Assembly: GCF_001605725.1 (NCBI RefSeq)
Contig: NZ_CP011530.1
Span: 4,836,001 to 4,900,000 of the forward strand
Length of the DNA stretch: 64,000 bases
Reading direction: 5' to 3'
DNA from: Mycobacteroides immunogenum
GTDB taxonomy: Bacteria > Actinomycetota > Actinomycetes > Mycobacteriales > Mycobacteriaceae
Of this stretch, positions 1 through 64,000 are shown piece by piece. A program made the translations under genes and the position numbers. Below the pieces are notes generated by a model that worked only from the letters and a program-made list of their open reading frames with translations, did not search any database and was not told the origin of the DNA. Position 1 is the stretch's first letter. The number at the start of each line of letters is the position of its first letter.

Positions 1-851
1 GGCACGTCCCCTGCCAGCGTGACGCGATGCAGCTCGCGCTGTTGCTCACCGAAATCGGCGATGCCGTAGTGCTGGGTGGCCCGGTTATCCCAGATGGCCA
101 CGTCGCCTAGCCGCCAATTCCAGCGGAAGGTGTTCTCCAGCTTGGTAATACGCGATTGCAATAGCTGGAACAACGCCGCGAACTCGGCGCTCTGTAAATC
201 CTGGAAGCTCTTCACGAACTGCCCGAGCAGCAGGCTGCGCTCACCGGTCTCCGGGTGCACACGCACCACCGGATGCAGGGTTTCGTAACGGGAACTGGTG
301 AACTCGCTGTAACAGGCGGCCCGGCGCTCAGCGCTCACCCCGCCCGATGCCCCCGACGACGCGTAGTCATACAGGTTGGTGTGCGTGGCCCACAGATCCT
401 CGACGAGAGAACGCAACGGCGTGGGCAGTTGTTCGTACGCGGCGACGGTCGACGCCCACGTGGTGGCACCCCCATAGGACGGCAGCGTCACCGGCCGCAG
501 TACCGATGCCTTCGGGATGCGGTCGACGAAGGTGACATCGGTATGCCAACCGTTCGCGGCCCCCTCCAGATTCAGCAGCTCGGTGCCGTGGGACCGCACC
601 GTCGGATGCGGCAGTGTCGGCTCCCCTAGCAGCGCGGCGAACCCGTACTGTGCGGCATCGTCGAGGTGATGCTGCCCGGTGAACACCAGCACCTTGTTGA
701 CGGCCAGCGCGACGCGGATCGCCTCCACCCGTTCGGCGGGAACGTCGGCGCGCAGCTCAACCCCATCGACTCGGGCGCCAATGTGTTCACCGAGCTTTTC
801 CACGGTGATGCCGGCTTCCCGATAGATACGTCGTGTCTGGTCGTCGCCCAT
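1..851 (-). CDS. TauD/TfdA-family 2-oxoglutarate-dependent dioxygenase (3' end cut by window edge)
   Basis: Fe(II)/2-oxoglutarate dioxygenase of the type that oxidises taurine or related sulfonates and sulfate esters; the substrate cannot be told from sequence. About 283 residues are visible and the frame is still open at base 1. The iron-binding HTD motif is H103 and D105, the distal histidine is near H261 in WDNRATQHY, and the 2-oxoglutarate-binding arginine is near R276 in LHRVTLAG. The ATG at 851 starts a typical TauD N-terminus ([15 protein letters not shown]). It is divergent from the Nudix gene, with 94 bp between the two starts. A role in sulfur scavenging is inference. Confidence 0.88.
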
Positions 852-945
852 TCCCGCATCACAACAATCCCTGCGCCGTATGCCCAGGTATAGAGCCACC
901 TCGATCCGAAAGAGCGCCGCGCGCGGCGGCAGATATGGTCGAACG

Positions 946-1662
946 GTGATCGCGTACGACGAAGAACTGCGAGACCGTATCGGCGAGCGCCTGGCGGGTC
1001 ACGCACGCAGGACCGTCGATGACCCGGAGAAGCGCCGCGCCGCGGTGGCCGTCGTACTGGTCGATTCGGACCTAGGCGAAGACCGCATCGATCCGGCGCC
1101 ACTGGAAGACTGGATCGGCGGCCGCGAGATTCCCGGGCACGGACTTGACGGCAGAATGGTCGACGTATCGGGTGGCGCAGCATTCCTGCTGTGCCGCAGG
1201 GCCTCTCGGCTCAACTCGCACGCCGCACAATGGGCGCTACCCGGCGGGCGATTGGATCCGGGCGAGGATGCCATCGAGGCCGCGCTGCGCGAGTTGGACG
1301 AAGAACTGGGCGTCGCGCTACCCGATTCCACGGTCCTCGGATTGCTCGACGACTATCCGACACGTTCGGGGTACGTGATCACGCCGGTGGTGGTGTGGGG
1401 CGGAGGCCGGCTGGAGCTGAGCCCCTCCCCCGATGAGGTGGTCGCCACCTATCGCGTCGGGTTGCACCAGCTGCAACGCGAGGATTCACCGCGCTACATC
1501 ACGATTCCGGAGAGCCCGCGCCCGGTGGTGCAGATCCCGTTGGGCAATGATCTGATCCACGCCCCGACGGGAGCGGTCCTACTACAGGTGAGATGGCTGT
1601 GCCTGGAAGGCAACGGCGACCCTGTCGACGATCTGGAGCAGCCGGTCTTCGCGTGGAGGTGA
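946..1662 (+). CDS. Nudix hydrolase
   Basis: Hydrolase of nucleoside diphosphates linked to another moiety, cytosolic, substrate unknown. The Nudix box is complete at residues 101-123 (G, E107, then RELDEELGV from R115), so the Mg-binding glutamates are intact. I chose the GTG at 946 because the protein then begins [12 protein letters not shown], a sensible N-terminal helix. An upstream in-frame ATG at 880 would add 22 arginine-rich residues that look non-coding and would run toward the divergent dioxygenase promoter. About 238 residues. It ends 3 bp before the stop of the convergent secreted-protein gene. Confidence 0.8.
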
Positions 1663-1665
1663 GGT

Positions 1666-2079
1666 CTACGGTACGTCGGCACGCGCCAGCAATGTCGGGG
1701 TCCCATAGGTCGCGCTCTGCTCGGCCACCCAGCCCGGTTCCAGATACACCGTGTTGGACGCGATCACGTTGCCGTCGCGCAGGATCTCGCCGAGGTAGTT
1801 GCCGCCCGGGTCGCTGAACAGGCTCACCGCCGCCTCGCGGGCGGTCATCGTGACGTCATGCTGCCACGGCACGAACGGGTCCAGCCAGGTCTGCTTGACC
1901 GCCTTCTCCCCCTTACCGTTGCGGTACGAGATCGTCACTTGGCGATTGGTTCCGGGATCCTGCAAGGTCACCCGGTACGTCAACTTCACTCCGGGATCGG
2001 CGGACACCATCGGGGCAGCGGGCAACCCGATGACGGCACCCGACACCAGTCCCACCAGCAAAGCGAGAATTCTTCTCAT
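1666..2079 (-). CDS. Small secreted protein, MmpS-like
   Basis: 137 residues with a clear Sec signal peptide (MRR, hydrophobic stretch, cleavage expected after about residue 27, VSA-DP). There is no lipobox cysteine. The mature part is beta-rich and reads like the extracellular domain of MmpS accessory proteins or similar mycobacterial immunoglobulin-like domains. No catalytic motif is visible. It lies 20 bp downstream of the lpqL-like gene on the same strand, so it may be the last gene of that unit. Function unknown. Confidence 0.7.
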   Translation of the reverse strand: MRRILALLVGLVSGAVIGLPAAPMVSADPGVKLTYRVTLQDPGTNRQVTISYRNGKGEKAVKQTWLDPFVPWQHDVTMTAREAAVSLFSDPGGNYLGEILRDGNVIASNTVYLEPGWVAEQSATYGTPTLLARADVP

Positions 2080-2099
2080 GCGCTGGCATGCTAGCTGCC

Positions 2100-3602
2100 C
2101 TAACGCTCCAGCGGAGAGTGTCGCCGAACTTTGCGGTCCGGCACCCCGTTCGGCCCGCTCGTGGACAAGGCGTAGGTACCTACCGCAAAGGCCGCTGCCG
2201 GGCCGTTGATCCCCAGCGCCGTCTTACCCACATTGGCGAGGGTGTCCTTGGGACCGTGGTAGTTGGGGTCGAACGGCTGACCCGCGCGCCCTTGCCACGT
2301 CTTGGCTTCCGGACCGCTCATCCTGTCCAGCGCACCTGAGCTGAGTCCACCGACGGGGATACCCGCGGCCATGAACGGCCCGTAATCGGATCTGCCGCTG
2401 AACTCCTCGGCGGCGGGGCGCTTGCCCGCCAGGTTGAGATATCCGGCGAAAGTGCGTTCAATGCCGGCGGACCCCTCGGGGACGTCCAGCGGCGGCCGGC
2501 TCGCGTCCGGTTTAGCGGCCGACTGGTCACCATCGAGCACGAAGTACCCGGCGTTGGGGGAACCGAGCATGTCGAAGTTCAGATACAACGCGATGTCGTT
2601 GAGTTCTTCGGGGCTGCGATTCTTGGTGTAGTCGAGCGATCCCGCGAGCCCATCCTCCTCGGCGGTCCAGAACGCGAATCTGACGGCGTTGTTGACCACC
2701 GGCTTCGGCCCAAGCTGCAGCGCGGTCTCCAAGACCGCCGCCACTCCGGTGCCGTTGTCGTTGATGCCGGGTCCCTTCAACACGCTGTCCAGATGAGCTC
2801 CGGCGAGCACCACATTGGCGGGATCACCCGTCGCGGTCTGCGCGATGACGCTGCGCGAGCGCACCTTCGCGACGTTCATATCCAGCACCAGAGTTACCGG
2901 TGACGAATTGCGGCGCAGCAGGGTGTCGACCCCCGAGTCGATGATTCCCACCGGGATGTTCAGCTGCTCATAGTAATTGGGGGTGAACAGACCCTCGCCC
3001 GCGCCGGCCTGCATGGCCACCAGCACCGCCGTGGCACCCTTTTCCTTCGCAACATTGTGCTTGTCGACCACCGAGCACCCGGTGCCGTCAACGACCGCAA
3101 TCTGGCCATCCACCTTGAGCGTGCCGTAGTCGGACGCGGCACAGCCACTGGCCTTGCCCGACGGGCGAATGATGTTGGCCTTGAGGCCGCCTTTGGGCGT
3201 CTGCGCGAAATACGATGCCTGATCCAACGCGTAGGGACGGCCGCCGATATCGACCAGCGGCTTGCCCTCGCTGAGCACCTTGAGTCTGGAGAGCTCAGGT
3301 GTCTGAACCTCGAACCCCCGGTCTTTCAATGCCTTTGTCACATAGTCGGCGCTGGCGTCGTAACCCGGTGTGCCCTCGGCCCGATTTCCGCCATTCGCGT
3401 CGGCCACCTGCTGCAGCTGCTGCAGGTGAACCATCATCGCGTCCACCGTTACCGAACGCGCAAGATCGGCCGCGAGATTCGGGTTGGGCGCAGGCGGCGC
3501 ACCGGCACCCGGCGTCGCCGGGTGCGCACAGCAGCTCGCGACCGCCGCAATCGCGAGTAGGGCGCAACCGCGCGCTAGCCCCCGGGCGCGAAACAACGCC
3601 AT
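2100..3602 (-). CDS. lpqL: LpqL-like secreted M28 aminopeptidase lipoprotein (copy 1)
   Basis: Zinc aminopeptidase anchored outside the membrane; it would remove N-terminal residues from peptides. 500 residues from the ATG at 3602, which puts a lipobox (VASC, lipidated C24) at the right place; the longer frame to 3665 adds a non-signal leader. A PA insert domain lies at roughly residues 140-240. Metal-site residues of family M28 are H270 and D272, D282 in INDNGTG, E315/E316 in AEEDG, D344 in NFDMLG, and a late histidine in NYHGPKDT. It is a tandem paralogue of the gene at 3768-5267. In M. tuberculosis a single lpqL also lies next to thiG. Confidence 0.88.
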   Translation of the reverse strand: MALFRARGLARGCALLAIAAVASCCAHPATPGAGAPPAPNPNLAADLARSVTVDAMMVHLQQLQQVADANGGNRAEGTPGYDASADYVTKALKDRGFEVQTPELSRLKVLSEGKPLVDIGGRPYALDQASYFAQTPKGGLKANIIRPSGKASGCAASDYGTLKVDGQIAVVDGTGCSVVDKHNVAKEKGATAVLVAMQAGAGEGLFTPNYYEQLNIPVGIIDSGVDTLLRRNSSPVTLVLDMNVAKVRSRSVIAQTATGDPANVVLAGAHLDSVLKGPGINDNGTGVAAVLETALQLGPKPVVNNAVRFAFWTAEEDGLAGSLDYTKNRSPEELNDIALYLNFDMLGSPNAGYFVLDGDQSAAKPDASRPPLDVPEGSAGIERTFAGYLNLAGKRPAAEEFSGRSDYGPFMAAGIPVGGLSSGALDRMSGPEAKTWQGRAGQPFDPNYHGPKDTLANVGKTALGINGPAAAFAVGTYALSTSGPNGVPDRKVRRHSPLER

Positions 3603-3641
3603 CAAATAAACCTCAACGGAACCTCTTTGGTGACCAGTGGA

Positions 3642-3668
3642 CGTGTGCGAATCGAGCAATCGCACACG
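3642..3668. repeat. 9-bp inverted repeat between the two lpqL-like genes
   Basis: CGTGTGCGA and TCGCACACG are perfect inverted repeats separated by 9 bases. The dyad lies 40 bp upstream of lpqL copy 1 and 100 bp downstream of copy 2. It could be an operator for copy 1 or a stem-loop ending copy 2 transcripts. There is no T-run, so a classical terminator is less likely. Confidence 0.5.
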
Positions 3669-3767
3669 CTACCGCACCAGCGTTGATTCCCAAGGTCTTT
3701 GGAAAGCGTTGCAACGAACCTGTTACCCCAGCTTCGGCCGAGCGCGGCCAGGCGCCGCCCGGAGTCG

Positions 3768-5267
3768 TTAGCTCTTCAGTTTGTGGCGAGTGCGATCCTC
3801 GTGAACCGGAACGCCATTGCGTCCGTCGATGCTCTGCGCGTACAGCCCGATGGTGTACGCGACGCCGCCCGCGTTGATCTTGAGGGCGTCCTTGTTCACA
3901 TTGGCTAAAGTATCGCCAGCCTGGTGGTAGTTCGGGTCGAACGGCTCGCCGGCCTTGCCGCCCCAGTCCTTGGCTTCCTCTGCCGACATCTTGTCTTCGG
4001 CCCCGGAGAAAATGCCGCCCGTCGGAATGCCCGCCCGGCTGAACGCGTCGTAATCAGAGCGGCCGTCGTAGCCGGTGTCATGCGCCTTCTTGCCTTGCTC
4101 CGCCAGGTAGGCGACCTCTGTCCGCTCGATACCTGCCGATCCTTCGGGGATGCGCACCGGAACCTCGTTCGGGTCCGGCTCATCGGACTGATCGCCGTCA
4201 TAGGTGAGGTACGCGGCGTTCGGCGAACCGAGCATGTCGTAATTCAGATACAGGGCAATATTTTTCAGCGCATCCACATCGAGCGACTTGACGTAGTCGG
4301 TGGAGCCGATCAGTCCCTCTTCTTCCGCGCCCCAGAACGCGAATCTGACAGCGTTCTTGACCTCCGGGCTTGGCCCTAGCTGCAAGGCGGTCTCCAGCAC
4401 GGCCGCGGTACCCGAGCCGTTGTCGTTGATACCCGGCCCCTCGGGGACGCTGTCCAGATGCGCCCCGACCATCACGACATCCGTTGTGGCACCCGTCTTG
4501 GTCTGGGCAATCACATTGCGCGCCTTGACGTCCTTGGTCTCGGCATCCACGTTCAGGACGACCTTGTCCGGGTGCTCACGCAAGTCGGCACCGACGGATT
4601 TCGTGACGCTCACCACCGGGATCTTCGGACTGGAGTCCTCACCCAGGGTGCCGCTTGCCTTGTTCTCGTCGACGTTGTCCGCGATGATCACGGCGGCCGC
4701 ACCACGCTCGGCGGCGACTCTCTCCTTATCGGCGAACGGGCACGATCCGCGGTCCACCAGGACCACCGCGCCCTTGATATCGAGCCCGTCGTAGTCCTCG
4801 ACCGTGCAACCGGGCGATTCCTCTGCCCGGGCCGGCACAAGCCGTCCCTCGACCCGGCCACCCGGTGAGTACGACAGCACCCCGGCGTCCACCTTCTTGG
4901 CTCCGACCGTCAGATCAAGGGACTTGGCCTGGAAATCCTTGAAACTGAATTCCGGAGTCTGTACGTCGAATCCCTTGTCTTTCAAGGCCTTCACCACGTA
5001 GTCCACGCTCTGATCGAATCCGGGTGTGCCCGCCGCCCTGGTATTGCCGTTTTTGTCGGCGATCTCCTGCAGGGCCGAGAGGTGTTTCACGACATTGTCG
5101 ACGGTCACCTTTTCATGCAGCGAATGCGCGAAACCGATGGCTTCTTGAGATCCGGCCTGGGGCGCCGAACGAGGCACCTCCGCGCCATCCCGGTCGCACG
5201 CCGTCACCGTCGCCAACGCGCATGCCGCGGACACCGCGACCGCATACAGAACCCGATTGGTCGCCAT
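3768..5267 (-). CDS. LpqL-like secreted M28 aminopeptidase lipoprotein (copy 2)
   Basis: Paralogue of the previous peptidase, 499 residues, with the same layout: lipobox VTAC with C24, PA domain in the first half, M28 catalytic domain in the second. Metal and catalytic motifs are all present (AHLDSVPEG, INDNGSG, AEEEGLIGS, YDMLGSPN, NYHQAGDT). Its C-terminal tail is charged (EDRTRHKLKS), unlike copy 1. The gene starts 20 bp after the ABC permease stop on the same strand, so it may be read with the ABC genes. The two copies suggest divided substrate preference, which is inference. Confidence 0.88.
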   Translation of the reverse strand: MATNRVLYAVAVSAACALATVTACDRDGAEVPRSAPQAGSQEAIGFAHSLHEKVTVDNVVKHLSALQEIADKNGNTRAAGTPGFDQSVDYVVKALKDKGFDVQTPEFSFKDFQAKSLDLTVGAKKVDAGVLSYSPGGRVEGRLVPARAEESPGCTVEDYDGLDIKGAVVLVDRGSCPFADKERVAAERGAAAVIIADNVDENKASGTLGEDSSPKIPVVSVTKSVGADLREHPDKVVLNVDAETKDVKARNVIAQTKTGATTDVVMVGAHLDSVPEGPGINDNGSGTAAVLETALQLGPSPEVKNAVRFAFWGAEEEGLIGSTDYVKSLDVDALKNIALYLNYDMLGSPNAAYLTYDGDQSDEPDPNEVPVRIPEGSAGIERTEVAYLAEQGKKAHDTGYDGRSDYDAFSRAGIPTGGIFSGAEDKMSAEEAKDWGGKAGEPFDPNYHQAGDTLANVNKDALKINAGGVAYTIGLYAQSIDGRNGVPVHEDRTRHKLKS

Positions 5268-5287
5268 CTGCTCTCCCTTGTCCCGAC

Positions 5288-6040
5288 CTAAACGTCACGT
5301 CGCTGCACCACAACCAGCGCTGTGACGAGCGTGATGACAACCACGGTAGCAAAGTAGATGAGCGATCCAGTGGCGTCCCAGACGAAGCGGACGCCATCCG
5401 AGGTGTACCAGGGCACCCCGGTAAACCGGATGCCATTTGCGAAAGGAAGGAAGGGCTGCAACGCCTTTCCGGCATCAGTGAGCCAGCCCAGCATCAGTTC
5501 AAGGACCGTCGGCCACAACAGAAGTACCGCAACAGCGCCCGCGGTGTGCCTCAGCAACACACCTACGGCCACCGCCAGCACGGCGCACAAAAACGCGTAC
5601 ACGGTCACGGCGCCGATCGTGTTCCACACGCCGGTGCCATCCAGCGCCAGATTCGCCCCGGCCACGGGTCCAGCCATCGCCCCCACCAAGGCGATCGAGA
5701 CAAACGCGGTGACCGCGGTGACCACCGCCACCCAGCATCCCGCCACCAGCGCCTTGGCGCCGATCACTCGCAATCTGTTGGGCGTGGCCTGAAAGGTCGT
5801 CCGCACCATGGCGGTTCGGTTCTCATTGGTCACCGTCATCGCGGCCAACACCATGAGCAGGGGCACCCCCACCAGCGTCGCCCCACCGGCGGCATCGCCG
5901 GGAGAGATGGGTGAATAGATCGAGGCCGATCCACCCTGCAGGCCGGCCAGCCCCACACCCAGCGCCAGCGCCAGCAGGCTGCACCAGACCGCGGACCGCG
6001 ACGTGCATACCTTGATCCGCTCAGCAGCGACGACACCCAT
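5288..6040 (-). CDS. ABC-2 type transporter permease
   Basis: 250-residue membrane protein with about six hydrophobic segments (for example near 18-36, 52-68, 95-115, 140-165, 168-185 and 222-243). It is typical of exporter permeases that pair with a separate ATPase. Its start overlaps the stop of the ATPase gene (TGATG arrangement), so the two are translationally coupled. Substrate is unknown. Co-orientation with thiOSG upstream and a peptidase downstream does not settle its job. Confidence 0.85.
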   Translation of the reverse strand: MGVVAAERIKVCTSRSAVWCSLLALALGVGLAGLQGGSASIYSPISPGDAAGGATLVGVPLLMVLAAMTVTNENRTAMVRTTFQATPNRLRVIGAKALVAGCWVAVVTAVTAFVSIALVGAMAGPVAGANLALDGTGVWNTIGAVTVYAFLCAVLAVAVGVLLRHTAGAVAVLLLWPTVLELMLGWLTDAGKALQPFLPFANGIRFTGVPWYTSDGVRFVWDATGSLIYFATVVVITLVTALVVVQRRDV

Positions 6041-7014
6041 CAGCGCGTGCCCTCCGCGTCTGCCGGCGCACCGGTCGCTCTTCCCGCGGGCGGCTCGTCG
6101 AGCTGGCTGCGGTACTGCACCGCGTCCTCGGTCAACGACAGATACGCGTCTTCCAATGAAACTCGTTGCGGAGAAAGCTCGTACAACGTGACGCCGAGAC
6201 GCGCGGCAAGTTCGCCGATCTGCTCGATGAGAGCACCACTTATTTCCAGCACGCCCTGCTCCCCTGTGCGTTCGGCACCCACCACCGAGAAACCACTTTC
6301 CTGCGCCGCCGACCGCAGGGTGTCGATCTGTGGGCTGCGCACCCGCACCACATCGGCGCCCGCACGACTCACAAACTCATGCATCGAGGTCGCCGCGATG
6401 AGCCGCCCGCGACCGATGACCACCAATTGATCTGCCGTATTGGCCATTTCCGAGAGCAAGTGACTGGAGACCAGCACGGTGCGCCCCTGCGCCGCCAGGC
6501 TCTGCATCAACGTGCGGATCCAGTGGATGCCTTCGGGATCCAGACCGTTGACCGGCTCGTCGAACAGCAACACCTTGGGATCGCCGAGCAATGCGACAGC
6601 AATACCCAACCGCTGCGACATGCCCAGTGAGAAGGTGCCGGCATGACGGTTGGCCACGTCGGTCAGCCCGACCATCTCCAGCACCTCATCTACCCGCTGG
6701 GACGGGATGTCGTTGGCGGCGGCGATCCACCGCAGATGGTTGCGCGCCGAACGATTGGGATGAAACTGCTTGGGATCCAACAGTGCGCCGACCTCCCGCA
6801 ACGGATGGTCGATCTCGTGATACTGCTTGCCGCCGATCGTCGCCGTGCCCGAGGTGGGGCGGGCCAGACCGACGATCATCCGCAACGTGGTCGACTTCCC
6901 CGCTCCATTGGGTCCGAGGAACCCGGTCACGACGCCCGGCTCAACGGTGACGGAGAGGCCGTCGACCACCGGAGTCTGGCCATAGACCTTGGTCAGCGAC
7001 CGCAGTTCGATCAT
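6040..7014 (-). CDS. ABC transporter ATP-binding protein
   Basis: ATPase partner of the ABC-2 permease. Walker A reads GPNGAGKST, the signature region is FSLGMSQRLG, and Walker B is VLLFDEP with a following NGLDP. I prefer the ATG at 7014 (MIELRSLTKVYG); a GTG at 7023 would add three residues. A ribosome site is not obvious at either. Family members with this C-terminal extension export antibiotics, bacteriocins or lipids, and the substrate here is unknown. The gene starts 17 bp after the thiG stop, so it may belong to the thiamine transcript; see the dyad at 7023-7042. Confidence 0.87.
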   Translation of the reverse strand: MIELRSLTKVYGQTPVVDGLSVTVEPGVVTGFLGPNGAGKSTTLRMIVGLARPTSGTATIGGKQYHEIDHPLREVGALLDPKQFHPNRSARNHLRWIAAANDIPSQRVDEVLEMVGLTDVANRHAGTFSLGMSQRLGIAVALLGDPKVLLFDEPVNGLDPEGIHWIRTLMQSLAAQGRTVLVSSHLLSEMANTADQLVVIGRGRLIAATSMHEFVSRAGADVVRVRSPQIDTLRSAAQESGFSVVGAERTGEQGVLEISGALIEQIGELAARLGVTLYELSPQRVSLEDAYLSLTEDAVQYRSQLDEPPAGRATGAPADAEGTR

Positions 7015-7022
7015 GCGGCCCA

Positions 7023-8010
<988 letters not shown>

Positions 8011-8014
<4 letters not shown>

Positions 8015-9084
8015 CGGGTCTCCTGACTGGCTCTGCTCACACTGTGCGCCTCTTCAAACCGGCGGGGGTCTACGGCGGCCGGCGACTCGCCACCGTCAAG
8101 GACTGTCCCGATCGTCTTCGCCGTCCACGGCGCGAGCAGGAAACCGGAACGGCCATGCCCGGCGGCGGTAATGACACGATCGTCGAGCCTGCCCACCATG
8201 GGCAGATTGTCATCGGTCATCGGTCGCAGGCCCGCAGCACATTCGGCGAATTCGTATTCGCCCAGACACGGCAACAACGTGCACGCGTCATCAAGCAGAT
8301 CCCGCACCCCGGCAACGGCGGGCGCGGTGTCGTGCCCGTGTTCATACTGTGTGGCGCCGACCACGACGCCGTCTTCGCGGGGAACCAGGTACAGGTGCCG
8401 TCCATGCACCCGGGCCCGGATGACATGCACCGGCGGCGGCATCGCGCCGGGTCGCCGTCGCAGCCGCAGCACTTCCCCCTTGACCGGGCGAACCGGCAGA
8501 TCTGCCAGAGCGGCCGCCTGCACCCCGTTGGCGATCACCACCTGATCGGCATCGACATCACCGATATGGACGACCGGAGGGCCCCAAACCACACCCAGTG
8601 CCAGGCATTCGGTGGTGAGCACCTGTAGCACCTTGCGGTTGTCGACGGAGAGTTCGTCGGGTGCGGTGAAACCGCGCCGGATGTTCTGCGCCAGCATCGG
8701 CTCGATATCGCGGGCGTGGGCGGTCTCCGTGATCGCGTGTCCGCGCCCGGCCAGCCACTCCGTCATGGTGCGCAGCTCACCGGCGTCGGCGGTATCCACC
8801 GCCACCGTGAGTGAACCCCGCGCGGTGATCACTGGGTTTTCCAGGTCATCGATGAACCCGTCCCGCCAGATGCCCAGGGACTCGATTCCCAGGTCCAGCA
8901 GGTCGTCCTCACCCGGCCATGCCTCGCTGTACGGCGCGAGCATGCCACCGGCCACCCACGACGGACCCTTGCGCCCGTCGTCGTAAATGATGACCTGCCA
9001 ACCTCCCCGGGCAGCCTCTCGTGCCACGGACAGCCCAATGACCCCGCCGCCGATGACGGCGACCGAGCCTTTTTGAGACGACAT
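8011..9084 (-). CDS. thiO: Glycine oxidase ThiO
   Basis: FAD-dependent glycine oxidase that supplies dehydroglycine to ThiG. The dinucleotide-binding motif [12 protein letters not shown] is near the N-terminus. The C-terminal part has the DAO-family [14 protein letters not shown] and [10 protein letters not shown] segments. I take ATG at 9084 (357 residues); the frame can be extended through a GTG at 9087 to a TTG at 9099, but 9099 abuts the riboswitch. First gene after the TPP aptamer, overlapping thiS by 4 bp. Confidence 0.92.
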
Positions 9085-9099
9085 CACAATCGGAGCCAA

Positions 9100-9203
9100 C
9101 TCCCTTCGCCGGCATGACCCGGATCAGGTACGACGGTCAGGGCCGGAATCCTTGGCCCACTCTCAGCCCCGACATCCCGGGGCTCCCGCGTTACTTACCC
9201 CTA
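9100..9203 (-). promoter_or_regulatory. TPP riboswitch (THI element)
   Basis: On the minus strand the leader of thiO carries the THI-box signatures: a GGGG start near 9203, a CTGAGAG loop near 9160, and ACCTGATCCGGGTCATGCC at 9110-9129, ending in CGAAGGGAG at about 9100. This is the conserved thiamine pyrophosphate aptamer. A purine-rich GGGAG at 9100-9104 lies 15 nt before the thiO ATG. It can pair with CTCC just downstream, which suggests translational control by masking the ribosome site; that mechanism is inference. Confidence 0.93.
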
Positions 9204-9223
9204 CAACGCTAGCGTCTTCGACT

Positions 9224-9910
9224 ATGCACCCGCGTTCGGCCCGGCTTGAGTCCGCCCACCTGTACCTCTGCACCGATGCGCGCCGGGAGCGCGGCGACCT
9301 CGCCGAGTTCGTGGACGCTGCCCTGGCCGCAGGGGTGGACATCGTGCAGCTGCGGGATAAGGGATCGGCCGGTGAAAAGCAGTTCGGCCGGCTCGAACCG
9401 ACCGAAGAACTCCAGTACCTGGCGATTCTGGGCGAAGCCGCCGCACGTCATGGCGCACTGTTCGCCGTCAACGACCGCGCCGATATCGCCCGGGCGGCCG
9501 GCGCCGACATCCTGCATTTGGGCCAGGACGACCTACCCCTGGCGGTGGCCAGGGAAATCGTCGGACCGGATGTGCTGATCGGCCGCTCCACGCACGACGC
9601 CGAACAGGCCGCCGCAGCAGCCGGCGATGACCAGATCGATTACTTCTGTTGCGGGCCGTGCTGGCCAACACCCACCAAGCCGGGCCGCACCGCGCCCGGC
9701 CTCGGGTTGGTGCGGGCGGCGGCGGACCTCGGGACCACCAAGCCCTGGTTCGCGATCGGCGGAATCGACCAGGCACGGGTGCCCGAGGTGCTCGAAGCCG
9801 GGGCCTCGCGGATCGTGGTGGTGCGGGCGATCACCGCGGCGGCAGACCCGCGTGAGGCCGCGGCCTCGCTGCGCGACCCGGTGCGCCGAGCGCATAACGC
9901 GCGCGGGTAG
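9224..9910 (+). CDS. thiE: Thiamine phosphate synthase ThiE
   Basis: Joins HMP pyrophosphate and thiazole phosphate to give thiamine phosphate. 228 residues from the ATG at 9224. Conserved TIM-barrel elements are [36 protein letters not shown] and [13 protein letters not shown] 24-residue upstream extension to 9152 would run through the opposite-strand riboswitch and is rejected. It is divergent from thiOSG; the riboswitch faces thiO, so thiE is probably controlled from its own promoter in the 20 bp between them or by a leaderless start. Confidence 0.93.
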
Positions 9911-9952
9911 ATCACCGAAACCACTCGCGTCCGGCCCGCTCGGCGCGACGGA

Positions 9953-10384
9953 TCAGAGCATCGGCGCGTCAAAGATCTGGGCCGGGACATCCGGATACTT
10001 GGCCCGCCAGCCCTCCCACGGCACATCGGTGGGGCCGATCGCGCTCTCCACGATCGTCCACTTGGGACCGATCTTTCGTAGCAGCGCGTCATAACGCTTC
10101 GACGCACCGCCGTTGGCGGCCGCCTCGGCGAACGGCGTCCCGCTGTAATCGATGGGCTGACCGTCGGTGTCCTGCAGTTGGCCGTCGACGAATGCCCAGT
10201 CGCCGTCGCGGTTGAAAACCCGCACATCGATCTTGACCGGTTTACCCAGTTGCGCCTCGACACGCGCGAGGGCCGTCGCCACCACCTCGTTCCGGTCACC
10301 CGGCCCACTCTCGGAGCTCTCCGCGCCGCAGGCACCCAGCAGCACACTGGTGATCATTGCCAACACCAGAAGCAGTCCACGCAT
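9953..10384 (-). CDS. Small putative lipoprotein
   Basis: 143 residues. The signal sequence MRGLLLVLAMITSVLLGAC ends with lipobox LGAC, lipidated C19. The rest has no motif I recognise, though it contains Trp-rich segments (WTIVESAIG, WEGWRAKYPD). It starts 10 bp after the mutT3 stop on the same strand, so they are likely co-transcribed. The frame extends far upstream to 10612, but that part is the mutT3 gene read out of frame. Confidence 0.75.
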   Translation of the reverse strand: MRGLLLVLAMITSVLLGACGAESSESGPGDRNEVVATALARVEAQLGKPVKIDVRVFNRDGDWAFVDGQLQDTDGQPIDYSGTPFAEAAANGGASKRYDALLRKIGPKWTIVESAIGPTDVPWEGWRAKYPDVPAQIFDAPML

Positions 10385-10394
10385 GGGTAGAACG

Positions 10395-10952
10395 CTACGG
10401 CAGCTGCCAGGCAAAACGGCCGGATTCGAGCTCGACGGTGCCCGCGCCGGTGAAGCCGTTCGGCGCCCCCGGCAACGTTTCGACGACTCGTAGCAGCGGC
10501 CAAGACGATTTGAAGCCGGGATGTAGGCGCATTCCCTCGATTTTTTCCTCGGGTACCCAGCGCAGTTCGGTGCTCTCCTGGTTGGCGGCCGTCGGCAACA
10601 ATTCGGCGGCATCGGCGATCACCGTGGTGTAAGTCCAACGCGCCTGACCATCAATGCGTTTCGTCACCACCGAGGACCGGACGGTGGCCGCGCCGGGGTC
10701 GATCCCCGCCTCTTCGGCCGCTTCGCGCAGCGCCGCCTCCTCGGCGGACTCATGGCTGTCGCGCGCACCTCCCGGCAACGCCCAGGTGCCCCCCTGATGA
10801 CTCCACCACGCACGATGTTGCAGCAGCACAGCGGGTTGGCCATTCGGTAGCGGCGCCCGCAGCAGCAACCCGGCCGCGCCGTAACGTCCCCAGAATCGCG
10901 CGCCGGTGTCAGCGACAACCCATCCGTCACCGTCGCCACGCACAGAGTCCAC
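10395..10952 (-). CDS. mutT3: MutT3-like Nudix hydrolase
   Basis: 185 residues. The Nudix box spans residues 62-84 (GARDSHE, then REAAEEAGI), with all catalytic glutamates. Start is GTG at 10952. M. tuberculosis has mutT3 between thiE and the glnX-glnH-pknG cluster, the same position as here, which supports the name. MutT3 homologues sanitise oxidised dGTP or dCTP analogues; that is known for the family, not shown here. It is divergent from glnX with a 69-bp gap. Confidence 0.85.
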   Translation of the reverse strand: MDSVRGDGDGWVVADTGARFWGRYGAAGLLLRAPLPNGQPAVLLQHRAWWSHQGGTWALPGGARDSHESAEEAALREAAEEAGIDPGAATVRSSVVTKRIDGQARWTYTTVIADAAELLPTAANQESTELRWVPEEKIEGMRLHPGFKSSWPLLRVVETLPGAPNGFTGAGTVELESGRFAWQLP

Positions 10953-11021
10953 AGTAGAGCCACCGAAACCTAAACATGCTCTTAGACTTCCTGTTAAGGC
11001 CGGGAGAGGAAGGGTAGAAGG

Positions 11022-12346
11022 TTGACTGTCGGGACGACGCGGTTAGCGCACCCGTCGACCGAGCCCGTCGGCGCGACGACGAGGATCGTGCCAGCTCATC
11101 CGTGGTGGTGGTTTCTCAAATCCACACCCGGCAAGATTCTGATGCTCGGTATCGCCCTCGCCGCTGCCGGCGTGCTGTCCGCGGTGGCGACCTCGGCGAG
11201 CGTGCAGGATCGGCAACAGGCTCTCAGCACCGTGCTCAATCACACCGAACCACTCGCCTACTCGGCCGGGCAGCTGTACAGCACGCTGTCGATTGCCGAT
11301 GCCGCGGCGACCACCGCCTTCATAGCGGGCACCGAGCCGCAAAGTGTGCGGGAACGGTACGAGCAGGCAATCACCGACGCCTCTACCGCGCTTGTCGCGG
11401 CGTCCAGCGGACTCACCGACAGACCGATGCAGGAGCTGCTCAGCAGAATCAATGCCGAGCTATCGGTCTACACCGGACTGATCGAGACCGCCCGCACCAA
11501 CAACCGGGCAAGCAATCCGGTGGGCGCCTCGTATCTGAGCGAAGCCTCGGCACTGATGCAGCGCACGATCCTGCCCGACGCGCAGCGTCTGTACGAAGAA
11601 ACCTCGAATCGCGTCGACCAAGAGACCAGCGCGTCGACGCGGGTGCCTTTCCCCGTGATCCTGATCGTGCTGAGCACCATCATCGGCGGAGTCTTCGGGC
11701 ATCGCTGGCTGTCCAAGAAGACGCGGCGCATGATCAACCCCGGCATGCTGGCCGGCGGTTTGGCCCTACTGCTTATGGTGGTTTGGGTGGGTATCGCGTT
11801 AGCCGTCTCGGCCTCGTTGGGCACCGAGGCACGCAATGGTGGCGCCCACTCGCTGAAAACCATCACCCAACTGGTCATCTCGGCCCAGCAGGCCCGCGCC
11901 GACGAGACGCTCGCACTCATCCGCCGCGGCGATGAGAACGTCCGCAAGAAGTCGTACTACGACCGCGTCGACGACATGGATCGCAAGATAGGCGAGTACC
12001 TGTCGAATCCGGACGCCATCGCGCGCGCGGACCTGGAGCACGCACAGCAGCTGCTCGTCCGGTGGCGGCAGGCCGATGACCGGATCAACGCCTATATCGG
12101 CGTGGGCAACTACCAGGCCGCCACCCAGGTGGCACTCGGTAGCAGTGACTCGGATTCGACGCCCGCCTTTGACAGTCTCGACGCGTCATTGCGCAACGCC
12201 GTTCAGGACAGTCGCCGCCAGCTCCGCTCGGGAGTTCTCAACGCCGAACGCGCGCTGACGTTGTCGTCTGCGGGTGCGCTGATTCTCACGATGGGCGGCG
12301 CCATATGCGTGGGCGTCGGTCTGTGGCCGCGACTGAGTGAGTACCG

Positions 12347-12350
<4 letters not shown>
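11022..12350 (+). CDS. glnX: GlnX, membrane relay of the GlnH-GlnX-PknG amino-acid sensing pathway
   Basis: 442-residue membrane protein homologous by position and architecture to Rv0412c. Membrane segments are near 38-60, 210-230, 242-265 and 412-435, enclosing two helical external domains like four-helix sensor domains. In M. tuberculosis GlnX passes the aspartate/glutamate signal from lipoprotein GlnH to the kinase PknG. The start is TTG at 11022, preceded by a purine-rich GAGAGGAAGG ribosome site. Its stop overlaps the glnH start by 4 bp. Confidence 0.85.
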
Positions 12351-15631
<3,281 letters not shown>

Positions 15632-15635
<4 letters not shown>

Positions 15636-16750
15636 ATGGCTTCCACCGCGGCGCGCGCGATCGCCAGCTCCTCGTTGGTGGGCACCACCAGTACCGTCAC
15701 CCGCGACGTATCGGTGGAGATACGCCGGGCCGCACCGGAGCGCACCTGGTTTCGTTCGGCGTCGAGCTCGATGCCGAACACCTCCAGGCCCGCCAGGGCG
15801 TCGGCCCGCAACAGCGCGTCGTTCTCCCCCGCTCCGGCGGTGAACGAGATGACGTCAGCGCCACCCAATGTCGCGATGTAGGCGCCGATATATTTGCGCA
15901 GCCGGTGCACGTAGACGTCGTAGGCGAGCTGCGCCGCGGCGTCTCCGGCATCGATCAACCGGTGCACCTCACGAAAATCGTTGGCACCACATAGTCCAAG
16001 CATGCCGGAGCGCCGATTGAACACCGTGTCGATCTCATCGATGCTCATGCCGTGGCGCGCGAGATGGAAGACGATGCCTGCGTCGATATCCCCGGTGCGG
16101 GTGCCCATCACCAGGCCCTCCAGCGGTGTCAGACCCATCGATGTCTCTACCGCCCGGCCGCGCAGAATCGCCGACGCCGACGCTCCGTTGCCCAGATGCA
16201 GCACGATCTGGTTGATGTCGGCATACCCACGCCCCAGGAATGCCGCGGCCTGCTGTGAGACATATTGGTGCGAGGTGCCGTGGAATCCGTAGCGCCGGAT
16301 GCCAAATCGCTCGGCGACGTCACGATCGAGCGCGTAGATGGCCGCAGCGGGCGGCAGGCTGTAGAAGAACGCGGTGTCGAAGACCGCCACCTGCGGAACG
16401 TCGGGCAGGAGCCGGCGAGCCACCTCGATGCCCTGCACACCGGCCGGATTGTGCAGCGGCGCCAGTGAAGACAGTTCAGCGATCTGCGCGACCACCTCAT
16501 CGTCGAGCACCGTCGGCTCGTGGAACTTCTGTCCGCCGTGCACCACGCGGTGGCCCACTACCACCACATCGTCGGTGTCGATGGAGTCGAAAACCAGCCG
16601 CAGCGCCTCTTCGTGGTTGGGGATCTCTTCCTCGCCGATGCGCTCCACCAGCCCGTGCGCGTCCACCCGACCCGAGCCCGGTTCGATGAGCTGATATTTC
16701 ACCGAGGACGAACCGCAATTGAGAACCAATACTGACCCGCCGGTGCTCAC
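15632..16750 (-). CDS. ackA: Acetate kinase
   Basis: Converts acetyl phosphate and ADP to acetate and ATP. 372 residues, slightly short of the usual 385-400. ASKHA motifs are clear: [11 protein letters not shown] at the N-terminus, [29 protein letters not shown] and [11 protein letters not shown]. The start is GTG at 16750, overlapping the pta stop (GTGA), so translation is coupled to pta. Last gene of the fgd1-to-ackA run. Confidence 0.95.
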
Positions 16751-18828
16751 GCTTGTGCCCTTTCTTGTGCCTGGATCGCCGTGATGGCAACGGTATTCAC
16801 AATGTCCTCCACCAGCGCACCACGCGAGAGGTCATTGATGGGTTTGCGCAGCCCCTGCAGCACGGGGCCGATGGCGATGGCACCGGCGCTGCGTTGCACC
16901 GCCTTGTAGGTGTTGTTTCCGGTGTTGAGGTCCGGGAAGATCAGCACCGTCGCACGGCCCGCGACCGGGGAATCGGGCATCTTGGTGGCCGCCACCGACG
17001 GCTCGACGGCCGCGTCGTACTGTATCGGGCCCTCGACCAGCAGCTCGGGCTGCCGGGAACGCACCAATTCGGTTGCGATACGCACCTTTTCCACATCGGC
17101 GCCGCTACCGGAGGAACCGGTGGAGTAGGACAGCATCGCCACCCGTGGATCGATGCCGAACTGCGCGGCAGTGCGCGCCGAGGAGATGGCGATATCGGCC
17201 AGCTGCTCGGAGGTGGGGTCGGGCACGATGGCGCAGTCCCCATAGGCCAGCACCCGATCGGCCAGGCACATCAGGAAGATGCTGGACACCGTCGAAACAT
17301 CGGGATTGGTCTTGATGATCTCGAACGCCGGGCGCACGGTGTGCGCAGTCGTGTGCGCCGCGCCCGAGACCATGCCGTCGACGATGTCGTTGTACACCAG
17401 CATGGTGCCGAAGTACGAGACGTTGCGCATGATCTCGCGCGCCCGATCCGGGGTCATGCCCTTGTTCTTACGCAGCTCGAAATACTGATCCGCGAACTGC
17501 TCGGCGAGTTCACTGGTCTTGGGGCTGACCACCACTGCATTCGAGATGTCGACGCCGAGTTCGGCAGCACGAGAACGAATCTCGGACTCCTCACCCAGGA
17601 TGGTGAGGTCCGCCACCTGCCGTTGCAGCAGTCGGCCGGCGGCCTTGAGGATTCTGTCGTCGTCTCCCTCGGGCAACACGATCCGCTTGCGGTTGTCGCG
17701 CGCCCGGTCCAACAGCTGGTACTCGAACATCTGCGGTGTGGTGACCGAAGGTATCGGAATAGCAAGCTGGGCGATGAGATCCGCACCATCCACATATCTG
17801 TCCATCAACGCGAGCGCGGTATCGATCTTGCGCGCCGAGGCAACGGTGACCCGTCCACGAGCATGGGCCGCGGCGCTGGCGGTCTCGAACGTGCCCGAGT
17901 CGGTCGCGATGATCGGCAGCCGCAACCCGATGCCGTCGACCAGGTCCGCGATCCGCGGATGTAATTTGAGTCCGCCGTTCAAGATGATGGCGGACAACGA
18001 CGGAAAGCCCTCTGCCACATGGGCGCTAGCCACGGCCAGGAGCACGTCCGAGCGGTCCGCCGGGAAGATGACCGCCTGCCCCTCCTTCAGCCGCTCCAGG
18101 CAGTGTTCGGCCGTCATGCCCGCCACCATGAAGCTGGTGGCCTCGCGCGAGAGCAGCGCCTCGTCACCGCTGACCAAAGAACCCTTGACCGCCTTCATGA
18201 GTTCTTCGACCGATGGCGAGACCAACAGCGGCACCTCGGGTAGCACCCAGGCCGGCTTGCCGAATCGCGACAGCGCCTGACGCACCTCGTCCAGCTGGTC
18301 GGGGTCGCACCGGTTGGCGACGATGGCGGCGGTGTGCGCGCGTTGCGCCTTGAGTTCGCCGAGGCAGACCTCGGCCAGCGCCGCCACCTCCTCGGGGGTC
18401 CTATCGAATCCCTTGATGGTCAACAGGACCGGCGCGCCGAGGTTGACGGCGATGCGAGCATTGGTGCTCAGCTCGCTGGGACTGGCGACATCGGTGTAGT
18501 CACTGCCGACGATCACCACGGCATCGCAACGCTCGGCGACCGCGTGATACCTGTCCACGATCTGGGCGATCGCCGCATCCGGGTCCTGGTGTACGTCGTG
18601 GTACGAGACGCCCAGACAGTCCTCGTACGCGATATCGGCGGTGCTCTGCTCCAGCAGCAATTCCAGGATGTAGTCCACGCCTTCCCCGGATCGCGCGATG
18701 GGACGGAACACACCCACACGCGCCACCGACGCGGCCAGCCGATGCATCACGCCCAGGGCCACCGTGGACTTTCCGGTGTCTCCTTCGGGCGAGGCAATGT
18801 AGATACTCGATGCCTTGGGCTGGGTCAT
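16747..18828 (-). CDS. pta: Phosphate acetyltransferase (long, two-domain form)
   Basis: Interconverts acetyl-CoA and acetyl phosphate. 693 residues with an N-terminal P-loop dethiobiotin-synthetase-like domain ([14 protein letters not shown] near residues 13-26), a middle DRTGG domain, and the catalytic PTA_PTB domain from about residue 375 ([41 protein letters not shown]). Start ATG at 18828 overlaps the mannosidase stop (ATGA), and its own stop overlaps ackA. Confidence 0.95.
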
Positions 18829-21818
18829 GCGCGCCTTTCTACGCTGGGGAATCGCAGCGTGAGGATCTTGAACGGTCGTAGTGCCAGGTGAATCTCGTCT
18901 CCGTTGAAACTAACAGTGCCGGATTCGTCTATCGGACGCTCCAGCAGGTCGGTGACGATCGGCTGCCGGTGAGTAAAGTTGGTGCGCACCGTGGTCTCGG
19001 CTCGCCCGCCGCGAGATTCGTAGAGCCGCACCACAACATCACCCGAACCGTCCAGTGCCAGCTTCACCGATTCCACGACCACGGCCGGGTTGTCCAGGAT
19101 CAGCAGCGGTTCGACAGCGTCTGCGGCACCGTCCACCACACGCGGGTCGAGGTTGCGGCGGTACCCCTCCTGCACCGCGTCACCGATGGTGGCGCCGGGC
19201 CGTACCGAGAACCTCAGCCGGTGACGTCCCTGGTCGCATTCGGGGTCAGGGAAAAGCGGCGCGCGCAACAGAGACATCCGCACCATGGTGGTGGACCCGT
19301 GCCGGCTGATGTCATGCCCGTAGGTCGAGTCGTTGGCGACCGCCACCCCATAGCCGGACTCACCCACATGCACCCAGCGGTGGGCGCAGATCTCGAACTT
19401 GGCCTCATCCCAGGAGGTGTTGGCGTGCGTGGGCCGGTACACGTGGCCGAACTGGGTTTCCGACGCACTGCGATCGGCGTGTACGTCGAACGGGAAGGCC
19501 AGCTTGAGCAGCTTCTCGGACTCGTGCCAGTCGATGTCGATATCGATGTCGAGCACCGGCGAATCTTGCTGCAACGTAATCCGTTGTACAACACGTGATT
19601 TCCCGAAAGATCGTTCGATGACCACTGCGCCGTCGGTGATCGTGACCGAATCAGCCGAGGTCAGATTGGTGACGGTGTTGCGGTAGAAACCGTCGATATC
19701 CCAAGCGTCCCATTGGTTGGGTGTGTCACGGTGAAGCTGCAACAGATTGCCGGGCGCACCCATGGCCTCGCGGCCGGTGGCCGTCTCGACCAGAGATGTC
19801 AGCAGGCCATCGGCATCGAAGGTGGCCGCGAGAATCCCGTTGTCCAGCCGGAAGCCGTCCGGCACCGACGTGGGGGTGACCAGGTGTGGCTGCGTGGCGA
19901 CGGCCGCGCCCAGCGCGGGTACCCCGTCGCGGGCGTGTGGTGCGGCGTTGAAGACCACTCGCCGGTCGCCGGTACCGGCCAGCGCGCGGGTCGCGGCCTC
20001 GATGATGGCCGCAAGCCGGGTGGCGATGGCCGCGTAATTACGTTCGGCGTCCTTGTGCACCCAGGCGATGGAGCTGCCGGGCAGGATGTCGTGGAACTGC
20101 TGCAGTAGCACCAGCTTCCAGATCTCGTCGAGTTCGGCGTACGGATACTCGAAGCCGGTGCGCACCGCGGCCGTGGCCGCCCACAGCTCAGCCTCGCGCA
20201 GCAGGTGCTCGCTGCGCCGGTTGCCCTGTTTGGTGTTGGCTTGCGAGGTGTAGGTGCCCCGGTGCAGTTCGAGGTAGAGCTCGCCTGACCAGCGAGGCGG
20301 ATTGGTGTATTCGGCCTGGGCGGCGGCGAAGAACTGCGCCGGCGTGCCCAGGGTGACCGTCGGCGACCCTTCCAGAGATTGCTTTCGTGTGGCATAGGCC
20401 AGCATTTCGCGGGTGGGGCCACCGCCACCGTCACCGTAGCCAAAGGGCACCAGCGACATGGTGCCCGCGCCGGAATCGCGATAGTTGCGCTGCGCGTGAG
20501 CAAGGTCGCCGCCGCCCAGGTCCGAGTTGTAGGTGTCGACGGGCGGGAAATGCGTGAACACCCCGGTGCCATCGATGCCCTCCCAGATGAAGGTGTGATG
20601 CGGCATCCGGTTGACGGAATTCCATGAAATCTTTTGCGTCAGAAAATACTTCGATCCGGACGCGGCGACGATCTGCGGCATGGCCGCCGAATAGCCAAAC
20701 GAGTCGGGCAGCCACACCTCCGGGGTGTCGATGCCGAACTCGTCCAGGAAGAATCGCTTGCCAGCCACGAACTGTCGGGCCATCGCCTCGGCACCCGGCA
20801 TGTTGGTGTCGGCCTCGACCCACATGCCGCCCACCGGAATGAACTGCCCGGCGGCGACTTTCTCCTTGATGCGGGCGAACAGAGCGGGGTACGCGTCCTT
20901 GATCCACGCGTACTGCTGCGCCGAGGAGCAGGCGAACCGGAAGTCCGGATTCCGGTCCATCAGGTCGACCATGTTGGAGAATGTGCGCGCGCACTTGCGG
21001 ACCGTCTCGCGCACCGGCCACAGCCACGCGGAGTCGATGTGTGCGTGTCCGACCGCGGTGATCCGATGGGCACTGGCATAGGCGGGACGCGCCAGCACCT
21101 CGGCAAGCTGGTCACGCCCCGCGGCCGCGGTGCCCGCGAGGTTGTCCGGATCCACCGTGTCCAGCATGCGTTCCAGGGCGCGCAGGATCTCGTGGCGGCG
21201 CGGCAGATCCTCGGGAAGGGTATGCATCAGCCCGTCCAGCGTGGCAATGTCCTGCTGCAGCCCCCACAGGTTCAGATCCCGCAGCGCGAGGTCGATACCG
21301 CCGAGCCGGTACAGCGGATCCGCTCCGCTGGTGTCCTTGTCTCCCAAGGGCATCGGCGACCAAAAGTACTTACCGATATCCGGATTGGCGGCCGCCTCGA
21401 TATAGAAGTCGACGGGCGAGTCCGGGTCGTCGATGGGCACGAAGGCGTTACGCGGCGCGATCCCCTTCACCACGGTGCCGTCAGGCCGGTACACCAGTCC
21501 CTCGGCGTTGAACCCCGGCCCACCGGTGAAGCCCAGCTCGACCCGCATCTCGGGGACACCCTCGGTGCGGCTGCGCCACGGCGACGGAACGGTGCCCGTC
21601 ACATGCAGCCACAGGGTTGACCACGGCGGCCCCCATGGGGTTCCCGGGGTGATCGGGCCGAAGTTCTGCGTCACCGCTTCGGCGAACGGCACCGGTTCTC
21701 CGGGCACCGCCCAGGCCGTCACCGTCAGCGGCGCCGACTCCACGTAGATGGCACAGCTGAGCCGCTTGTCGACGAAGCGCCGAATGCGATCCTCAACGAT
21801 TCGCCGGTCGTCATGCAT
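18825..21818 (-). CDS. GH38 alpha-mannosidase
   Basis: 997-residue, apparently cytosolic glycoside hydrolase that releases alpha-mannose from oligosaccharides. The zinc-binding HAHIDSAW has H258, H260 and D262; GMWVEAD is at 331-337; the nucleophile is D372 in WLPDSFGY. The long C-terminal beta domains are present. No signal peptide is seen. The start lies inside the end of the serpin-like gene (8-bp overlap) and the stop overlaps pta. M. tuberculosis has its GH38 gene (Rv0648) elsewhere, so its presence inside the fgd1-pta-ackA run is a local rearrangement. Confidence 0.9.
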   Translation of the reverse strand: MHDDRRIVEDRIRRFVDKRLSCAIYVESAPLTVTAWAVPGEPVPFAEAVTQNFGPITPGTPWGPPWSTLWLHVTGTVPSPWRSRTEGVPEMRVELGFTGGPGFNAEGLVYRPDGTVVKGIAPRNAFVPIDDPDSPVDFYIEAAANPDIGKYFWSPMPLGDKDTSGADPLYRLGGIDLALRDLNLWGLQQDIATLDGLMHTLPEDLPRRHEILRALERMLDTVDPDNLAGTAAAGRDQLAEVLARPAYASAHRITAVGHAHIDSAWLWPVRETVRKCARTFSNMVDLMDRNPDFRFACSSAQQYAWIKDAYPALFARIKEKVAAGQFIPVGGMWVEADTNMPGAEAMARQFVAGKRFFLDEFGIDTPEVWLPDSFGYSAAMPQIVAASGSKYFLTQKISWNSVNRMPHHTFIWEGIDGTGVFTHFPPVDTYNSDLGGGDLAHAQRNYRDSGAGTMSLVPFGYGDGGGGPTREMLAYATRKQSLEGSPTVTLGTPAQFFAAAQAEYTNPPRWSGELYLELHRGTYTSQANTKQGNRRSEHLLREAELWAATAAVRTGFEYPYAELDEIWKLVLLQQFHDILPGSSIAWVHKDAERNYAAIATRLAAIIEAATRALAGTGDRRVVFNAAPHARDGVPALGAAVATQPHLVTPTSVPDGFRLDNGILAATFDADGLLTSLVETATGREAMGAPGNLLQLHRDTPNQWDAWDIDGFYRNTVTNLTSADSVTITDGAVVIERSFGKSRVVQRITLQQDSPVLDIDIDIDWHESEKLLKLAFPFDVHADRSASETQFGHVYRPTHANTSWDEAKFEICAHRWVHVGESGYGVAVANDSTYGHDISRHGSTTMVRMSLLRAPLFPDPECDQGRHRLRFSVRPGATIGDAVQEGYRRNLDPRVVDGAADAVEPLLILDNPAVVVESVKLALDGSGDVVVRLYESRGGRAETTVRTNFTHRQPIVTDLLERPIDESGTVSFNGDEIHLALRPFKILTLRFPSVERRA

Positions 21819-22992
21819 GGGCTTCCTCCGGCTCCGTTATCCACGCGCTGAACACAGGCATTCCACGCCATGCCGGTGGTCCGTCGTCGCGTGCGGCGCA
21901 GGCCAGCACGACGTAGGGGCGGTTGAAACGCAATTCGATCCGCCGCACCAACACCTCGCGGAAGGACGGCATGCCCGCCGCACGCATCCCGATCACCGAC
22001 ACCGCAGCGGCCTTGAAGCCACTCCGAGTGTACGAGGCCACTGCGGACTGCCGCACCGCGAAGTTCACCGGCCTGTCGTCGGGCCGGGCGAAGGTAGCGA
22101 GCGCCTGCAGGACGGGCTCGACACCGGGCGCATTGGCCAGATCGTGATCGCTCCGCGCCGACCACGCGGGCAGATACGACTGCCACTGGAGCAGTCGTTC
22201 CGGCCCACCCGATCGCTGCTCGCGCCGTTCGGTCACCGTCCAGGCGTGCCCGTCGATCAGCTCGGCCTCCGGTAGCGGCCGCGCCGCTTGCTCGTCGCCG
22301 GCCAACGCCGCCGCCACTTGATGGGCGGCAACATCCACCCTGTCCGCGGGCACTCCGGGGGCCGCGATCACACTCAAAACCTGTAGTGCCGAAGAGGTTT
22401 CCGGCGCTGCCACCGCCACCTGTCCGGCGGCATCCGTCTCGAACACCCCATGGAATCCGCTACGAAACGTCAGCGACCGCTTGATCTTCTGGCCGAACTC
22501 TCCGCCCAGCTGCTCATCCGCGTCCAATGGTGTTGTCCAACTGATGTCGGTTGCCAGCGCCGAGACAAGCAGCAGCCGCGTCAAATGATCGATCCGCGCC
22601 GGAAATTCGCCGATCAACCCGCGGGTGTGGTCATACGCCCACCGGTCCGCATCAGCCTTGCTCGGGATCGGCCCCCGCTGCACCGATTCCGGCAGCGTTT
22701 GGGTCCACCGGTCGAATGCCGCTCCGAGTTCGCGATCCCACACCGCTGCCGCAGTCAATACCGCTGGATGTGGGTCGTGCACCAATACCGCCGCGCGCGC
22801 CGCCGCGTCATCGACAGTGGTCCCCAGCACTGTTTCGAGGTCCTGACGATGAGCGCCCTGAGTCGCCGGGCCGACCAGCGCCAGCAACAGCCACAACCCC
22901 AACGGGGACGCCACACCATGTGCACGGAGCAACGACGGGTTGAACCGCGCAGCGTACGCGGAAACCAACGCCGTTGTACCAATGCCTGGCAT
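21811..22992 (-). CDS. Divergent serpin-like protein
   Basis: 393 residues. N-terminus has the serpin helix pattern (ARFNPSLLRAHGVASPLGLWLLLALV, then a helix ending DLETVLG). Residues 315-346 align with the serpin hinge and reactive loop: a strand like QSAVASYTRSG, then FKAAAVSVIG, then a loop to MPSF. The end, FNRPYVVLACAARDDG, matches the serpin closing strands. No signal peptide, so it would act inside the cell. Whether it inhibits proteases is unknown; the hinge lacks the usual Glu-Gly-Thr-Glu. Overlaps the mannosidase start by 8 bp. Confidence 0.65.
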   Translation of the reverse strand: MPGIGTTALVSAYAARFNPSLLRAHGVASPLGLWLLLALVGPATQGAHRQDLETVLGTTVDDAAARAAVLVHDPHPAVLTAAAVWDRELGAAFDRWTQTLPESVQRGPIPSKADADRWAYDHTRGLIGEFPARIDHLTRLLLVSALATDISWTTPLDADEQLGGEFGQKIKRSLTFRSGFHGVFETDAAGQVAVAAPETSSALQVLSVIAAPGVPADRVDVAAHQVAAALAGDEQAARPLPEAELIDGHAWTVTERREQRSGGPERLLQWQSYLPAWSARSDHDLANAPGVEPVLQALATFARPDDRPVNFAVRQSAVASYTRSGFKAAAVSVIGMRAAGMPSFREVLVRRIELRFNRPYVVLACAARDDGPPAWRGMPVFSAWITEPEEAHA

Positions 22993-23022
22993 GTCCGAAC
23001 TCTATCGGCTAACTAAATCGCT

Positions 23023-23373
23023 CTAGACACTCTCGCCGAGACGGACCGTCACCGTCACGCGACCGTTGGCGTCTTTTCTTGCGGTTCCGTATCCGGGCAC
23101 GTCAACCCCATTGAGCCGAAGCTGCAACGGCCTGCCCTCACCGAGGAAGTTGCGCCACCAGGTCTTGGACTCGGGGATGCCGACCCAGATGACGATGTCG
23201 TCTCCCGAGCGCCAGTAGTTGACCGGCGTGCTGAAGATCTGCCCCGACCGACGGCCCGTGTACGTGACCACCGTGAAGTATCGGCCCGCCAGGCTGCGCA
23301 ACCCTGGCACGTTCAACGCCACCACCGGCACGGTGTTCACCGCGTCGATGAAGCGTCGAAGTAGGGAGCTCAT
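23023..23373 (-). CDS. Ddn-like F420H2-dependent oxidoreductase family protein (DUF385)
   Basis: 116-residue split-beta-barrel protein of the deazaflavin-dependent nitroreductase/quinone reductase family. The typical RSGQIFSTPVNYW (target-loop and strand) and a WWRNFLGEG segment for the deazaflavin are visible. It follows fgd1 by 28 bp on the same strand; Fgd1 makes F420H2, so supply and use of the cofactor are encoded together. The natural substrate is unknown. It is shorter than Ddn itself at the N-terminus. Confidence 0.8.
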   Translation of the reverse strand: MSSLLRRFIDAVNTVPVVALNVPGLRSLAGRYFTVVTYTGRRSGQIFSTPVNYWRSGDDIVIWVGIPESKTWWRNFLGEGRPLQLRLNGVDVPGYGTARKDANGRVTVTVRLGESV

Positions 23374-23401
23374 GGGTGCCTAGTGAACTTGACGCAGGCG
23401 C

Positions 23402-24415
23402 TCATCCGAGCTTTCGGAGACGCGGCTCGAGGTCTGTCTTGAACAGCTCGAGGAAACGCTTCTGGTCATGGCCGGGCGAGTGGAACACCAGGTGGTTCAG
23501 GCCCCAGCCCACGTAGTCGGCGACCTTCGCGACAGCCTCGTCCGGGTCGGAGGCGACGATCCAGCGCTTGGCGACCTGCTCGATGGGCAGCTCGTCGGCG
23601 GCACGCTCCATCTCGATCGGGTCGTGGATGCTGTGCTTCTGCTCGGGGGTCAGTGACAGCGGCGCCCAGAAGCGGGTGTTCTCCAGCGCCTTCTCCGGAT
23701 CCGGGTCGTAGGAGATCTTGATCTCGATCATCCGGTCGATGTCGTCGAAGGAACGATCCGCGGCGGCTGCCCCCTCTTTCACGGCGGGGATGAGCTTGTC
23801 CTTGTACAGCTCCTCACCCTTCCCGGAGGTACAGATGAATCCGTCGCCGGCCCGTCCGGCGTACTTGGCGACGACGGCGCCACCGGCGGCGATGTAGACG
23901 GGAATCCCGCCCTCGGGCACGTCGTAGATGGCGGCGCCCTGGGTGCGGTAGTACTCGCCCTCGAAGTCGACACGCTCACCGGTCCACAACTCACGCATGA
24001 GCCGAACCGACTCACGCAGCCGCGCGAAACGCTCCTTGAACTCCGGCCATTCGCCGATGAAACCGGTGGCGATCTCGTTGAGCGCCTCGCCGGTGCCCAC
24101 ACCCAGGAAGATGCGGCCCGGGTACAGGCATCCCATGGTGGCAAAGGCCTGGGCGGTGACGGCCGGGTTGTAGCGGAACGTCGGGGTCAACACCGAGGTG
24201 CCGAGCTGCAGACGCTGGGTGCGCTCACCCACGGCTGTCATCCAGGCCAGCGAGAACGGGGCATGGCCGCCGTTGTACCGCCAGGGCTGAAAGTGATCGC
24301 TCACGGTGGCGCTGTCGAAACCGTGTGACTCGGTGGCGACCGCCAACTCGACGAGCTCACGCGGCGCGAACTGCTCCGCCGATGCCTTGTAACCCAGCTT
24401 CAGTTCTCGTGCCAT
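23402..24415 (-). CDS. fgd1: F420-dependent glucose-6-phosphate dehydrogenase
   Basis: Oxidises glucose 6-phosphate to 6-phosphogluconolactone while reducing cofactor F420. 337 residues. Active-site residues known from M. tuberculosis Fgd1 are present with a +1 shift: H41, W45, E110 and K199. Start ATG at 24415 ([12 protein letters not shown]) matches the family; the frame extends to 24478 only because the upstream palindrome is open. First gene of a run to ackA. M. tuberculosis also has fgd1-pta-ackA, without the three genes inserted here. Confidence 0.96.
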
Positions 24416-24433
24416 GCCAACCACACTACTTCC

Positions 24434-24488
24434 TGCGATTTGGGTGCATCTAGGTGCGCTGAGCGCACACAAATGCACCCAAATCGCA
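24434..24488. repeat. 55-bp near-perfect palindrome between fgd1 and the MBL-fold gene
   Basis: The dyad is centred on base 24461. Outer arms are 16-bp perfect inverted repeats (TGCGATTTGGGTGCAT at 24434-24449, its complement at 24473-24488); inner arms are GTGCGCT and AGCGCAC around one base. Only three of 27 pairs mismatch. It fills most of the 86-bp divergent intergenic space, 18 bp before the fgd1 ATG and 13 bp before the other ATG. Candidate operator, cruciform or dispersed extragenic palindrome. Confidence 0.9.
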
Positions 24489-24501
24489 TTAAGTTGAGAC
24501 C

Positions 24502-25233
24502 ATGGTGGAGATCACCCAGGTCAGCGACGCCGTCCACGTGGTCAACGGAGAAGCCGTCAATTGGGTGATCGCCTCGGACGACTCGGGCATCACCCTCTTC
24601 GACTCCGGCTACCCGGGCGATCGCGACGACGTGCTGAAATCGATTGCCGCGCTGGGGCATAAGCCGCAAGACGTGCGCGCCGTGGTGCTTACGCACGGGC
24701 ATATCGATCACATGGGGACCGCGATCTGGTGGGCCGCCGAACACGGCGTCCCGGTGTATGCCCACACCGCCGAGTTGGGCAACGTCCGGCGCGACTACGT
24801 GGACCAGGCCGCGCCCCTCAAGGTGGTGCTCAATCTGTGGCGGCCCGGGTGGCTGCCATGGGTCATCCACGCCATGCGTCTCGGCGCGGGGGTGCGTGAC
24901 GGGATTCCGACGGCCGCCCCGCTCGGTCCCGAACTCGGCGATCTGCCGGGTGCGCCTGTCCCCATCCCCACCCCCGGACATAGCGGCGGGCATTGTTCGT
25001 TCCTGGTCGCGGACCATGTGCTGGTGGTCGGCGATGCCATCATCACCGGTCACCCGATCGCGACGCGTTCCGGGCCACAACTGCTGCCCACTCCGTTCAC
25101 CAAGGACATGGAGCAGGCACGCCGCAGCGCCGAGGCGCTCGCCGATGTCGACGCCGACGTGCTGGCCCCCGGCCACGGCCCCGCATGGATCGGGTCACTG
25201 CGCGACGCGGTCGACATCGCCCTGAGCGAGTGA
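24502..25233 (+). CDS. Metallo-beta-lactamase-fold hydrolase (Rv0406c-like)
   Basis: 243 residues with the binuclear metal motif THGHIDHMG (H65, H67, D69, H70), a later conserved histidine in TPGHSGGH, the bridging D in VVGDAI and the final H in PGHGPAW. No signal peptide, so a cytosolic thioesterase, lactonase or glyoxalase-II-type role is more likely than antibiotic hydrolysis. Divergent from fgd1 as in M. tuberculosis. The last 39 bp overlap the end of the convergent monooxygenase gene. Confidence 0.87.
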
Positions 25234-26556
25234 GTTGATGGGGTCGAGCCCCAGGTGATCGCGCAGCGTCTCGTGCTCGTATTCGGTGCGGAAGGCGCCG
25301 CGCTCCTGTAGCAACGGCACCACGGAATCCACGAAGTCGTCGAGCCCGGCCGGCGTCAGATGCGGTACCAGGATGAAACCATCGCAGGCATCGGCCTGGA
25401 TGTACCGATCCACCTCGGTGGCCACCTGCGACGGAGTGCCGATGAACTGCTGGCGCGAGGTGACCTCCTTGATCAGCTCGCGGATCGACAGCTTCTTGGC
25501 CTCGGCGATCGCCCGATACTTCGCCGCGATCTCCCGGGGATCACCGTGCCGGGCCTTGCCCCGGGTGATCGAGGCGTCGCCCGTGGGATCGACATCCGGC
25601 AGCGGGCCATCCGGGTCGTATTCGGAAAGGTCGCGACCCCAGACCTGCTCGAGATAGGCGATGGCGGTTTGCGGCCCCACCTGCTGATCCCGGATGTACG
25701 CCGCCTTCTCAACCGCTTCCTGTTCGGTGTCACCGAGGACATAGGTGACACCCGGAAAGACCTTGAGCTGGTCAGGGTTTCGCCCGTGCGCGACAGCTCG
25801 GGCCTTCACATCCGCGTAGTACTTCTGCCCCGCCGGAATCGACGAATGGATGGTGAACAGGGCATCCGCGTGCTTGGCGCCGAAGTCGCGTCCGTCCGCG
25901 GAATCCCCTGCCTGCAGCAGAACGGGATGGCGCTGCGGGGATGCCGGGGCCGTCGCGACGCCGCGGACGGTGAATTGCGGCCCCCGGTGGCTGACGAGAC
26001 GTGGTTCACCCGCCACCTCCCAGCTGTCCCAGAACTTGCGCGCCACGGTGATGAATTCCTCGGCACGGTGATACCGGTCGGCGTGGTCCAGAAATCCGCC
26101 ACGCCGGAAATTCTCGCCGGTGAACGCGTCGGAGGAGGTGACCATGTTCCAGCCGGACCGCCCATCGGACAGATGATCCAGGGTGGCGAATTGCCGTGCC
26201 ACATTGAAGGGTTCGTTGAACGTGGTGTTGATCGTGCCCACCAGCCCGAGCCGATCGGTGACGGCACCGAGGGCCGCGAGCACCGTGAAGGTGTCGGGCC
26301 GCCCGACGACATCGAGATCGTAGATCCGGTCGCGGTGTTCACGAAGGCGTAGCCCCTCGGCCAGGAAGAAGAAGTCGAACAGCCCGCGCTCGGCGCTACG
26401 TGCCAGATGTACGAAGGAATCGAAGTCGATCTGGCTGCCGGAGGCGGGATCGGACCACACGGTGGTGTTGTTGACCCCCGGAAAATGCGCCGCGAGGTGA
26501 ACAGGCTTGCGGTCCTTGCCTTCTCGTACCTGAATTGCGCTGGTTTGATCGCTCAT
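25195..26556 (-). CDS. FMN-dependent monooxygenase, NtaA/SnaA/DszA family
   Basis: 453 residues, TIM-barrel flavin monooxygenase that uses FMNH2 from a separate reductase. Family signatures include DFFFLAEGLRLREH, NEPFNVARQFATLDHLS, GRSGWNMVTS and AGDSADGRDF. Best functional parallel is CmoJ (YtnJ) of S-alkylcysteine salvage, or nitrilotriacetate/dibenzothiophene-sulfone monooxygenases; the substrate is inferred from context only. I start at ATG 26556, which overlaps the preceding gene's stop (TGATG). Its 3' end overlaps the MBL-fold gene by 39 bp on the opposite strand. Confidence 0.88.
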   Translation of the reverse strand: MSDQTSAIQVREGKDRKPVHLAAHFPGVNNTTVWSDPASGSQIDFDSFVHLARSAERGLFDFFFLAEGLRLREHRDRIYDLDVVGRPDTFTVLAALGAVTDRLGLVGTINTTFNEPFNVARQFATLDHLSDGRSGWNMVTSSDAFTGENFRRGGFLDHADRYHRAEEFITVARKFWDSWEVAGEPRLVSHRGPQFTVRGVATAPASPQRHPVLLQAGDSADGRDFGAKHADALFTIHSSIPAGQKYYADVKARAVAHGRNPDQLKVFPGVTYVLGDTEQEAVEKAAYIRDQQVGPQTAIAYLEQVWGRDLSEYDPDGPLPDVDPTGDASITRGKARHGDPREIAAKYRAIAEAKKLSIRELIKEVTSRQQFIGTPSQVATEVDRYIQADACDGFILVPHLTPAGLDDFVDSVVPLLQERGAFRTEYEHETLRDHLGLDPINSLAQGDVDRVAQ

Positions 26557-27668
26557 CAGATCAGCCCCCATTCCTTGGCGATCAGCTCGTAGGACCTGCG
26601 CCGATCCTCATGCCGGTGGGTGATGGACGTGATGACCAGCTCGTCGGCGCCGGCAACCCGGGCCAGCGTGTCCAGCCGCTCGGCGACCTGTCCGGCGTCA
26701 CCCACGAACTGGGTGAGCACCCTGTCCTCCGAGTACAACCGCTCCTCATCGGTAAGCGGTTGTGCACCATCGGGATTGGGGTACGGGATGGCGCCATTCC
26801 CGGACCGGATCGAGTGCACCCAGCGGCCAAAGGTGCTGGTGAGATGGCGGGCGGTGGCCTCGTCGTCGGCGGCTACCGCGTCCGCCGAGACGATGACGTA
26901 CGGCTCGGCCAGCGCCGACGAGGGCTGAAACGCGTCGCGATAGGCCTGCACGGCCTCCAACGTCGACCATGGGGTGACGTGGTAATTCGCCACGAATGGC
27001 AGTCCGCGACGCGCGGCGACCTGCGCGGACTCGCCCTTGCTTGATCCGAAGAGCCAGAGCGGCAGATCGGCGCCCTCACCCGGGCGGATGTGCAGCGCAA
27101 CACCTTCCGGGCTGACATAGCTGCCGTCGAGGAATGCCTGCACATCGGCGACCTGCTGGTCGAAGTCCGCGACGTGCGCGCCGGGCTGCTGCAGCGTGGC
27201 GACGGTGGCCCGCAGCTTCGGGTTGTCCTTGATGCCGAATTCGGCGGGAGCCTGCGGAATGAACAGCCCATCGACCTCGTGGGCCGGTGCGGGTTCGGGT
27301 TTCTGCTCGTTTCCGGCCAGCCGGTCCCTGAGGCGATGACCCGTACGTCCGAGCCCCAGGTCGATGCGCCCCGGGTACAGCGCGTCGAGAATCCCGAAGC
27401 TCTCCACCACCGCGGCGGGTGTGGTCGAGGCGATTTGCACAGCGCCGGCACCCACCCGGATCCGGCGGGTGGCCGCGGCGATATGCGCGATGACCAACGC
27501 GGGAACCGTACTCGCCACGGCGACGAAGTGGTGCTCGGCGAACCAGTAGCGGCGATACCCCCACTGTTCGGCATGCTGGGCCAGGTCGATCGAATTACGC
27601 AATGCCGTAGCGGCATCGGATCCTTCGCTGACCGGTGAGAGGTCAAGAACCGAGAGTGGAACGTTCAT
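26556..27668 (-). CDS. LLM-class flavin-dependent oxidoreductase (YtmO/CmoO-like group)
   Basis: 370 residues, luciferase-like monooxygenase of the group containing MsnO8 and YtmO. Signatures: LSVLDLSPVSEG at the start, YWFAEHHFVAVAS, GAGAVQIASTTPAAVVE, and LFGSSKGESAQVAA for flavin phosphate. It is sandwiched between two NtaA-type monooxygenase genes with overlapping start and stop codons on both sides, so all three are translated from one message. Substrate unknown; sulfur-compound oxidation is the contextual guess. Confidence 0.86.
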   Translation of the reverse strand: MNVPLSVLDLSPVSEGSDAATALRNSIDLAQHAEQWGYRRYWFAEHHFVAVASTVPALVIAHIAAATRRIRVGAGAVQIASTTPAAVVESFGILDALYPGRIDLGLGRTGHRLRDRLAGNEQKPEPAPAHEVDGLFIPQAPAEFGIKDNPKLRATVATLQQPGAHVADFDQQVADVQAFLDGSYVSPEGVALHIRPGEGADLPLWLFGSSKGESAQVAARRGLPFVANYHVTPWSTLEAVQAYRDAFQPSSALAEPYVIVSADAVAADDEATARHLTSTFGRWVHSIRSGNGAIPYPNPDGAQPLTDEERLYSEDRVLTQFVGDAGQVAERLDTLARVAGADELVITSITHRHEDRRRSYELIAKEWGLI

Positions 27669-28738
27669 GCCGACTTCCTTGCATAGCGGTTGGTGGCGGC
27701 GGGTAGGCCCAGCCGTTCGCGCAGGGTTCTGTTGTCATACTCGGCGCGGAAACCCAGGTGGGCCTGAAGAAGAGGCACTAGTTCGTCAACTATGACCGGA
27801 ATATCGAGCGCGTTGACGGCAGGGCGCAGTCGCACGCCATCGATCCCCCACTCGTGCCAGCGGGCGATGAGCTCGCCCAACTCGGGCGCGTTACCCGTGA
27901 ATATCGCGGCATCGGAATGAAATTCGCTCTCACGGCCAAACGAGACCACCAGATCGGCGAGCACCTTGATCGTGCGATGGCCTGCCGTGTTGTGTAAGCG
28001 GGCCGGAATCTCGGCGGCTGAGGCCCCGTCGTGCGGGGTGACAAAGATGACGTCGGCATGCTTCGCGGCGAAGGCCTGCCCGGGCCGGCTACGCGCCAGT
28101 GCGGCCACCACCGACTGCCCCTGCGGAGACCTGGGGGTGATGGAGGGCCCCTTGACCGAGAAGAACCTGCCCTCGAAATCGATGTAGTGCAGCTTGTCCC
28201 TGTCGATGAAACGTCCCGTCGCCAGGTCCCGTATCTCGGCGTCGTCCTCCCAGCTGTCCCACAACCGTCTGACCACTTCCACCGCATCGGCGGCCTCATC
28301 GAGCAGGTCTTGCAGCGGCAACACCTTGGTGCGCCCGAAGACGTCGGCCTCTTCCTCGGTATCGGCGATGGTCACCTGCCAGCCGGCTCGGCCGCCGGAG
28401 ACGATGTCCAGGGTCGCGATCGACTTCGAAATGTGAAACGGCTCGTTGTGAGTGGCCGGCGCGGTGGGAATGAGCCCGATGTGGTGGGTCACCGGGGCCA
28501 CCCGGGCAGCGGTCAGCACCGCGTCGAGACGGCCACCGGGAGTGGGAGCGAACGAATCCTCGAACGTCACGAAATCCAGCAGCCCTTGCTCGGCAAGCTG
28601 GACCTGTTGGGTCCAGTACCTGCCGGTCAAGGGCTTGCCAGCCCGCTTATCCGCGTCCGGATGCCAGCCGTGTCCGTCCAAGGCCAAACCGAGTAACACC
28701 GAGGAGCCGCCGGTGCGAAGAGGAGGCACATTCGTCAC
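27665..28738 (-). CDS. FMN-dependent monooxygenase, NtaA-like (shorter form)
   Basis: About 357 residues from GTG at 28738 (VTNVPPLRTGG). The frame continues to 28822, but that segment has no family resemblance. Signatures: LLGLALDGHGWHP, LLDFVTFEDSF, NEPFHISKSIATLDIVSGGRAGW and DFEGRFFSVKGPS. Roughly 90 residues shorter than its NtaA relatives, mostly in the insertion region. Stop overlaps the next gene's ATG by 4 bp. Third member of the monooxygenase trio. Confidence 0.82.
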   Translation of the reverse strand: MTNVPPLRTGGSSVLLGLALDGHGWHPDADKRAGKPLTGRYWTQQVQLAEQGLLDFVTFEDSFAPTPGGRLDAVLTAARVAPVTHHIGLIPTAPATHNEPFHISKSIATLDIVSGGRAGWQVTIADTEEEADVFGRTKVLPLQDLLDEAADAVEVVRRLWDSWEDDAEIRDLATGRFIDRDKLHYIDFEGRFFSVKGPSITPRSPQGQSVVAALARSRPGQAFAAKHADVIFVTPHDGASAAEIPARLHNTAGHRTIKVLADLVVSFGRESEFHSDAAIFTGNAPELGELIARWHEWGIDGVRLRPAVNALDIPVIVDELVPLLQAHLGFRAEYDNRTLRERLGLPAATNRYARKSA

Positions 28739-28825
28739 AGCTGGATCAACGCCCACAAGCACGACGATGAGGGCGTTTATCTCACCCTGAAGGAAAGGAA
28801 CGGCAGCGGCTCTGCCGCCCACCAG

Positions 28826-29044
28826 CTAGCCGCCGAACTCCTCGTCGACACGGGGCCGGTAGTAACTCCACGGCTGAAACCGTTCCGGACGTTGCGAAAT
28901 CATTTCCGATAACAGATCCAGCTGGTAGCGCGCCTTATCCGCATGCGGATCGTTGTCGATCGCGTCCAGTGTCACCTTGATATCGGCGATGGCCTTGCGA
29001 ATCTGCCTGGGCAGCTTCATATCCGGATCCACTACGCCTCCCAA
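28826..29044 (-). CDS. Small helical protein downstream of the nucleotidyltransferase
   Basis: 72 residues from ATG 29044, or 64 from an internal ATG at 29020. Predicted mostly helical, charged at the start (KLPRQIRKAIADIK), aromatic near the end (RFQPWSYYRPR). It overlaps the nucleotidyltransferase gene by 13 bp, a sign of coupled translation. I do not recognise the family. A partner or regulator of the nucleotidyltransferase is a reasonable guess from the overlap alone. Confidence 0.6.
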   Translation of the reverse strand: MGGVVDPDMKLPRQIRKAIADIKVTLDAIDNDPHADKARYQLDLLSEMISQRPERFQPWSYYRPRVDEEFGG

Positions 29045-29796
29045 TGCCGCCGGTACGTCTGGACCAGCCAGTTGTCGATGATCGCCCGGTCCGGCTCTTC
29101 CGGTAGATCGGCCGTCTCCGTCAGATACTCCAGACGTGCCGTCACCTCATCCAGCCAGCCCAGCGCATCGGACAACGTGTACGCACCCTGGCGCACGTCG
29201 ACCAACTGGCCGCGGTACGGCTGCGGCATGGGCAAGGTGATCCTGCCGCGCTCCATCAGCTCGATCCCCTGGATGCCGAGACGTACTGCGTGATAAGCAA
29301 ATTTGGTATCAAACCCATACCGCTCGATCAGCTCGGGGCGGTTAGCCGGGCGCGTCAACTCACCCGTCAGACGTCTGCGTTGCGAGTTGAGATAGCCCAG
29401 AAACTTGCGGCCGGCCATGCGCGACAGGAACCGTTCGGGGTGCCGTTGGATGTCCCGTCCCACGTCGGTATTGATCGTGAGCTCACGATCGGGGATGAAC
29501 AGCAGTAGCAGCACCGTCGGGTTACCCGCGGCCGCGAGCCGGGCCCACTTGCGCAGCGAGTACACGACCAGGTCCAGGTCGCCCGGCCCTGATCTGACGC
29601 CCTCGGGTTGCGTCCGGAAGATGTACTGCTCGAAGGTCCGCAGGCCGATCACGCATTCGGGGGGCTCGATGCACACACCCATCTCATCGCGATCGTCGTC
29701 TCCCGTGGTGACACCGTGCAGCCCGGAACCCACCTGTCCGCGCAGGACGGTGTTCCCTTCGGCTATCAGTCGCGGCGTCTCACTTGAGTACTGCAT
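29032..29796 (-). CDS. COG3541-type predicted nucleotidyltransferase
   Basis: About 254 residues. The polymerase-beta nucleotidyltransferase core is visible: GSGLHG at residues 23-28, then acidic residues in DDDRDEMG at 33-40 (the DxD pair), then a long helical domain with a KWARLAAAGNPTVLLLLF segment. I use ATG 29796; the frame can start at 29832. Family members are also found in phages and their targets are unknown. It lies between the GNAT gene and the small ORF in a run of sulfur-type genes. Confidence 0.75.
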   Translation of the reverse strand: MQYSSETPRLIAEGNTVLRGQVGSGLHGVTTGDDDRDEMGVCIEPPECVIGLRTFEQYIFRTQPEGVRSGPGDLDLVVYSLRKWARLAAAGNPTVLLLLFIPDRELTINTDVGRDIQRHPERFLSRMAGRKFLGYLNSQRRRLTGELTRPANRPELIERYGFDTKFAYHAVRLGIQGIELMERGRITLPMPQPYRGQLVDVRQGAYTLSDALGWLDEVTARLEYLTETADLPEEPDRAIIDNWLVQTYRRHWEA

Positions 29797-29854
29797 GCGG
29801 CAGATTTCACCAGGGATAGCCCACGTAGGCAACGGAATTTGCGGCAGGCGCCGC

Positions 29855-30343
29855 TCACAAGTCCTTCTCGAACGGGTGAATACCGACCTCGTCCGCGGAC
29901 AGATCTTGGTCGTACAGCGGACGATACCCCGCCGACAGATACAGCGCCTTGGCCTCGGGCTGGCGCGGACCGGTGGTCAGGTAGACCCGCCGGTACCCGC
30001 GGCTGCGGATCTCCGATTCCAGCGCGGCCAGGGTGCGTCCCGCCAGCCCCTGACGGCGGTGCGCACTGGAGGTCCAGATGCGTTTGAGCTCAGCGGTATC
30101 CGCGTCGTATCGCTGGAACGCACCGCCGGTCACGGCCGCGCCGCCCTGCAGTCCGATCAGCAGCCCGCCGTCCGGGGCGGAGAAATGGGTGGCCGGATAA
30201 CTCACCAGGAGCTCGTGGTGCTCATCGAGGGTGCCGCCGTATCGGGTGCTGTACTCGACCGCCAGCTCGGCAAGCAGCGGAGCCGCCAACGGATCCTGCT
30301 GCTCCACCGTCACGAACTGCAGCAGATCCTCACATGCCGTCAT
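29855..30343 (-). CDS. GNAT-family N-acetyltransferase
   Basis: 162 residues with a full GNAT fold: acetyl-CoA loop in SSAHRRQGLAGRTL (RRQGLAG, the Q/RxxGxG/A motif, near 96-102), preceded by the strand AELKRIWTS and followed by ALYLSAGYRP. It starts one base after the stop of the solute-binding lipoprotein gene and is therefore tied to the amino-acid ABC transporter. By analogy with B. subtilis SnaA it could acetylate an imported S-alkylcysteine, but this is inference. Confidence 0.85.
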   Translation of the reverse strand: MTACEDLLQFVTVEQQDPLAAPLLAELAVEYSTRYGGTLDEHHELLVSYPATHFSAPDGGLLIGLQGGAAVTGGAFQRYDADTAELKRIWTSSAHRRQGLAGRTLAALESEIRSRGYRRVYLTTGPRQPEAKALYLSAGYRPLYDQDLSADEVGIHPFEKDL

Positions 30344-30344
30344 G

Positions 30345-31277
30345 TCATCCTTGCCTGGGTAGTCCGCGAGGATTGATCTCCGATTTGGCCACTGCCTCGT
30401 CTTCCAATCCCCAGCGCTGCAACACCTTACGATACGCGCCGTCGGCAATCGCGTGATTGATGGCGTCGGCGAAGGCGCGCACCAGCCCGTTGTCCTTCTT
30501 GGTGAGCACCGCGATCTCGCCCTGTAGCGCCTCCCCCGCGCCCGAGAAAGTACCGACCAGCTTGGTCTGCCCGGTGGCCTGCGAATGGAAAACCGCTGAC
30601 GGATTGGGCCCCACGTAGGCATCGATGCGGCCGGAGGCCAGCGCCAGGTAGTACCCGGTGGCCTGCTGGAAATACTTGAGTTCGGCGGCGGGCAGGCCCG
30701 CCGCGACGTTCTCTTCGTTCCACCGCACCAGGAGCTCCTCCTGGTTGGTGCCCGACCCGACGCCGATGGTCTTGCCCGCGATATCCCTGGGACCCTTGAC
30801 CTCCCAATCCAGCGAGCGCCGGGCCTCGAAGGTGACGTTGTCCCGGCGGTAGGTCGCGAAGTCGAACTTTTCCTTACGCTCCTCGGTCACCGTCACATTG
30901 CAGATAAGCGCGTCCACCTCGCCCGAATCCACCTTCACGAAATTCTGCGCCCAGTCCGCCGATCGCAGATCGACACGCAGCCCCAGGATATCGGCGACCA
31001 GATAGCTGATATCCGTCTCGATCCCGATTATCGTCTTGTCATCAGTGGCGTAGAAACGCAATGGCGGCGCGGTATCGGTATCTCCGGCCACGATGAGCGT
31101 GCCACGCTTGCGGATTGCGTCAGGCACCTCGGCGGCAATGGCGTCCACCTTGGCGGCCCGGATACGGTCTTGTTCCGGGCCGAGATTGAATGCTGACGAC
31201 ATCTCGGGCTCCACCCCGACAGCACACCCGGTGAGGACCATCAGCGCCGTGCAGCAGAGAGCGGCAAGGCGCTTCAC
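30345..31277 (-). CDS. Polar amino-acid ABC transporter, solute-binding lipoprotein
   Basis: 310 residues, family-3 binding protein. Lipobox LTGC with lipidated C18. Ligand-domain features: IRKRGTLIVAGDTDTAPPLRF, IGIETDISYLVADILG, and a conserved LICNVTVTEERKEKFDFA hinge. Stop overlaps nothing but lies next to the GNAT start; its own start overlaps the ATPase stop by 4 bp. Cystine, S-substituted cysteine or another polar amino acid are candidate ligands. Confidence 0.88.
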   Translation of the reverse strand: MKRLAALCCTALMVLTGCAVGVEPEMSSAFNLGPEQDRIRAAKVDAIAAEVPDAIRKRGTLIVAGDTDTAPPLRFYATDDKTIIGIETDISYLVADILGLRVDLRSADWAQNFVKVDSGEVDALICNVTVTEERKEKFDFATYRRDNVTFEARRSLDWEVKGPRDIAGKTIGVGSGTNQEELLVRWNEENVAAGLPAAELKYFQQATGYYLALASGRIDAYVGPNPSAVFHSQATGQTKLVGTFSGAGEALQGEIAVLTKKDNGLVRAFADAINHAIADGAYRKVLQRWGLEDEAVAKSEINPRGLPRQG

Positions 31278-32035
31278 GACAACACCTTGGACAGGAAGCT
31301 GGCGGTACGCGCATGCGACGGGTTGTCCAGTACCTCCTTAGGCGGCCCCTGCTCGACGATGGCACCGCGATCCATGAACACGACGGTGTCGGCGATCTCC
31401 CGGGCAAGCCCGATCTCATGTGTGACGATCACCAGGGTGGCGCCGTCCCGCGCGAGCTGCCGAATGACGTCGAGCACCTCGTTGACCAGTTCGGGGTCCA
31501 GAGCCGAGGTGGGCTCGTCGAACAGGATCACCTTGGGGCGCAAGGCCAACGCGCGAGCGATGGCCACGCGCTGCTGCTGGCCGCCGGAGAGCCGGCGCGG
31601 ATACTCGGCAGCCTTATCGGCGACTCCCACACGCTCCAGTAGCCGCGTTGCCTCGGCCTCCAGATCGGCGCGCGATGCCCGCCGCGCTGCCAACGGCGCT
31701 TCGATGATGTTCTCCAGCACCGTCAGATGCGGGAACAGATTGAAGTTCTGGAACACGAAGCCGACCTGCGAGCGCTGTCGCAAGATCGCGCGTTCCGGCA
31801 ACTCGTAGAGCACCGAGCCGCGCTGGCGGTACCCGATCAGCTCACCGTCGATGCGTACGGTCCCGGCGTCCACCTTCTCCAGATGGTTCAGGGTGCGCAG
31901 CAGCGTCGACTTGCCCGAACCGGAGGGCCCGATGATGACCGTCACTTCTCCTTGCCGCACAGTCAGATTCACATCGCGGAGGGCCGCGACCTGACCGTAG
32001 GACTTATGCACACCCCGCACCTCGATGGTGCTCAT
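31274..32035 (-). CDS. Polar amino-acid ABC transporter, ATP-binding protein
   Basis: 253 residues. Walker A GPSGSGKST, Q-loop in FVFQNFNLFPHLTVLEN, signature LSGGQQQRVAIARAL and Walker B VILFDEPTSALDPE are all intact, matching the GlnQ/HisP group. It overlaps both the permease stop and the lipoprotein start by 4 bp, so the three subunits are translationally coupled. Confidence 0.94.
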   Translation of the reverse strand: MSTIEVRGVHKSYGQVAALRDVNLTVRQGEVTVIIGPSGSGKSTLLRTLNHLEKVDAGTVRIDGELIGYRQRGSVLYELPERAILRQRSQVGFVFQNFNLFPHLTVLENIIEAPLAARRASRADLEAEATRLLERVGVADKAAEYPRRLSGGQQQRVAIARALALRPKVILFDEPTSALDPELVNEVLDVIRQLARDGATLVIVTHEIGLAREIADTVVFMDRGAIVEQGPPKEVLDNPSHARTASFLSKVLS

Positions 32036-32913
32036 CGATGCGCACCACGGGCGTAATACCGTTCGATGTAGTACTGCACCACCGTCAACACCGAGGTGAT
32101 GACGATGTACCAGACGGTGGCCACCATGAGCAGCGGCACCACCCGTCCGTTACGCCCGAAGATGACCTGGACCTGATAGAACAGATCGGCGATGGCCACG
32201 GTGGACACGATGGACGTACCCTTCACCAGGCTGATGACCTCGTTGGCGGCGTTGGGCATGACCGATCGCATGGCCTGTGGCAGCACGATCCTGAAGAACT
32301 GGCGGCGGCGGGGAATACCCAGGGCCGCAGCGGCTTCCAACTGCCCCTCGTCCACGGACAATATTCCGCCCCGGATGATCTCCGCGAAGTAGGCGCCCTG
32401 ATGCAGGGTCAACCCGATCACCGCGGCGGTCAGGCCGCTGAGCAGTTCGTTGGTGTCGATGGTGATCAGCGCCGGGCCGAAGGGGACACCGAAGCTAATG
32501 GTGTCGTACAGGTAGGCGATGTTGAACCAGAACAACAGCTGCACGATCAGCGGTATGGAGCGGAAAATCCATACATACGTCCACGAAATGGACTGCAAAA
32601 CCGGGTTTTTGGACAAGCGCGCAGCCGCCAGCGCCACCCCGAGAACAAAGCCCAGCACCGTGCCGTAAAACGTCAATCGCAGGGTGAGCCAGAGCGCTGC
32701 CAGCACCGACTTGGCGGTGAAGTAGCGCGCGAACGTCGGCCAATCCCAGCCCGGGTTACGCACCAAACCGTGCACGAACATGGCGACAAATACCAGCGCG
32801 ACCGCCGACAGGATCCAGTTCCCGGGGCGTGGGCGCCGCCGCACCCGCAATGGCGGCTCGGCAGATTCGTCAGCCACCCGGACGCGCGCAGGCGCAGCAG
32901 GTGCCGATGTCAT
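32032..32913 (-). CDS. Polar amino-acid ABC transporter, permease
   Basis: 293 residues from ATG 32913 (MTSAPAAPARVRV). A basic N-terminus is followed by a first membrane helix near 35-52 and the HisM/GlnP-type permease domain, with the EAA-like loop EAAAALGIPRRRQFFRIVLPQA. The frame continues upstream to 33060 but that part is non-coding. First gene of the run reaching to 25195; its 90-bp upstream space is shared with the divergent PPOX gene. Confidence 0.91.
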   Translation of the reverse strand: MTSAPAAPARVRVADESAEPPLRVRRRPRPGNWILSAVALVFVAMFVHGLVRNPGWDWPTFARYFTAKSVLAALWLTLRLTFYGTVLGFVLGVALAAARLSKNPVLQSISWTYVWIFRSIPLIVQLLFWFNIAYLYDTISFGVPFGPALITIDTNELLSGLTAAVIGLTLHQGAYFAEIIRGGILSVDEGQLEAAAALGIPRRRQFFRIVLPQAMRSVMPNAANEVISLVKGTSIVSTVAIADLFYQVQVIFGRNGRVVPLLMVATVWYIVITSVLTVVQYYIERYYARGAHR

Positions 32914-33003
32914 GCGATCGAACCTAGAAACACCGACCAGTCGACAACAGTCTTTGGCTCCCGGCGAATCGAACGGTGGCGATCCGTCATGTTCCAATAG
33001 GTC

Positions 33004-33399
33004 ATGCCAGAAATCCCCGCAGGCTTTGAAGATCTCCTGGAACAACGGCTCTACGGCCACCTCGCCACGGTCGCCGGCGACGGCTCCGCGCAGTCAAGCC
33101 CCATGTGGTTCGAATGGGATGGCGAGCGGGTGCGGTTCACCCACACCAACAAGCGGGCCAAGTTTCGCAACATTCAGGCCGAGCCGCGCGTCGCGTTCTC
33201 GATCCTGGACCCCACCAACCCCTACCGGTACCTGGAAGTACGGGGCACCATCGACCAGATCGACGATGATCCCACCGGATCGTTCATCCAGGCGCTCGCC
33301 CACCTGTACCAGGCACCGTGGGCCGGCAAGAGCACCGGCGACGAGGCCGACCGGGTCATCCTCTACCTGCGGCCCACCAAGTTCGTGAGCCACGGCTAG
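33004..33399 (+). CDS. PPOX-class split-barrel flavoprotein (FMN or F420 dependent)
   Basis: 131 residues. Pyridoxamine-oxidase-like fold: LATVAGDGSAQSSPMWFEWDG, then FTHTNKRAKFRNIQAEPRVAFSI (cofactor phosphate-binding KxRNI), then YLEVRGTIDQID. In mycobacteria most such small proteins bind F420 or haem breakdown intermediates; the cofactor cannot be decided here. The stop TAG directly abuts the stop of the convergent mmpL gene with no bases between. Confidence 0.83.
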   Translation: MPEIPAGFEDLLEQRLYGHLATVAGDGSAQSSPMWFEWDGERVRFTHTNKRAKFRNIQAEPRVAFSILDPTNPYRYLEVRGTIDQIDDDPTGSFIQALAHLYQAPWAGKSTGDEADRVILYLRPTKFVSHG

Positions 33400-36393
33400 T
33401 CAGGCCTTCGACGGCCACCAGCTGAGCTTTCCGAAGGCCTGCGCCAGCGTGGGCACCATGAGGGTTCGTACGACGAAGGTATCCAGCAAGATGCCCACGC
33501 CGATGATGAATCCCATCTGCACCATCTGGTTGACCGAGCCGACCATCATTCCCAGCAGGCTGGCGGCGAACACCAGGCCCGCCGAGGTGATCACGGAGCC
33601 GGTCTGGCGGACGGTACGGATGATGCCGACCCGCATGCTGCGGGCACTCTCCTCCCGCAGGCGTGAGATGAACAGCATGTTGTAGTCGGCACCGACCGCG
33701 ACCACAAGCACAAAGGTCATCGCCGGCACAGCCCAATCCAGCTGCTGCCCAAGGAGAACCTGGAACACCAGCACGCCGACGCCCAGCGACGCGACATAGG
33801 TGAGCACCACCGTGCCCAGCAAGTACAGCGGCGCGACGACGGATCGCAGCAGCAGGCACATCACCACGAAGATGATGAACAACGTGACCCCGATGATCTC
33901 GCGCAGATCGCTGTCGTATGCCTTCTTCAGGTCCGCGTTGATGGCGGGGAATCCGCCCACCGACACCGTGGCACCGGCCAGCGCGGTGTTGGGGGTGGCC
34001 TCATTGCCGACCCGCTGCATATCGCGGCTCAGACGCATGGCCTCGGGCCCATAGGGATTCAGCGGAGACTGGATAAGGTACATGGCAGTACGCCCGTCGT
34101 CCTGCAAGAATGCCGCGCTCAGGTCTTTGAATCCCGGGTTCTGCAGCATTGCGCCTGGTACCGAAAACCCTGATGCCGCAGTAGAACTGGAATTCTTACT
34201 GATTCCCTGCAGGGTGACGGCCGCCTCACCCATCGACCGTACGGTGTCCTCGAGCTGAGTGTTCAAGTCACGAATTCGCGTGCCCATGGTCTTGACGGAA
34301 TCCATGTCCACCCCCAGCCCGCGCAGCTGCTGAAAGTAGCCCGATATGCGTTCAAACTTTCGCTGCATCTCGGGCAGCTTCGCCAGCAATCCTCGAATCT
34401 GCTTGAACTGATTGTTCATATCGCCCAGCAGCGCAGTGACCGTCTTACCCCCGGTGACCGCTCGCACCGACTCGCGCAGGCTTTCCGCCGAAGACAGCGG
34501 TCCCTTGTCGCGCAGCTCGACAAGCTGATCGCGGAGCTTCACACAATCGGGTTGCACCGGACAGAAAGGGGATTCGGTCAGCGTCTGGCTCAATGATGCC
34601 CCTGCATCGAGCGCGGAGAACGTCGCCTCGACGGAGGGGCCCATCCTCGCCAGCTGATCCACCATCCCGGCCACTGTGCCCATCTGCGATATCAACGACT
34701 GATATCGATCGAGCTGACTCTCAACCTCTTTGGCCATCGACAACATCTGCGGCATCATCTGCTGCAGCCGGGACAGATCCCCGTCGCCCAGCTCGTTGGT
34801 CATGGCTGACATGACATCGGCCAGCTTGGACATCCGATCAAGCTGGGGCCGCAAGTCGGTATTGACCTGACCACTGGTCTTGTCGATCTGTGTTCCCATG
34901 TAACCGATCTGCCATGCCAGCGTCGCCTGGGTGAGCTTGTTCCCGTCCGGCCGGGTGATGCCGACAACCTTGCCCACACCCTCGAGCTGAGAAACGCGCT
35001 CGGCCAACTGGTCCAGATCTGCCAATGCCCGCGGGGTACGCAAGTCGCTGTTGGCCTGTATCAAAAGATACTGCGGCATAGTTGAATTCGTCGGGAAATG
35101 GGCGTTGAGCATGCGCATCCCCTGGTTCGATTGCGCCGATTCCGGCAGCACCCTCGACATATCGAAACTGGGCCGCATGAACGGCACAAAGGATGCGGCT
35201 GCCAACAAAATCACTGCCGCGATCCCGAACACCGGCCACGGATGCCGCACGATGGTGACGCCCATCCGGTGCCAGTAGGCGCCGGCCCGATCAGATCCCG
35301 GCAGGCCCAGCCCGTGCTTGGCAGCCAGGCTCAGCGTCGCGGGCAGCATGGTGGTGACCACGAAGAACGCCACGATGACACCCATCGACACCGCCGGCCC
35401 GGCCGCCGCCAGGAAGGCGAGCCTGGCGGTCAGCTGAGCGACGTTCGCGATCGCCACCGTGGCCGCAGTCGCCAGAATGACCCTGGTCATCGAACCGCAG
35501 GCATGGGCCAAGGCATCCGGCGGCGTCTCCCCCGCCCGGATCCGTTCGTGATATCGGCTGACCAGGAACACCGTGTAGTTGACGCTGGCCCCCATCAGCA
35601 CGGCCATCATCAATCCCGCCGACACCGACGACACCGGGACCAGCCCACGATCGGCCAGCCCGGCGATGACGCCGCGCGCGATGAGCAGGCTCATCCCCAT
35701 CACCAACAGCGGCAACATCGCGGTGAACCACGAACGGAACACCAACAGCAGGATCAGGCCGATGACCACCACGGTCACCGCGCCGATTTTCGGCAGATCA
35801 CCCAGCGCGGCGTTGCCCATGTCGGTGACGGTTCCCGCCGCCCCCGTGATATTCGCCGTGGTGGCCGAACCGGCAAAGGTCTGCTGCACCAAGTCGTCGA
35901 CAGAACGATATGCCCTCTGCGCCAACGGAGTACCGAGATCACCGGCCAGACCCGCCAACGTGTACCACGTGGTGCCGTCCGCACTGAGAACCTGTCTGCG
36001 GGCCACCGGGTTGTTGCGCATCCGGGGATCGCCCAGCTGATCCTGGACAAAGGTGACGTACTCCCGGTTGCCCCGCAACCGCTCGATCAGCGCCGTGTAC
36101 CGCGCCTGCGCGTCGGCGTCGAATCCCTTGTCGCTGTGCATCACAACGATGACGGCGTTGTCGATTCCGGGACGGCCGAAGGCCTTCCCCATCTCCTTCA
36201 TCGACGCCAGCGCGGGGCTCACCTCGCCCGTCGGCAGCGGGCTCACCGAATGCTCGTTGGCCACCCGCTCCAGCTGAGGCCAGGCGGTGTTGACCAGGAT
36301 CCCGACGGCAATCCAGGCAAGTATCACCAGCTTTGCGCGCTTGGCCACGAAGCGCCCCGCCCGCTCGAACGCCGGACTGTATTGGTGCGACAT
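33400..36393 (-). CDS. MmpL-family RND transporter
   Basis: 997 residues with the MmpL plan: a first helix near 20-35, a large external loop, a block of five helices around 195-370, a cytoplasmic part, a second helical external domain (about 430-740, with a coiled-coil-like stretch rich in Gln/Leu) and a last block of helices near 810-985. Paired acidic and Tyr residues of the proton relay are in the helical blocks (SVNYTVFLVSRYHE and GADYNMLFISRLRE). Likely exports a cell-envelope lipid or siderophore. Follows a small lipoprotein by 10 bp. Confidence 0.93.
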   Translation of the reverse strand: MSHQYSPAFERAGRFVAKRAKLVILAWIAVGILVNTAWPQLERVANEHSVSPLPTGEVSPALASMKEMGKAFGRPGIDNAVIVVMHSDKGFDADAQARYTALIERLRGNREYVTFVQDQLGDPRMRNNPVARRQVLSADGTTWYTLAGLAGDLGTPLAQRAYRSVDDLVQQTFAGSATTANITGAAGTVTDMGNAALGDLPKIGAVTVVVIGLILLLVFRSWFTAMLPLLVMGMSLLIARGVIAGLADRGLVPVSSVSAGLMMAVLMGASVNYTVFLVSRYHERIRAGETPPDALAHACGSMTRVILATAATVAIANVAQLTARLAFLAAAGPAVSMGVIVAFFVVTTMLPATLSLAAKHGLGLPGSDRAGAYWHRMGVTIVRHPWPVFGIAAVILLAAASFVPFMRPSFDMSRVLPESAQSNQGMRMLNAHFPTNSTMPQYLLIQANSDLRTPRALADLDQLAERVSQLEGVGKVVGITRPDGNKLTQATLAWQIGYMGTQIDKTSGQVNTDLRPQLDRMSKLADVMSAMTNELGDGDLSRLQQMMPQMLSMAKEVESQLDRYQSLISQMGTVAGMVDQLARMGPSVEATFSALDAGASLSQTLTESPFCPVQPDCVKLRDQLVELRDKGPLSSAESLRESVRAVTGGKTVTALLGDMNNQFKQIRGLLAKLPEMQRKFERISGYFQQLRGLGVDMDSVKTMGTRIRDLNTQLEDTVRSMGEAAVTLQGISKNSSSTAASGFSVPGAMLQNPGFKDLSAAFLQDDGRTAMYLIQSPLNPYGPEAMRLSRDMQRVGNEATPNTALAGATVSVGGFPAINADLKKAYDSDLREIIGVTLFIIFVVMCLLLRSVVAPLYLLGTVVLTYVASLGVGVLVFQVLLGQQLDWAVPAMTFVLVVAVGADYNMLFISRLREESARSMRVGIIRTVRQTGSVITSAGLVFAASLLGMMVGSVNQMVQMGFIIGVGILLDTFVVRTLMVPTLAQAFGKLSWWPSKA

Positions 36394-36403
36394 TGTCGGC
36401 TCC

Positions 36404-36877
36404 TCAGATCAACGGCGGGAAGGTGACGCTCGGCATGGCAGGTACCCCGGTCATCGGCATGACGGTGTAGCGCAGCGTGAAGGTTCCGCCGAGGTCGTCG
36501 CCGACGACCAGCACGGTGTACTTGTTGTTGAGATAGGCGTCCTGGCCCAGCACGGTTTGATGCTCAAATCCGGCATCGGTCAAAAGCTTGCCGGCGGCGG
36601 GTACCGCCGTCGCGTCGACACCGCTGACGGCCAGCGTCCGAGAATCGCCCTGACCGTCTTGGCGGTAGGTGCCTTTGACGACAGGGATGTCGTGAGGAAA
36701 GTCCGCCGGCAGCGTGCTGGCGCCGGGCGGGGGCGGCGGGATGGGCGTGATCGGCGGATAGGTGGTGCGCTCCACGGCGCCGCCCACGAAATCCGACATC
36801 GAGCAAGCACTCAGGGCCTGCGACATCATCACGGCGGCAAACACCAGCACCGCGACATGAACGCTTCGTTGCGTCAT
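36404..36877 (-). CDS. Lipoprotein accessory to MmpL
   Basis: 157 residues. Lipobox LSAC with lipidated C25, a Pro-rich linker (ITPIPPPPPGAS near 43-54), and a compact beta-rich domain with paired strands. It is located where an mmpS gene would be, 10 bp before mmpL on the same strand, but it is a lipoprotein rather than a single-helix MmpS. A periplasmic partner of the transporter is the likely role. Confidence 0.72.
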   Translation of the reverse strand: MTQRSVHVAVLVFAAVMMSQALSACSMSDFVGGAVERTTYPPITPIPPPPPGASTLPADFPHDIPVVKGTYRQDGQGDSRTLAVSGVDATAVPAAGKLLTDAGFEHQTVLGQDAYLNNKYTVLVVGDDLGGTFTLRYTVMPMTGVPAMPSVTFPPLI

Positions 36878-36918
36878 GACGGGATACTACAAAGGAACTT
36901 CCCGGAGTGCTAGCCCCT

Positions 36919-36944
36919 GCTAACTAAAGCTAGCCCGAGTTAGC
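36919..36944 (-). terminator. Stem-loop at the metZ 3' end
   Basis: GCTAACT and AGTTAGC form a 7-bp stem with a 12-base loop. The metZ stop codon is inside the arm at 36940-36942. GCTAGC is repeated nearby. There is no T-run. It may end the purT-metZ transcript before the lipoprotein-mmpL unit. Confidence 0.45.
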
Positions 36945-38172
36945 CGAGTGCCCGTTCCAGGTCCGCGATGAGGTCATCGGTGGACTCCAGCCCGACCGAC
37001 AAGCGGACCACTCCGTCGGACAGCCCGATCGCCGCGCGGCCCTCGGGGCCCATGGCCCGGTGGGTGGTGGTGGCCGGGTGCGTGATCAGCGACTTGGAGT
37101 CACCCAGGTTGTTCGAGATGTCGATGAGCGACGTCCCGTCGAGGACCTGGAAGGCGCGCTGTTTGCCCGCCACGCCGTCGGCCTCGAGCTCGAAGGTGAC
37201 CACGGTGCCGCCGCCACGCATCTGCCGCTTGGCCAGCTCGTACTGCGGATGCGACGCCAGGAACGGATAACGCACCCAACGCACCGACGGGTGCTGCTCC
37301 AGGAACTGAGCGATCTTGTGGGCAGATTCGTTTGCGTGACGCACCCGAAGATCCAGTGTTTCAAGGCCTTTCACCAGCGTCCAGGCGTTGAACGGGCTGA
37401 GCGCCGGTCCGGTGTGCCGCATCAGCGTCTTGACCGGCCCCTCGATGTACTCACTCTCGCCCAGGATGGCGCCGCCGAGAACCCGCCCCTGGCCATCGAT
37501 GTGCTTGGTGCCCGAGTAGACCACCACGTCGGCACCCAACGGGATGCCCTGTTGCAGCAGCGGGGTCGCGAAGACGTTGTCCAACACCACCTTTGCACCC
37601 GCGGCATGGGCCAGCTTGCATACCGCCTCGATATCGACGAGCGATTGCATTGGGTTGGAGGGGGTTTCAAAGAAAACTGCCTGCGTGGGAACCGACAGCG
37701 CCTCTTCCCACTGGGAGAGATCTTCGCCGTCGACGAACACGGTCTCCACACCCCAGCGGGGCAAGATCTCGTTGCAGACCACAAAACACGACCCGAACAG
37801 GCTGCGCGCGGCCACCAGCCGGTCACCGGCGGCCAACAGCGCGCCCAGCGCCGTGAAGACCGCCGACATGCCGGTTGCCGTCGCGAACGCGGCCTCGGCA
37901 CCCTCGATCAGCCGCAGCCGCTCCTCGAACATGGAGATCGTGGGGTTGCCGTAGCGCGAGTACACGTACCGGTCGACCTCGCCGGTGAACGCTCGCTCGG
38001 CCGCGGCCGCGCTCTCGTAGACATACCCGGAGGTCAGGTACATCGCCTCGGCGGTCTCTTCGAACTCCGAGCGCAGCAACCCCCCGCGCACGCCAATGGT
38101 CGCCTGGCTCACGCCGTCGGGAAGTGCCTTCGGAATCCGCACCGATGGGATGCCGTCAGGAGTCTGATTCAT
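36940..38172 (-). CDS. metZ: O-succinylhomoserine sulfhydrylase
   Basis: PLP enzyme that makes homocysteine from O-succinylhomoserine and sulfide. 410 residues from ATG 38172 (MNQTPDGIPSVRIP). The PLP lysine is in VVYSGTKHIDGQGR; other Cys/Met-metabolism motifs are SRYGNPT, ATGMSAVFTAL and ETPSNP. As in M. tuberculosis (Rv0390-Rv0391), it follows a rhodanese gene, here with a 4-bp overlap, which may help in sulfur handling. Confidence 0.94.
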   Translation of the reverse strand: MNQTPDGIPSVRIPKALPDGVSQATIGVRGGLLRSEFEETAEAMYLTSGYVYESAAAAERAFTGEVDRYVYSRYGNPTISMFEERLRLIEGAEAAFATATGMSAVFTALGALLAAGDRLVAARSLFGSCFVVCNEILPRWGVETVFVDGEDLSQWEEALSVPTQAVFFETPSNPMQSLVDIEAVCKLAHAAGAKVVLDNVFATPLLQQGIPLGADVVVYSGTKHIDGQGRVLGGAILGESEYIEGPVKTLMRHTGPALSPFNAWTLVKGLETLDLRVRHANESAHKIAQFLEQHPSVRWVRYPFLASHPQYELAKRQMRGGGTVVTFELEADGVAGKQRAFQVLDGTSLIDISNNLGDSKSLITHPATTTHRAMGPEGRAAIGLSDGVVRLSVGLESTDDLIADLERALG

Positions 38173-38594
38173 GACTGCCGCCACGGCAGGCCGATGGCGC
38201 GCCAACCGACGCTGCCCCGATGCCCGTTCTCGTCCAGATTGCCCTCAAAACCGTCAAGCACGTTGTAAGACGGCGCGATTCCCGCCTCGGTGGCCAGTTC
38301 GGCCGAGCCGATCGACCGGTTACCGGACCGGCACAGGAATATCACCGGGCGATCGTCCCCTTGGGACGGCCCGGTCACGCCCGCAGCCGCCAGCTCCGCG
38401 AGGAACTCGCCGTTGCGTTCACCGTTGGAGCGCACCCACTCGATGTACACGACATCGCGCCCGAGCTCGGTGAGATCGGGAACGCCGACCCACTTCCACT
38501 CCGCCGACGTGCGCACATCGACCAGCACGGCTTCCGGGTTTTCCTTGAGCAGCGCCCACGCTGCCTCAGGGGTGATATCTCCTGCGTAGCCCAC
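38169..38594 (-). CDS. Rhodanese-domain sulfurtransferase (Rv0390-like)
   Basis: 141 residues from GTG 38594 (VGYAGDITPEAAW), the same length as Rv0390. Persulfide cysteine in IFLCRSGNRSIGSA; CH2-type motif AVLVDVRTSAEW at the N-terminus and GWRAIGLPWRQ at the end. The frame continues to 38678 but would overlap the upstream gene. Coupled to metZ by ATGA overlap; probably delivers or detoxifies sulfane sulfur. Confidence 0.86.
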   Translation of the reverse strand: MGYAGDITPEAAWALLKENPEAVLVDVRTSAEWKWVGVPDLTELGRDVVYIEWVRSNGERNGEFLAELAAAGVTGPSQGDDRPVIFLCRSGNRSIGSAELATEAGIAPSYNVLDGFEGNLDENGHRGSVGWRAIGLPWRQS

Positions 38595-38640
38595 GAAGAG
38601 CCAGTCTATTGGTTGTGATGAGCCGCTTGCGCGAAGACCG

Positions 38641-39099
38641 TCAGTACTGACTGCACACTCTCCACGAGCCGTCTTCATTGACGAAGGAAACGGCCGCGGT
38701 GAGCTTGTTGTTCTCGGATTTTGTGTAGTGATAGGTCACCGACCCGGTGGCGGTGTCTGCGCTGATCTTGATGTCTTTGACGTCGTCGATGAAGCGATTC
38801 CCATGCGCTGCCTCGGATTTGTCCTGCGCGGCAATCACATTCTGCTCCGGTACGACGACGGCGCGGCACGTCGCCTTCAGATAGTCGGCGTAGGCGCGGC
38901 GCTGCAACGCGTCGTTCTGCGCGACAACAGCCCTGCCCACGCGACCTTCCGGGGTGAGGCCGTCACCCGACCGGAGGAAGGTCGATACCGCGATACCGAT
39001 CACCACGATTCCAAAGATCGCCGCACCGGCTATGAACGGGCCGATACTGCCGCGATCCTCAGAGTCATCCGCGCCCGCCGGCTCATCCCGTCCAGTCAC
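38641..39099 (-). CDS. Single-pass membrane protein with NTF2-like outer domain
   Basis: 152 residues. Acidic cytoplasmic start, one membrane helix at about 21-43, then an external alpha/beta domain with two cysteines (C78 and C149) that could form a disulfide. The shape resembles the Rv0361-like protein at 58606-59391, so both may belong to one mycobacterial envelope family. It overlaps the purT stop by 4 bp. Function unknown. Confidence 0.72.
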   Translation of the reverse strand: MTGRDEPAGADDSEDRGSIGPFIAGAAIFGIVVIGIAVSTFLRSGDGLTPEGRVGRAVVAQNDALQRRAYADYLKATCRAVVVPEQNVIAAQDKSEAAHGNRFIDDVKDIKISADTATGSVTYHYTKSENNKLTAAVSFVNEDGSWRVCSQY

Positions 39100-40544
39100 C
39101 GCAGATGCCTGGCGACCTGCTGCGCACGATTCAGTGCCAGCGCGGTGTTGGGGGCGGTCGCCAGTGCCACCGCGACACGGCGGCGGCGGTGCGCTTCCGC
39201 ATGCCCGAACACCCGCAGGTCGCTCTCGGGGGTCTGCAACGCCTCATCGAGTTGCCTTGGCGCCGGACCGTGCCCGTCGCCGTAGACCACCTCGGCCGCC
39301 GCCGGGGACACCAGGATGGTGTCGATCGGCGCGCCCAGGACGGCGCGCGCGTGCATGTCGTATTCCGATAGCCGCTGTGACCGCACGGTCACCAGCCCCG
39401 AGTCGTACGGCCGGGCGCTCACATCGCAGAAGTACACCTCGTCGCCCCGGACGAACAGTTCGACACCGTAGACACCGTGTCCGCCAAGAGCATTGACCGC
39501 GCGCGCGGCGATCGATCGCGCCAGCTCCAGCGCCGCCTGACTCAGCGGCTGCGGCTGCCACATCTGCATCGCGTCGGTGCCGCTCTGCCGGTGCGCGATG
39601 GGCTCGCAGAAGTACAGCCTGGTTGCGCCACCTACTCCGGCGGTGCGCACCGTGAGCAGCGTGATCTCGTAATCGATCTCCACCGCGGTTTCCACCATGA
39701 CCCGGCGGCCGCCGCCGATGTTGGCCGCGATGGCCTGTTCCCAGGCCGGCGTGAGGTCACCGTCGCGCAGCACCACCGATTGCCCCTGGCCGTACGCCGC
39801 CGCCACCGGGCGCACCACCGCCGGGAAACCCGACGTCTCCAGCACCGCGCGCAACTCCTCGACCGAGTTCGCGAACCAATAGGTGGGCGTGGGCAGGCCA
39901 AGCTCCTCGGCGGCCATCCGCCGCATCCCTTCGCGGTCGGCGGCGAGCCTGACCGCCTTGGCCGTCGGGATCACGGCAGTGATCTTGTCCTCGGCGAGCT
40001 TGTCCAGAGCCTCACGCGACGCCAACTCGACCAGCGGCACCACAAACCGGGGCCGTTCCTTCTCGATGAGCTCATAGAGGCGTTCGGACTCGCCGATCGG
40101 CGCGAGCACGGAACGATCCGCCACACCGTGGGCCGGCCCGCCCGTTGCGGTATCCACCACAATCACCTCGGCGCCCAGCCGCTGGAACGAGATGGCCAGT
40201 TCCTTGGCCAGCTCACCCGAGCCGAGCAACATCACGGTGGTGCGACTACCGGCCGACGGTTCCGCTTCCTCGACAGGCAGATCCTCGGGCTCCGGAGCTT
40301 CCGGCGCGGCCGTCACGGACGCATCCGCCGCGGTATCCGGTGCTTCGGTGGTCTTGACGACGGGCTCCACGCTCTTGACAGCCTTGGCGGCCTTCACGCC
40401 GGATTTGGCCCCATTGGTGGCGCGGACGGCGTCTTCAGTCACTGGTGCCGCCTCGGCGCGCACGGGCTCGACGATGTCTGTCGACGCCGCCGTCCCCTGC
40501 TCGCTGGGAGGCGAACCCTCCTGCGTCACCACGATGCCGTTCAC
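39096..40544 (-). CDS. purT: Formate-dependent GAR transformylase PurT
   Basis: ATP-grasp enzyme using formate for the third step of purine synthesis. The family core begins near residue 110 (TVMLLGSGELAKELAIS) and includes ATP-grasp segments FPAVVRPVAAAYGQGQS, NALGGHGVYGVELFVRGDEVYFCDVSARPYDSG. Start is uncertain. GTG at 40544 gives 482 residues; the first hundred are Ala/Pro/Glu/Lys-rich low complexity absent from the usual 390-420-residue enzyme. A start further in is possible, but the frame and composition stay coding-like. Confidence 0.88.
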   Translation of the reverse strand: MNGIVVTQEGSPPSEQGTAASTDIVEPVRAEAAPVTEDAVRATNGAKSGVKAAKAVKSVEPVVKTTEAPDTAADASVTAAPEAPEPEDLPVEEAEPSAGSRTTVMLLGSGELAKELAISFQRLGAEVIVVDTATGGPAHGVADRSVLAPIGESERLYELIEKERPRFVVPLVELASREALDKLAEDKITAVIPTAKAVRLAADREGMRRMAAEELGLPTPTYWFANSVEELRAVLETSGFPAVVRPVAAAYGQGQSVVLRDGDLTPAWEQAIAANIGGGRRVMVETAVEIDYEITLLTVRTAGVGGATRLYFCEPIAHRQSGTDAMQMWQPQPLSQAALELARSIAARAVNALGGHGVYGVELFVRGDEVYFCDVSARPYDSGLVTVRSQRLSEYDMHARAVLGAPIDTILVSPAAAEVVYGDGHGPAPRQLDEALQTPESDLRVFGHAEAHRRRRVAVALATAPNTALALNRAQQVARHLR

Positions 40545-40607
40545 GCCTTCCGGTCGGTCTGCAAGCCCCTTTGGGCCGTGCCTAGCGTGCCAGATTGCCA
40601 CATATCC

Positions 40608-40925
40608 TCAACCGAGAGTGCTGTGAACGTAACACCAGCGCCAATTCTCACCCGGCTCGTGTGAACGCATCACCGGATGCCCGCTGGCATGAAAATGCGC
40701 GGTGGCGTGCTGGTGAGGGCTGGAATCACAACAGCTGACCCGACCGCATTCCAGGCACATCCGCAAATGCGCCCACACCTGCTCGCCCAGCGCGGCACAG
40801 TCCTCGCATTCACCGGGTGTACGGGGCTGCGGGTCTTGCCCGGCAGCAGCCGCCAGCTCCGGACAGAGACCTTGGTCCGGTGTCGACGTGGGCGCGGATG
40901 ATCCACGCCGAAACAGCCGCCTCAT
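40608..40925 (-). CDS. UBP-type zinc-finger protein
   Basis: 105 residues from ATG 40925 (MRRLFRRGS). A ubiquitin-hydrolase-type zinc finger is visible: C40, C43, C57, C60, C65 or C66, then H71/H73, H77 and H83, with the usual RMCLECGRVSCCDSSPHQHATAHF arrangement split across positions 56-78. In actinobacteria such domains are found next to, or fused to, Na+/H+ antiporters, and here the divergent neighbour is one, starting 59 bp away. The ligand is unknown; bacteria of this group lack ubiquitin. Confidence 0.82.
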   Translation of the reverse strand: MRRLFRRGSSAPTSTPDQGLCPELAAAAGQDPQPRTPGECEDCAALGEQVWAHLRMCLECGRVSCCDSSPHQHATAHFHASGHPVMRSHEPGENWRWCYVHSTLG

Positions 40926-40984
40926 ATCTGTCCTCTCGCGTGCCCACTTGGATGTCCGAACCGTTCTCCGCACAGAATACGAAT

Positions 40985-42565
40985 GTGAACGTTTCACTGT
41001 TGGCTGTACTCACGGCCGCGTTGGTGCTGGCCGCGATTTCCCGGCGATTCGGCCTGTCCACCCCGTTGGTGCTGGTCGTGGCGGGTTTGGCGGCCGCGAC
41101 CATCCCGGGTATGCCGTCCATCGAAATGGATCCGGACCTGGTCTTGTTCGTGATCCTGCCGCCGCTGCTCTACACGACGGCGCTGGAGAGCTCGTACGTC
41201 AACCTGCGTAAGAACACCAGGGCAGTCGGCAGCCTTGCCGTGCTGCTTCCCCTGGTGACCACCATCGCCGTGGGCTTTGTGGCGTTCTACGCCGTCCCCG
41301 AGCTGCCGTTGGCCGGTGCCATGGTCCTCGGTGCCATCGTGGCCCCACCGGATGCGGTTTCCGCCACCGCCATCGGCCGCCGCCTGGGCCTGCCACGCAA
41401 CATCATGACCCTGCTGGGCGGGGAAAGCCTGCTCAACGACGCTACCGCGCTCACCGCGTATCGGGTCGCGATCGCCGCGGCGATCGGGCTCGGCGCCACC
41501 GTGGCGGACGGCTTCAAGATCTTCGCCCTCGCAGCCGTCGGTGGTGTCTTCGTCGGGTTTGTCATCGGCAAGTTGGTCAACATCATCCGGTGCAAGCTCG
41601 ACGATCCGCTCTCGGAAAGCGCCATCGGGCTGGTGGTGCCGTTCTTCGCCTATCTGCTGGCTGAGGAGATTCACGGCTCCGGTGTGATCGCCGTCGTGGT
41701 CGCGGGCCTGATGCTGGGACACCGCTCGGTGCACGCCGGGTACGCCACCCGGCTCCAGGACGACGCGGTGTGGAGGGCCGTGCAGCTGCTACTCGAGTCC
41801 TTCGCGTTCCTGCTCATCGGACTGCAGCTCCCCAAGGTCATCCAGGGACTGCGGGGCTTGTCCTTCAACACCATCGTGCTGTCCTCCGTCGCCGTGCTGA
41901 CCACGGTGATAGCGGTCCGCATCGTCTTCGTCTTCGCGTTCGCCTATATGCGCCCACCCGGCCAGCGCCCCTCGGCGCGCGGAGTCTTCGTGGTGGCCTG
42001 GGCCGGGATGCGCGGCGTGGTGTCCCTGGCCATGGCCTTCGCGGTTCCCCTCACCACCGTCACCGGTGAACCGCTGCCCGGACACCCACACATCGTCTTC
42101 CTCACCTTTGTTGTCGTGGTGGGAACCCTTTTACTGCACGGGCTTACGCTGCCATGGGTGATCCGCGTGCTCGGCGTGCAAAGTGACGACGAACGTAAGG
42201 ATGCCCTGGCCGAGGCAGCGGCCCAAGACAAGGCCGCCCGCGCGGCCGCCGACCGCTTGGAAGAACTCCTCGACGACAACGACGGCATCGAGGACACCAA
42301 TGTGCGCAGCCGCGCCGCGGAAATCCTGCGGCACTGGAACACCCGGCGCCGCAACGCGGCATGGGAGCGCCTCGGACGCGACGACGAAGACGCCGGTGAA
42401 AGCCCGATGGCGGCGTTCCGGAACCTGCGACTGGAGATGCTGGAAGTCGAACGCGCGGTGTTCATCGCCGAACGCGATGCCGGCAACATCGACGATGAGG
42501 TGCTGCGCACCGTTCTACGCGGCCTCGACCTGGAAGAGGCCACCATGAACCAGGCCGACCGCTAG
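40985..42565 (+). CDS. Na+/H+ antiporter (CPA1/NhaP type)
   Basis: 526 residues, about 12 membrane helices in the first 410 and a charged cytosolic tail of about 110. Ion-site motifs: GAIVAPPDAVSATAI and GGESLLNDATALTAY (the ND pair). Conserved WAGMRGVVSLAMAFAVP is also present. I start at GTG 40985; ATG at 40952 is an alternative and would add 11 residues, shortening the space to the divergent zinc-finger gene. Controls internal pH and sodium. Confidence 0.88.
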   Translation: MNVSLLAVLTAALVLAAISRRFGLSTPLVLVVAGLAAATIPGMPSIEMDPDLVLFVILPPLLYTTALESSYVNLRKNTRAVGSLAVLLPLVTTIAVGFVAFYAVPELPLAGAMVLGAIVAPPDAVSATAIGRRLGLPRNIMTLLGGESLLNDATALTAYRVAIAAAIGLGATVADGFKIFALAAVGGVFVGFVIGKLVNIIRCKLDDPLSESAIGLVVPFFAYLLAEEIHGSGVIAVVVAGLMLGHRSVHAGYATRLQDDAVWRAVQLLLESFAFLLIGLQLPKVIQGLRGLSFNTIVLSSVAVLTTVIAVRIVFVFAFAYMRPPGQRPSARGVFVVAWAGMRGVVSLAMAFAVPLTTVTGEPLPGHPHIVFLTFVVVVGTLLLHGLTLPWVIRVLGVQSDDERKDALAEAAAQDKAARAAADRLEELLDDNDGIEDTNVRSRAAEILRHWNTRRRNAAWERLGRDDEDAGESPMAAFRNLRLEMLEVERAVFIAERDAGNIDDEVLRTVLRGLDLEEATMNQADR

Positions 42566-42675
42566 GTTCCGCCGCGCTTCCCATGCCGAGGGTTGCGGGT
42601 ACCGTGACAGATCGCAGCCAAGTCCCGCTATCGGTCGCAGGGTCGCGCCCGCACGTCTCCCGAAAGGTCGCCTAA

Positions 42676-43935
42676 GTGTCTGCTGCCCAAGCCCTTTCGA
42701 TCGTCATGCTGGTCCTGGTGCTGGTGGCCGCGATCTGGCGCAGGATGAACATCGGTGTGCTGGCCCTCGGCGCCGCGTTGCCGGTTCTCGCGCTCTCGGG
42801 GCTGGACGCGAAGGCTATGTACACGACGTTCCCCGGCGATATCTTCGCGCTGATCGTCGGCGTCTCACTGCTGTTCGCGCATCTGGAGCGCAGCGGCACC
42901 CTGAGTTGGTTCGTCGAATTGGTATACGGGGCGGTGGGCGATCGTCACGCCTTGCTGCCCTGGGCGGGCTTTCTTGTCGGCGCCCTGTTGTCCACGGTGG
43001 GCGCGTTCTCGACGGCTGTCATCGCATTCCTGGTGCCGCTGGTGGCACACGTGACGGTGCGGTACCGCAGCAGCTTCTATCTGTGCGAGCTGGGCGTGGT
43101 GATCGGGGCCAACAGCGCCGGCCTCTCCCCACTGAACCCGACGGGTGCGGTCGTGCGCGCCGCCGCCACCAAATTTCACGTCAGCTATCCGGGATGGGCG
43201 CTGTGGGCCGTCTCCATGGTGGTCGCGGCCCTGGTGGTGCTGTGCCTGCAGCTGCTCGACGCGTTTCGGCGCCGCCGCGGCGGGGGCTTCGACCTCACCC
43301 CGGCACCCGCCGCGGTCACGGAAACCGATGCGGCTGAATGTCCTTCAATTCGGTACGCCTGGTGCGCGGGCCTGGCACTGCTGACCTTCGTGCTACTCGT
43401 GGTGGTCGCCAAAACCGATGTCGGGGTGACCGCGATAGCCCTCGCCGCGCTGCTGCAGATCGCCTTCCGCCCGCAGGAGCGGTCACTGCTGGCCAGGATT
43501 CCCTGGCCCAGCATCCTGCTGCTGTGCGGTCTGCTCACCTATCTCGGGCTGATGCAGAAGATCGGCACCATCGATTCGATCGCGAGCGTCTTGCATCGCC
43601 TCGGGACGGGCCCTGTTCTGATCCTGGTGCTGGCGTATCTGACTGCCCTGCTGTGCAATATCGAAAGCTCGACGCTCGGGGTGCTCGGACTGATGATGCC
43701 TGTCGTGTTCTCCACCTTCACTGAGCCGGCCCAGATGTTCTGGGTGGTGTGCGCGGTCTGCGTGCCCGCGGCACTGATGGTGATGAATCCGATTCACGTG
43801 GCGGGCACTCTGATCATCGGCAACAGCGCGGTCGAGGAGCAGGACAATCTGTTCCGCAGGCTGCTGGCCCTCGCGGGCAGCCTGGCGCTGGTGGTGCCCG
43901 GGCTGCTGTCGATCGTTCCTATCGCGCTCGCCTGA
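42676..43935 (+). CDS. Ion-transporter-superfamily permease (SLC13/MatC-like)
   Basis: 419 residues, about 11-12 hydrophobic segments. Hairpin-like motifs typical of the IT superfamily: GANSAGLSPLNPTGAVVRAA in the first half and LCNIESSTLGVLGLMMPVVF in the second. This suggests a dicarboxylate or similar anion carrier. Start GTG at 42676 is preceded by GAAAGG. No linked enzymes identify the substrate. The thioesterase-like fragment at 43940 follows immediately. Confidence 0.78.
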   Translation: MSAAQALSIVMLVLVLVAAIWRRMNIGVLALGAALPVLALSGLDAKAMYTTFPGDIFALIVGVSLLFAHLERSGTLSWFVELVYGAVGDRHALLPWAGFLVGALLSTVGAFSTAVIAFLVPLVAHVTVRYRSSFYLCELGVVIGANSAGLSPLNPTGAVVRAAATKFHVSYPGWALWAVSMVVAALVVLCLQLLDAFRRRRGGGFDLTPAPAAVTETDAAECPSIRYAWCAGLALLTFVLLVVVAKTDVGVTAIALAALLQIAFRPQERSLLARIPWPSILLLCGLLTYLGLMQKIGTIDSIASVLHRLGTGPVLILVLAYLTALLCNIESSTLGVLGLMMPVVFSTFTEPAQMFWVVCAVCVPAALMVMNPIHVAGTLIIGNSAVEEQDNLFRRLLALAGSLALVVPGLLSIVPIALA

Positions 43936-43939
43936 CCCG

Positions 43940-44008
43940 GGCTAGGGCTGGCCGCGCAGCAGCTGCACCACCAGCGCGTTGGCGTCGGCCAACACCACCG
44001 TGCGCGTC
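43940..44008 (-). pseudogene. Remnant of thioesterase 3' end; left copy of the island direct repeat
   Basis: 69 bp nearly identical to 54478-54548, in the same orientation. Read on the minus strand it still encodes VLADANALVVQLLRGQP and a stop, against VLADANGLMVQLLPGQP at the end of the intact thioesterase gene. Differences are three substitutions and a small indel that breaks the frame. There is no rest of the gene here, so this is a 3' fragment. It ends 24 bp before tspO. Confidence 0.85.
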
Positions 44009-44020
44009 ACACTGCGTGAC

Positions 44021-44026
44021 TACTAT
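44021..44026 (+). promoter_or_regulatory. Possible -10 hexamer for leaderless tspO
   Basis: TACTAT fits the mycobacterial TANNNT -10 element and lies 6 nt before the tspO ATG, the spacing expected for a leaderless transcript. No clear -35 is visible. It begins 12 bp after the repeat fragment. Confidence 0.4.
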
Positions 44027-44032
44027 GGCGAT

Positions 44033-44527
44033 ATGACCCAAGGGATTTCGCGCCGATGGCCCAGGGAATGGGCTGGGCTTGCCGTATCTGTCATTGCGGT
44101 AACCGTCGCCGCCGGAATCGGCAGGGCAACCACGACCAGCACTGCGGAAGGTTATGGCCGTCTGCAACAACCCGGCTGGGCCCCACCGGCCTCACTTTTT
44201 GGACCCATGTGGGCCGTGCTGTACGCGTCAATGGCGGTATCAGCATGGCTGGTATGGCGATCACACCCCGCACGGGAAAATCGGGTACCACTAGCGGTGT
44301 ACGGCGTTCAACTTGTCCTGAACATGGCCTGGACACCACTGTTCTTCGGTCTTGGTTGGCGGGGAACGGCATTCATCGAGATCTTCGTGTTGTGGGCGTT
44401 CATCGCCGCGACTGTGGCACTGTTCTGGCACCAAAGCCGTTGGGCCGCAATACTACTGCTGCCCTACCTGACGTGGACCACATTCGCGGTGGTGCTGAAT
44501 TTCTCGGTGTGGCAGCTGAATAACTAG
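44033..44527 (+). CDS. tspO: TspO/MBR family tryptophan-rich sensory protein
   Basis: 164 residues, five membrane helices. Family motifs: WAPPASLFGPMWAVLYASMA near 51-70, LVLNMAWTPLFFG in the middle, and PYLTWTTFAVVLNFSVWQLN at the end. TspO proteins bind porphyrins and are tied to tetrapyrrole and oxidative stress responses. Start ATG 44033; an in-frame ATG at 43979 lies inside the repeat remnant and is rejected. Its stop codon shares the bases CTAG with the stop of the convergent photolyase gene. Confidence 0.9.
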   Translation: MTQGISRRWPREWAGLAVSVIAVTVAAGIGRATTTSTAEGYGRLQQPGWAPPASLFGPMWAVLYASMAVSAWLVWRSHPARENRVPLAVYGVQLVLNMAWTPLFFGLGWRGTAFIEIFVLWAFIAATVALFWHQSRWAAILLLPYLTWTTFAVVLNFSVWQLNN

Positions 44528-45891
44528 TGATCTTGCCTGGACCGGTAACGGTGCAGTGCGATGTTCCTTTCCTCTGCGTGATCGACGATGGTGGTCGGGT
44601 ATCCGCGCGTATGGCCGTCGGGGTATTTCCAGGGCGTAATAGCCGAGGCCCCGGATAGGTGCCGCAGTTCCGGGATGTACTTGCGGATGTAGTCGCCGTT
44701 GGGGTCGAACTTTTGTGCCTGAGCCGTGGGGTTGAAAACTCGGAAGTACGGGGCCGCGTCGGTGCCCGTTCCCGCGACCCACTGCCAGCCGTGCGTGTTG
44801 GATGCGCTGTCGGCGTCGATGAGGTGGTTCATGAAGTGCCTGGCTCCGTGCGGCCACCAAATATGGAGATCCTTGGTCAAGAAGCTCGCGGTGACCATCC
44901 GAACTCGGTTATGCATCCACCCTTCGGCAAGCAGTTGCCGCATGCCGGCATCAACCAGTGGGTATCCCGTTTCTCCACGTTGCCAGGCCCTGAAGCCCCC
45001 GCCGGGTTCGGCATAGGTCAAATGCGCTAGGGCATCGGTTAAGTCGGTGTGCGCGGAATGCGGCTGGTGAAAAAGCACGTCGGCGTAGAAATCTCGCCAG
45101 GCCAGCTCCGAGATGAACTTGGCGGCGTCTTGGCCTGCGATGGCCGCCAGATCAGCGAGAAGTGTGCGGGGGTGGATCGCCCCAACTTTGAGGTAGGGCG
45201 AGATCCTGGATGTGGCATCCACGTCGGCGCGGTCACGACCAGCGGCGTACCCCGTCAGATCGTGTGCGAGGAAATGTTCCCACCGTGCGCGAGCCGCGCC
45301 CTCGCCCGCGGGAGGCAGAGCGATGCCGCAGCGCTGAGCGAGCCCGGCGAGTGAAGATCGGGCGGGGCTTGATTGTGCGGATGCGGGGGGTTTCGCCCAG
45401 GAAGGGCTGGTTTGCAGCTGGGCGGGGCGGGGCCAGTGGTGCGCGCGCCAGGCGCGTTCGAATGCGGTGAACACCCGATACGTAGACCCGTCTGATTTGG
45501 TGATCCGGCCCGGCGTCACGGCGTAGGGCGAGCCCGTCTCGATCCAGTCCACGCCGATCTTCGCCAGCTCGGCGGATACCGATGTATCCCGGCGCCGGCC
45601 GAAGGGAGTCGTCTCCCGGGCCACATGCACTTCAGTTGCGCCGACACGTTCGGCCAGCTCTACCAGGACCTGTTCCGGTGCACCGGATTTCAGGCAGAGT
45701 CGTCCATCGAGTTGTCGATCGAGGTCAAGGACGTTGGCGGCAAGCCACGCATCCCGCGGACGTGGTGCGCTGCCAAGCAGCTGCGGGTCCAGGATGAACA
45801 CGGCAAGTACATCGCCGCTCTCGGCCGCGGCGCGGAGCGCGGGATTGTCGGCCAACCGCAAGTCGCGGCGGGCCCACCAGATAACACTCAC
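44524..45891 (-). CDS. phr: Deoxyribodipyrimidine photolyase
   Basis: 455-residue FAD enzyme that repairs pyrimidine dimers with light. N-terminal antenna domain (VIWWARRDLRLADNPAL), C-terminal FAD domain with WRDFYADVLFH, FRAWQRGETGYPLVDAGMRQL, TEGWMHNR-type AEGWMHNRVRM and DADSASNTHGWQWVAGTG. Class I type. Last gene of the cfa-SOUL-SDR-phr operon; its start overlaps the SDR stop by 4 bp. Likely under the SigK-type promoter at 48961-48987. Confidence 0.93.
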   Translation of the reverse strand: MSVIWWARRDLRLADNPALRAAAESGDVLAVFILDPQLLGSAPRPRDAWLAANVLDLDRQLDGRLCLKSGAPEQVLVELAERVGATEVHVARETTPFGRRRDTSVSAELAKIGVDWIETGSPYAVTPGRITKSDGSTYRVFTAFERAWRAHHWPRPAQLQTSPSWAKPPASAQSSPARSSLAGLAQRCGIALPPAGEGAARARWEHFLAHDLTGYAAGRDRADVDATSRISPYLKVGAIHPRTLLADLAAIAGQDAAKFISELAWRDFYADVLFHQPHSAHTDLTDALAHLTYAEPGGGFRAWQRGETGYPLVDAGMRQLLAEGWMHNRVRMVTASFLTKDLHIWWPHGARHFMNHLIDADSASNTHGWQWVAGTGTDAAPYFRVFNPTAQAQKFDPNGDYIRKYIPELRHLSGASAITPWKYPDGHTRGYPTTIVDHAEERNIALHRYRSRQDH

Positions 45892-47246
45892 GAGCGGATC
45901 CGACTTCCCAACAGATGACCCAAGGCAGGACCGATGTCCTGAGCCCGGAAGACATGCTGACGATCCAATAGCGTTACGGGAGAAACACGCTGACTCGCCA
46001 TCGCGAGCTCTTCGGCACCCTCTCGGCCAAGTACTAGCGCAGGGCCGAAGGCGGGTACTGGTATGACCGCCGGGCGACGGACGGCCCGGGCCAGTGCCCG
46101 TGTGTAGTCGATGTTGCGAACCACGCCGGGCGCCACGGCGTTAACCGGGCCCGATAGTGAAAGGTCCCACAGGCATCGGTGATAGATGTCTACCAGGTCG
46201 TCAATGCCGATCCATGGCAACCACTGAGTGCCGGAGCCCAGGGGCCCGCCCAGACCGGCCCGGAAAAGCGGAAGCAGCAGCTTGAGCGTTCCGCCGCGGG
46301 GCGACTGAACGATGCCGGTGCGGACGGTGACGGCGCGAGTCCCGGCACCCTCGCCTGCCAACGCCGCCTGCTCCCAACGAGCGACCACATCGGAAAGGAA
46401 GTCCGCCGCCGGCGGGGGTGGGCTTGTCTCGGTGAGCGTTTCGTCGCCTCGGTTCTTCCCGTAGTACCCCACCGCTGACGCGCTGACGAAGGTACTCACA
46501 CCTGCGGACGCGGCGGCTCGGGAAAGGAGGCGCGTGGGCTCGATTCGGCTTGAGGCGATCAGTTCTTTGTGCCGGTGGGTGAAGCGTCCGGCGATGCTGG
46601 CACCCGCCAGATGGATAACGGCATCAACGCCTTCCAACACGGCGGGGTCGGGATTATCTGGCTCCCAATTTCGCTCCGTAGGACTCTTCGGCTCTCCGCG
46701 GACTAGGCGAATCACGCGGTGTCCACCGGTGCTGAGGAACGCGGTAAGTGCGGTGCCCACTAGCCCGGTCGCGCCGGTAACAGCCACCGTCGAGGCGTTC
46801 ATTCCGTGGTCGGTGGCCCTGCGGTGCGCGGCCAGATCACCGCCGAGTTGCCGGTGTCGATATGCCATGAGATCGGCGAGAAGCCGTCCCGGAATGGGAG
46901 TTTCGATCGTGTCGCGCACCCGCGTGCTGCGATCGCCTACGGGCTCGAACTCGTGAATATGCCTCCAGGGCAACACACCACTGACCGCCGAGCGCAGTCC
47001 CGTCGCGACCGCCTCGTCGACGAATCGTCGGCCCGGCAGGAAGGCTGTCTTGTCATGCCGGGCAACCCAGCGAAGACCTCCCGGCAATTCGAGTACGGCG
47101 GTGCCGTCAGACAGCGAATGCGCTTCGGTATTTAGCTCTACCGGCGCCCATGGCGCCGCCAAGCGGCTGAACGCCCCTGGCCTGGAATACCAGGCGAACA
47201 CATCCTCGACGGGTTCGTCGACAATCACCGAATCACTGATGCCCAT
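45888..47246 (-). CDS. SRPBCC domain fused to TIGR01777/YfcH-type SDR epimerase
   Basis: 452 residues from ATG 47246. Residues 1-148 are a START/SRPBCC-like ligand-binding domain (SVIVDEPVEDVFAWYSRPGAF, then LRWVARHDKTAF); residues 152-452 are an extended SDR with nucleotide motif TGATGLVG (157-164), SASAVGYYG and a DUF1731 tail. The reaction is unknown. The fusion suggests a lipophilic substrate handed to the SDR. The frame runs to 47537 but the extra part overlaps the SOUL gene. Confidence 0.83.
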   Translation of the reverse strand: MGISDSVIVDEPVEDVFAWYSRPGAFSRLAAPWAPVELNTEAHSLSDGTAVLELPGGLRWVARHDKTAFLPGRRFVDEAVATGLRSAVSGVLPWRHIHEFEPVGDRSTRVRDTIETPIPGRLLADLMAYRHRQLGGDLAAHRRATDHGMNASTVAVTGATGLVGTALTAFLSTGGHRVIRLVRGEPKSPTERNWEPDNPDPAVLEGVDAVIHLAGASIAGRFTHRHKELIASSRIEPTRLLSRAAASAGVSTFVSASAVGYYGKNRGDETLTETSPPPPAADFLSDVVARWEQAALAGEGAGTRAVTVRTGIVQSPRGGTLKLLLPLFRAGLGGPLGSGTQWLPWIGIDDLVDIYHRCLWDLSLSGPVNAVAPGVVRNIDYTRALARAVRRPAVIPVPAFGPALVLGREGAEELAMASQRVSPVTLLDRQHVFRAQDIGPALGHLLGSRIRS

Positions 47247-47283
47247 TAATCTCCGATCATCGGGAGGCTGGTCCCGCTGCTTT

Positions 47284-47940
47284 CTAGGCGCCTCGTGAGG
47301 CATCGTCCACCTGTACGCGAATCGGCACTGCGATCTCATTGCGCCGTGCGCACGAGAGTGTCCATGGTGGGTCGTAGAACCAGGCTTGGGGATCGCCTGA
47401 GGTCTGTATGCCGTTGTTGTGCAGGGTATTGAGCAACTCGTCGGTGCGCCTGGTGACAGCCGCCGCCGATCGGTCGCCGCTGAAGCGCAGCACCGCGAGG
47501 GTCTCGGCGGGCACTTCGGTGAGCCGGATGCTCTCATCGCCGGGGGTAGGCAAGCTTGCCAGTGTCCACTTCGCCGGCATGTAGAAGCGGATTATCGAAC
47601 CGCCAGTAACACTTGGCAATTGGCCCACGGGGGCCGTCATGGCGATGGTGTCGTTTTGCTGCGCCACCGGTGCGGTCATGGCGATCTTGGCCCGCCCGCG
47701 GTTCTTGCCGAATATGTAGCCGGCAAGACGGCGAAAACCCTCGCTGCGAGCACGCTCGTCATCGGCCAAAACGGTGGTTTCTGCCGCGACTCGGCTGCTG
47801 TACTGCCTGATCTGCACCGAAGCAGTCAGTCGCCGTGACGAGTACCGCGGTTCTTCGGTTCCCGAACGGATTCCGACGATGTTGCCTGCCGCTTTGAGCA
47901 GTTCAACCCCCAGGGTCCAGGGCGGCATGATGACACTCAA
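47284..47940 (-). CDS. SOUL-family haem-binding protein
   Basis: About 218 residues. SOUL/HBP features: IRQYSSRVAAETTV (N-terminal strand), FRRLAGYIFGKNRGRAKIAMTAPV (family core with MTAPV twice), and WFYDPPWT near the end. The family binds haem or other tetrapyrroles. A TTG at 47940 has AAAGGAG six bases before it and is my preferred start; ATG at 47928 is possible but too far from that site. It follows the CFA synthase by 22 bp. Confidence 0.8.
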   Translation of the reverse strand: MSVIMPPWTLGVELLKAAGNIVGIRSGTEEPRYSSRRLTASVQIRQYSSRVAAETTVLADDERARSEGFRRLAGYIFGKNRGRAKIAMTAPVAQQNDTIAMTAPVGQLPSVTGGSIIRFYMPAKWTLASLPTPGDESIRLTEVPAETLAVLRFSGDRSAAAVTRRTDELLNTLHNNGIQTSGDPQAWFYDPPWTLSCARRNEIAVPIRVQVDDASRGA

Positions 47941-47962
47941 CTCTTGCTCCTTTCGACAATCG

Positions 47963-48856
47963 CTACTTCTCGAGATACGGGAGGTGCAGTTTGGGGAGGG
48001 TGAATTGGGCGACGTCGATGTAGCCGATGCGGAAGTAGTTCGCACATCCGGTGAGGTACTTCATGTAACGCTCGTACACAACCTCGTCCTGTATAGCGAT
48101 GGCCTCATCCTTGTGTTCCTCCAGTGCCGCCGCCCACAGGTCCAGAGTCTTGGCGTAATGCGGCTGCAGTTGGTGTACTCGCGTGCAGCTGAAACCCGCC
48201 CGCTCGGCATGCTCTCGCACCATCTCGATGGAGGGTAACCGCCCGCCGGGGAAGATCTCGGTGACCATGAATTTGATGAAACGCGCCAGCTCAAAATTCA
48301 ATGGCAGGCCCTTGGCCACAACCTCGTTGGGATGCAGTCCGGCGATGGTGTGCAGCAGCATCACGCCGTCATCGGGTAGCGCGGCGTAAGCAAACCTGAA
48401 AAAGTCGTCGTAGCGGTCAAAGCCGAAATGTTCGAACGCGCCGATCGACACAATCCGATCGACCTTGCCGTCGAATTCCTCCCACCCGTGCAGCTGGACG
48501 CTCTTCGACCGGGTGCTCCACGATTCCGCCAGAAGCTTCTCGACGTGCGCCTTCTGATTCTTACTGAGAGTCAGACCGATGACGTTGACGTCGTAGTTCT
48601 CCAATGCGCGTTTGATGGTCGCGCCCCAGCCACACCCCACATCCAACAGCGTCATTCCTGGCTCCAACTGAAGCTTGCCCAGCGCCAAGTCAATCTTGGC
48701 CAGCTGCGCCTCCTCGAGGGTCATTTCGTCGCGCTCGAAGTAGGCGCAGCTGTATGTCTGGGTCGGGTCAAGAAAGAGCCGGAAGAAGTCATCCGATAGG
48801 TCGTAATGGGCCTGTACGTCGCCGAAATGTGGGCGCAGGCGCGGTGAGTCTGACAT
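47963..48856 (-). CDS. Cyclopropane-fatty-acyl/mycolic acid synthase family methyltransferase
   Basis: 297 residues, about the size of the mycobacterial MmaA/CmaA/PcaA enzymes. SAM motif LLDVGCGWGAT (70-80), N-terminal HYDLSDDFFRLFLDPTQTYSCAYF, bicarbonate/active-site region GAFEHFGFDRYDDFF, and LQPHYAKTLDLW. It adds a methylene or methyl to a double bond of a phospholipid acyl chain or a mycolate; which is not clear. First gene of the leftward operon, with a 5' leader of about 97 nt from the SigK-type promoter. Start ATG 48856 is preceded by AGGAAAGG. Confidence 0.9.
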   Translation of the reverse strand: MSDSPRLRPHFGDVQAHYDLSDDFFRLFLDPTQTYSCAYFERDEMTLEEAQLAKIDLALGKLQLEPGMTLLDVGCGWGATIKRALENYDVNVIGLTLSKNQKAHVEKLLAESWSTRSKSVQLHGWEEFDGKVDRIVSIGAFEHFGFDRYDDFFRFAYAALPDDGVMLLHTIAGLHPNEVVAKGLPLNFELARFIKFMVTEIFPGGRLPSIEMVREHAERAGFSCTRVHQLQPHYAKTLDLWAAALEEHKDEAIAIQDEVVYERYMKYLTGCANYFRIGYIDVAQFTLPKLHLPYLEK

Positions 48857-48960
48857 CTGGGCGGAACCTTTCCTGGGGCGGGAACGTCTACCTACCGGTC
48901 TTTCTTCTGCGGGGCATGCGAGCGGCCGTATTCGGGCATGTCTGTGCGGCTCTGTTGTCA

Positions 48961-48987
48961 ATTCGGAGCCGAACGTCGTTCGGATGG
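48961..48987 (-). promoter_or_regulatory. SigK-type promoter for the leftward operon
   Basis: On the minus strand, CCATCC (48987-48982), a 15-base spacer and CCGAAT (48966-48961). These hexamers are the ones described for SigK-dependent promoters in M. tuberculosis. It faces the CFA synthase gene at 48856 and is a mirror of the promoter at 49043-49069 with the same spacer. Confidence 0.8.
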
Positions 48988-49042
48988 GTCGGTTGTAACG
49001 AAAGTAGAGCCCGCGCCGGACGCCGTCCCAAAGCGGCAATAC

Positions 49043-49069
49043 CCATCCGCGGGCCGGTTTACTCCGAAT
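49043..49069 (+). promoter_or_regulatory. SigK-type promoter for the sigK-rskA operon
   Basis: CCATCC (49043-49048), 15-base spacer, CCGAAT (49064-49069). The -10 ends 7 bases before the GTG at 49077, so transcription probably starts on the start codon and the message is leaderless. This implies autoregulation, since sigK is the fifth gene of this operon. Confidence 0.82.
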
Positions 49070-49076
49070 AAGGGAT

Positions 49077-50393
49077 GTGAGTACAAAATTTGGTCCGGCC
49101 GGGCCACGGACCATCGCCGTCATCGGGAGTGGCGTGGCCGGATTGACCGCGGCACACGTGCTCGCCGCCCACGACCGGGTTACGTTGTACGAGGCCGACG
49201 GGCGTTTCGGCGGCCATGCTCATACCCAGTTCGTTGATGACGGCCACGGTGAGCCGACGGCGGTCGACACCGCGTTCTTGGTCCATAACGACCGGACTTA
49301 CCCCACGCTATGCCAACTGTTCAACGACCTTGATGTCCATACCACGAACACCGATATGTCGATGTCGGTACGCGATGACCGCATCGGCTTGGAGTACGCC
49401 GGCGCACGGGGTCTGCGCGGCCTCTTCGCCTCACCCGCTGCCGCGAGCCCCCGCTATCTGCGGATGTTGGCGGAAATCAAGCGGTTTCACCGCCGCGCCC
49501 GCCGACTGCTCGCCGCCCCGGACGCCGACGCCCTAAGCCTCGGAGATTTTGTTCGACAGTTGGGCTTTTCGCAGTTCTTCGTCGACCACTTCCTGACACC
49601 GCTGGTGGCCGCCGTGTGGTCCTGTCCGCCGGGGCAGGCCATGGCGTATCCGGCGCAGTACTTGTTCAGGTTCCTTGACCATCACGGCATGCTGTCGGTG
49701 TTTGGGTCACCACAGTGGAAAACAGTCACAGGGGGTTCGCGCACGTATGTCGATGCTGTGGTGGATGGCCTGCATGAGGCGTTCACCGATGCGCCGGTCG
49801 TCCAGATCAGACGGGCCCGCGAGGGCGTAACCGTAACGGCTGCGGGGCACGCGCCGCGCGTGTTCGATGCCGCCGTCATTGCGACGCATCCCGATCAGGC
49901 ACTCGGTCTGCTGGCGCAGCCGACCGAGGATGAACGGGCAGTGCTGGGAGCCATTGATTACGTGAGTAATTCCGCGCAACTGCACACCGATGAGTCCCTG
50001 TTGCCGCGCCATGCGCGTGCCCGCGCGTCGTGGAATTACCTGAGCAGGGGCGGCTCCCAGGATGTCGTGGTGACGTACGACATCACCCGGTTGATGAGCT
50101 TGTCTGGACCACGAAGATTTCTGGTCACCCTGGGCGGTGAGCACCTGGTGCGCACCGGTGCGGTGCTTACCGAAATGACCTACCGTCACCCGGTCTACAC
50201 ATCGCAATCTGTTGCTGCCCAACGCAGACTGCCAAGTCTCAACGACGGCCGCATCGCGTTTGCAGGTGCATACCATGGGTGGGGGTTCCACGAGGACGGT
50301 GCCGCCTCCGGCCTACGTGCAGCACAAGCGCTGGGCCGGGGCTGGCCGGCCAGTACCGCCGGTCAGCGCGAGCACCGGGTTGCGGCACTATGA
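49077..50393 (+). CDS. FAD/NAD(P)-binding amine-oxidase-like protein (Rv0449c-like)
   Basis: 438 residues. FAD-binding GxGxxG at TIAVIGSGVAGLTAAHVL with the acidic end in TLYEADGRFGGHA; the C-terminal flavin segment is RIAFAGAYHGWGFHEDGAASGLRAA. The family includes predicted fatty-acid dehydrogenases that act with CFA-type methyltransferases. Starts at GTG 49077, likely leaderless. First gene of the rightward operon; its stop overlaps the DUF1365 start. Same order as Rv0449c-Rv0444c of M. tuberculosis. Confidence 0.9.
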   Translation: MSTKFGPAGPRTIAVIGSGVAGLTAAHVLAAHDRVTLYEADGRFGGHAHTQFVDDGHGEPTAVDTAFLVHNDRTYPTLCQLFNDLDVHTTNTDMSMSVRDDRIGLEYAGARGLRGLFASPAAASPRYLRMLAEIKRFHRRARRLLAAPDADALSLGDFVRQLGFSQFFVDHFLTPLVAAVWSCPPGQAMAYPAQYLFRFLDHHGMLSVFGSPQWKTVTGGSRTYVDAVVDGLHEAFTDAPVVQIRRAREGVTVTAAGHAPRVFDAAVIATHPDQALGLLAQPTEDERAVLGAIDYVSNSAQLHTDESLLPRHARARASWNYLSRGGSQDVVVTYDITRLMSLSGPRRFLVTLGGEHLVRTGAVLTEMTYRHPVYTSQSVAAQRRLPSLNDGRIAFAGAYHGWGFHEDGAASGLRAAQALGRGWPASTAGQREHRVAAL

Positions 50394-51127
50394 ACTCGGC
50401 GACGGCGGTTCCCTGCCTCTACCGCACCCGAATCATCCATGTGCGGCGTTCGCCGGTGGCCCACCGATTCACCTATCGCGGCTACTACTGGTACATCGAC
50501 ATCGACAAGCCGCCTCGCCTGCCCCATGGCCTGGGCGCCTTCGCCAGTTTCCAAGCACGGGACCATTTCCGGGGAGATTCCGACGACACACTGCGCCAAC
50601 GTGTGGATCAATTCCTCGCCGGGCACGGGGTCGACCTGGGCGGGGGTACGGTCACCGCGCTGCTGCAGGCACGGGTGTTGGGTCACGTCTTCAACCCACT
50701 CAGCCTGTACTGGTGCCATGATCGCCACGGCGATCTCGTCCACATCATTGCCGAGGTCCATAACACCTATGGCGGACGGCATGCATATCTACTGCCTCCG
50801 ACCACAAATTCCACAGTGGACAAACAGCTTTACGTATCACCGTTTAACGGCTACGACGGACAATATCGAGTTCGAGCTACTCGCCCCGGTGACACATTAA
50901 ACATCAGTATCTGGTTACAGCGAGGCGGACATCTGCCGTTCTTCGCCGCAGTGCGCGGTATTCGGCGCCGGGCCGGTGTCAGTGAACTGTTGTGGTTACA
51001 GGCCACCGCTCCCCTGGCCCCACTAATGGGTGCGCTGGCCATCCGCACGGAAGGGATCAGACTGTGGCTGAAAGGGCTACCAGTGGTGGAGCGCACACCT
51101 CCGCACGAGAGGGAGAGGATAGCGTGA
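50390..51127 (+). CDS. DUF1365 protein (Rv0448c-like)
   Basis: 245 residues from ATG 50390 (MNSATAVPCLYRTRI). DUF1365 signatures: HVRRSPVAHRFTYRGYYWYIDID, ARVLGHVFNPLSLYWCHD, EVHNTYGGRHAYLL and KQLYVSPFNGYDGQYR. Function not established; always found with the FAD oxidoreductase and CFA synthase, so a role in modified fatty-acid synthesis is likely. Overlaps neighbours by 4 bp at both ends. Confidence 0.9.
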   Translation: MNSATAVPCLYRTRIIHVRRSPVAHRFTYRGYYWYIDIDKPPRLPHGLGAFASFQARDHFRGDSDDTLRQRVDQFLAGHGVDLGGGTVTALLQARVLGHVFNPLSLYWCHDRHGDLVHIIAEVHNTYGGRHAYLLPPTTNSTVDKQLYVSPFNGYDGQYRVRATRPGDTLNISIWLQRGGHLPFFAAVRGIRRRAGVSELLWLQATAPLAPLMGALAIRTEGIRLWLKGLPVVERTPPHERERIA

Positions 51128-52398
51128 ACGGTCATCTCGACAGCGCCGCCCCCGATGCGCGTGATATCAGATCGCATCTCCAACTGGATATCGCGCCGGT
51201 TCCTTCCGGGCCGCTGGCGGCGGCACGTGCGATCGTCGCCGACAAGCTGCTGCGCCGTGCGGCCGCGCGGCTCCCGGTGCGGGTGGTGTACCCGGACGGG
51301 TCCGTTGTGGGAGCGGCAGATACGTCCCTGCCCACCATGAGAGTTCGGCGGCCGGCGGCACTGGCACGACGCCTGGGGCGATCCGGCTTGATCGGATTCG
51401 GCGAGGCCTACATGGACGGAGACTGGGACTGCGATGATCTTGCGGGCTTCCTCACCCCATGGGCAGCATCGATGGGGGTGTTGATTCCCCCTGTCTTGCA
51501 ACGGTTCCGGCATCTCGCCGTGCCGCGCGTCCCGCAAGCTCAGCGCAACGAACCACCGCAGGCCCAGCGCAATGTCGCGCATCACTATGACCTGTCGAAT
51601 GACTTTTTCGCGCTGTTCCTCGACGATACGATGACGTATTCGTGCGCACTGTTCGACCACATTCCGTGCACAGCAGGGGGACTCGCGGATGCCCAGCGAC
51701 GGAAGATCGACCGCTTACTGGACCACGCACAGGTAGGCCTCGGCACCCGAGTACTCGAGATCGGTACGGGCTGGGGACAATTGTGCGTATCGGCCGCTGC
51801 TCGCGGAGCACACGTGCGGTCAGTCACATTGTCTAGCGAGCAACAGAAACTGGCTCTACAGCGGGTAGAAGCCGCCGGGCTATCCGACCGAGTACAGGTC
51901 GAGCTGTGCGATTATCGAGACATACAAGGCCAATACGACGCCATCGTCTCGGTAGAGATGATCGAAGCAGTTGGATTCGATTTCTGGACAACGTATTTCC
52001 AGACCATTGACGCGTTACTTAAGCCCGGCGGCCGATTCGCCCTTCAAACCATCACCATGCCCCACGAGCGAATGCTGGCCAGCCGCAGTACTCACACCTG
52101 GATACAGAAGTACATTTTTCCCGGCGGATTGGTTCCTTCGGTGCGGGCAATCGCCGAAACAACCTCCGATACGACTCATCTGCGCACCGTCGAGACAATA
52201 TCCCTGCGGCCCCACTATGCCGAAACACTGCGGTTGTGGAGTCGGCAATTCGCGGCGCAGCGTGAAAGCGTGTCGGCGCTGGGCTTCGATGACGCGTTCT
52301 ATCGCATGTGGCAGCTGTACCTGGCCTACTCGGAAGCCGGGTTCAGCTCCGGTTATCTCGATGTCCACCAATGGATTTTCCAGCGAGGCCAACAATGA
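51124..52398 (+). CDS. ufaA1: CFA-synthase family methyltransferase UfaA1
   Basis: 424 residues, with the N-terminal domain seen in CFA synthases (about 1-130, FGEAYMDGDWDCDDL) and a SAM domain (VLEIGTGWGQLCVSAA, then VEMIEAVGFDFWTTYF). NVAHHYDLSNDFFALFLDDTMTYSCALF is the conserved motif before it. M. tuberculosis UfaA1 (Rv0447c) occupies the same place and has been linked to methylation of oleate-type chains. GTG start at 51124 overlaps the preceding stop. Codons look slightly AT-richer than the surroundings. Confidence 0.91.
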   Translation: MNGHLDSAAPDARDIRSHLQLDIAPVPSGPLAAARAIVADKLLRRAAARLPVRVVYPDGSVVGAADTSLPTMRVRRPAALARRLGRSGLIGFGEAYMDGDWDCDDLAGFLTPWAASMGVLIPPVLQRFRHLAVPRVPQAQRNEPPQAQRNVAHHYDLSNDFFALFLDDTMTYSCALFDHIPCTAGGLADAQRRKIDRLLDHAQVGLGTRVLEIGTGWGQLCVSAAARGAHVRSVTLSSEQQKLALQRVEAAGLSDRVQVELCDYRDIQGQYDAIVSVEMIEAVGFDFWTTYFQTIDALLKPGGRFALQTITMPHERMLASRSTHTWIQKYIFPGGLVPSVRAIAETTSDTTHLRTVETISLRPHYAETLRLWSRQFAAQRESVSALGFDDAFYRMWQLYLAYSEAGFSSGYLDVHQWIFQRGQQ

Positions 52399-53180
52399 GC
52401 TTTCTGATGGTGATGGCGTGCACGCTGGGTGCCGTGGCAGTGGTGCACAGCGTGACTTTCCTGATCGGTTACCGCATCGGTCGCTACAACGTGGTCGACG
52501 TCGCATGGGGTCTCGGGTTCATCGCAGTGGCGGCGGTGTGCGCCGCGATCGGTGTCGGTGACCGGCAGCGCCGAGTTCTGCTACTCGTGCTCATCGCGAT
52601 ATGGGCAGTCCGGCTGTCCTGGCACATGTTGGTGAAATCGGCCGGGAAAGGCGAAGACCCGCGGTACCACGACCTGCTCAGCGGAGACTTCTCGGTGCCG
52701 CACGTATTGCGCAAGATTTTCGTCGTGCAGGCCGCTGCCACGTGGCTGGTATCCATGCCCATTCAACGCTCAGCTGTCGAAGGGCCGACCCCTGAGTCGT
52801 TGCGCCCCGTGGTGGCCGTCGGCATCGGGTTATGGACGCTTGGAATGCTTTTCGAAGCGGTGGGTGATTTTCAGCTGCGCCGTTTCAAGCAGGATCCAGC
52901 CAACAAGGGCAAGATCATGGAGCAGGGACTGTGGGCCTGGACTCGGCATCCGAACTATTTTGGCGATGCCTGCGTGTGGTGGGGGTTGTGGTTGGTCACC
53001 ATCACCGGTTGGCAATCGTTGGCGACGATGCCGTACCCGGTGCTGATGACCTACTTCCTGGTCTACGCCACTGGTGGCCGCCGTACCGAAAAGGCAATGG
53101 CCGGGCGGCCAGGATTCACCGACTATCAGCGGCGAGTCTCGTTCTTCTTCCCTCGCCCCCCTAAGCGGGAATCTTCATGA
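52395..53180 (+). CDS. DUF1295 membrane protein (steroid-reductase-like, Rv0446c-like)
   Basis: 261 residues, six to seven membrane helices. DUF1295 motifs: YNVVDVAWGLGF, GKGEDPRYHDL, QGLWAWTRHPNYFGDACVWWGLW and FTDYQRRVSFFFP; the RHPNYFG box is that of membrane reductases and isoprenylcysteine-type methyltransferases. Likely reduces or modifies a lipid at the membrane. ATG 52395 overlaps ufaA1; its stop overlaps sigK. Confidence 0.9.
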   Translation: MSFLMVMACTLGAVAVVHSVTFLIGYRIGRYNVVDVAWGLGFIAVAAVCAAIGVGDRQRRVLLLVLIAIWAVRLSWHMLVKSAGKGEDPRYHDLLSGDFSVPHVLRKIFVVQAAATWLVSMPIQRSAVEGPTPESLRPVVAVGIGLWTLGMLFEAVGDFQLRRFKQDPANKGKIMEQGLWAWTRHPNYFGDACVWWGLWLVTITGWQSLATMPYPVLMTYFLVYATGGRRTEKAMAGRPGFTDYQRRVSFFFPRPPKRESS

Positions 53181-53758
53181 ACGTTCTCCGAGATGCGTTT
53201 AGGCTCACGGGCGTGACCGGCGACCTGGATACTCTGTTGCGCAATGTCGCCGACCGCGATACCGAAGCGTTCGCCGCCCTTTACGACCACACCCGCTCAC
53301 GCGTGTACGGGCTGGTTTTGCGTGTGTTACGGGACCCCGGCTATAGCGAGGAGACGACGCAAGAGATCTACTTGCAGATCTGGCGTTCTGCCCAAAGCTA
53401 TGATCCGACAGCCGGATCGCCCCTGGCCTGGATCATGACCTTGGCGCATCGCCGCGCGATAGACCGCGTGCGATCAGAGCAATCTGCGGCCGACCGCGAG
53501 TCACGCTATGGCGCCGCCACTGTCGAGCGAGCGTCCGACAGGGTCACTGAATCGGTGATCGCCAACGACGAGCAGCGACAAGTCACCGAATGCCTCCAAA
53601 CGCTTACGGATACGCAACGTGAATGCCTGCATCTTGCCTACTACGACGGTTTGACTTATAGCCAAGTCTCGCAACGGCTTGCCGCCAATCTGGCAACCAT
53701 CAAATCTCGAATGCGCGACGCGATCAAGGCGCTGCGCCGATGCCTGGGGACACCATGA
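53177..53758 (+). CDS. sigK: ECF sigma factor SigK
   Basis: 193 residues, group-4 sigma factor: region 2 at about 20-90 (FAALYDHTRSRVYGLVLRVL, then EETTQEIYLQIWRSA) and region 4 at about 135-190 (LTDTQRECLHLAYYDGLTYSQVSQRL). Coupled to DUF1295 upstream and rskA downstream by ATGA overlaps. In M. tuberculosis SigK is held by RskA and drives mpt70/mpt83 and its own operon. Matched promoters here are at 48961 and 49043. Confidence 0.95.
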   Translation: MNVLRDAFRLTGVTGDLDTLLRNVADRDTEAFAALYDHTRSRVYGLVLRVLRDPGYSEETTQEIYLQIWRSAQSYDPTAGSPLAWIMTLAHRRAIDRVRSEQSAADRESRYGAATVERASDRVTESVIANDEQRQVTECLQTLTDTQRECLHLAYYDGLTYSQVSQRLAANLATIKSRMRDAIKALRRCLGTP

Positions 53759-54462
53759 CCGAACCCAATGAGCTCATCACCGCCGCCACCCCGTACGCGC
53801 TGCACGCGTTGTCCGACGACGAGCGAGACCGGATCGACCAGTGGTTGTCAGCCGGCGCGACCGAACAAACTTCCTCCTTTGCCCAGGAAGTGCGTCAGAC
53901 GCGAGAGACCATGGCGGCCTTGGCGGCAAGCACCGCAACCGAGCCCCCCGCCCGGCTCCGCGCACGGCTACTCAAGATTGTGGTGCGGGACGCGCAAAGA
54001 GACATCAGAACAACGGGTATCACCCGCTGGAGGGCGCCTCTGGTGGCCGTCGCGGCCGCCACCGCTATCGGGCTGGCTGCCGCCGGAATCGGCGCCATCA
54101 TGTGGCCTCCGACTCCGACGGCCCAGCAAGTCTTCACCGCAACCGATGTCCGGACCGTCACCGGCGCCATTCCCACCGGCGGTACCGCGACCGTGGTCTA
54201 CTCGAGACAGAAGAACACTGCGGTACTGGTGATGAACAACGTCGCACCGCCGCAGCCCGGCACCGTTTACCAAATGTGGCTGATTGGCGACCGCGGACCA
54301 CAGTCAGCGGGGACAATGGACGCTCAGGCCGTCGCGCCCTCCACCACGGCGGTCATATCCCGCCTCAACGGCTCCACCGCGTTGGCATTCACTGTCGAGA
54401 ACGGCCAAGGTTCGACAACGCCCACCGGCACGCTCATCGCACAACTGCCGCTGAACTATTAG
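53755..54462 (+). CDS. rskA: Anti-sigma-K factor RskA
   Basis: 235 residues. N-terminal cytoplasmic sigma-binding region (NELITAATPYALHALSDDERDR), one membrane helix at about 94-116, and an external RskA domain ending in conserved strands (YQMWLIGDRGPQSAGTMDAQ). Cleavage of the external part by site-2-protease cascades releases SigK in M. tuberculosis. ATG 53755 overlaps the sigK stop. The stop lies 15 bp before the right direct repeat. Confidence 0.93.
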   Translation: MTEPNELITAATPYALHALSDDERDRIDQWLSAGATEQTSSFAQEVRQTRETMAALAASTATEPPARLRARLLKIVVRDAQRDIRTTGITRWRAPLVAVAAATAIGLAAAGIGAIMWPPTPTAQQVFTATDVRTVTGAIPTGGTATVVYSRQKNTAVLVMNNVAPPQPGTVYQMWLIGDRGPQSAGTMDAQAVAPSTTAVISRLNGSTALAFTVENGQGSTTPTGTLIAQLPLNY

Positions 54463-54479
54463 CGCGGTAGCCACCCAGG

Positions 54480-56512
<2,033 letters not shown>

Positions 56513-56583
56513 TCAGCCGGTGAGCCACTGTATCGCAGGCCACGGGCTTTGTACGTATTCGGCACTGACGAGAGAAGTCCTTC

Positions 56584-57255
56584 ATGAGCACCCCGGGCGT
56601 CACCGAAACTGCGTCGGTGCGAGTTTTGCTGTTCGGCGCGCGCCGGCAGCCCCGTGCTTTGCGCGGCCTGCCCGTGGACCGGGTGAACGAATCCGGTGCG
56701 GTGCGCGGGCTCATCGAAGCGCTCCCGGACGGTCCGGCCCGGCTCATCGTCGTCGGCGGGGACAGTGATCTCGGGCAGGTGCTCACCCGTCTGATGCGCG
56801 CCGAAAGACTGGATGTGGAACTGGGTTTCGTGCCGGACCGGCCCTCCCATGCGCGCCGGATCTATCGGATCGGGTTCGGCGCGGCGCGGCGGGCACGCAA
56901 GGGCCGCGCGCACCGGGTGCCGCTCATCCGGGACGACACCGGCACCGCCGTTGCCGGGCGCGCATCGTGGCAGGGCAGCGACGGTAATCCGGTCACCGGC
57001 GAGGCAACTGTCGATGACACCCTGCTGTTCGACGGGGCCGCACTGGTCGACGTGGAACCCACCGAATCCATGCCGGGGCTGCGCGCCGCGGTACGCGGCC
57101 GGGCACGGCTCCTGCCCCGCCGCTGGGTCACCGGACGTGCCGCGCAGCTGGGCACCGTGGGCGCCCTGGTCGTCAGAGACGGTGTCGCGGGACCGCGTCC
57201 GGTCACCCGATCCACGTTCTATCGGCATCAACAGAGCTGGTTGCTCGTCCGGTAG
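56584..57255 (+). CDS. Conserved mycobacterial protein (Rv0358-like)
   Basis: 223 residues. The central part (ARLIVVGGDSDLGQVLTRLM, then LDVELGFVPDRPSHARRIYRIG) resembles the nucleotide-binding start of diacylglycerol/NAD kinase folds, GGDxxL, but the domain is short and the rest is not recognisable. Position between purA and the site-2 protease is conserved with M. tuberculosis. Basic overall. Function unknown. Confidence 0.75.
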   Translation: MSTPGVTETASVRVLLFGARRQPRALRGLPVDRVNESGAVRGLIEALPDGPARLIVVGGDSDLGQVLTRLMRAERLDVELGFVPDRPSHARRIYRIGFGAARRARKGRAHRVPLIRDDTGTAVAGRASWQGSDGNPVTGEATVDDTLLFDGAALVDVEPTESMPGLRAAVRGRARLLPRRWVTGRAAQLGTVGALVVRDGVAGPRPVTRSTFYRHQQSWLLVR

Positions 57256-57264
57256 CTTTTTGCC

Positions 57265-58029
57265 GTGAACGTCACGCAGTCGGTCCGCCCCAGCCCGGTA
57301 TTTCTGGCACTCGTCGCGCTCACCATCGCGGGGGCGGTGTTCGCGTGGCTGGGCGGCAACACGACCGAGCCGCTGGCGCGCGGCGGGGTGTTCGTCTTCG
57401 TGTTCGCCGGATGGATCGTGTCGTTGTGTCTGCACGAATTCGGGCATGCCTACACCGCCTGGCGCTACGGCGATACCCAGGCGCGTGGCTACCTGACGTT
57501 GAACCCGCTGCAGTACACCGATCCGGTGCTGTCCATGGTGTTGCCGCTGGTGTTCATCGCCCTAGGCGGCATCGGGCTGCCCGGGGGTGCGGTGTATGTG
57601 CACACGGCCGGCATGAGCAATCGGCAGCGCACCGTCGTGAGCCTTGCCGGCCCCAGCGCGAATGCGGTGTTGGCGGTGCTGATTCTCGGAACGACAGCAC
57701 TTTTCGCCGATCGCGATCACATCGTGTTCTGGGCGGCCATGGCCTATCTCGGTTTTCTTCAGGTGACCGCGGTGGTGCTCAACCTGCTGCCGGTACCGGG
57801 CCTGGATGGTTATGGCGCGCTCGAACCCCACCTGAGCCCGAGCACCCAGCGCACGCTCGGCAACGCCAAGACGTTCGGGTTCCTCATCCTGTTTGCGCTG
57901 CTCATGTCGCCGCCGATCAACCGGGCATTCTTCGGCGCCGTGTACTGGGTCGTGGCCTCTCTCGGCGTCGACCCAGGCCTGGCCCAGATCGGCGGCTGGC
58001 TGTTCCGCTTCTGGAGCAAGCTGCTCTAA
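57265..58029 (+). CDS. Site-2 protease family membrane metallopeptidase (Rv0359-like)
   Basis: 254 residues, about six membrane helices. Zinc motif CLHEFGHAY with H57, E58, H61 and the second motif NLLPVPGLDGYGAL for the aspartate. Small S2P without PDZ domain. Starts at GTG 57265, 9 bp after the previous gene. Substrate unknown; anti-sigma factors such as RskA are clients of the S2P family, but the main mycobacterial enzyme is Rip1, so a link to SigK here is speculation. Confidence 0.86.
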   Translation: MNVTQSVRPSPVFLALVALTIAGAVFAWLGGNTTEPLARGGVFVFVFAGWIVSLCLHEFGHAYTAWRYGDTQARGYLTLNPLQYTDPVLSMVLPLVFIALGGIGLPGGAVYVHTAGMSNRQRTVVSLAGPSANAVLAVLILGTTALFADRDHIVFWAAMAYLGFLQVTAVVLNLLPVPGLDGYGALEPHLSPSTQRTLGNAKTFGFLILFALLMSPPINRAFFGAVYWVVASLGVDPGLAQIGGWLFRFWSKLL

Positions 58030-58039
58030 CCGCTGAGCC

Positions 58040-58075
58040 CCAACCTCGCCGACACGCCGCCTGGCGGCGGGTTGG
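58040..58075. terminator. Two-tier stem-loop between convergent genes
   Basis: Outer arms CCAACC and GGTTGG enclose an inner CGCCG/CGGCG hairpin. It sits between the protease stop and the DUF3151 stop, which immediately follows the right arm, and can act for both strands. Confidence 0.55.
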
Positions 58076-58501
58076 TTACAGACCCAGCGCGGGGCGGGCC
58101 GCCGGATCGCAGTCGTCGAGCAGATCGCAGCAGCGTGCGTACTCGTGCTCCTCACCGATCAGCTTGGCGGCCCGCGCCAGGGCAGCCACCGCCCGCAGGA
58201 AGCCACGATTGGGCTCATGCGAATACGGCACCGGACCGAAGCCCTTCCACCCGTTTCGCCGCAACTGATCCAGGCCGCGGTGGTACCCGGTGCGGGCGAA
58301 CGCGTAGGCCGTCACGATGCTGGCGATCGACCCGTCGTCGTCTAGCGCGTTCTCGGCCAACTCGGCCCAGGCGATCGACGCCGACGGGTACGCCGCCGCC
58401 ACCGCGGCCGGATCCTGACCGTTGAGCAGGGCCGATTCGGCATCGTCATCGCCGGGCAGTAGCACCGGCTCGGGACCCAGCAGATCATGCATTGGACTCA
58501 T
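58076..58501 (-). CDS. DUF3151 protein (Rv0360c-like)
   Basis: 141 residues from ATG 58501 (144 from 58510). Helical, TPR-like repeats with conserved YAFARTGYHRGLDQLRRNGWKGFGPVPYSHEPN. The neighbourhood Rv0357c-Rv0365c is preserved. Function unknown; the fold suggests protein binding. Divergent from the Rv0361-like gene with about 100 bp between. Confidence 0.82.
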   Translation of the reverse strand: MSPMHDLLGPEPVLLPGDDDAESALLNGQDPAAVAAAYPSASIAWAELAENALDDDGSIASIVTAYAFARTGYHRGLDQLRRNGWKGFGPVPYSHEPNRGFLRAVAALARAAKLIGEEHEYARCCDLLDDCDPAARPALGL

Positions 58502-58605
58502 GGAAACCATTCTGACGCGAACCGCCTCCCGCGATCGCGATAGGGTGGGCGCGGTCGATCGCGCCTGCGCGAAAGAGCGCTAAGCACGGATAAGGAACGA
58601 AACGC

Positions 58606-59391
58606 ATGGCGAACCCCACCGGTGGAAATTCCGAGGCCACGCCCGACGCACGGGGCGAGGAGCCGACGGACTCCGCCGAGCAGCCGGACGGCGCCACGAG
58701 CAACCCGGAGATGGAGATATCGGACACCGCCGATACCGGCCCGGTCCCACCGCTCGATGACGCCCAGACCGTCGTGATGGCTCCGGCCAAACCCGACGTG
58801 CCGCGCTACACGGCACCGGGCTTCGATGCCAACAAAACCGAGATGATCGATCCGGTCGGCGAAGACCCGAAGACCGAGTTCATTCAGCCGCTGGCGACCA
58901 AGGCACGCCCCAAGGTCGCGGCCCCCGAGACCATCGCGCCGCGCAAGGAAGAGAAGCGCAGCTGGGGCTGGGTCATCGCGCTGGCGCTGGTGGTGGCCGC
59001 CTTGGCGGCGGTCATCGTGCTGGCCGCGGTCATCGTCTCACGCACGAGCACGCCGAAGGCCTCGCAAGAAGAATTGGTGCGCACCAGCATTCAGAACTAC
59101 GACAACGCCATTCAGACCGGTAACCTGCCCGCGCTGCGCACGATCACCTGCGGCGAGACCCGCGACGGCTACGTGCGTTACCCCGACGGCGAGTGGTCGC
59201 AGACGTATCAGAAGGTGGCGGCCGCCAAGCAGTACCCGGTGGTGGCCAGCATCGACGAGGTCGTCGTCAACGGCGAGCACGCCGAGGCCAACGTCACGTC
59301 CTTTATGGCGTTCGCGCCGCAGACCCGGTCATCGCGGAGCTTCGATCTGCAGTTCCGCGACAACCAGTGGAAGATCTGCCAGTCGGATTAG
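58606..59391 (+). CDS. Single-pass membrane protein (Rv0361-like)
   Basis: 261 residues. Long disordered acidic N-terminus with TVVMAPA and DANKTEMIDP segments that look like kinase-target threonines, one membrane helix at about 123-147 (after a basic KEEKRSWGW), and an external NTF2-like domain with two cysteines (TCGETRDG and KICQSD). Similar layout to the protein at 38641-39099. Possible Ser/Thr-kinase substrate; inference from composition. Confidence 0.78.
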   Translation: MANPTGGNSEATPDARGEEPTDSAEQPDGATSNPEMEISDTADTGPVPPLDDAQTVVMAPAKPDVPRYTAPGFDANKTEMIDPVGEDPKTEFIQPLATKARPKVAAPETIAPRKEEKRSWGWVIALALVVAALAAVIVLAAVIVSRTSTPKASQEELVRTSIQNYDNAIQTGNLPALRTITCGETRDGYVRYPDGEWSQTYQKVAAAKQYPVVASIDEVVVNGEHAEANVTSFMAFAPQTRSSRSFDLQFRDNQWKICQSD

Positions 59392-59398
59392 CCGCATC

Positions 59399-59432
59399 CC
59401 CCGGGTGCAAGCGGTACCGCTCACACCCGGGG
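59399..59432. terminator. Strong hairpin between Rv0361-like gene and fba
   Basis: Arms CCCCGGGTG and CACCCGGGG pair perfectly; the loop holds a second perfect 12-bp palindrome, AGCGGTACCGCT. It lies 7 bp after one stop and 8 bp before the other, so it can serve both convergent genes. Confidence 0.7.
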
Positions 59433-59440
59433 CCAGCGGG

Positions 59441-60484
59441 CTAGGCCAATCCGGCGGAAACCGACCGGCCTGCCGACTTCAGGTCGTTGCAGGCCTCGAC
59501 CACACGCAAGCTCATGTTGGCCTCAGCCTTCTTGAGGTAGCTGCGCGGGTCGTAGGTCTTCTTGTCGCCGACCTCGCCATCGATCTTGAGTACACCGTCG
59601 TAGTTGCTGAACATGTGTCCGGCGATCGGGCGGGTGAAGGCGTACTGCGTATCGGTGTCGACGTTCATCTTCACCACGCCATACCGCAGCGAGCCCTCGA
59701 TCTCCGACTTCAGCGAGCCCGAGCCACCGTGGAAGACGAAATCGAAGGGCTTGGAGCCCTCGGGCAGACCCAGCTTGGCCGAGGCCACCTTCTGGCCCTC
59801 GGCCAGCACCTCGGGCTTGAGCTTGACGTTGCCCGGCTTGTACACGCCGTGCACGTTGCCGAAGGTGGCCGCCAGCAGGTAGTGGCCCTTGTCGCCGGCG
59901 CCGAGCGCATCGACGGTCTTCTCGAAGTCCTCGGGGGTGGTGTACAGCTTCTCGTTGATCTCGGCCTCGACACCGTCCTCTTCACCGCCGACGACGCCGA
60001 TCTCGACCTCGAGGATGATGTGGGCCTTGAGGGCGGCAGCCAACAGCTCCTGGGCGATGGTCAGGTTCTCGTCGATCGGCACCGCGGAGCCGTCCCACAT
60101 GTGCGACTGGAACAGCGGGGCCTGGCCGGCGTTGACACGCTCCTGCGAGATGGCCAGCAGCGGGCGGACGTAGGTGTCCAGCTTGTCCTTGGGGCAGTGG
60201 TCGGTGTGCAGTGCGACCGTGATGTCGTATTTGGCGGCCACGACGTGCGCGAACTCGGCGAGTGCGACGGCACCGGTCACCATGTCCTTGACGCCCAGAC
60301 CCGAGCCGAACTCGGCTCCACCGGTGGAGAATTGGATGATGCCGTCACTGCCGGCGTCCGCGAATCCCTTGATGGCGGCGTTGATGGTTTCCGAGGACGT
60401 GCAGTTGATGGCCGGGAAGGCGAAGGAATGCTCCTTGGCCCGCTTCAGCATCTCCGTGTAGACCTCGGGCGTCGCGATGGGCAC
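59441..60484 (-). CDS. fba: Class II fructose-bisphosphate aldolase
   Basis: Zinc aldolase of glycolysis/gluconeogenesis. 347 residues. Metal ligands and active site: ALHTDHCPKDKLDTY, EIGVVGGEEDGV, FGNVHGVYKPGNVKL and FVFHGGSGSLKSEIE. The GTG at 60484 has GGAGGT seven bases upstream and gives VPIATPEVYTEML, like M. tuberculosis Fba, which decides the start over ATG 60499. Divergent from dedA. Confidence 0.96.
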   Translation of the reverse strand: MPIATPEVYTEMLKRAKEHSFAFPAINCTSSETINAAIKGFADAGSDGIIQFSTGGAEFGSGLGVKDMVTGAVALAEFAHVVAAKYDITVALHTDHCPKDKLDTYVRPLLAISQERVNAGQAPLFQSHMWDGSAVPIDENLTIAQELLAAALKAHIILEVEIGVVGGEEDGVEAEINEKLYTTPEDFEKTVDALGAGDKGHYLLAATFGNVHGVYKPGNVKLKPEVLAEGQKVASAKLGLPEGSKPFDFVFHGGSGSLKSEIEGSLRYGVVKMNVDTDTQYAFTRPIAGHMFSNYDGVLKIDGEVGDKKTYDPRSYLKKAEANMSLRVVEACNDLKSAGRSVSAGLA

Positions 60485-60594
60485 TTGGGTGACCTCCATG
60501 TCGGTTCTGAGCAGTCGGTTCTGGGCTCTGAGAAATCGCCCCTCACCATAAGCCAGGCAGGTTTCCATCAGATCGCGCCGGTACTGTTGGCGCC

Positions 60595-61302
60595 GTGATC
60601 CTGGCTTCGTCGACGACCACCCTTGCCCTCATGCCCAGCTTCCTTGACCCCATCAAGCTGCTCGGACAGTTCGGGACGCTGGCGCTGCTGGGGTTACTGG
60701 TGGTGATCTTCGTGGAATCGGGCGTGCTGTTCCCGGTGCTGCCGGGAGACTCGCTGCTGTTCGTCGCGGGCATGCTGGCAGCCGGTAGCGCGGCGGCCGC
60801 GGCCGCCGACGGCGCCCCGCAGGCCAACTTCCAGCTCTGGCAGCTGTTGGTCTTCATCCCCATCGCGGCCATCCTGGGCGGGCAGGTCGGCTACTGGATC
60901 GGGCGCGGCATCGGCACCTCGATGTTCAAACCCGACGCCCGCTTCCTCAAGCAGCGCTACCTCGAGGAGGCACACGCCTTCTTCGAGAAGCGGGGCCCGT
61001 TCGCGATCGTGATCGCCCGCTTCGTGCCCATCGTGCGCACCCTGGCCCCGATCACCGCCGGCGCCGCCCGGATGAGCTACCCGATTTTCGCGCTGTACAA
61101 CATCCTCGGCGCGATCGTCTGGGGCGTCGGCATCACGCTGCTCGGCTACTGGCTGGGCCAGTTCCCGATCATCCAAAAGCTGCTGGAACCGATCTTCATC
61201 CTGATCGTGCTGGCCTCGGTGGCACCGATGTTCTTCGAGTGGATGCGCCGCCGCAAGGCAGGAAAGACCGCCGAGGGATCCGAGACACCGACCGGGGCCT
61301 GA
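60595..61302 (+). CDS. DedA-family membrane protein (Rv0364-like)
   Basis: 235 residues, about five membrane helices with DedA/SNARE-associated motifs: FVESGVLFPVLPGDSLLFVAG, GRGIGTSMFK, FFEKRGPFAIVIARFVPIVRTLAPITAGAARM, and WGVGITLLGYWLGQF. DedA proteins flip undecaprenyl phosphate or phospholipid and support membrane potential. GTG at 60595 is the first start; ATG at 60631 (MPSFLDPIKLL) fits homologues equally well. Confidence 0.87.
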   Translation: MILASSTTTLALMPSFLDPIKLLGQFGTLALLGLLVVIFVESGVLFPVLPGDSLLFVAGMLAAGSAAAAAADGAPQANFQLWQLLVFIPIAAILGGQVGYWIGRGIGTSMFKPDARFLKQRYLEEAHAFFEKRGPFAIVIARFVPIVRTLAPITAGAARMSYPIFALYNILGAIVWGVGITLLGYWLGQFPIIQKLLEPIFILIVLASVAPMFFEWMRRRKAGKTAEGSETPTGA

Positions 61303-61304
61303 GC

Positions 61305-61366
61305 TTTCGTCGAGATCGACGAAATGCAGAGATCTACCCGCACTTTCCGTGCAAAAAGCAGATCTC
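61305..61366. repeat. Nested palindromes between dedA and thioesterase
   Basis: Three dyads: TTTCGTCG/CGACGAAA around AGAT (61305-61324); GAGATCT/AGATCTC at 61329-61335 and 61360-61366; and GCAC/GTGC inside the latter. The first follows the dedA stop by 2 bp. It works as a terminator region, and the AGATCT-flanked unit looks like a dispersed extragenic element. Confidence 0.6.
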
Positions 61367-61384
61367 GGCGTGCGGCCCGATCCA

Positions 61385-61813
61385 CTACGAGCTCGGCTGA
61401 GTCTTCTCGAACTCGGCCACCTTGGCCCGGAAGCCATCCGGGAACGACGCCGACTTACCGCCGCGCGCATGCACGTAGACGGTCTCACCGGTGATGAGAT
61501 GCTCAGCGCCCCGGTGAATTTCGAAGTGGCAGGTCATGCTCGCGCGTCCCAGCCGGGCAATGCGCACCCCGATGTCGACGACGTCGTCGAAACGGGCCGA
61601 CGCGTGATAGTCGATCACCGACTTCACCACGTACATGTGCTCGAAGACCCCATCGCCCTGGGCGTTGCGCGCACCGGTCAGGGCTTCCCAGTACTCGGTG
61701 AGCGCGACGTCGAAGTACGCCAGATAGTGGGCATTGAAGACCACACCCTGCATGTCCACCTCGGCCCACCGCACGCGCAACGGGTGAAAGAAGCTGAAAT
61801 CCTCGCGCGCCAT
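61385..61813 (-). CDS. Hotdog-fold acyl-CoA thioesterase (4-hydroxybenzoyl-CoA type)
   Basis: 142 residues from ATG 61813. The active-site motif is RWAEVDMQGVVFNAHYLAYFDVALTEYW, with the aspartate in DMQGVVFN near the N-terminus. Likely hydrolyses a medium or aromatic acyl-CoA. Starts one base after the stop of the GH76 gene on the same strand; the longer frame to 61906 lies within GH76 and is rejected. Confidence 0.87.
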   Translation of the reverse strand: MAREDFSFFHPLRVRWAEVDMQGVVFNAHYLAYFDVALTEYWEALTGARNAQGDGVFEHMYVVKSVIDYHASARFDDVVDIGVRIARLGRASMTCHFEIHRGAEHLITGETVYVHARGGKSASFPDGFRAKVAEFEKTQPSS

Positions 61814-61814
61814 C

Positions 61815-62912
61815 TCAGGCGACCACGTGCGCGGCTTCGAGCAGCATCCATCCGGACAGCTGCACCGACAAGTCCCGCTCGGGCACCTTCGAAGGATTGA
61901 CGGCACCGGCGATGAACTGCGACGCCGCCGACTGTGCGGTCGGCAGATCGGCAGTGCGCGTCCAGTCCGCGCCGAACAACGGAAGATCCTCCACCGTCAG
62001 CCGGTTGTCCCACGCTGCTTCGGCGGAGGCCAGCAGGATGTCCCGGGCCGTGGTGCGCGCGTCGGTGTCCTGCGCAGAGTTCTCCGGCAGCGTGGTGACC
62101 ACCAGCGCCAGATAGCGGGCCAGAATGCCGTTGAACAGCCCGCCGTCTCCGCCGCCGCTGCCCCGGATCACACCGTCGTCGGTCATCAGATCCTTGACCG
62201 CGTGGACCAGACGGTGCACCCGCTGGGCATGCCGCGGCTCCGCGGTGCGCACCGCCAGCTCGGTCTCCAGCCCCAAAACCACACCCTGACAGTAGGTGTA
62301 GGTGGCCCGTTCCAGGGTGCCGTCCTCCTGGATGCCGTCGATCACCAGATGCGAGTCGGGATCGACGAGAGTCTTGTCGATCCAGTCGGACATCACCTCG
62401 GCCCGCCACACTCTTCCGGTGCGCGCCAACACGATTGCCGCGGGTCCGTTGGCGGGAGTGTTGAAGAACCTGTCCTGCTTGCGCCAGGGGATGCCACCGC
62501 CGTACTGCGGCATCCACGCGTCGAGGAACTGCTGCCGTAGGCGATTGAGCGCGCGAGGACGCTCCAGACCCAGCAGCTCGGAGGCCCGCTGCATGGCCAG
62601 CGCCAACCAGGCCATGTCGTCGTAGTACTGGTTGGTCCACATGAAGACATTGCGAAAGCGGTGTGCGCGTTGCATATCCGCCAGGTACTTGAGCCGATCC
62701 GGGCGCGGGTCACGCAGTTGCGCGTCGATCAGACAGTCCTGCAGATGCGCCTGCCACCAGTAGTGCCAATTCTTGAACCAGGTGGCACCCGGCGCCGGCG
62801 GCCAGGTGACGATGCCCAGCCGCATCCCCGGCAGATGCCACAGCGACGAGAGGTGCCGTGCGGTAATCGCGGCTTCGGCGCTACTGGCACGGTTCGCCCA
62901 CAGCACATCCAT
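61815..62912 (-). CDS. GH76 alpha-1,6-mannanase-like glycoside hydrolase (Rv0365c-like)
   Basis: 365 residues, alpha/alpha-barrel. The catalytic aspartate pair of family GH76 is D98 and D99 in NQYYDDMAWLALA. Also WRAEVMSDWIDKTLVD and TYTYCQGVVLGLETELA. No signal peptide is seen at MDVLWANRASS, so it appears cytosolic; it could act on lipomannan or arabinomannan precursors or breakdown products. Translationally close to the thioesterase (1-bp gap). Confidence 0.87.
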   Translation of the reverse strand: MDVLWANRASSAEAAITARHLSSLWHLPGMRLGIVTWPPAPGATWFKNWHYWWQAHLQDCLIDAQLRDPRPDRLKYLADMQRAHRFRNVFMWTNQYYDDMAWLALAMQRASELLGLERPRALNRLRQQFLDAWMPQYGGGIPWRKQDRFFNTPANGPAAIVLARTGRVWRAEVMSDWIDKTLVDPDSHLVIDGIQEDGTLERATYTYCQGVVLGLETELAVRTAEPRHAQRVHRLVHAVKDLMTDDGVIRGSGGGDGGLFNGILARYLALVVTTLPENSAQDTDARTTARDILLASAEAAWDNRLTVEDLPLFGADWTRTADLPTAQSAASQFIAGAVNPSKVPERDLSVQLSGWMLLEAAHVVA

Positions 62913-62933
62913 GCACCCGATACTAGGCGCGGC

Positions 62934-63608
62934 TCACCACGCCCTGTTCAGGTCGGCATGCTGACGGATCCAGGCGTGCATGGCGACCCCCGCCGCCACC
63001 CCGGCGTTGATGCTGCGCGTGGACCCGAATTGCGCAATCGAAACCGTCATCACCGCACCGCCTTTCGACGCGTCGGTGACGCCAGGACCTTCCTGTCCGA
63101 ACACCATCAAACAGTCCTGGGGCAGGCGCGCCGTCTCCAACGGCACCGAGCCGGGCACGTTGTCGACGGCCACCACCGCCAGCCCCGCCCGCACCGCGTA
63201 CTCCAGCAGCTCGTCGGTGCTGTCATGGTGCATCAGATGCTGATAGCGATCGGTGACCATGGCCCCACGCCGGTTCCAGCGGCGCCGGCCGACGATGTGC
63301 ACGGTGTGCACCGCGAACGCGTTGGCCGTCCGTACCACCGTGCCGATGTTGGCGTCGTTTTCGAAGTTCTCGATGGCGATGTGCAGCCGGTGCCGCCGGG
63401 TGTCGATATCGGCCACGATCGCGTCACGTCGCCAATAGCGGTAGGCGTCAACCACATTGCGAGCATCACCATCACGCAGGAGCTCCGGATCGTAGCGCGG
63501 GTCTTCCGGTAGCGGCAGACCCCGCTCACTCGCCCACGGCCCCACACCGTTGCCGGTGGCTCCCCACAGCGACGGCTCAGCGGGGCCGTCCATTGACTCC
63601 TCACCCAT
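62934..63608 (-). CDS. SpoU/TrmH-family RNA 2'-O-methyltransferase (Rv0380c-like)
   Basis: 224 residues, SPOUT knot. Motif 1 NFENDANIGTVVRTANAF, motif 2 CLMVFGQEGPGVT, motif 3 SINAGVAAGVAMHAWIRQ. N-terminal extension of about 70 residues could bind RNA. Target RNA unknown. Overlaps the next upstream gene by 8 bp. Confidence 0.88.
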   Translation of the reverse strand: MGEESMDGPAEPSLWGATGNGVGPWASERGLPLPEDPRYDPELLRDGDARNVVDAYRYWRRDAIVADIDTRRHRLHIAIENFENDANIGTVVRTANAFAVHTVHIVGRRRWNRRGAMVTDRYQHLMHHDSTDELLEYAVRAGLAVVAVDNVPGSVPLETARLPQDCLMVFGQEGPGVTDASKGGAVMTVSIAQFGSTRSINAGVAAGVAMHAWIRQHADLNRAW

Positions 63609-64000
63609 GATTCATCCACACGGCGGCGTGCGTGCCGATCACCGAGAGCGTCCCGGCGAGCACGGCCGCATTGATCTCCCCCTGCAGGCACAACGACGGC
63701 TGCAATTGCACCGCGTCGAGGGCAGCGTCGGGGAGCACCAGCACCGACGCGCCGTAGACCGCGCAGCTGCGCGGCAGGCCCGGGCCCGGCAGTGTCGGCG
63801 TCACCGTCACCATGAGTGGACCGCCACGGGCAGCCGACTCGTCGCGATAGCGCGCCGCAACCCCCGAAATATTCAGCCCCAGCAGTGAGTATCCGTTGCC
63901 GGTGAACGCATTCGGATCGCCCAGATCCACCTGACTGATCTGCTGACCGCTGGCGCGCCACGCCTCCATGCTCTTGGTGATGATCACCAGACCGGAGTCG
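63601..64000 (-). CDS. Conserved protein, 5' end outside window (Rv0381c-like by position)
   Basis: 133 residues visible; the frame is open at the right edge. No membrane segment or motif is recognised; the visible part has an Ala/Val/Leu-rich end (QGEINAAVLAGTLSVIGTHAAVWMNHG). Its stop overlaps the SpoU start by 8 bp, and in M. tuberculosis Rv0381c precedes Rv0380c in the same way. Confidence 0.65.
   Translation of the reverse strand, partial: DSGLVIITKSMEAWRASGQQISQVDLGDPNAFTGNGYSLLGLNISGVAARYRDESAARGGPLMVTVTPTLPGPGLPRSCAVYGASVLVLPDAALDAVQLQPSLCLQGEINAAVLAGTLSVIGTHAAVWMNHG

What the first reader, a model, noticed from the sequence alone, without database searches (positions are those of the whole stretch)
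48961..49077. Mirror-image SigK promoters control two divergent operons, one leaderless
Seen: CCATCC-N15-CCGAAT occurs on both strands of the 220-bp space between the CFA gene and the FAD oxidoreductase gene, with identical spacers. Known: these hexamers are the SigK promoter elements of M. tuberculosis. Inference: SigK drives both its own operon, with a leaderless GTG at 49077, and a second operon with CFA synthase, SOUL, SRPBCC-SDR and photolyase. The second half is not part of the M. tuberculosis SigK regulon as I know it, so it would be an extended regulon.
Basis: partly seen in the sequence, partly recalled or inferred. Interest (0 to 1): 0.85.

Follow-up and report, generated by a model that had tools for sequence, protein, structure and literature searches.

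The report
Two back-to-back SigK stress promoters
In a relative of Mycobacterium chelonae, the regulator SigK appears to switch on two gene sets facing away from each other, its own operon and one for lipid remodelling, heme binding and light-driven DNA repair, which hints that this regulator, whose trigger is unknown, answers damage by light.

Summary
In detail: CCATCC-N15-CCGAAT lies on both strands, at 48961-48987(-) and 49043-49069(+), in a 220-bp gap. Correction: the spacers match in length, not sequence (7 of 15 bases).

It is not chance. Eight chelonae-complex species with the sigK locus were examined; all keep both promoters (one change in one rightward -35). The leftward hexamers are invariant (12/12 columns; rest of the gap 52/196).

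A leaderless GTG is supported: in 33 of 33 mycobacterial loci the start lies 7 (27) or 8 (6) nt after the -10.

The leftward genes (CFA synthase, SOUL, SDR, photolyase) are tightly packed. Among mycobacteria checked, this arm is found only in the complex, where 8 of 8 genomes lack fasciclin genes (MPT70/83, the usual targets). Independent links: SigK sites before the same SDR in Rhodococcus, photolyase behind sigK-rskA in Streptomyces, other cargo on the opposite arm elsewhere.

Best reading: one SigK hub drives two operons, perhaps against photo-oxidative damage. SigK dependence and signal are untested; M. kansasii light data are mixed. Genome length matches M. immunogenum CCUG 47286. New variant of a known kind.

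The parts
48961..48987 (-). SigK-type promoter of the CFA-SOUL-SDR-phr operon: -35 CCATCC 48982-48987, N15, -10 CCGAAT 48961-48966; expected start about 48953-48955
   Evidence: Exact motif; 12 of 12 hexamer columns invariant in 8 species
49043..49069 (+). SigK-type promoter of the FAD-DUF1365-ufaA-DUF1295-sigK-rskA operon: -35 CCATCC 49043-49048, N15, -10 CCGAAT 49064-49069
   Evidence: Exact motif; the same promoter at the same gene in 33 of 33 mycobacterial loci with 0-1 mismatch
49077..49079 (+). GTG start codon 7 nt after CCGAAT; predicted to be at or next to the transcript's 5' end (leaderless)
   Evidence: 27 of 33 loci have the start at 7 nt and 6 of 33 at 8 nt; 116 of 294 genomes hold motif-N7-GTG, reversed control none
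48857..48953 (-). predicted 5' leader (about 97 nt) of the CFA operon; AGGAAAGG before the ATG; poorly conserved (23 of 97 columns invariant)
47963..48856 (-). cyclopropane mycolic acid synthase family methyltransferase (best match among solved structures: cyclopropane synthase 1, 1kp9)
   Evidence: Pfam CMAS, NCBIfam NF040660 above cut-off
47284..47928 (-). SOUL heme-binding family protein; 34-nt gap to the CFA stop
   Evidence: Pfam PF04832; start
45888..47246 (-). TIGR01777-family SDR; 37-nt gap to the SOUL stop. The N-terminal SRPBCC-like domain is inferred from its Rhodococcus relative; Pfam does not call it in the window protein
   Evidence: Polyketide_cyc hit in the Rhodococcus relative
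44524..45891 (-). DNA photolyase, overlaps the SDR stop by 4 nt
   Evidence: Pfam PF00875 + PF03441; PDB photolyases
49077..50393 (+). FAD-dependent amine-oxidoreductase-like protein (first gene of the sigK operon)
   Evidence: Pfam; 44% and 43% identical to the protein divergent from RpoE-ChrR in Azospirillum and Shinella
50387..51127 (+). DUF1365 protein
   Evidence: Pfam PF07103
51124..52398 (+). cyclopropane fatty acid synthase family protein (ufaA-like)
   Evidence: Pfam CMAS
52395..53180 (+). DUF1295 protein
   Evidence: Pfam PF06966
53177..53758 (+). sigK, ECF sigma factor
   Evidence: NCBIfam PRK09646 SigK above cut-off; PDB 4nqw SigK E 1.2e-77
53740..54462 (+). rskA, anti-sigma factor with both RskA domains
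   Evidence: Pfam RskA_N and RskA_C

Best explanation
The 220-bp gap is a two-sided SigK control node. SigK, released from RskA, directs RNA polymerase to two back-to-back promoters with the same hexamers and 15-bp spacer. Rightward it transcribes FAD-DUF1365-ufaA-DUF1295-sigK-rskA as a leaderless mRNA starting at or next to the GTG, which also feeds back on sigK and rskA. Leftward it transcribes CFA synthase-SOUL-SDR-photolyase with a leader of about 97 nt. In some other actinobacteria the arm opposite carries fasciclin, lipocalin or molybdo-oxidoreductase genes instead. The joint output (two cyclopropane-synthase-type methyltransferases, a flavin oxidoreductase, a heme or porphyrin binder and a photolyase) fits protection of membrane lipids and DNA against photo-oxidative damage. 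Shown: motif, conservation, spacing to the start codon, gene content, synteny. Inferred: SigK dependence and the leaderless start (strong); light or singlet oxygen as the natural stress (moderate, just under one half).
For: Exact sites, 2 observed against 0.11 expected. All 8 species with the locus keep both; leftward hexamers 12/12 invariant against 52/196 elsewhere, Fisher p 3e-7. In G050 SOUL, SDR and photolyase are gone, yet CFA and its promoter remain; in L047 SDR and photolyase are gone from the locus. G147, of the same complex, has no match for SigK, SOUL or photolyase at the limits used, nor for FAD at 1e-120. Start codon at 7-8 nt in 33 of 33. Rhodococcus L078, L081, L086: SigK sites 33, 34 and 32 nt before an SDR relative beside photolyase. 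Streptomyces L091, L106, L120: photolyase directly behind SigK- and RskA-like genes on the same strand; in L120 with a one-mismatch SigK site before the sigma gene. FAD gene divergent from RpoE-ChrR in Azospirillum and Shinella. RpoE of R. sphaeroides is the second-best PDB match of SigK (species of that entry recalled). In print (passages): the RpoE-ChrR core regulon holds phr, cfaS, an SDR and a flavin oxidoreductase (PMC5507510); light raised mpk83 and mpk70 6- and 3-fold in M. kansasii (PMC9861118).
Against: No transcript data for this organism. In M. kansasii (PMC9861118) only 14 genes respond to light: dipZ, which has a putative SigK site, does not, and no gene of the sigK operon is in that list, as would be expected if light activated an autoregulated SigK. 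The photolyase locus there rises 27-32-fold, far more than mpk83/mpk70, and is not attributed to SigK. 25 SOUL loci outside the complex carry no N15 site with up to 1 mismatch. RskA is not ChrR: no cupin domain. In vitro, reduction rather than oxidation frees M. tuberculosis SigK (PMC7509140 introduction). Conservation within one complex reflects limited time. Of 4 proteobacterial FAD loci looked at, only 2 adjoin RpoE-ChrR.
Confidence: 0.8

Rival explanations
1. SigK drives CFA (and perhaps SOUL), but SDR and photolyase have a promoter or light regulator of their own; the SigK read-through is minor.
For: In G050 and L047 distal genes are lost while CFA and the promoter stay, so CFA is the constant target. 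In M. kansasii the photolyase locus responds to light far more strongly than the SigK-type genes (PMC9861118 passages).
Against: Gaps of 34, 37 and -4 nt leave little room for separate promoters; Rhodococcus SDR genes have SigK sites of their own and Streptomyces photolyase follows sigK-rskA. Internal promoters were not searched for.
Confidence: 0.25
2. The SigK regulon answers envelope or redox stress unrelated to light; photolyase is a passenger of operon fusion.
For: SigK of M. tuberculosis is redox-sensitive through two cysteines and its signal is unknown (PMC7509140); several genes here have lipid-modifying families; the sigK operon is not among the 14 light-responsive genes of M. kansasii (PMC9861118).
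Against: Photolyase needs light to work; photolyase recurs beside SigK-type genes or sites in Rhodococcus and Streptomyces; the FAD gene core is linked to RpoE-ChrR in two alphaproteobacteria.
Confidence: 0.35
3. The leftward site is read by another ECF sigma factor with similar taste.
For: Chelonae-complex species are reported to have 17 to 19 sigma factors and franklinii-type strains two sigK orthologues (PMC6418233 passages).
Confidence: 0.05
4. The leftward motif is a chance match kept by short divergence.
For: The eight species are close relatives.
Against: 12/12 invariant columns against 52/196 around it; kept in L047, where much of the gap has diverged.
Confidence: 0.03

Closest known systems
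SigK-RskA regulon of M. tuberculosis (ECF19): sigK operon plus mpt83, dipZ, mpt70
   Same: Homologous sigma and anti-sigma factor; the same first operon in the same order as in most mycobacterial loci (for M. tuberculosis itself the gene order is recalled; that it is autoregulated from the promoter before Rv0449c is in PMC7509140).
   Different: A second operon (CFA-SOUL-SDR-phr) on the opposite strand of the same gap; no fasciclin gene in any of 8 complex genomes searched.
RpoE-ChrR singlet-oxygen regulon (Rhodobacter, Pseudomonas syringae)
   Same: ECF pair linked to FAD oxidoreductase, DUF1365 and cyclopropane synthase, with photolyase in the regulon.
   Different: Anti-sigma factor is RskA, not the cupin protein ChrR; no SigK-type site within 2 mismatches in the proteobacterial gaps; signal not tested here.
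Light-induced photolyase locus of M. kansasii (phrB-tspO-mmpL2)
   Same: Photolyase with tspO nearby; the light response also includes two SigK-type genes (PMC9861118 passages).
   Different: That locus is not placed under SigK; here tspO is convergent with phr and outside the operon.
Back-to-back SigK-type promoters in Rhodococcus and Streptomyces found here
   Same: Opposed sites, one arm serving the FAD operon in 5 of the 7 pairs counted, in three of them through a hydrolase gene in front.
   Different: Opposite arm carries fasciclin, lipocalin or a molybdo-oxidoreductase.

Membership tests
   Both sites exact; the same elements before the same operon in 33 of 33 loci with 0-1 mismatch
Mycobacterial SigK-dependent promoter | 15-bp spacer | tested here: met
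   15 in both, which allowed 14-17, found its best site at 15 in 32 of 33 loci (the site of L062 lay beyond its range); one search fixed the spacer at 15
Mycobacterial SigK-dependent promoter | cognate SigK with matching DNA-binding regions in the genome | tested here: met
Mycobacterial SigK-dependent promoter | transcription depends on SigK | not testable with these tools
   needs sigK removal or in vitro transcription
SigK-RskA (ECF19) system | RskA N- and C-terminal domains | tested here: met
   PF22618 and PF10099 above cut-off
SigK-RskA (ECF19) system | two conserved redox cysteines of SigK | tested here: met
   Cys139 and Cys189 align with cysteines of 4nqw; that these are the published C133 and C183 is my reading of the alignment
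SigK-RskA (ECF19) system | fasciclin (MPT70/83) targets (typical rather than defining) | tested here: not met
   0 of 8 genomes have PF02469 at E 1e-5; 4 of 14 control genomes ring
RpoE-ChrR singlet-oxygen system | ChrR anti-sigma factor with cupin domain | tested here: not met
   window RskA has none; the Azospirillum and Shinella proteins do
RpoE-ChrR singlet-oxygen system | FAD oxidoreductase, cyclopropane synthase, SDR and photolyase among targets | tested here: met
   gene families; target list from PMC5507510 passages. The SDR here is of another subfamily: it found no match in the Azospirillum SDR
RpoE-ChrR singlet-oxygen system | activation by singlet oxygen | not testable with these tools
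   experiment needed
Leaderless transcript | 5' end within a nucleotide or so of the start codon | tested here: inconclusive
   spacing from -10 to start is 7-8 nt in 33 of 33 loci; no start-site mapping

The most novel reading that the evidence does not exclude
SigK-RskA is the actinobacterial counterpart of the RpoE-ChrR singlet-oxygen response: its old job is protection against light-made oxidants (lipid cyclopropanation or related methylation, porphyrin and heme handling, photorepair). The node is a two-sided promoter hub whose opposite arm is re-cargoed in evolution, with CFA-SOUL-SDR-phr in the chelonae complex, and the MPT70/83 antigens of tuberculosis bacteria are a cargo of what began as a light-stress sigma factor.
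Probability: 0.4. Interest if true: 0.8.

Novelty: new variant of a known kind. Interest (0 to 1): 0.6.

Why it matters
The signal that starts the SigK cascade is stated to be still unknown (PMC7509140 passages). A SigK regulon that includes a photolyase, a SOUL protein and a mycolate cyclopropane synthase, in a complex that lacks the MPT70/83 genes, gives a concrete and cheap hypothesis (light or singlet oxygen) and a clean test system: two promoters in one 220-bp fragment, one sigma factor, and a laboratory host (M. smegmatis) that lacks the pair. The 7-nt spacing also gives a simple rule for proposing leaderless SigK genes across actinobacteria.

Tried and rejected
Palindrome CCGAACGTCGTTCGG at 48969-48983 as an operator: not conserved in the other species of the complex. 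A 15-codon upstream frame at 48892-48939(-) as a leader peptide: not conserved. Other SigK targets in this genome: all 5 further exact sites (N14-18) and 38 of 40 one-mismatch N15 sites lie in likely coding frames; L158 (before a helix-turn-helix gene) and L169 have only poor spanning frames but carry a changed -10, so I did not count them. SOUL as a general SigK target: rejected, no N15 site with up to 1 mismatch in 25 of 25 loci outside the complex (L020-L044, of 197 genomes with a match; stretches of about 3.6 kb); two weak N14 sites aside. Mycolicibacter loci L079 and L080 were left out of the 33-locus count: no site within 2 mismatches in L079, 2 mismatches in L080, though both keep CCGAAT-N7-ATG. 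A SigK site on the SDR arm of L188 (Tsukamurella): only the FAD arm has one. Proteobacterial gaps in L184, L185 and L187 show no site within 2 mismatches, as expected for another promoter type. I first took a gene of L079 for a molybdo-oxidoreductase; Pfam shows an MmpL transporter. [quoted passage not shown] A text search for both hexamers listed 20 of 1,549 papers, all unrelated by title.

Full report
Where it is. The window lies at 4,836,001-4,900,000 of a one-contig genome of 5,573,781 bases. That is the length given in the abstract of the genome announcement of Mycobacterium immunogenum CCUG 47286 (PMC4882937, outline and abstract seen), a member of the M. chelonae-abscessus complex. The identification rests on the length and on kinship to M. 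franklinii, not on a name in the tools.

Check of the observation. CCATCC-N15-CCGAAT occurs at 48961-48987 on the minus strand and 49043-49069 on the plus strand, and nowhere else in the window; shuffles give 0.11 on average. The gap between the two coding regions is 220 bp. The spacers are the same length but agree at only 7 of 15 positions. With the composition of the window about 0.7 exact N15 sites are expected per genome and 0.00003 in a 220-bp gap; 4 are found, 2 of them here. The other exact sites (2 with N15, 3 with other spacers) lie in open frames. N15 with up to one mismatch gives 44 hits against 3 for the reversed pattern. All 40 one-mismatch sites have a spanning frame of 60 aa or more, and 38 a likely coding one. 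At this stringency these two promoters are the only convincing SigK sites of this genome; weaker sites, and promoters inside genes, would be missed.

Anatomy. Rightward: FAD oxidoreductase, DUF1365, cyclopropane synthase (ufaA-like), DUF1295, sigK, rskA. Leftward: CFA synthase (NCBIfam mycolic acid methyltransferase above cut-off; best solved-structure match 1kp9), SOUL, TIGR01777 SDR, photolyase. The leftward genes are separated by 34 and 37 nt and then overlap by 4 nt, so one transcript is likely. TspO runs convergently against phr and is outside.

Conservation. A search of 297 genomes of the genus for the exact paired motif (15-bp spacers, 30-60 bp between) found 7 genomes. A thioesterase beside rskA in the window marks 8 genomes of the chelonae complex in that sample at 88% identity or more, the next best being 60%: the same 7 and G147. 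With Mycobacteroides sp. LB1 (L047; L045 and L046 are the same contigs as G242 and G190 by length), 8 species examined carry the sigK locus, and 8 of 8 carry the leftward site with both hexamers exact; the rightward -35 has one change in L047. In the alignment the 12 hexamer columns of the leftward site are all invariant and 11 of 12 of the rightward site, against 52 of 196 in the rest of the gap (Fisher p 3e-7 for leftward against rest; the sequences are related, so the p value is only a guide). The 5' leader, the inter-promoter stretch, a palindrome and a small upstream frame are poorly kept.

Natural losses. G050 keeps CFA and the leftward promoter but has lost SOUL, SDR and photolyase from the locus (photolyase has no match in its genome at E 1e-20; SOUL none at 1e-10). 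L047 keeps CFA and SOUL but not SDR and photolyase in the stretch held. G147 has no match for SigK, SOUL or photolyase at the limits used, nor for FAD at 1e-120. PMC6418233 (passages seen) reports no sigK in M. abscessus ATCC 19977; it also reports two sigK orthologues in franklinii-type strains, where I find one (G242). CFA is thus the constant partner, and the whole set can be missing together, though this may be one or two events.

Leaderless start. The named loci are the best 80 of 580 confirmed places, a capped list. In the 33 at its top (L045-L077; L050 is a MAG labelled only Actinomycetota) the first in-frame ATG or GTG 3-14 nt after CCGAAT lies at 7 nt (27) or 8 nt (6); it is GTG in 32 and ATG in 1. 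Across 294 genomes the exact string motif-N7-GTG is present in 116, and the reversed pattern in none; these matches were not assigned to genes. The same 7-nt spacing appears before other genes: an alpha/beta hydrolase in Rhodococcus and relatives, a molybdo-oxidoreductase in Streptomyces, and the FAD gene on a Tsukamurella plasmid. The leftward CFA start is 104 nt away in the window and 73-113 nt in L045-L047, so one arm looks leaderless and the other leadered.

Distribution of the leftward arm. Among the 33 mycobacterial loci only the 3 of the chelonae complex (L045, L046, L047) have a leftward N15 site within 400 bp; L075 has a weaker N14 site. Of the 45 loci outside mycobacteria (L078, L081-L124), 7 have back-to-back sites with up to 1 mismatch each: fasciclin against hydrolase-FAD (L078, L081, L086), lipocalin against FAD (L082), lipocalin against fasciclin (L084, L088), molybdo-oxidoreductase against FAD (L091). 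The other 38 have no site, one arm only, scattered sites or weaker ones; several show no sigK in the stretch held. No fasciclin gene is found in 8 of 8 complex genomes. The opposed architecture is therefore older than, or evolved beside, the version in the window, and its cargo differs between groups.

Independent links of SigK to the second operon's genes. In Rhodococcus L078, L081 and L086 a SigK site (one mismatch, exact, exact) lies 33, 34 and 32 nt before a relative of the window's SDR, with a photolyase gene just upstream. L082 and L090 have photolyase and SDR nearby without such a site at the SDR. In Streptomyces L091, L106 and L120 a photolyase follows SigK- and RskA-like genes on the same strand (49-50% and 29-32% identical to the window's); in L120 a one-mismatch site lies before the sigma gene. 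In Tsukamurella the SDR relative (68% identical) is divergent from a sigK-rskA operon, with a site on the FAD arm only. Against a general link, 25 SOUL loci elsewhere in the genus have no N15 site.

What it probably does. SigK's second-best match among solved structures is 2q1z, an RpoE (that it is from R. sphaeroides is recalled). Of 123 plasmid records with a relative of the FAD protein I looked at 6, 4 of them proteobacterial. In Azospirillum lipoferum the FAD-DUF1365-CFA genes are divergent from sigma-ChrR; in Shinella sumterensis the FAD gene is divergent from sigma-ChrR, and DUF1295, CFA and DUF1365 follow chrR on its strand; in Azoarcus the FAD-DUF1365-CFA core faces a MerR-type regulator; in Paracoccus FAD-DUF1365 has neither beside it. 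The proteins are relatives of the window's: FAD 43-44%, DUF1365 30-32%, CFA 28-40%, DUF1295 31%, sigma 26-30% identical. PMC5507510 (passages seen) lists phrB, cfaS, an SDR and a flavin oxidoreductase in the conserved RpoE-ChrR regulon and shows the P. syringae system answering singlet oxygen. PMC7074977 (passages) notes that R. capsulatus RpoE is closer to M. tuberculosis SigK (34%) than to R. sphaeroides RpoE (24%), and it is induced by singlet oxygen. PMC8965627 (passages) saw RskA fall on UV exposure in Nesterenkonia. PMC9861118 (passages) cuts both ways: light raised mpk83 and mpk70 6- and 3-fold in M. kansasii, but dipZ, with a putative SigK site, did not respond, no gene of the sigK operon is among the 14 responsive genes listed, and the photolyase locus rose 27-32-fold without being tied to SigK. 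Also against a simple oxidant model, reduction frees SigK from RskA in vitro (PMC7509140 introduction). I put the photo-oxidative reading just under one half. On rechecking I added the missing light response of dipZ and the sigK operon and the Streptomyces photolyase (for); I judge that they roughly offset, bring that reading from about one half to just under it, and leave the other odds as they were.

Verdict. It is a new variant of a known regulon, among mycobacteria checked found only in the chelonae complex, with a testable but so far mixed link to light stress. I found no paper on it: a search for SigK with photolyase and SOUL gave none, and the searches (20 of 21 listed; 15 of 31 listed) showed none that describes it in the titles, abstract starts or passages I saw; Veyrier 2008 is not held.

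Noticed in passing
48969-48983: Perfect inverted repeat CCGAACG-T-CGTTCGG inside the leftward promoter, overlapping its -35; not conserved in relatives.
   Followed up: yes
48892-48939 (-): A 15-codon frame in the CFA leader; not conserved.
   Followed up: yes
54480-55307 and the sigK locus: The thioesterase next to rskA here lies about 0.9 Mb from the sigK locus in G092 and G088 and about 2 Mb from it in G050, so the locus or its neighbour has moved.
   Followed up: partly
L047:15390-15896; L156 (reverse complement 9380-9898): TspO is beside rskA in Mycobacteroides sp. LB1 and directly beside CFA in G050: the neighbourhood is restless.
   Followed up: partly
L061:13423-16180: In Mycolicibacterium sphagni a separate sigK-rskA and cyclopropane synthase unit carries one-mismatch SigK sites 7 nt before a start codon of the sigK frame and of the synthase.
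   Followed up: no
L079:2500-10001: In Mycolicibacter acidiphilus photolyase, an MmpL transporter, SOUL and SDR lie beside the FAD-sigK operon, recalling the light-induced phrB-tspO-mmpL2 locus of M. kansasii, but no SigK site within 2 mismatches was found before the FAD gene.
   Followed up: partly
L091, L106, L120: In Streptomyces a SigK-like, RskA-like, photolyase run on the opposite strand converges on the FAD-DUF1365-cyclopropane synthase operon.
   Followed up: partly
L158:1501-1527 (G000:C1:3906712-3906738): One-mismatch SigK-like site before a helix-turn-helix gene; with L169 one of only two one-mismatch sites in this genome that may be intergenic.
   Followed up: partly
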